Below, piece after piece: positions 1-20,440 of a DNA stretch of 20,440 nt. The position numbers were made by a program, and so were the translations under genes. Within the stretch, counting starts at the first letter, position 1, and each line of letters begins with the position of its first letter. Source of the stretch: a virus; IMG/VR virus record IMGVR_UViG_3300044846_005094, positions 1 through 20,440 of that record; one strand, written 5' to 3'. The notes under the pieces are model-generated. The model searched no databases. It saw nothing but the letters and a program-made list of their open reading frames with translations, and was not told the DNA's origin.

Positions 1-1611
1 GGATCTTTCTACTCTAGAATTATTCAAGTAATGTGTCCCTCGCAATGAAATTTGTACTCGTATACCGGTTGTCATTGCAGCTGCCTGAGCAACTGCTATT
101 GCTGAAGTTAGAGCATTAGCAAATTTATCGCCTGACATTGATCCAGATGCGTCAATTGATATATGAATAAAATAATTTTTAAATCTGTCTGTTACAATTC
201 TATGAAATACATTTATATTATTGTATCCTAACTGAGATATTAATCGTTTATCAATTTTACCGGTCCTGAGTCTTGTTGATTTTAGTGATCGATCCGAGTT
301 TCTAAGTTGAAGTTTTCTACCCAATTGCTTACCTAAAACAATACCAGCATTCACAGCTTCTTGTTTCTCATTAAGTCGAACTGCACTATACTTATGATTT
401 CGAACATCATTATCATAGTTTTGTTGTCCGGAGACATAGATATTTGAATTTGTTCCGAATAATTCAGGCATTGAAGATATTATTCCAGGAGTCAATTTTT
501 TTATAACAATTGTTTCAACAAAATCTGAGGCACCGGTAGTGCTTGTAGAAACCTCACGTGTCTCGCATCCTGCTTCCTTAAGTGCATCAACTGTTTTTGC
601 TATCTTTGAAGATAATTTACCTTTTTTTATTGGATACCCATCTAAAAAATCTTGTTGTTTTAATATTGCTTTTTTTAATTTTTCAGTGTCCTGAGAAGAA
701 AGTTGCGGTTCAGAATTGCTTTTAGACGCGTCTTCCTGCGTTGACTCATTCTCTTCACCATTTTCGTCGCCGTCATCGCTTTCATTTGATTCGTCTTCTA
801 ACTCAACAGTGTCATTATTTATGACTTGTTTAAGTATTTTAAATATATCACACGCAACAATTAATGCATCTTGGGTTGAATTTAATCTTTGTATATTTTT
901 AAGATCAATGATATTCCATATCGACCGCAAATGTTTTAATGTATTTAATTTGCGATTAGAATTAGTAAAATTAATAATATGAAACATGTAATCGTCTATT
1001 GTTTCTTGATTCTTTGCTCCAGACAACAATGCTTTATCAATAATTTTATCATTAAAGAATTTGTCATACATTGATTCATAATACATTCGATAGCCGGGGG
1101 CTGTTGTATAAATTTTATAATCAATACGTCTATCTTCAACCCAATTAAGCAAATCTTTAATAATTTTAAATTCGCGTATAGATAAATCCAAATTTGGATC
1201 TAATCCTTGATAACTAATTGCTGCAGCAAATAGTGTTTCGCTGATATTGCTAGTTGACTTGCCATTAGCTCCTTTAAACAAAGAAAAATCGGTGTGAGCA
1301 ATATGCGACCCTTCATGAAGTGCAAGCCCAACGGCAGGATCAAAGTTTTTGCCATCTAATTTGGTTCCAATGGTAACAGTAGCGCCATCGGTAAAACTTG
1401 AATCATTACTTTGAAATTTTACAGGTATAGTTTTTCCGGTGACAATATTAACAAAATTAGCAATTGCTCGTTGTGCTGCCGCTAATTTTGTAATATCTAA
1501 CGTATTTGTATTAGTATTAGTCCAATTGGAATCAAAATCTCGATCCAACCAAAAGCTTGATGCTTGTGTTGGTTTGTATTTGTATTCTGAAAATCGTTTT
1601 GATAGGCTCAT
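1..1611 (-). CDS. HExxH + VWA (CobT-like) partner of AAA+ ATPase, C-terminus cut by window edge
   Basis: The frame is open from ATG at 1611 to the window edge (537 codons, no stop), so the C-terminus is missing. Seen: a zincin-type HEGSHIAHTD at residues 99-108, an Asp/Glu-rich linker at about 275-297, and a VWA domain starting near residue 480 with the MIDAS loop DASGSMS at 487-493. N-terminal domain, acidic linker and C-terminal VWA is the layout of CobT-type and MoxR-associated VWA proteins. The HExxH also recalls metallopeptidase-like VWA proteins (DUF2201 type). Its gene follows the AAA+ gene by 69 nt, the usual pairing in which the ATPase remodels a substrate presented by the VWA partner. 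It has its own promoter-like sequence at 1627-1655. Pairing is confident; substrate and peptidase activity are unknown. Confidence 0.85.
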   Translation of the reverse strand, partial: MSLSKRFSEYKYKPTQASSFWLDRDFDSNWTNTNTNTLDITKLAAAQRAIANFVNIVTGKTIPVKFQSNDSSFTDGATVTIGTKLDGKNFDPAVGLALHEGSHIAHTDFSLFKGANGKSTSNISETLFAAAISYQGLDPNLDLSIREFKIIKDLLNWVEDRRIDYKIYTTAPGYRMYYESMYDKFFNDKIIDKALLSGAKNQETIDDYMFHIINFTNSNRKLNTLKHLRSIWNIIDLKNIQRLNSTQDALIVACDIFKILKQVINNDTVELEDESNESDDGDENGEENESTQEDASKSNSEPQLSSQDTEKLKKAILKQQDFLDGYPIKKGKLSSKIAKTVDALKEAGCETREVSTSTTGASDFVETIVIKKLTPGIISSMPELFGTNSNIYVSGQQNYDNDVRNHKYSAVRLNEKQEAVNAGIVLGKQLGRKLQLRNSDRSLKSTRLRTGKIDKRLISQLGYNNINVFHRIVTDRFKNYFIHISIDASGSMSGDKFANALTSAIAVAQAAAMTTGIRVQISLRGTHYLNNSRVERS

Positions 1612-1626
1612 CTCTTTTTTTTATAT

Positions 1627-1655
1627 ATAATATGAAATTGATCAGTAATTTCCAA
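1627..1655 (-). promoter_or_regulatory. Sigma70-like promoter before the VWA gene
   Basis: On the minus strand, TTGGAA (1655-1650) and TATTAT (1632-1627) are separated by 17 nt. The -10 box ends 15 nt before the start codon at 1611, so a transcript would have a leader of roughly 8-10 nt. The 15-mer ATTTCATATTATATA around the -10 box recurs exactly before the AAA+ gene, and the whole architecture recurs at 2855-2883, 6958-6986 and 17201-17229. Confidence 0.6.
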
Positions 1656-1680
1656 GCAAAATATTAATAAAAACTACAAA

Positions 1681-2838
1681 TTATGCTGGCTTTTGCATTA
1701 TTGGATCATACGGCTCATCTTCAGCATTAAAAATATCTTTTATTTCCGTTGCCATATGTTTTTGTATAATTTGTTTAACAAATGTCCTTTCCGAATCGGT
1801 TCCACCTGATGCATCAAAGAATGGTAATATTGCTACTTCTGCTGCTTCTGATAAAGAAAACCCATCTGCTAACAATTCACATACTCTAACAGTCATTCGG
1901 GTTGATACCATGGTGGATAACTTGCCATCTTCTGCTCTCCATTCTTTGCGAGTTGCGTCAGCAATATCTGCTACCGAATGAATTAAATTTGGAGAAACTG
2001 ATTTAGGAAATCGTTTTGTTAATAAAAGTTCTTCTTGTGATAATGATAAAATATCAACTTCAATTATTTCGAATCGATCTAATAGCGCACGATCCAATAC
2101 TCGAGTCGATGTATATTCGGTACCAATATTGGCTGTTGCAATAAATGAAACTCCCGGAGCTACCATTATGGTTGGCGAATCAACATCTTCATCTAATCGC
2201 AAATAGCGTTGACCTTCATCTAACACTGACATCAAGATATTCCAGGCTTCTGGATGTGCCCTCGAAAGTTCATCCAATAAAATAACTGCGTTTTTAGTTT
2301 GAATGGCCGTTACAAATGCTGACGAATCAAATATTGTTTGTCCATCTTTGAAATGTGTATTTCCAATAAGTGTTGATCTAGGATCTTGTGTTGCTCCCAA
2401 ATTAAAATAAAAGAAAGGACGATTAGTTGCCTTTGGTAAATCTTTTGCGGCTTGTGTCTTACCGCAACCTGCAGGTCCAACCATCATTATATTTTTGCCT
2501 CTTACTGCTGAGCGTACTAGATATTTCCATTTGATATCCGACATTTCTAACGACTCAGGTTTTATTTTATGAGCGTTATTGATAAGATGCAATACAGGAT
2601 CGATATCTTTTTGTTCCACAATTATTTCTTCTTGTTGAGGTACTGGTTCAGTTAATTCATTTCTATTAATACGCTTTGCTCGGCCGGTGATTTCATCAAA
2701 TAATAATGCTTCGTTGTTTGACACTGCATGTTGTATCATGATTGGCCGAAACAAATTTGTAATATCATTGTTTGTACCTACTTCAATTATTGAAGTTACT
2801 CCCGATGTTGTTACTGGTATTCCTATTCTCTTTTTCAT
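1681..2838 (-). CDS. MoxR/CobS-type AAA+ ATPase
   Basis: A 385-residue ATPase. Visible motifs: Walker A GPAGCGKT (121-128), Walker B VILLDE (185-190), sensor-1 region ATAN (234-237) and an arginine-finger region LDRALLDRF (248-256). These fit the AAA_5/MoxR-CobS-NorQ group, which forms hexamers that remodel partners. Residues 1-100 are an extra N-terminal part with no motif I recognise. The next gene encodes a VWA protein, as in CobS-CobT and MoxR-VWA pairs. Marine T4-like phages are known to carry cobS-like genes, but no CobN-like chelatase subunit is visible here, so a role in cobalamin synthesis is not supported by context. It starts after its own promoter-like element, with a gap of 72 nt from the upstream gene. 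Confidence 0.88.
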   Translation of the reverse strand: MKKRIGIPVTTSGVTSIIEVGTNNDITNLFRPIMIQHAVSNNEALLFDEITGRAKRINRNELTEPVPQQEEIIVEQKDIDPVLHLINNAHKIKPESLEMSDIKWKYLVRSAVRGKNIMMVGPAGCGKTQAAKDLPKATNRPFFYFNLGATQDPRSTLIGNTHFKDGQTIFDSSAFVTAIQTKNAVILLDELSRAHPEAWNILMSVLDEGQRYLRLDEDVDSPTIMVAPGVSFIATANIGTEYTSTRVLDRALLDRFEIIEVDILSLSQEELLLTKRFPKSVSPNLIHSVADIADATRKEWRAEDGKLSTMVSTRMTVRVCELLADGFSLSEAAEVAILPFFDASGGTDSERTFVKQIIQKHMATEIKDIFNAEDEPYDPIMQKPA

Positions 2839-2854
2839 ATTTCTTATTTTCTAT

Positions 2855-2883
2855 ATAATATGAAATAATGAACCAGTATCCAA
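2855..2883 (-). promoter_or_regulatory. Sigma70-like promoter before the AAA+ gene
   Basis: On the minus strand, TTGGAT (2883-2878), a 17-nt spacer and TATTAT (2860-2855). The start codon at 2838 lies 16 nt past the -10 box. The element lies wholly in the 72-nt intergenic gap and shares an exact 15-mer with the promoter at 1627-1655. Confidence 0.6.
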
Positions 2884-2910
2884 CCTATCTAATAGTTTTT
2901 TATGATAATG

Positions 2911-3336
2911 CTACCAATTTCTGCAAGACCAGTATCTAGCAGAGGTTCTATCCTTTGCAGTATGACATCGATGCCTAGCTCTAAATGAACGCCTACGAGC
3001 AGGATTGCTCTTGCGGATTCTCATATTAGGATCGCCGAAGTTGACCTTAACAACGTTGCCTTTGGCATTTTTAACGTAGACTTTAAATTTCTTTACATCG
3101 CCTCGCATTGGTTTGCCTAGTTGTACATTTCTGCCTTGATACTCGGCCTCGTTTAAGTCATTAGTTAATACATTAATATATTCTGGAGATTCGTTACATG
3201 ATTTAATTGTTTCAATTAAACATGCGGAACAATAATTGTCGGTTTCTTTGATACAATTAGGCACCATTCGATCACCTTTTTTCTTCATACCATCTTTTCG
3301 GTATCCATCCCAACATGCTTCATCAATATATTGCAT
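2911..3336 (-). CDS. Conserved phage protein of unknown function, Cys-rich head and basic tail
   Basis: A 141-residue protein. I chose ATG at 3336 rather than the in-frame ATG at 3381. It overlaps the upstream stop as TAATG and has AGGA about 7 nt before it, which suggests translational coupling. The N-terminal part holds CWDGYRKDGMKKKG then VPNC, and a CSAC pair follows. The C-terminal third is strongly basic (NPARRRSFRARHRC, ending ARYWSCRNW). From memory, both modules recur in uncharacterised proteins of marine and freshwater tailed phages; I know no proven function. The Cys/His content could suit zinc binding, but no canonical finger is evident. Confidence 0.78.
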   Translation of the reverse strand: MQYIDEACWDGYRKDGMKKKGDRMVPNCIKETDNYCSACLIETIKSCNESPEYINVLTNDLNEAEYQGRNVQLGKPMRGDVKKFKVYVKNAKGNVVKVNFGDPNMRIRKSNPARRRSFRARHRCHTAKDRTSARYWSCRNW

Positions 3337-4085
3337 TATAGTTCCTGTCTTATTCCTAGTTTTGGAAGATATTTTCTCCAAGTTTTTAATATAAATTCTT
3401 TGTCTTGCAATGTAATAGTATTATCAGATAGCCAAATATCTAAATATTCATTAACAGCATCCTTAAATGGAGTTTTTGATTTTTTTGCTTTAAAATACAG
3501 GCCTTGAATCATTGCTGGTATTTCTTTAGGCAATGTAAAATAGCGAGCGGCAGGCAAATCACCAGATTCAATCCTTGTTCTCATTGCTTGATCAGAATAA
3601 ATAAATTTGCTGTTGATCATGTTCCAACCACTTTGTGTAGCATGTTCAATTTCGTGGCGCAATGTATCTCGTAGTTGCATAGCAATTTCAGATAATATTC
3701 TAGGATATGATTCAGGATTAATTTTAAATCGTATTTCTATCAACGGAAGTTCGTTGGCATGTTTAGTTGTTTGGTTGAATATGTCTCCACCAGAACTAAA
3801 ATTAGGCAAATCTTCAATCCATTGAACTTTAAGTGATAAATAAAATTCTACAGGTATTGTATCATTTTCAATTTCCTCAAAATATATTTTATCTTGTTCA
3901 GCATCATCATTAATATCTGCTAAAGTTTCACCTCGTTTAAAATATATTTTTTCTCCTGCAAACATACCATCTGGATCGGTTGTTGCAGCGTAACTGTCTT
4001 TTATTACTTGAAGTAGTTTGTTTGATAGTGTAGTTATTAAACTATCATAACGGCCTTCAATAATAAGTGATTTCATTGATATCAT
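3336..4085 (-). CDS. HExxH metallopeptidase-like phage protein with capsid-targeting-like N-terminus
   Basis: A 249-residue protein. HEIEH at residues 144-148 lies in a helix-like stretch (LRDTLRHEIEHATQ), and KEIPA at 187-191 is a plausible third zinc ligand (E188), giving a gluzincin-like pattern. The N-terminus MISMKSLIIE followed by GRYDS ends in I-x-E, the cleavage motif of T4-type prohead proteases, and has the 10-residue length of T4 capsid-targeting sequences. ATG 4085 overlaps the upstream TGA by 4 nt; an internal ATG at 4076 would give a 7-residue leader. Its stop overlaps the next start. Similar HExxH proteins occur in marine phages without known targets. Zinc-protein fold likely; activity inferred. 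Confidence 0.75.
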   Translation of the reverse strand: MISMKSLIIEGRYDSLITTLSNKLLQVIKDSYAATTDPDGMFAGEKIYFKRGETLADINDDAEQDKIYFEEIENDTIPVEFYLSLKVQWIEDLPNFSSGGDIFNQTTKHANELPLIEIRFKINPESYPRILSEIAMQLRDTLRHEIEHATQSGWNMINSKFIYSDQAMRTRIESGDLPAARYFTLPKEIPAMIQGLYFKAKKSKTPFKDAVNEYLDIWLSDNTITLQDKEFILKTWRKYLPKLGIRQEL

Positions 4086-5359
4086 ATTAATGTTTTTAAT
4101 TTAATAACAGATTCAGGTGTTAAATGTTTAGTATTTGTCACTTGTTTTTTTAATGATTCTAGTTGTCGGGCTAGTTTATAAATTACTTTTTTATATTCAG
4201 CAGGATTTTCCTGTTTGAATTGATCAAAAAATCTTACAATATCAACGTTTGTTGCAGCACCGGCCGGAGTTCCTGTTAAAATATATGTTGCTGTTGTACC
4301 TAGCTTACCCCGCAATTGAGTCCACATAGTAAATTCAGTTCCTTGTGATGTCCATTGCAAAAGTTGATTTAATGCTGCAAGTGTTTTTTTCTTGCCAGCT
4401 GATTTTAAAATAGTTTGTGTATTAGATGTAATTGATTTTAATATAGGAGCTAAATTTGCAGCTATTTCCCATTGATGATAATAATAATTCTTTTTCCAAT
4501 TCTTTGGAGACCATTTTGCTAATGATATTGCATTATTGTCCCAATATGGTGCATTTGAATCATAGTTACTTGACAATTTAGGCGAAGCAATGGTTGATGG
4601 ATCTTTTAAGTGAGCTATTTCATGAGTCATTACTTTTTTGATATCAGCTAGCTGACCTGTAGATGTTTTAAGAGCATTTAAAGAAAACTGCTCCCAAACT
4701 AGATAGAACACAGTACTATTAGGATTACCAGTATCCCATCCGCGTACGCCTTGACGTATTCCTGGATATATGGTTTTTGCATGTTCATATGGCACTATAA
4801 TAACTGTAATATCTGCATCTCGGTATGTATGCCCTCCAGGAAAACTTACTTTTGGCGTGTATCGTTGTGTACCCTTCTTTAACATCAAATTACTAAACGC
4901 CGACGTTTTACTCGGATTCATGGCTCGTATTTTAAATTTGCTCCCTAATTTTACTTGAAACCCTTTAAATATGTTTATATTAGCGCCAGGATTATTTATA
5001 TTTTTTTGAATTATTTCTGCAGCAGCATCAATAGCTAATATTTCTTGCGCAAGAAATTGAATTCCATGTTTAATAGTAAAATTCATTTTTGCTGGCGCCA
5101 TTACTTCTTGGTAAGCAACTATTTCTTTTTTTAATTGTGGTATTGTAAGTTTACCTTGTTTAATTTGTCGAAGATAATAAACTTGTTTGGATTTTGGAAA
5201 AGATGCCCAAGTTTTAAATAGACCCGGGTCAGTACGTTCCCAGTTAACTATAGTCTTCAATTGTTTAGTATATGTTAAATTCTTAACAATTAATTTTCCA
5301 CCTTTTAATTTTCCACCTTTTCCAAATAGTGATATCAAACGACGTAATAGTTCTTTCAT
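4082..5359 (-). CDS. HExxH metallopeptidase-like protein (425 aa)
   Basis: Numbering here is from the GTG at 5374, which overlaps the upstream stop as GTGA. I prefer ATG 5359 (five residues shorter), because an ATATTTAT element sits just before it. HEIAH at 251-255 (KKVMTHEIAHLKD) followed about 50 residues later by WEIAAN (E303) gives a zincin-like HExxH...E arrangement, as in the gene downstream. The N-terminus is basic, with a KGGKLKGGKL repeat caused by a 15-bp tandem duplication. No signal peptide is seen. The gene overlaps the 249-residue metallopeptidase-like gene by 4 nt, so the two are probably co-translated. No specific family recognised; the substrate could be a phage structural protein or a host protein. 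Confidence 0.72.
   Translation of the reverse strand: MKELLRRLISLFGKGGKLKGGKLIVKNLTYTKQLKTIVNWERTDPGLFKTWASFPKSKQVYYLRQIKQGKLTIPQLKKEIVAYQEVMAPAKMNFTIKHGIQFLAQEILAIDAAAEIIQKNINNPGANINIFKGFQVKLGSKFKIRAMNPSKTSAFSNLMLKKGTQRYTPKVSFPGGHTYRDADITVIIVPYEHAKTIYPGIRQGVRGWDTGNPNSTVFYLVWEQFSLNALKTSTGQLADIKKVMTHEIAHLKDPSTIASPKLSSNYDSNAPYWDNNAISLAKWSPKNWKKNYYYHQWEIAANLAPILKSITSNTQTILKSAGKKKTLAALNQLLQWTSQGTEFTMWTQLRGKLGTTATYILTGTPAGAATNVDIVRFFDQFKQENPAEYKKVIYKLARQLESLKKQVTNTKHLTPESVIKLKTLI
5292..5321. repeat. Perfect 15-bp in-frame tandem duplication
   Basis: The plus-strand unit AATTTTCCACCTTTT occurs at 5292-5306 and again at 5307-5321. Read on the minus strand it encodes KGGKL twice near the N-terminus of the 425-residue metallopeptidase-like protein, keeping the frame. 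Confidence 0.85.
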
Positions 5360-5362
5360 ACT

Positions 5363-5372
5363 AATAAATATC
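5363..5372 (-). promoter_or_regulatory. ATATTTAT start-proximal element (before metallopeptidase-like gene)
   Basis: The coding strand reads GATATTTATT, then 3 nt, then ATG at 5359. It is one of six ATATTTAT octamers found in the window, all on the coding strand and all just upstream of a start. Possibly a late promoter or an initiation signal. Confidence 0.45.
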
Positions 5373-5928
5373 ACTCAAGCAAATTGTAATTCCAATAATG
5401 TTCTTTATTTTCATTGAATGGATTACCGGATTGCTGATAAAAACAATTGAGACATAGCATTTGCAAATTTTCAATGCAATGATTTGTTGCATCACCATCT
5501 AGATGATCTAAAAATAATGGCACGGTATCATCTGTTATTCTGCGTTCTGAATACCCGCAGCTACAACATTCTTCTGAAAGGATTGCTAGTGCTAATAATC
5601 TATTACGCAGTTTCCAGGACGGATAGTTAGGGTGTTTGCCTTCAAGTATATTGTCAATTGAATATATTCCTTTACGGGCATTTGCTATATCTTTTCGTAT
5701 GCCGACACCAAATTGATTCTTGTGCAGTTCATACAATGTTTTGTCTGTATCTCTGTCAGTATATAGACGAGCATATTTTTTATAAGTAGTAAATGATATT
5801 TTAAGAAACCGAGCTGCTTCGGCATTAGATTTTGTATTCTCCATTGCATATCGAATTTCACTTTCTGGAATGTCGAGTGCAGTTTTGCCAATGCCGTATA
5901 TGTATTTATATTGTTTAGTTTCTGACAC
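5371..5928 (-). CDS. HNH endonuclease with N-terminal helix-turn-helix
   Basis: A 185-residue protein. Residues 35-55 (NAEAARFLKISFTTYKKYAR) look like a helix-turn-helix DNA-binding segment. The C-terminal part is an HNH fold with a structural zinc site: C121/C124 (CCSC), the catalytic strand LDHLDGD with H142 (140-146), NH at 149-150, ENL at 153-155, and C159/C162 (LCLNC). Phages use such nucleases as free-standing homing enzymes or in packaging; nothing here decides between them. The start is GTG at 5928, directly after the previous stop. The next ATG (5844) would cut into the region before the helix-turn-helix, so GTG is preferred. Confidence 0.82.
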   Translation of the reverse strand: MSETKQYKYIYGIGKTALDIPESEIRYAMENTKSNAEAARFLKISFTTYKKYARLYTDRDTDKTLYELHKNQFGVGIRKDIANARKGIYSIDNILEGKHPNYPSWKLRNRLLALAILSEECCSCGYSERRITDDTVPLFLDHLDGDATNHCIENLQMLCLNCFYQQSGNPFNENKEHYWNYNLLE

Positions 5929-5931
5929 AAT

Positions 5932-6318
5932 TTAATAAATTCCTAATTTTCGCAATTCAACAACCGCATCTTTCGGTGTAATTTTAGTTTCAAACATTGC
6001 TGTTAGGTCTGACTTTAATGATAAAGTACGATCGTTAAAATAAGTTACATGTACATTTGTTAATTTTTCAACTGCAGCAATCCAATATGAATATGTTGGA
6101 TATACATCATCGAATCGATCTGTATCTGTTCTCGTATTCCAATATTCAATTTGGTCCTTAAGTGGCCACAAGTTAATAGGAATTGAATGATCTTTTCTTA
6201 TTGAAGGTAATATTGGATTATCTTTATTTCTTCTGTCATTTCGTTGAATAAACTTATCCATTAAATTTATTGAACGATCCTTCGGACTCATTCCGGAGTG
6301 TGCTGATTTTCTACCCAT
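5932..6318 (-). CDS. Hypothetical protein (128 aa)
   Basis: Not recognised. The start overlaps the preceding gene by 8 nt and the stop lies 3 nt before the HNH start, so it is embedded in the clpS operon. The N-terminal 35 residues are basic and polar (MGRKSAHSGMSPKDR). The centre is rich in Tyr/Trp (about residues 50-85: LWPLKDQIEYWNTR, YPTYSYWIAAVEKL), suggesting a small folded domain. No transmembrane segment, signal peptide or metal site is visible. Coding status is supported by the packed context and by an undisturbed frame. Confidence 0.65.
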   Translation of the reverse strand: MGRKSAHSGMSPKDRSINLMDKFIQRNDRRNKDNPILPSIRKDHSIPINLWPLKDQIEYWNTRTDTDRFDDVYPTYSYWIAAVEKLTNVHVTYFNDRTLSLKSDLTAMFETKITPKDAVVELRKLGIY

Positions 6319-6508
6319 TTGATTTAATTTTATGTGTTAATATAACTATTTTGCGCCATGCATCTTCGGCTTTGTATACATGTTTTTTAAATTTAATAAT
6401 ATCAGATGTTGTACGAGATATATCCGCGCGCTTCATATGTTTATGATATTTTGCATGAAGTAATGCAATCTTAAATTTATAAAACAATGTTAATATTCGT
6501 ACAATCAT
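6311..6508 (-). CDS. Small basic helical protein (65 aa)
   Basis: Not recognised. It overlaps clpS by 4 nt upstream and the 128-residue gene by 8 nt downstream, which supports translation as an operon member. It is Lys/His/Arg-rich and looks almost entirely helical (FKIALLHAKYHKHMKRAD, then IIKFKKHVYKAEDAWRK). The first 20 residues are hydrophobic but interrupted by Lys and Arg, so a membrane anchor is doubtful. Such small basic proteins can bind nucleic acid or a host partner, but nothing shows which. Confidence 0.58.
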   Translation of the reverse strand: MIVRILTLFYKFKIALLHAKYHKHMKRADISRTTSDIIKFKKHVYKAEDAWRKIVILTHKIKSNG

Positions 6509-6813
6509 CTTTTAAATTTTTCAAGTGTAACTTTTAAATATAACTTATTTAATTGTTCATGAACTAAGTTGCATTCATCATACGAATCAACAAATATAGA
6601 ACAGTTTCCTGAATTATGAACAATTAATGCACATTGATATGCTTGTAATTCGTTGTGACTGCATACATCCATTAAACAATCAACAACATGATCAAATGTA
6701 GTTTTATTGTCATTATGCAATATAACTTGATATTTGATTGGTCTAGGCTTTGATTGTTTTTTTAACATCTCTAATAATACTACATTGTTCATAAAATTCA
6801 TTTGTTTCTGCAT
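6505..6813 (-). CDS. clpS: ClpS-like adaptor of the N-degron pathway
   Basis: A 102-residue protein. ClpS delivers proteins bearing N-degrons to ClpAP-type proteases. From about residue 27 it aligns without gaps to E. coli ClpS as I recall it: ILHNDNKTTFDHVVDCLMDV against [20 protein letters not shown], and ALIVHNSG against MLAVHYQG. The residues that hold the substrate alpha-amino group are kept (N34, D35, H66). D36 is N and gatekeeper M40 is F, and TFDHV plus QCALIVH are typical of Bacteroidota ClpS. The start is uncertain: ATG 6813 overlaps the upstream gene by 71 nt; ATGs at 6801, 6792 and 6768 are alternatives and none has a strong SD. A phage copy could redirect or block the host N-end rule. 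Confidence 0.85.
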   Translation of the reverse strand: MQKQMNFMNNVVLLEMLKKQSKPRPIKYQVILHNDNKTTFDHVVDCLMDVCSHNELQAYQCALIVHNSGNCSIFVDSYDECNLVHEQLNKLYLKVTLEKFKR

Positions 6814-6952
6814 ATATCAATGAATCATTTAAAAACTTATTTATTCTATTAGTATCCCACCTAGGTGGCCACTTCCAATCTTCCGTCTTCATTATATTGA
6901 TTGCGTCTATAAATAATTTATCGATAAAGTTTTCTTTAGAAAATGACTTCAT
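6743..6952 (-). CDS. Small protein with UVR-like C-terminal helix pair (69 aa)
   Basis: First gene of the clpS operon. Its C-terminal half, LNDSLIYAETNEFYEQCSIIRDVKKTIK, has the spacing of a UVR motif (as in UvrB, ClpC and McsA): an acidic helix, a short turn with an aromatic residue, then a helix ending in I-R-D. The N-terminal half has a WKWPPRW segment. This is a weak resemblance, not a family assignment. The ATG at 6952 lies only 5 nt after a very good -10 box, so the message may be leaderless. It overlaps clpS by up to 71 nt, depending on the clpS start. Confidence 0.62.
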   Translation of the reverse strand: MKSFSKENFIDKLFIDAINIMKTEDWKWPPRWDTNRINKFLNDSLIYAETNEFYEQCSIIRDVKKTIKA

Positions 6953-6957
6953 ACTAT

Positions 6958-6986
6958 ATTATATATAATTAATTTAATTAATCCAA
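6958..6986 (-). promoter_or_regulatory. Sigma70-like promoter before the UVR-like/clpS operon
   Basis: On the minus strand, TTGGAT (6986-6981), a 17-nt spacer and TATAAT (6963-6958). The sequence from the -10 box into the gene is TATAATATAGTATGAA, nearly the same as at 17201 (TATAATATAATATGAA). The predicted transcription start falls on or beside the ATG at 6952. Confidence 0.68.
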
Positions 6987-7000
6987 GATCGAGCCATGGC

Positions 7001-7756
7001 CTAAAACATATCGTCCCATGGATTATCTTTAATAGTTTGTTTAGGAGTTGTTGGAACAGATTTTTTATTAGGAACAGGTTTAGTTAATTGAACATATAGT
7101 TTTTGACCAATTTTTATGTTGTCTGAAGTTAATCCGTTGATTTGTTTTAATTGTTGAACCGTAATTTTATATTTTGTTGCTAGTTCCGATAACGTGTCGC
7201 CTGATTTAACTATGTGTGTAGATGACTTATTTATGTTGGTAGTCTGTTTGGCTGCAGCTTGTTTCTTGGTATCAGCTGGTTTATCAATTAGTGTACCAAA
7301 TACATGTCGACCTATAGTTTTAGTCTGAACATAGTCTGGATGTTTTGTGAACCCTAATGAGTCTTTATTAGCTGTTTTAGGATTGTAGTAAAATGTTGCA
7401 CCTAAGGTTATATCTTTAGATGTTATGCTACCAGCACGTAATTGTTTTGCTAGTGGTAATGCATAAGACCATTGATCCGTACGGCCTTGTGCACGTTTTA
7501 ATACATCACCCCATTTTTCAGAACCAGCATTATAATCATTCCACATAGAAAATTGGTATGGTTGTAATACTTGTTTAACCGGGTTAGTTCCCCATCCATT
7601 ATGATTTTCTTTAGCTCTATTATTAATAACATGTGCTACTGCTAACATTCCATTAGAACCTTCGCCGCCTGCTTCTAATACGAGCGTAGTTGCTAATATT
7701 AATTCACTATCGATACGACCAAACTGTTCTATTAATAAATCCTTTAAGCGAATCAT
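7001..7756 (-). CDS. SleB-type cell-wall hydrolase with C-terminal LysM domain (endolysin or virion lysin)
   Basis: A 251-residue protein. Residues 18-155 match the Hydrolase_2/SleB fold: LVLEAGGEGSNGMLAVAHVINNR (25-47) with candidate catalytic E28, PVKQVLQPYQFSMW (59-72), then the ATFYYNP and HVFG segments. A LysM peptidoglycan-binding domain follows at about 180-223 (HIVKSGDTLSELATKY...IKIGQKLYV), then a Pro/Lys-rich tail ending DDMF. SleB enzymes cut glycan strands, commonly as lytic transglycosylases. The N-terminus MIRLKDLLIE followed by Q ends in I-x-E like a capsid-targeting sequence, so it could be a packaged lysin. It is coupled to the previous gene by TAATG and has AAGG upstream. 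Confidence 0.88.
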   Translation of the reverse strand: MIRLKDLLIEQFGRIDSELILATTLVLEAGGEGSNGMLAVAHVINNRAKENHNGWGTNPVKQVLQPYQFSMWNDYNAGSEKWGDVLKRAQGRTDQWSYALPLAKQLRAGSITSKDITLGATFYYNPKTANKDSLGFTKHPDYVQTKTIGRHVFGTLIDKPADTKKQAAAKQTTNINKSSTHIVKSGDTLSELATKYKITVQQLKQINGLTSDNIKIGQKLYVQLTKPVPNKKSVPTTPKQTIKDNPWDDMF

Positions 7757-8088
7757 TATTTGCCTTTTTGATCACGTATAATCAATTCGCCTAATACTTC
7801 CAATCGACCTACTTCACGTTGAAATTCAATTGCTGTCATATCCAATGAAATCTTTTTAAGTGTTTCAGCAAATTCTTTTTTTGCAGAATCAACATCAAAT
7901 TTACCTGCAGTAGCTCGACGATAATATGCAGATTTTACTTTGAAATGATGCCATGTTAATAGTGCCAGTCCGCCTTTTTCTTCAGCAGTTGTAGCTATCT
8001 TAGCAGCACCTTTGCCTCGAGTCTCTGCAAATTCCTCAAACTTATCGTTAGTTTGTTTGGATTCAAATAGTAAATTGTATAGTTTCAT
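7756..8088 (-). CDS. Conserved aquatic-phage protein with capsid-targeting-like N-terminus (110 aa)
   Basis: Of unknown function. It starts MKLYNLLFE followed by SKQTND, the L-x-E ending shared with two neighbours. The core (TRGKGAAKIATTAEEKGG, then LTWHHFKVKSAYYRR) resembles a protein I recall as recurrent in aquatic phage genomes. It looks largely helical, with a heptad-like C-terminal half, and has no signal peptide or membrane segment. It is coupled by TAATG to the SleB-LysM lysin, suggesting a shared destination or regulation of that enzyme. An ATATTTAT element lies 3 nt before its start. Confidence 0.75.
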   Translation of the reverse strand: MKLYNLLFESKQTNDKFEEFAETRGKGAAKIATTAEEKGGLALLTWHHFKVKSAYYRRATAGKFDVDSAKKEFAETLKKISLDMTAIEFQREVGRLEVLGELIIRDQKGK

Positions 8089-8091
8089 ATT

Positions 8092-8101
8092 AATAAATAT
8101 T
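8092..8101 (-). promoter_or_regulatory. ATATTTAT start-proximal element (before 110-aa gene and lysin)
   Basis: The coding strand reads AATATTTATT, then 3 nt, then ATG at 8088. The arrangement is nearly identical to 5363-5372. It overlaps the stop codon of the gene upstream. Confidence 0.45.
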
Positions 8102-8738
8102 ACTTTTTTATTTTATCTTGTTTGAATTCAGTTATATATGAATAGTCAGTTTCAAATCCAGAAATATTTTCAACGCTATATACAGTCATATCAATTTTAT
8201 AACCTGGATTCTTTTCTATTCGATTATACGTCCAAGCAGTATCCATCCATATGATTCTGTTATTTGGATAAATAAAAAAGTTGCCATTATCCATTTTAAA
8301 TACATGTCCACATTTGTGTTCAGGTGTTTCTGAAAAATTAGTATCTAATACATTTCTATTTTCATGTGACCAATCTAATGTAAACATATATGTGCCTTGT
8401 CGTTTAATTCCCGTAATAGAAAGTAAATCTGCACGTAATCCAGACATTCGTTCGCGAATCTGTACATCAATATATGAAGAAAAACAATCCCAATATACAT
8501 GTTCTGTAATAGGTAATTTTTCAGCATCCCTTTTCCAGCAAAATGCATTTATAGGTCTTCGAGTCCAATTTACACCATTTTCTAAGAATGCTTCAAATAA
8601 AGGAGTTCTCTTTTGTATAGATGCAACTGAATGTATATCAGCTAAAGTATATTCATTATGTCCTTGTTCATGATTAAACAAAAACTCATTTCTTATAAAA
8701 CAAGTTATAGTAGGAACATTAGAATTTAAATATGCCAT
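8100..8738 (-). CDS. Conserved phage protein of unknown function (212 aa)
   Basis: It starts MAYLNSNVPTITCFIRNEFLFNH. Further landmarks are VASI, NGVNWTRRPINAFCW, LPITEHVYWDCFSSYIDV, YMFTLDWSHEN, HKCGHVFKMDNGNFFIYPNNRIIW. I recall the same landmarks in uncharacterised proteins of many tailed phages, so this is a real and widespread family without a known role. Rich in aromatic residues and predicted mostly beta; Cys and His positions (CFSS, HKCGH) could bind metal. No signal peptide. It lies 3 nt after the previous gene and is probably expressed with the lysin cluster. Confidence 0.75.
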   Translation of the reverse strand: MAYLNSNVPTITCFIRNEFLFNHEQGHNEYTLADIHSVASIQKRTPLFEAFLENGVNWTRRPINAFCWKRDAEKLPITEHVYWDCFSSYIDVQIRERMSGLRADLLSITGIKRQGTYMFTLDWSHENRNVLDTNFSETPEHKCGHVFKMDNGNFFIYPNNRIIWMDTAWTYNRIEKNPGYKIDMTVYSVENISGFETDYSYITEFKQDKIKK

Positions 8739-8741
8739 TTA

Positions 8742-9197
8742 TTATTTTTTATGTTTTGCAATTTCAACAGCTGCTAATTGAGACAACGCTGCCCTTTTAG
8801 TTTTAGCTTGTTTAGATAATCGTCTACCTGTTTCAGTAGTAGCAAAATATCCAGCTTTGGTCTTTTCTATGCGTTCTGGAATCATTTGTTTGAGATGATT
8901 TTTGAATCCTGCAGGAATAAATTGTGTTTGCTGATTATTATAATCATGTGTTGTAACATCATCATGTCCATCATTACCGGTAATAAAATGATATACTTCT
9001 TCTACATCATCTGCAGACGACGCAATATGATCCACTGCCCAACCATGTCCATCATTTAATAATGAATCTATTTGCATTGTATCCATTGCAATTAATTCAC
9101 CAATAGCATGATGCATAGTTTTTAAGTTTTGAAAAAACATGTAATTGTTAAGTTTAGTTGTACAATTACATGTCCCTTTACAATTACATGTATTCAT
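8742..9197 (-). CDS. Conserved phage protein with Cys-rich N-terminus (151 aa)
   Basis: An in-frame ATG exists at 9236, but it would overlap the whole end of the holin-like gene. ATG 9197, 4 nt after that stop, is preferred and gives MNTCNCKGTCNC, two CxC pairs encoded by a near-repeat (TACAATTACATGT twice on the plus strand). The body (NLKTMHHAIGELI, GHGWAVDHIASSADDVEEVYHF) resembles a helical protein that I recall from other phages, function unknown. The C-terminal 40 residues are Lys/Ala-rich and helical. The CxC cluster suggests metal or disulfide chemistry; that is inference. Confidence 0.7.
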   Translation of the reverse strand: MNTCNCKGTCNCTTKLNNYMFFQNLKTMHHAIGELIAMDTMQIDSLLNDGHGWAVDHIASSADDVEEVYHFITGNDGHDDVTTHDYNNQQTQFIPAGFKNHLKQMIPERIEKTKAGYFATTETGRRLSKQAKTKRAALSQLAAVEIAKHKK

Positions 9198-9201
9198 GGC
9201 T

Positions 9202-9372
9202 CTATTTGTTTTTATTGATAATAGACCAGATAGCACCCGTTAATGTTAAAACGCCGCCGATACATTCTGTTACAATGGTTTCGTCAACAAGACCTCTTGC
9301 AATAACTATACCACCAATAAACGTTAAAGTATGTCTTACAATACCTAATACTTGTTCTTTTGTCAATTTCAT
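9202..9372 (-). CDS. Holin-like small membrane protein (56 aa)
   Basis: ATG at 9372, TAG at 9202-9204, with AAGGAAT about 6 nt before the start. The protein begins MKLTKEQVLGIVRHTLTFIGG and ends GAIWSIINKNK. Two hydrophobic stretches (about 10-25 and 34-51) flank a short polar loop (ARGLVDETIV). The KEQ-x2-G-x2-RH start and the VTE-x2-GG...GAIWS half match the small Pam3_gp28-like putative holins as I remember them. It sits between an ATATTTAT element and the Cys-rich protein gene. It could form the lysis pore for the SleB-LysM enzyme 1.4 kb downstream. Confidence 0.75.
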   Translation of the reverse strand: MKLTKEQVLGIVRHTLTFIGGIVIARGLVDETIVTECIGGVLTLTGAIWSIINKNK

Positions 9373-9387
9373 TTTATTCCTTTTTTA

Positions 9388-9397
9388 TATAAATATA
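9388..9397 (-). promoter_or_regulatory. ATATTTAT start-proximal element (before 56-aa holin-like gene)
   Basis: The coding strand reads TATATTTATA, then 15 nt including AAAAAAGGA, then ATG at 9372. It lies in the 25-nt gap after the upstream stop. Confidence 0.45.
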
Positions 9398-9592
9398 TTA
9401 CTTGTTTGATTCTTTGTTTTTATATATTGGCCAATCTTTTGACCATTCATTTAATTTGTCAGCTCGTTCATCACATCCACAATCTTCATTTAATAATTGT
9501 GCAATTCGTTTAGCTAATTTATCAAGTCCAGTTGCTGCGGTTATTTTTTTTATATCACTACCTAATCCTTTAGTTTCCATATTTTGATCCAT
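9398..9592 (-). CDS. Small conserved phage protein with CGCDER motif (64 aa)
   Basis: The protein (GLGSDIKKITAATGLDKLAKRI, then EDCGCDERADKLN and a charged tail) is of a type I recall from phages and prophages of Bacteroidota: a short amphipathic helix, a C-x-C-D-x-R motif, and a polar tail. Function unknown. It overlaps the end of the nucleotidyltransferase gene by 23 nt from ATG 9592, or by 11 nt from ATG 9580 (METKGLG...). Neither start has a clear SD, so the start is undecided. Confidence 0.68.
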   Translation of the reverse strand: MDQNMETKGLGSDIKKITAATGLDKLAKRIAQLLNEDCGCDERADKLNEWSKDWPIYKNKESNK

Positions 9593-10622
9593 TTTGTATT
9601 GCGTTACGTAGTTGCATTATTATAGTTTTCCATTGTGGTGTTACTGGTATTTCAAAAACTTTGTTGCCTGGATATGTATATGTTTGTTCAGGTTTCATTA
9701 GTTTCATTGTTCCTAAATCATCAATTCCTAAAACATGATGTGGAACCATTTTCATTGTAATTTGGTTACCTGATATCATTGTGCATTTGCCCGGGTGTTT
9801 CCATTGTCCCATGGAATCATCAACTCCTTGCGTATGTTTCATAACATGATTCCAACCTGCATCATCTAATGTTTGTTTTTTTGTAACATGCATTATTAAT
9901 GATTGTATGGCACCTTTGGGATCGTTTAATGACTCATTAATAGATAACTGACCAATTGTATTTGATTGAAGCATTGTTTTTAATTTGGTCAAATGTCCTG
10001 AATTCCGTAAACTTTTATATGCTAAATTTTCAAGTGAATATTCGCCTTCTGCTTCTAGACCAGACTTTCGCAAATTACGTAATCGGAGCAATAAATCTTT
10101 AATTTTAAATTCTAATTTTGGATCTTTTTCTGATAATGCGTCTATTTCATATTCATATGATTTTGTTTTTTGAGTAATTGCATCGTCATCAATTGATATA
10201 ATTTTTGAATTTGGTTTTCGTATCCAGTTGCCATTAAGTATTGAATATATTCCAACGGTAGCATGTAAATTATCATTTGAATCTTGTGCATACAATTCTA
10301 TATTCATTCCTTTAAAGGTTAATGGATAATTTGAATTCCATACACTTTTTTTTGCATGCAAATAATTTTGTACAAGATGCAAATTGTCTCCAATTTCTAA
10401 ATAGTTAACTATGATATGAAGATCAATATCACTGTATTTAGTCCAATTATAATTAGCATTACTGCCAATTAATATAATATCTTGTATAGGAACATCTATT
10501 TCTAAAAATTCATAAAAATGATGTGCAATTTTTAAGAACCCATCACGTAATGATTTACGTAATGTGTCATCTATCCAAAGTTTTGGATTAAGATTGCCAT
10601 GTGTTTCATATTCATTTATCAT
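9570..10622 (-). CDS. Nucleotidyltransferase-fold protein with extra C-terminal domain
   Basis: A 350-residue protein. The N-terminal domain belongs to the Pol-beta-type nucleotidyltransferases: ILIGSNANYNWTKYSDIDLHI at 50-70 gives the GS (53-54) and D-x-D (65, 67) motifs, and E109 (NIELYAQD) is a likely third carboxylate. A charged helical stretch spans about 150-205. The C-terminal 130 residues (MHVTKKQTLDDAGWNHVMKH, GQWKHPGKCTMI, then ITMKMVPHHVLG) look like a separate phage domain. The linker contains SINESLNDPKG. The family transfers nucleotides to RNA, proteins or small molecules; the target is unknown. The gene starts 4 nt after an ATATTTAT element and overlaps the next gene. Confidence 0.8.
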   Translation of the reverse strand: MINEYETHGNLNPKLWIDDTLRKSLRDGFLKIAHHFYEFLEIDVPIQDIILIGSNANYNWTKYSDIDLHIIVNYLEIGDNLHLVQNYLHAKKSVWNSNYPLTFKGMNIELYAQDSNDNLHATVGIYSILNGNWIRKPNSKIISIDDDAITQKTKSYEYEIDALSEKDPKLEFKIKDLLLRLRNLRKSGLEAEGEYSLENLAYKSLRNSGHLTKLKTMLQSNTIGQLSINESLNDPKGAIQSLIMHVTKKQTLDDAGWNHVMKHTQGVDDSMGQWKHPGKCTMISGNQITMKMVPHHVLGIDDLGTMKLMKPEQTYTYPGNKVFEIPVTPQWKTIIMQLRNAIQNGSKYGN

Positions 10623-10626
10623 TATA

Positions 10627-10636
10627 TATAAATATC
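10627..10636 (-). promoter_or_regulatory. ATATTTAT start-proximal element (before nucleotidyltransferase gene)
   Basis: The coding strand reads GATATTTATA, then TATA, then ATG at 10622. It sits in a 45-nt AT-rich gap with no other recognisable signal. Confidence 0.45.
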
Positions 10637-10667
10637 ATGAATATTTAAAATACAATTGCATAATAAT

Positions 10668-11084
10668 TTATCGAATACCTTTATGATTGTCGATGCGATC
10701 CAGTATTTGATTTAACACGTCGGCTTTAATAAAACCGCACATTGATGCATTTTTCAATGAACTAATTAATTGGAAAATAATAAATGGTATTAATATTGTT
10801 TCACTCAACCATCCAGTGCCTTTAAACCCTTGTTCAACCAATAAGATTACCGTTAAAAACATGCACCAAACAGCTGCTGTTCTAATAACACTTAATGCTT
10901 TAAATGTTTTAAATCCTTCACGTTTAGCTCCAGCAATTACACCAAAAAATCCATCTAAAAAAACTACGGCAATTAATGCCAAATATTGTTCTGAATATGT
11001 CATTGTTAAATTAAAAAAGTATGTGCAATAAAATGACATGGTTGTTGATATTGATAATATAATTGCTAGTGCTGATGTTTTCAT
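10668..11084 (-). CDS. Phage holin (four-helix, holin_4 type)
   Basis: A 138-residue protein. Hydrophobic segments lie at about 5-25, 33-53, 67-85 and 93-108. The second contains VVFLDGFFGVIAGAKREGF with an Asp and a following basic run, the hallmark of the Phage_holin_4_1 (toxin secretion/phage lysis holin) family. A short charged tail (LNQILDRIDNHKGIR) would face the cytoplasm. It overlaps the L,D-transpeptidase-like gene by 4 nt (ATGA), which suggests a lysis pair: pore plus wall enzyme. Confidence 0.78.
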   Translation of the reverse strand: MKTSALAIILSISTTMSFYCTYFFNLTMTYSEQYLALIAVVFLDGFFGVIAGAKREGFKTFKALSVIRTAAVWCMFLTVILLVEQGFKGTGWLSETILIPFIIFQLISSLKNASMCGFIKADVLNQILDRIDNHKGIR

Positions 11085-11674
11085 TTGATATCCGTTGACT
11101 CAATTAATGTGTATGTAAATGAATTTCCGTGAATGTCTCTTGCTTTGCGACAAATTGTCATAAACTCTTCAAAATCTTTAGATCTTTTAAATACTTGACA
11201 TCCTTCTGACCAATTTTCTACGTAAGTAGAATCTGCGCCGGCTTTGTGGATGTTAATTCCAAAAACACCTTCATCAATTTTGGTTTCATCAAACTTTAAA
11301 TCTTTGTTTGCATCACGATATACTTTAACATTTTTTGATTGACCTAAAGCTTCGTATTTTCCTTGATGTAGTCTAATTGTATGTGATCCTCTATATTGAC
11401 CTTCTACTAAACGTGCAACTCCTTTTGCATTGTGGAATTGTTGAACACCTTTTTTACCTGGGTCAGTTGTATTTGTCCATTCTTTGTATTGCCATTCACC
11501 TCCTACTTTATAGGATACTGTAATAACATCATCAAATGCGTTTGTTACTGTTTGACCTGTTGCTGCGTTCCTAACACCTACGATGTTTACGTCATAATCT
11601 TTTGCTCCTTCAAACCAAACATATCCTTTTGATTTTACTGCTGCTTCTACTTGTTCTTTTGTGTACTTTGCCAT
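11081..11674 (-). CDS. L,D-transpeptidase-like (YkuD-like) wall-active protein, candidate lysin
   Basis: A 197-residue protein. The C-terminal half has GVFGINIHKAG (136-146), then WSEGCQVF (155-162). A conserved His (143) followed by S-x-G-C with C159 is the arrangement of the YkuD L,D-transpeptidase active site. A D-x-N-x-D loop at 121-125 could bind calcium. Landmarks such as NAFDD, TNTTDPG, EGQYRGSHTI and FTYTL recur, as I recall, in phage proteins of Bacteroidota and other hosts. I see no signal peptide, so export would need a holin, and the next gene encodes one with a 4-nt overlap. It might cleave cross-links or muropeptides; the assignment rests on motif shape only. Confidence 0.68.
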   Translation of the reverse strand: MAKYTKEQVEAAVKSKGYVWFEGAKDYDVNIVGVRNAATGQTVTNAFDDVITVSYKVGGEWQYKEWTNTTDPGKKGVQQFHNAKGVARLVEGQYRGSHTIRLHQGKYEALGQSKNVKVYRDANKDLKFDETKIDEGVFGINIHKAGADSTYVENWSEGCQVFKRSKDFEEFMTICRKARDIHGNSFTYTLIESTDIK

Positions 11675-11680
11675 TTTATT

Positions 11681-12283
11681 TTATTTATTTAATATTTGTG
11701 CACTTGGTGCTGTTACTGTTAAACATTTTCCTATTGCTGTATTTGTTATTGGTCCGTAATGTAAAAACCCAACTGGTAGTGATGTAGTTGAAGACGGTTT
11801 GTCAAAATTTACATAACCAACTACTCCACCTGTTGTCATTTCCCATACAAAACCAAAATCGGTATTTGGGTTCCATGTTGTTGATGTTGAAACTCTAAAT
11901 GTACCCATAACTGCCCCATCTCCAGTTGGTATAATAGGAGCTGTTTCATTGGTAAAGATGTTTGTTGCTGAAGAGAAGTTTAATTTTCTTGCACCTGAGA
12001 TATATGGTAAATTAGTAGTTCCTTTATTAGGCCAGCCTAACAATAACGAATGCGCATTTTCATTTAATGCTTTCCAAGTTATTGTTCCTGTTGTTATCTT
12101 TGGAGAATGAACTCCACGAATAATCAATGCGTTGAATTTAACTGCTGTTGTACCAGTGCTTGTTAAACGTATCTGAAAATCTGCAGTGTTTGTTGTTGCA
12201 CCTAACCACTCCATATCCATTTTGACTGATACTGTTGGAGCAATGTTAGTTAATTCTTGTAATCTTTGTTCTTTAAGGCTCAT
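11681..12283 (-). CDS. Beta-rich surface or fibre-type protein (200 aa)
   Basis: No family assigned with confidence. Composition is Thr/Ser/Asn/Gly-rich and strand-like throughout: VKMDMEWLGATTNTADFQIRLTSTG, LIIRGVHSPKITTGTITWKAL, GTFRVSTSTTWNP, FGFVWEMTTGGVVGYVNF. This resembles cohesin-like or Ig-like beta-sandwich modules found in secreted Bacteroidota proteins. The first 15 residues are helical and polar, with no signal peptide or lipobox, so a virion fibre or decoration protein is more likely than an exported host-type protein. The gene has its own ATATTTAT element 40 nt upstream. Confidence 0.6.
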   Translation of the reverse strand: MSLKEQRLQELTNIAPTVSVKMDMEWLGATTNTADFQIRLTSTGTTAVKFNALIIRGVHSPKITTGTITWKALNENAHSLLLGWPNKGTTNLPYISGARKLNFSSATNIFTNETAPIIPTGDGAVMGTFRVSTSTTWNPNTDFGFVWEMTTGGVVGYVNFDKPSSTTSLPVGFLHYGPITNTAIGKCLTVTAPSAQILNK

Positions 12284-12323
12284 TTTTTATTGGTGCTTTC
12301 TTTTTAATTGGTTTCTAATTTAT

Positions 12324-12333
12324 TATAAATATC
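12324..12333 (-). promoter_or_regulatory. ATATTTAT element (before surface-type protein gene)
   Basis: The coding strand reads GATATTTATA, followed by an AT-rich 40-nt leader containing AAAAAGAAAG, then ATG at 12283. It is the most distant of the six elements from its start and lies in the 66-nt intergenic gap. Confidence 0.42.
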
Positions 12334-12349
12334 TTTTTTAATTTTTTTG

Positions 12350-12784
12350 TTAAAAATCTTTGTTAATGCCAATTGAAAATGATTTATACGAAGTGCCAAA
12401 CGCAGTTTGTAAAGAATATGAAAATACTGGAGTATATCCTTTTATTCTTGGAAAATTATAATTAATATCATATTCCATGGTAATATCTTTTTTATAAAAA
12501 AACCAACCACCAGCAACAGAAACTGAAAATGGGCCATATATAGGAGATGTAATCATTAACTCTGAATACAAATCTTTTATGTCTAAAGAAAATAGACCAG
12601 TATTAATACCAACAGCAATATCTCCAAAATATTTACCTATCTCAACAGTAGCACCCAATAAGTTTTTTGGATCACTAACTTTTGTATCAAATGCAACATT
12701 TGGGGCAACCATTACGTAGTAGGATGCCTGTGCAATAGCAACTGTGCTAAAACATAAAAATAAGATTGTGATTAGTTTTTTCAT
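12350..12784 (-). CDS. Secreted small outer-membrane beta-barrel-like protein (144 aa)
   Basis: A clear signal peptide starts MKKLITILFLCFSTVAIAQA, with a likely signal peptidase I cut near residue 18-20 and no lipobox Cys. The mature part consists of alternating polar and hydrophobic strands: SYYVMVAPNVAF, LLGATVEIGKYF, IAVGINTGLF, FSVSVAGGWFFYKK, YSLQTAFGTSY. It ends in FSIGINKDF, whose final Phe fits the C-terminal signal of outer-membrane barrels. It is coupled by TAATG to the inner-membrane protein gene upstream. A phage-made outer-membrane protein could block receptors against superinfection or help breach the outer membrane; neither is shown. Confidence 0.72.
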   Translation of the reverse strand: MKKLITILFLCFSTVAIAQASYYVMVAPNVAFDTKVSDPKNLLGATVEIGKYFGDIAVGINTGLFSLDIKDLYSELMITSPIYGPFSVSVAGGWFFYKKDITMEYDINYNFPRIKGYTPVFSYSLQTAFGTSYKSFSIGINKDF

Positions 12785-13500
12785 TATGCTTTTCTAGGTT
12801 TAGCTGCAGGTTTTTTTGCAACTGGTTTGCGGGTTGTTGATTTTTTAGCCGGTGTTGTTTTTGTTCTTCTAACTGGCTTAATAGGTAATTTTTCTTTATT
12901 AAATATTTTTGGGTATATTATAGAACCAAGCATTATAAATGCTAAAGCAATTGCCCCAACCATAAAATGAGAGAATCTTTCTAGTAACGCTATCATTTTC
13001 ATTGTCTCTTCTTGTCCAACTTGAGTTTGTAAATCAAGTAGCCAATTTATATCATTCATGGTTGTATTCATATCAGCGTTGAATCTATCTGAAGTTATAA
13101 TTGATTTTACTTTTATTGTATCGGGTGATGTTAGGATAAAATCAATAGTATTATCCAATTCATTCATTTCAATTTTAACTTTATCAACCATTTTAGATTC
13201 CGAATCTACTAAATATGTGTTGGTGTATTGATTCCATAAAGTATCTCTTTTTATTTTCTCTTCAAGTATAGCGTCGCGATGCTGTTGAATGTTTTGTATG
13301 TTAATATTGGAAGTTGTTATTGCATCTTGTACAGTCGTGCCGTAATAGTCAAAAATGCGAGATAGCGCCGGGACAGGCTTTAATCGATTCTCTAATATAC
13401 TTGTTGCTGATGTAGTGATATTAGACTCGACATATTTTCCGAAACTGGCTATAACAATAATAATACCAGTTAAAATAACCATTAACGTTGTTTGTTTCAT
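12784..13500 (-). CDS. Inner-membrane protein with helical periplasmic domain and basic tail (238 aa)
   Basis: Topology by eye: TM1 at about 5-20, a periplasmic region at about 22-177 that looks entirely helical, TM2 at about 178-198, then a Lys/Arg/Thr/Pro/Ala-rich tail (208-238). The ectodomain start (SATSILENRLKPVPALSRIFDYYG) resembles the four-helix sensor domain of chemoreceptors, but the HAMP and signalling domains are absent. It sits between a LydA-like holin (4-nt ATGA overlap) and an outer-membrane barrel (TAATG overlap). A helical periplasmic arm next to an outer-membrane partner recalls spanin pairs in arrangement, not in sequence. Function unknown. Confidence 0.7.
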   Translation of the reverse strand: MKQTTLMVILTGIIIVIASFGKYVESNITTSATSILENRLKPVPALSRIFDYYGTTVQDAITTSNINIQNIQQHRDAILEEKIKRDTLWNQYTNTYLVDSESKMVDKVKIEMNELDNTIDFILTSPDTIKVKSIITSDRFNADMNTTMNDINWLLDLQTQVGQEETMKMIALLERFSHFMVGAIALAFIMLGSIIYPKIFNKEKLPIKPVRRTKTTPAKKSTTRKPVAKKPAAKPRKA

Positions 13501-13898
13501 TTTGTTTTTCTTGTTGTAGGCTTTCTAGTTGTTCTAGTTGGCGCTTTTTTTATTGATGTAATCTTGCCTGCTCTCGCATTTGAAATAAATTCACCTGGAT
13601 TTTCTGAAAATTTGGTTGATATTTTAATAATACCAGATAATAATTCTGGAGAATTTAATCCTACTAAACCGTAAACTAATGCTTTCCATATAGCTGCAAT
13701 TTCAAACTGTTCTAGGATAAACCATGATATCAAAGATGCTAACATGGCAGCGGCCATGTTATTAATAATTTGTAAGATTGTTTTCTCTTCGGGATTTTTG
13801 CTTGTAGCGACTCGGGCCAACATTCCTGCAGCTCCGATCACTAATACAATCCATCCTCCGCCAATAAATAACGGTATAAATTTTCCTAAATCATCCAT
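13497..13898 (-). CDS. LydA-like holin with basic C-terminal tail (133 aa)
   Basis: Three hydrophobic stretches lie at about 8-28 (IPLFIGGGWIVLVIGAAGML), 45-63 (IINNMAAAMLASLISWFIL) and 69-87 (AIWKALVYGLVGLNSPELL). The motif VYGLVGLNSPELLSGI fits the LydA/holin superfamily III type. The last 25 residues (KITSIKKAPTRTTRKPTTRKTK) are strongly basic; charged cytoplasmic tails are common in holins. The same composition ends the next gene's product. Only 5 nt separate it from the upstream two-helix protein gene. Confidence 0.68.
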   Translation of the reverse strand: MDDLGKFIPLFIGGGWIVLVIGAAGMLARVATSKNPEEKTILQIINNMAAAMLASLISWFILEQFEIAAIWKALVYGLVGLNSPELLSGIIKISTKFSENPGEFISNARAGKITSIKKAPTRTTRKPTTRKTK

Positions 13899-13903
13899 CT
13901 AAA

Positions 13904-14125
13904 CTATTTGTTAATCTTATTTTTTGTGTATTTGTCTAAACTTGTTAATCCTAAACAGCCAAACGCCAACATACCAACGGTTTGCACTAGTATGTCTGAT
14001 GGTTTTACGTCGCCGTGTGAAAATGAATTAGCTAACAATGTAACATTTAAAAAAATAACACATAATAAACCGGATATTCGTTTTGATGATGCGTTGCCTG
14101 ATTCGTCATTTAATAGATTATTCAT
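13904..14125 (-). CDS. Two-helix holin-like protein (73 aa)
   Basis: A polar N-terminus (NDESGNASSKRISG) leads into two hydrophobic segments at about 17-33 (LLCVIFLNVTLLANSF) and 46-61 (LVQTVGMLAFGCLGLT). These are separated by a short polar loop and followed by a basic tail (KYTKNKINK). The S-K-R-x2-G entry into the first helix is common in small phage membrane proteins of holin type. It heads the lysis/membrane block. Start ATG 14125 has AAAGGA 4-5 nt upstream, inside a 9-bp inverted repeat that could control its translation. Confidence 0.68.
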   Translation of the reverse strand: MNNLLNDESGNASSKRISGLLCVIFLNVTLLANSFSHGDVKPSDILVQTVGMLAFGCLGLTSLDKYTKNKINK

Positions 14126-14156
14126 ATTGTCCTTTAAGATAAATATGGGACAATAT
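14124..14156 (-). promoter_or_regulatory. Inverted repeat over the RBS and start of the two-helix holin-like gene
   Basis: Perfect 9-bp arms ATATTGTCC (plus strand 14124-14132) and GGACAATAT (14148-14156) are separated by 15 nt. In the mRNA the 3' arm contains the GGA of the SD and runs into the start codon, so a hairpin would hide the ribosome site. The loop carries the ATATTTAT element. It could equally be a protein operator on DNA. Confidence 0.6.
14138..14147 (-). promoter_or_regulatory. ATATTTAT element (before two-helix holin-like gene)
   Basis: The coding strand reads CATATTTATC, then 12 nt including AAAGGA, then ATG at 14125. It forms the loop of the inverted repeat at 14124-14156 and lies at the head of the lysis block. 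Confidence 0.45.
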
Positions 14157-14181
14157 CAAATAACATGAATTATAATTTCGT

Positions 14182-14199
14182 TGCAGATTATGCAGATTA
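14182..14199. repeat. Perfect 9-bp tandem repeat in the 77-nt gap
   Basis: TGCAGATTA occurs at 14182-14190 and immediately again at 14191-14199, between the end of the glycosyltransferase gene and the promoter region of the lysis block. No hairpin plus U-tract is seen here, so it is not a standard terminator. Confidence 0.7.
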
Positions 14200-14202
14200 A
14201 AT

Positions 14203-15432
14203 TCAGCGTTTACATACAATTAATTGGGATTCTTGGGCAATTAAACTAACAATTGTTATTTGACAATTTCCTAATTTAAATGTTCCTGGTTGCCCAGAGT
14301 CTTGCAATATTTCTGATAGTATTTGTATGTATTGAAAATCCAATTGAGTAAATGTGTTTCCATCAATTGACACAACTATATCATTTTCTCCGGCCGGATC
14401 GTTGTATCCAATACAAAATACACGTTTAGTTAAATCAAATTTGGTATTTGCCTGTTCCGTTTCAATATATGAATCAGTTAATACCTGCATAGCATCATCT
14501 ATATAGATTCGATCACACCATGGCTCTAATGTTTGTAATAAAGTCATATTGCAATTTGTAACTTGAAATGCAATATTATATTTGGGTAATATCCTAGGCA
14601 TCATTAATTCGTCATGTAGAACATTTTGTCCCCACTTTCTCCACCACTCACGAAATTTGATAGCTCGCAACGATTTATATTCTTCTGAATCTTTGGGTTT
14701 ATACCAAATAGTTCCATCTGGCAACGGAATTTCAGCTTCGATTTCAATGCCATCTTTGAATCTACTACCTCTGCAAGTCATATGATATACAAATGAATCG
14801 CGAGATTGAATCAATCCATATCCGGCTAAATGCATACGGTTAAATATATCTGAATCTTCTAATTCCATTGGCGCAAATAAAGGATCATGTCCCCCTATAG
14901 CTTCAAAGTCTGATTTATACATCATCCATGGGGCAAAGATGCCGTTTGTGTGCTTATCTGCATTTGCTTGTTCTAGAACCGCCACTTCTTTTAAAAATGC
15001 ATCACGTTCAAACTCTTCAGGCTCAAATCCAAATGCACGTACATGTTTTTCTGGCCCAGGCGGATGTAATGGTGGTTCAATACGTGTTGCGGCTACAACA
15101 ACACCTGGTTTCATATGTTTCAATGAATTTGGAATATGATTGGTTGTAGTAATCATATCGGCGTGAAGTATACTAAAAATTTCCGTACGGGATAATTCTA
15201 CGCCTTTATCATATAATATAGTATGACCAACACGTTCTGGGCCGTCATTCTTATACTTAACAAAATGTTCTCCCGTTAAAGTTTGGATCCATTCCCATGT
15301 GCCATCGTCAGATGCATCATCCAGTAAAACAATATCATGTTTATCACCATAACAGTCTGTAATTGATTGTACTGCTTGTTGCAAATACTTTAAATTGTTC
15401 CTTGACGGAATTATAAAACTAATTTTATCCAT
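14203..15432 (-). CDS. GT2-family glycosyltransferase with C-terminal extension (409 aa)
   Basis: The GT-A fold starts with ISFIIPSRNNLKYLQQAV. The nucleotide-binding stretch VLLDDASDDGTWEW lies at 35-48. The metal site is of D-x-D type as LHADM (89-93), and the acceptor-side acidic motif is MELEDSDIFNR (189-199). The remaining 150 residues, after the WWRKWGQN segment, include NIAFQVTNCNMTLLQTLEPWCDRIYIDDA and are not part of a usual GT2 domain. They may be an accessory or second domain. It overlaps the upstream gene by 8 nt and is the last gene of the sugar block. Acceptor unknown: virion protein, phage DNA or host glycan. Confidence 0.85.
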   Translation of the reverse strand: MDKISFIIPSRNNLKYLQQAVQSITDCYGDKHDIVLLDDASDDGTWEWIQTLTGEHFVKYKNDGPERVGHTILYDKGVELSRTEIFSILHADMITTTNHIPNSLKHMKPGVVVAATRIEPPLHPPGPEKHVRAFGFEPEEFERDAFLKEVAVLEQANADKHTNGIFAPWMMYKSDFEAIGGHDPLFAPMELEDSDIFNRMHLAGYGLIQSRDSFVYHMTCRGSRFKDGIEIEAEIPLPDGTIWYKPKDSEEYKSLRAIKFREWWRKWGQNVLHDELMMPRILPKYNIAFQVTNCNMTLLQTLEPWCDRIYIDDAMQVLTDSYIETEQANTKFDLTKRVFCIGYNDPAGENDIVVSIDGNTFTQLDFQYIQILSEILQDSGQPGTFKLGNCQITIVSLIAQESQLIVCKR

Positions 15433-16312
15433 TTTGTAAACTTTTTTCTATAATATCAAACATTCTAGTTGATTTAACATGCCCTGTAAAATGAACTATA
15501 TTTGATTTCATCGCTCTATCAATATAACCATCAAAATCATCCCAACATGGAGCAAAGAAATATTTGTCAGTATTTAATATTTTAAATTTAGAACTATATA
15601 ACTGATTCATTAAACTATAAAATGATTGTTCTTGCGTATCAAATACAGTACGTTCCCAACCCCATTTTTCTGTTCCATCTTCCTTATAAATACCGTCAAA
15701 ATCAAATATGCTTAACATAGTATCAAAACCAGATTTAGATAGAAATTCATCAAATAATTTTAAAGATATACCTTGAAAGCCGGCGTTACATCCTAACAAA
15801 TTTATATTGTTAGTTTTTAATATAGATGTTATATCTGTTTGGTATAATTGACAAATTTGGTTAAGTAATGCCTTGTCGCAATTTACGTTATCAGGTTCGT
15901 GTATTCCAAATGATATACGAGCAATTAAACATTCTTGTACTTCTAGAAGATCTACTGTATTAAATATAATATCATATTCATATGTTAACATATAATCATA
16001 CATTTCAACCCTTCGAAGATAATGTCCTATTAAAATATGATAAAAATGTATAAATTTATTAAAATCATATTGCTGCAAATCAATATCATATATCTTAGCA
16101 TATGATTGCATAAATTCTTTTGAATATGTTTTTAAATTTAAATTTAAATCAAGTATCTTAGCAGTCCATTCATCATGATGCAGATCATGATCTAATACGA
16201 TATGAAAATCAAATTGTATGTTCGGAAATGTTTCAATTAATTGTTTCAAACAAAAATATTCATACTTCCCTAATTTATGCCAAAGTCTGGCGACTGCTAT
16301 ATTATTTTTCAT
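15425..16312 (-). CDS. GT8/GT-A-like glycosyltransferase (295 aa)
   Basis: Assigned from shape. It starts IAVARLWHKLGKYEYFCLKQLIETFP, and a helical stretch then leads to YDYMLTYEYDIIFN (105-118), where YEYD stands in the place of the D-x-D. NAGFQGISLKLFDEFL lies near 180, and VHFTGHVKS close to the C-terminus is the His-Gly-Lys ending common in GT8-like enzymes. The central part is rich in Asp/Tyr. No membrane segment. It overlaps both neighbours (11 and 8 nt), consistent with a shared pathway with the RmlD-like reductase before it and the GT2 after it. Confidence 0.7.
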   Translation of the reverse strand: MKNNIAVARLWHKLGKYEYFCLKQLIETFPNIQFDFHIVLDHDLHHDEWTAKILDLNLNLKTYSKEFMQSYAKIYDIDLQQYDFNKFIHFYHILIGHYLRRVEMYDYMLTYEYDIIFNTVDLLEVQECLIARISFGIHEPDNVNCDKALLNQICQLYQTDITSILKTNNINLLGCNAGFQGISLKLFDEFLSKSGFDTMLSIFDFDGIYKEDGTEKWGWERTVFDTQEQSFYSLMNQLYSSKFKILNTDKYFFAPCWDDFDGYIDRAMKSNIVHFTGHVKSTRMFDIIEKSLQNG

Positions 16313-17195
16313 AAAACTCTTTTAAATATTGTGTTAAGCTATCTTGCCATTTATTCATGTAATTTTTTTTCATAACGTTTAATTTAAAATTAATTAGTTT
16401 TTCTGAATATGGTCTTGGGGCAAAGTATTCATGTTTAAAAAATGAACTATCTACTTTGTTTACTTTGATATCTAAATTTAGTAAATCAATCATTTTAACT
16501 GCAACATCATATCTACTAGCATTGCCATTACTAACCATATTATAAATTCCATAGTCTAAACCTTCCGTTGTGTGCCGATATATAGAATTAGCAAAGTCAC
16601 CGGTATATGTAGGAGTACCTAATTTATCATCAACAACATTTAATTCAGTTGCACCATTTTCAAGTTGTTTGAATATTTTAGCTACGAATTTTTTATCTTT
16701 TTTACTGCCACCTCCCATCATCCAACCAGCTCTAAAGATCCAGGCATTATCATATTCTAAAATAGAATTTTCAGCGTAGACTTTACTTTTTGCATATATG
16801 CTTAAAGGGTCTGGTTTATCAAAATCAGCAAATACATCTTGTTCTCCGCCAAATACTCCTGCGGTGCTAATAAATACATATGGAATATTTAATTCTTTTG
16901 ATAGTTCCATTAAAAAAATAGCTCCCATTGTATTTGTAGCAAAACAATTATCATAATTAACTTCGCATTCTTCTAAATCAGTTAATGCTGCTAAATTTAA
17001 TATGATGTCTGGATTAAAATCTTTGATTTGTTTTCTAATAGCCGTATAGTCTCGAATATCACCATACTGTAACCATTCTTCGTTAACGTCAATATCAGTT
17101 GCTAATATTTCACAATCTGCTTGTTTATATTTGTTATAAACATATGATCCTAGCATACCGCCGGCACCCGCAATATAAACTTTATTATATTTCAT
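16302..17195 (-). CDS. RmlD-like sugar-nucleotide reductase (SDR family)
   Basis: A 297-residue protein. A Rossmann entry VYIAGAGGMLGSYVY (6-20) carries the dinucleotide-binding GxxGxxG. NLAALTDLEECE (67-78) is close to the RmlD signature. S110/T111 with YAKSK (Y134, K138) gives the SDR catalytic set, and RAGWMMGGG follows. RmlD reduces dTDP-4-keto-rhamnose to dTDP-rhamnose; related enzymes act on other nucleotide sugars. No RmlA, B or C is seen in the window, so the substrate probably comes from the host or from genes outside it. It has its own promoter-like element, with the -10 box only 5 nt before the ATG. Confidence 0.83.
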   Translation of the reverse strand: MKYNKVYIAGAGGMLGSYVYNKYKQADCEILATDIDVNEEWLQYGDIRDYTAIRKQIKDFNPDIILNLAALTDLEECEVNYDNCFATNTMGAIFLMELSKELNIPYVFISTAGVFGGEQDVFADFDKPDPLSIYAKSKVYAENSILEYDNAWIFRAGWMMGGGSKKDKKFVAKIFKQLENGATELNVVDDKLGTPTYTGDFANSIYRHTTEGLDYGIYNMVSNGNASRYDVAVKMIDLLNLDIKVNKVDSSFFKHEYFAPRPYSEKLINFKLNVMKKNYMNKWQDSLTQYLKEFYEK

Positions 17196-17200
17196 ATTAT

Positions 17201-17229
17201 ATTATATAATTTTTTATTCATTAATCCAA
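17201..17229 (-). promoter_or_regulatory. Sigma70-like promoter before the RmlD-like gene
   Basis: On the minus strand, TTGGAT (17229-17224), a 17-nt spacer and TATAAT (17206-17201), then ATAAT and ATG at 17195. The -35 box forms the last two codons of the upstream glycosyltransferase gene. The layout matches 6958-6986 almost base for base around the -10 box. Confidence 0.65.
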
Positions 17230-18144
17230 ATAATGTAATCTTATAATTTTCATTAGTTCTTGCATTCGCACTAACCATGTATGCGATGTTTCTACAATCT
17301 GTCTTGCATTTTCAGCTTTTTGTTCTCGCTCATTATCATGATGTAAATAATATTCAAATAATTCTAGCCAATTTGATTCATCTCCAAGTACTATGTTACC
17401 ATCAAATAATGTTTCTACTAATGGATGATCACATAATTGAAAATTTCCAGATAATGCAATATTGTAAACTGATTGATTTAAATCAATTCTATCATAATGT
17501 TCACCCAAATTTGGTTTTTGATATGGAACATGAAAATTTAAATTAATTTTTGTTGCATTTCTAATGATGTTATGTTCTTGATATGGTATAAATCCATTTT
17601 GATATTTTCCATATGTCATTCCGCCCAATATGCATGCATATTGATCATTATCTAATATCGGATATAAAAATTTGTCTTCACTTCGGTATCCGTGTGATAA
17701 ATTACCAATGAAACACGCATCATATAATTTAGGCGTATCAATTTTATAAAATAATCTATGGTTGGCTGCTAATGGCACACTATACAAGTTAAATCCGTTA
17801 GCTTTATAATTCTGCATTAAACTAGGACATTTATGTTGAGTTGTTATAAAAAAATCAACAATATCCTGAAATAATACATAATTGTTTCGCCACATATCTC
17901 CTGCACCAATTATTTTACAATTTGGAAATTTTAACTTAAATTGTTCAAATTGTTTTAAATAGTCGAATGAATCTGGTATGCCCGCGTATATTAATATGTC
18001 TACTTCTTCGTTAATTTCTAAAATAGAATGTTCCGGAATTGGTAAATATGAAACATCATGTCCTAAATCTTGTAATCCATAATACCATTCTAATAATATT
18101 GGAGTAGCGTGATGTATTGTATCACATAAAACTATTTTATTCAT
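17221..18144 (-). CDS. GT-B glycosyltransferase, CgeB-like (307 aa)
   Basis: The N-terminal Rossmann-like half begins MNKIVLCDTIHHATPILLEWYYGLQDLGHDV. The second half begins around DACFIGNLSHGYR (142-154), the pattern FxGxxxxxR typical of CgeB/Glyco_trans_1_2 proteins. It continues with RIDLNQSVYNIALSGNFQLCDH, where the nucleotide-sugar site lies, LVETLFDGNIVLGD, and a C-terminal helix ending in the ARQIVETSHTW segment. CgeB-type enzymes lack the D-x-D and act on polysaccharides or surface layers. It overlaps the methyltransferase gene by 8 nt. Confidence 0.8.
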   Translation of the reverse strand: MNKIVLCDTIHHATPILLEWYYGLQDLGHDVSYLPIPEHSILEINEEVDILIYAGIPDSFDYLKQFEQFKLKFPNCKIIGAGDMWRNNYVLFQDIVDFFITTQHKCPSLMQNYKANGFNLYSVPLAANHRLFYKIDTPKLYDACFIGNLSHGYRSEDKFLYPILDNDQYACILGGMTYGKYQNGFIPYQEHNIIRNATKINLNFHVPYQKPNLGEHYDRIDLNQSVYNIALSGNFQLCDHPLVETLFDGNIVLGDESNWLELFEYYLHHDNEREQKAENARQIVETSHTWLVRMQELMKIIRLHYLD

Positions 18145-18736
18145 ACTTTGCTACGATTTCATCCCACGATAAAATATTAATTAAATCCATACGATATTCA
18201 TTTAAAAAATCAAAAGTAGGTTGTACAGTTAAATTATGAGGTTGTTGTTGTCCTCGTCTAACAATACCACAAAATGATGAATAAATTCCATGCATATCTA
18301 AATCAGATCTAGTACCTCGTAGTTCCGCAAATACTTCCCACGCATTATGGCAAAAATGTGCTTGTAATAATTCTTCAAAGAATGGATTGATATCATCCAT
18401 TATAATAGTTCCATTTTCATTTAAATGTTCCAATGAATTATTAAAATCTTTTAGTACTTGAGTTTTTTCATGAGATGCATCAATAAAAATAATATCCCAT
18501 TTTACATCTTTACCCACTGAATCAAAATAATCATCTGTTGTCATAAGATGTGTCGGTAAACATCCAGGATCAATATCGACTCCTTCTTTTAACATACAAT
18601 TAATATGATTAAATGTATTTGTTTTGTCTCGTACCCCTAATTCTAAATACGAGTCGTATTTAAATTTTTCTATAAAAAAATTAATAATTGGGTGATACGG
18701 TTGGTTAGTCAATTTAGACCAATCTGTGTTTTTCAT
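18137..18736 (-). CDS. Class I SAM-dependent methyltransferase (199 aa)
   Basis: Motif I is YLELGVRD (30-37), motif II is GVDIDP (52-57), and WDIIFIDASHEKTQVLKDF (80-98) with the IIMDDINP strand (111-118) gives the Methyltransf_24-like pattern. FIDASHE followed by a DD pair is usual in O-methyltransferases of glycan clusters, with metal bound by the acidic residues. It lies between two glycosyltransferase genes with 8- and 4-nt overlaps, so sugar methylation (capping or decorating a glycan) is the likeliest role. An SD-like AAGGA precedes the ATG. DNA methylation is unlikely: no DPPY-type or PC motif. Confidence 0.8.
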   Translation of the reverse strand: MKNTDWSKLTNQPYHPIINFFIEKFKYDSYLELGVRDKTNTFNHINCMLKEGVDIDPGCLPTHLMTTDDYFDSVGKDVKWDIIFIDASHEKTQVLKDFNNSLEHLNENGTIIMDDINPFFEELLQAHFCHNAWEVFAELRGTRSDLDMHGIYSSFCGIVRRGQQQPHNLTVQPTFDFLNEYRMDLINILSWDEIVAKYE

Positions 18737-19371
18737 TCTAATCCTTCTTTAATATAAATTTGTTCCCATCCTTCAGAAATTCTACCGCCAATTCGAACAA
18801 AGTTAAAATACATATGTTCGTTTCGTTTTTTCAATAAAATTAAAGGATCTAATGTTTTTGTAAATACATTGCCTTCGACTTCAAAGTTCCATGGTGAATA
18901 TTCTGATTTCATTACTTTTTTAAGATATTCAGTTTTCCATATGGATGGCTGTACTGAATTTAAATAATCACTATGATTTTTAAATTTATACAAATCATTA
19001 GTAACATGTTCTAAATAATATACAGGTTCGCCATAATCAATATCCATCATGATTTTGTCAGCGTTGTATTGTTCTAATATTTTAATATGTTCTTGTACAA
19101 ATTCTTCTGTAAATGTTTCTGTTAAATAATAATCATCGAGAATAAAGAATGTATATTCCGTATCAATTTCATCTAATGCTTTAAGCATTCGTTCACCCCA
19201 TTGCAATTGTCCTGGTGTGATTGTTTTATATAAATCATTATCATATGTTAATGTTTCGCTAACTAAATAATTTGCAGTTTTTAATTGCCAATATCTTTGA
19301 AATAAAATATCAAAGTTTTTCCATAATGGCGAATATGAATCGCAAGTTCCTATTAGTACCGATATATTCAT
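18733..19371 (-). CDS. GT-A-like glycosyltransferase (212 aa)
   Basis: A short protein starting MNISVLIGTCDSYSPLWKNFDILFQRYW. GQLQWGERMLKALDEIDTEY (54-73) leads to FFILDDYYLTE (75-85), where LDDYY serves as the metal motif. QPSIWKTEYL near 141-150 and SPWNFEVEGN complete the pattern of a protein family I recall from capsule clusters and phages. It is shorter than a full GT2, lacking an extended acceptor domain. The 4-nt overlaps on both sides place it in the same translational chain. Confidence 0.72.
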   Translation of the reverse strand: MNISVLIGTCDSYSPLWKNFDILFQRYWQLKTANYLVSETLTYDNDLYKTITPGQLQWGERMLKALDEIDTEYTFFILDDYYLTETFTEEFVQEHIKILEQYNADKIMMDIDYGEPVYYLEHVTNDLYKFKNHSDYLNSVQPSIWKTEYLKKVMKSEYSPWNFEVEGNVFTKTLDPLILLKKRNEHMYFNFVRIGGRISEGWEQIYIKEGLE

Positions 19372-20135
19372 AATCTAGCTTTTGGTTTAATTTGTCGTAT
19401 ACGATGTTCAACTTCTTTTTGTAATGTAACTCTATTGTTTGATTCTGATTCTAAATCTTCTGATATATTATAAACATATAATGGTTCATCTACTCGAAAT
19501 ATTCTAGATTTCCCTGCTAACTCAACTAATGGCATACACAATGCAAAATCTGCAGCTGCGTTGAAATAGTTGCCTGTTTCCGGATCAATTAAATCAGCAT
19601 CTGTAATATTATCTAATAAAAATGCTTTATATGTTTTTAAATGGCTATATGGAAATGTATGTGTTCTATATGAATTAGATGCATCAACTTGTGAATCTAA
19701 ATGTAATTGATAATGGCCTCCTAATTCTCCCGACGGATAATGTATATACTGACCATATGTCATCCATATATTATCATTTTGGTAAACTTGATTTAAATAT
19801 TGTAAAACAAATGAATGCAATAACCAATCATCACCATCAATCTCTACAATGATATCATCTGGATCTATTTTTCCTATATCTTTAAGATGTTTATACGTTC
19901 CCATAAAACAATTTAAGAAACAACCAGGATTTGGATTTTGATATATTAAAAAATTAGTACTATTCCTAACAGCATCTGTTAAATGTTCTAATGTATCATC
20001 TGTTGATTCGTCATACCCATATGCTGTTAAATAATTTGAATAACTTTGTTGTTTAATGCTATTAACATTGAATCTAACCCATTTACTTTTATTATAAACA
20101 GTTGATATGATTATAAATTTATTTTGCTTTTCCAT
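19368..20135 (-). CDS. GT2-family glycosyltransferase (255 aa)
   Basis: The GT-A start is FIIISTVYNKSKWVRFNVNSIKQQ. AYGYDESTDDTLE (38-50) takes the place of the usual DDGSTD. The metal motif is IVEIDGDDWL (96-105). MTYGQYIHYPSG and YFNAAADFALCMPLVELAG form the acceptor half, and LYVYNISE the exit strand. It is a complete short GT2 without membrane helices. It overlaps the GT-B gene upstream by 25 nt and the next gene by 4 nt. Sugar and acceptor cannot be read from sequence. Confidence 0.85.
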   Translation of the reverse strand: MEKQNKFIIISTVYNKSKWVRFNVNSIKQQSYSNYLTAYGYDESTDDTLEHLTDAVRNSTNFLIYQNPNPGCFLNCFMGTYKHLKDIGKIDPDDIIVEIDGDDWLLHSFVLQYLNQVYQNDNIWMTYGQYIHYPSGELGGHYQLHLDSQVDASNSYRTHTFPYSHLKTYKAFLLDNITDADLIDPETGNYFNAAADFALCMPLVELAGKSRIFRVDEPLYVYNISEDLESESNNRVTLQKEVEHRIRQIKPKARL

Positions 20136-20440
20136 ATATCAATATTATAATATTTTTTGTAATTTTCTAATGCAGTAAAACTGCATTTGTTATAAAAATC
20201 TTGATCATCTCGTAATCGAATTGCTAACTTTCTAGCAGATTCTAAATCATTAACATTGACTGCTAAATCTGGGTGACAAAGTCTTTGTGTATCAACATGT
20301 TGATTTCCAATACAAGGAATTCCAAAATAGGCACAATTTAAACTAAATGTTCCAGCAGCTACTGTTGGCATCAGATGAATTGCATATTTAAATGTACTTA
20401 ATTGTTGCATCCATTCAATCCATGTTACTCTTGGTAAATG
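20111..20440 (-). CDS. GT-B glycosyltransferase, C-terminal fragment (window edge)
   Basis: The frame stays open to the right edge (110 codons visible), so the true start is outside the window; the ATG at 20410 is internal. The visible end, IHLMPTVAAGTFSLNCAYFGIPCIGNQHVDTQ, then LAVNVNDLESARKLAIRLRDD, is the C-terminal nucleotide-sugar-binding domain of GT4-like enzymes. The segment corresponds to the glycine-rich donor loop, followed by a helix listing the D-x-E-x-A pattern. It is the first gene seen of the sugar block. Confidence 0.72.
   Translation of the reverse strand, partial: HLPRVTWIEWMQQLSTFKYAIHLMPTVAAGTFSLNCAYFGIPCIGNQHVDTQRLCHPDLAVNVNDLESARKLAIRLRDDQDFYNKCSFTALENYKKYYNIDIWKSKINL

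Follow-up and report, generated by a model that had tools for sequence, protein, structure and literature searches.

Among the closest described counterparts of the genes reported here are the spanins. For about 13% of the genomes it covered, among them phages of Bacteroidota hosts, an analysis of spanins (Kongari 2018, PMC6139136) identified none, and it raised the idea that 'an OMP could act as an o-spanin'. According to a 2025 survey (PMC12596118), Bacteroidetes phages use unimolecular spanins only. The question arises of how phages without recognisable spanins get through this membrane at lysis. At the inner membrane, RI–T of phage T4 offers a precedent for a periplasmic holin regulator (PMC8385771).

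Here we describe a set of three genes, termed HOL, ARM and BAR, that is conserved in many contigs of uncultured phages and was previously undescribed. It is best explained as a cassette for lysis carried by tailed Bacteroidota phages. The cassette bears on the question of outer-membrane breach, and it supplies a concrete gene set with which the OMP-spanin idea and the holin-regulator alternative can be tested in E. coli.

Lysis genes of the window

The cassette was analysed in a 20,440-base IMG/VR fragment (the window), for which a megablast search against cultured phages returned no match. The following features are relevant.

7001..7756, minus strand: SleB-type hydrolase with LysM, candidate endolysin (PF07486 9e-15, PF01476 1.7e-16)
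9202-9372, minus strand: 56-aa holin of the Pam3 gp28 family (PF23987 1e-15)
10668..11084, minus strand: second holin, Phage_holin_4_1 (PF05105 1.6e-6, above cut-off)
11081..11674, minus strand: L,D-transpeptidase-like protein, likely cell-wall enzyme and candidate endolysin-associated gene (SEGC motif identified by eye)
12350..12784, minus strand: BAR, 144 aa, signal peptide and predicted eight-stranded barrel (AlphaFold2, fold matches), facultative third gene
12784..13500, minus strand: ARM, 238 aa, two-TM protein with four-helix-bundle ectodomain (PF12729 and structural matches)
13497..13898, minus strand: HOL, 133 aa, holin-family protein (phrog_6384 'holin'), ATGA overlap with ARM
13904..14125, minus strand: 73-aa two-TM protein of cluster c3, the second small membrane protein of the cassette (cluster found near the triad in 24/25 lineages)
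14203-20410, minus strand: run of glycosyltransferase-, epimerase- and methyltransferase-like genes, from reading the sequence, directly upstream of the lysis block

Bacteroidota are the likely hosts of the window phage, since the holin at 10668..11084 shares 59% identity with the one annotated in Flavobacterium phage immuto, and the cell-wall gene about 50% with its counterpart in Bacteroides phages (the DAC16 protein). The product of this cell-wall gene matches phrog_3000 (5.6e-37) and the endolysin family phrog_33083 (1.3e-11). Comparison of the 73-aa c3 protein with Pfam and PHROGs assigned no function to it.

HOL combines hydrophobic segments with a very basic C-terminal tail. The holin profile phrog_6384 was matched by all 19 HOL family members compared (best 3.4e-8, a profile match), the window protein by itself giving a weak match (0.0052). 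By profile, TM segments and basic tail, HOL is a member of this family and a predicted holin. At least three holin-like genes are present in the window, those at 10668-11084 and 9202-9372 among them, and the main holin may be one other than HOL. The 3' end of HOL overlaps the start of ARM by four bases (ATGA).

ARM has hydropathy peaks at residues 6-24 and 179-197, which enclose an ectodomain of about 155 residues, and the AlphaFold model of this ectodomain is all helical (mean pLDDT 74.6, pTM 0.58; the models of ARM and BAR were built from 11 sequences each). The Pfam family 4HB_MCP_1 (PF12729) was detected in ARM at 1.6e-9 (38 bits, against a curated cut-off of 27) and, at E 0.01, in 15 of 19 relatives. 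Among structures, the model is closest to the ligand-binding domain of MCP2201 (Z 15.8, 2.0 angstrom over 125 residues), followed by the sensor and TM helices of NarQ (Z 12.9) and by QseE from the QseE–QseG complex (Z 12.0). By sequence family and predicted fold, ARM thus belongs to the 4HB_MCP sensory domains. A chemoreceptor or sensor kinase would carry a cytoplasmic HAMP and a signalling or kinase domain; none of these was found in ARM, in which TM2 is followed by about 40 mostly basic, lysine/arginine-rich residues. Two scans of GTDB genomes found no ARM.

The start of BAR and the stop of ARM share base 12784 in a TAATG junction. The BAR model consists of a signal peptide followed by eight strands in residues 22-143 (AlphaFold2, mean pLDDT 87) and has no periplasmic domain; the final residue is F144. 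Its fold resembles the N-domain of OprF (Z 16.1) and OmpA (Z 15.1), and many phage barrels in BFVD resemble it, while Pfam and PHROG gave no family match for the sequence. With signal peptide, strands and C-terminal aromatic residue all present, BAR is predicted to be an OmpA/OprF-like outer-membrane barrel. Each of these features had been anticipated by the original prediction: two membrane segments around a helical region of about 155 residues in a 238-residue protein, a chemoreceptor-like ectodomain lacking any signalling part, and a TAATG-coupled barrel with signal peptide and terminal Phe.

Low dN/dS values (HOL 0.08 and ARM 0.11, relatives at 75-80% protein identity; BAR 0.05-0.07, relatives at 85-87%) indicate that these genes are under purifying selection and are not chance open reading frames.

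Conservation of the cassette

Close relatives were collected, profile scans followed, and the loci were collapsed to 25 lineages at 90% ARM identity. The contigs are mostly fragments and loci from the same contig recur, so counts are given by lineage rather than by locus where possible. The order HOL-ARM-BAR was found in all 25 lineages, one of which has an additional gene of 132 aa separating ARM from BAR. Endolysin genes stand beside the triad, encoding GH19 enzymes in 11 lineages, M15 peptidases in nine and amidases in two others. The placement of the genes in a lysis block, as originally proposed, is therefore solid, with a holin-family gene directly upstream and endolysins of several types adjoining in most lineages.

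HOL and ARM were present together and adjacent at 133 of the 135 loci listed in two scans, the remaining two being cut by contig ends; the scans kept the best 80 matches, for HOL out of 198 relatives, and distant HOL genes without ARM may exist. The distance between the two genes ranged from -4 to +5 bases in 21/22 lineage representatives. BAR, among the matches listed in the HOL-side scan, was missing after ARM in 5/22 ARM lineages (85% clusters). In the reverse direction, among the matches listed in the BAR-side scan, ARM and HOL were present at 64/64 BAR loci with room for them (three others were cut by contig ends), and BAR was never seen without ARM. Judged by these loci, BAR needs HOL-ARM, and not the reverse. 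A BAR profile run over the whole BAR-less records, a search without positive control, gave no match.

Divergence followed the same pattern. Across 19 lineages, pairwise divergence was correlated most strongly between HOL and ARM (r=0.89), less between ARM and BAR (0.63) and least between HOL and BAR (0.49). Relative to the window, lineage L032 has 75% identity in ARM and 35% in BAR, whereas L102 has 87% in BAR and 44% in ARM, mismatches which indicate that barrels have been exchanged between ARM types. The evidence thus ties ARM more firmly to the holin HOL than to BAR. HOL and ARM form an obligate pair, and BAR is facultative. The original prediction had taken ARM and BAR as the unit and expected them to co-occur in related phages. 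Co-occurrence is indeed strong, in that BAR was never seen without ARM among the matches listed, but the data do not support ARM and BAR as the unit, since HOL and ARM are inseparable whereas BAR is absent from some ARM lineages and exchanged between ARM types.

Within the proteins, conservation of ARM peaks in TM1, TM2 and the membrane-proximal stretches (0.76, 0.75, 0.72, 0.64) and is lowest in the distal half (0.50). In BAR, the extracellular loops and strands are better conserved than the periplasmic turns, which are its least conserved parts (0.42, 0.26, 0.46). These regional values are averages over few sequences. Variable turns facing a variable distal half are the opposite of what a bridging interface predicts, and the pattern, read from alignments, argues against a specific periplasmic ARM-BAR interface.

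No credible counterpart was found in cultured phages by tblastn with ARM and BAR, or with relatives of HOL, ARM and BAR; two weak tblastn matches inside a Klebsiella phage DNA polymerase were judged not credible. The HOL, ARM and BAR profiles found nothing in the lysis regions of Harreka, immuto and phi14:2.

Spanins and other outer-membrane candidates

The original prediction had noted that no classical spanin is visible, which holds for the window: no open reading frame with a lipobox occurs in any frame. The scan used a hand-made regular expression which, on the lambda control, recovered Rz1 and Bor along with three likely false positives. It was also negative in five related contigs (G005, G006, G007, G009 and G010). 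The Rz family PF03245 was absent from ten related contigs, which is weak evidence as spanin sequences diverge strongly. The search for a spanin elsewhere had a mixed outcome, negative in the window and positive in one related genome, where a u-spanin-like gene was found. That genome, G004, is probably complete, because it has a 127-base terminal repeat, and its triad lies at 36,635-38,165. This gene and further candidates from related lineages are listed below.

G004 (IMGVR_UViG_3300042374_000295) 3170-3610, minus strand: lipoprotein of 146 aa, u-spanin-like, with a TM at its C-terminus, distant from the lysis cassette
L223 5931-6257 and 6166-6633, plus strand: overlapping gene pair X/Y after the endolysin, out-of-frame overlap of 92 bases
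L181 14019-14369 and 14281-14682 (Flavobacterium phage immuto KNV73_gp187/gp186): X/Y pair with a C-terminal TM helix in Y in place of strands
L182 12509-13087 (Cellulophaga phage phi14:2 g076): N-terminal TM, DTV-rich stalk and OMP-like C-terminal strands, beside lysis genes
L102 5063-5671 and L023 2856-3434: N-terminal TM, DTV-rich stalk and OMP-like C-terminal strands, beside lysis genes

A second scan, on the cassette strand, required a signal peptide or N-terminal TM together with an OMP-like or TM C-terminus. It retrieved only BAR in G001, G003, G007 and G008, and its negatives are incomplete, as it missed BAR in G005, G006, G009 and G010, where the protein has three extra C-terminal residues. 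Simple lipoproteins also occur in G001, G003 and G008, which leaves G007 as the only one of the four where no outer-membrane candidate besides BAR was recognised; at 36.6 kb, G007 is the largest record belonging to the window's lineage. Small lipoprotein genes were observed directly downstream of BAR in G003 (63489-63692) and directly downstream of ARM in L218 (~5170-5349), where BAR is missing.

Other spanin-like genes exist in several related lineages, namely c9 and c10 (N-terminal TM, beta-rich C-termini) and the X/Y pair. X has an N-terminal TM and a coiled coil; Y has a signal peptide, a coiled coil and about four C-terminal strands ending YNLF or YKIF. The pair was found at about 48 further loci and is common in Bacteroidota phages without ARM. 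From its sequence, X/Y looks like a two-component spanin with a strand-based outer anchor, and it is perhaps a better candidate for an OMP-type o-spanin than BAR; the immuto pair provides a tractable test system in a cultured phage. The DTV-stalk proteins are possible single-chain linkers between inner and outer membrane.

At loci carrying both ARM and the strand-ending Y (Y-beta), BAR was found in 0/19 cases. We considered ARM as the inner partner of Y-beta in the BAR-less lineages and rejected it, since Y is always accompanied by an X of its own and X/Y pairs without ARM are widespread. BAR as an outer anchor needed by the Y that ends in a TM helix was also discarded as not general, since such loci without ARM show no barrel nearby.

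Proposed function and comparison with known systems

Our preferred reading, held tentatively and at somewhat less than even likelihood, is that HOL and ARM work as one lysis unit in the inner membrane, ARM being the regulator of the holin and BAR an outer-membrane add-on. HOL and ARM would sit side by side in the inner membrane, the four-helix bundle projecting into the periplasm, and ARM would act on HOL through the membrane segments, as a brake or a trigger of holin firing. BAR, made from the same message, would insert in the outer membrane, where its late, lysis-related job would require HOL-ARM to be present and not a tight fit between ARM and BAR. A regulatory role is suggested by a sensory ectodomain that lacks cytoplasmic output and is fixed beside a holin. 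The HOL-ARM unit is supported by adjacency, linked divergence, the conserved TM and membrane-proximal parts of ARM and the BAR-less lineages, although a shared operon would likewise produce linked HOL-ARM divergence.

A spanin-like bridge, in which ARM as inner and BAR as outer partner join after endolysin action and disrupt or fuse the outer membrane, BAR being a barrel o-spanin, seems rather unlikely. The position in the cassette, the gene coupling and the strict dependence of BAR on ARM speak for it, and a physical ARM-BAR pair would explain this dependence equally well. So do G007, where no frame holds a lipobox and BAR is the only recognised outer-membrane candidate, the lack of BAR at ARM-bearing Y-beta loci, as if outer-membrane parts substituted for one another, and the OMP proposal and spanin-less Bacteroidota phages of Kongari 2018 (PMC6139136). 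Against a bridge stand the variable surfaces that would have to meet, the swapping of BAR types between ARM types, the occurrence of ARM without BAR, and the coexistence of the triad with the u-spanin-like gene of G004 and, in several lineages, with spanin-like genes of other kinds. Furthermore, the modelled ectodomain, about 40 helix residues or 60 angstrom tall, would be too short for an intact periplasm, and neither protein has a periplasmic cysteine (ARM has none at all; the single cysteine of BAR is inside the signal peptide). That ARM and BAR represent the first spanin-type breaker with a barrel as outer and a repurposed chemoreceptor ectodomain as inner component is unlikely. If true, a barrel-based spanin would account for the breach of the outer membrane in some lipoprotein-free phages; as far as we know it would be new, as would a holin with a four-helix-bundle sensory ectodomain as its partner.

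The better conserved loops and strands of BAR suggest that its outward-facing side may be important. Phages often encode outer-membrane barrels without an assigned role (as in BFVD), and the annotated lambda Lom is a precedent for a phage-encoded outer-membrane protein. BAR might occupy or block a surface receptor late in infection, for superinfection exclusion or masking, with ARM and HOL as mere operon neighbours. We regard this as distinctly unlikely: an independent exclusion gene would not be expected to require ARM and HOL, expression together with lysis genes would come late for exclusion, and the loops are conserved across many phages, unlike the varied receptors to be expected. A signalling route, with BAR sensing an outer-membrane event such as superinfection and relaying it through the ARM ectodomain to HOL for lysis inhibition, fits the sensory family of ARM, its structural match to QseE, a 4HB kinase whose partner QseG is an outer-membrane lipoprotein, and the one-way dependence of BAR on ARM. 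It is very unlikely nevertheless, as it meets the same poorly conserved facing surfaces as the bridge, no ligand or signal is known for it, and BAR has no periplasmic domain.

As in the two-component spanins (lambda Rz/Rz1; Kongari 2018, PMC6139136), adjacent coupled genes inside a holin-endolysin cassette encode a putative inner-membrane protein, the periplasmic part of which is predicted to be helical, and a predicted outer-membrane protein. An i-spanin is a type II inner-membrane protein with one TM, at the N-terminus, and a coiled coil, whereas ARM combines two TMs with a four-helix bundle; an o-spanin is a lipobox lipoprotein, whereas BAR is modelled as an eight-stranded barrel. ARM also occurs without BAR, and the two proteins lack periplasmic cysteines for intermolecular disulfides. 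Such cysteines are absent from about 4% of known two-component spanin pairs. Neither ARM nor BAR resembles a unimolecular spanin, which combines an N-terminal lipobox and a C-terminal TM in one chain.

The likeness to the T4 holin T and antiholin RI (PMC8385771) is one of functional analogy only, namely the proposed periplasmic regulation of a holin; RI is periplasmic with a cleavable signal peptide, whereas ARM carries two TMs and a 4HB domain. With the 4HB_MCP ectodomains of MCP2201, NarQ and QseE, ARM shares the PF12729 family, the fold and two TMs flanking the bundle, but unlike these receptors and kinases it has no HAMP, kinase or methyl-accepting part, and instead a short lysine/arginine-rich tail and a holin as neighbour. 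BAR shares predicted fold, signal peptide and C-terminal Phe with the eight-stranded barrels (OprF N-domain, OmpA, OmpX/Ail and lambda Lom), from which it differs in its short loops, in matching no Pfam or PHROG family, and in its fixed position after the holin-ARM pair.
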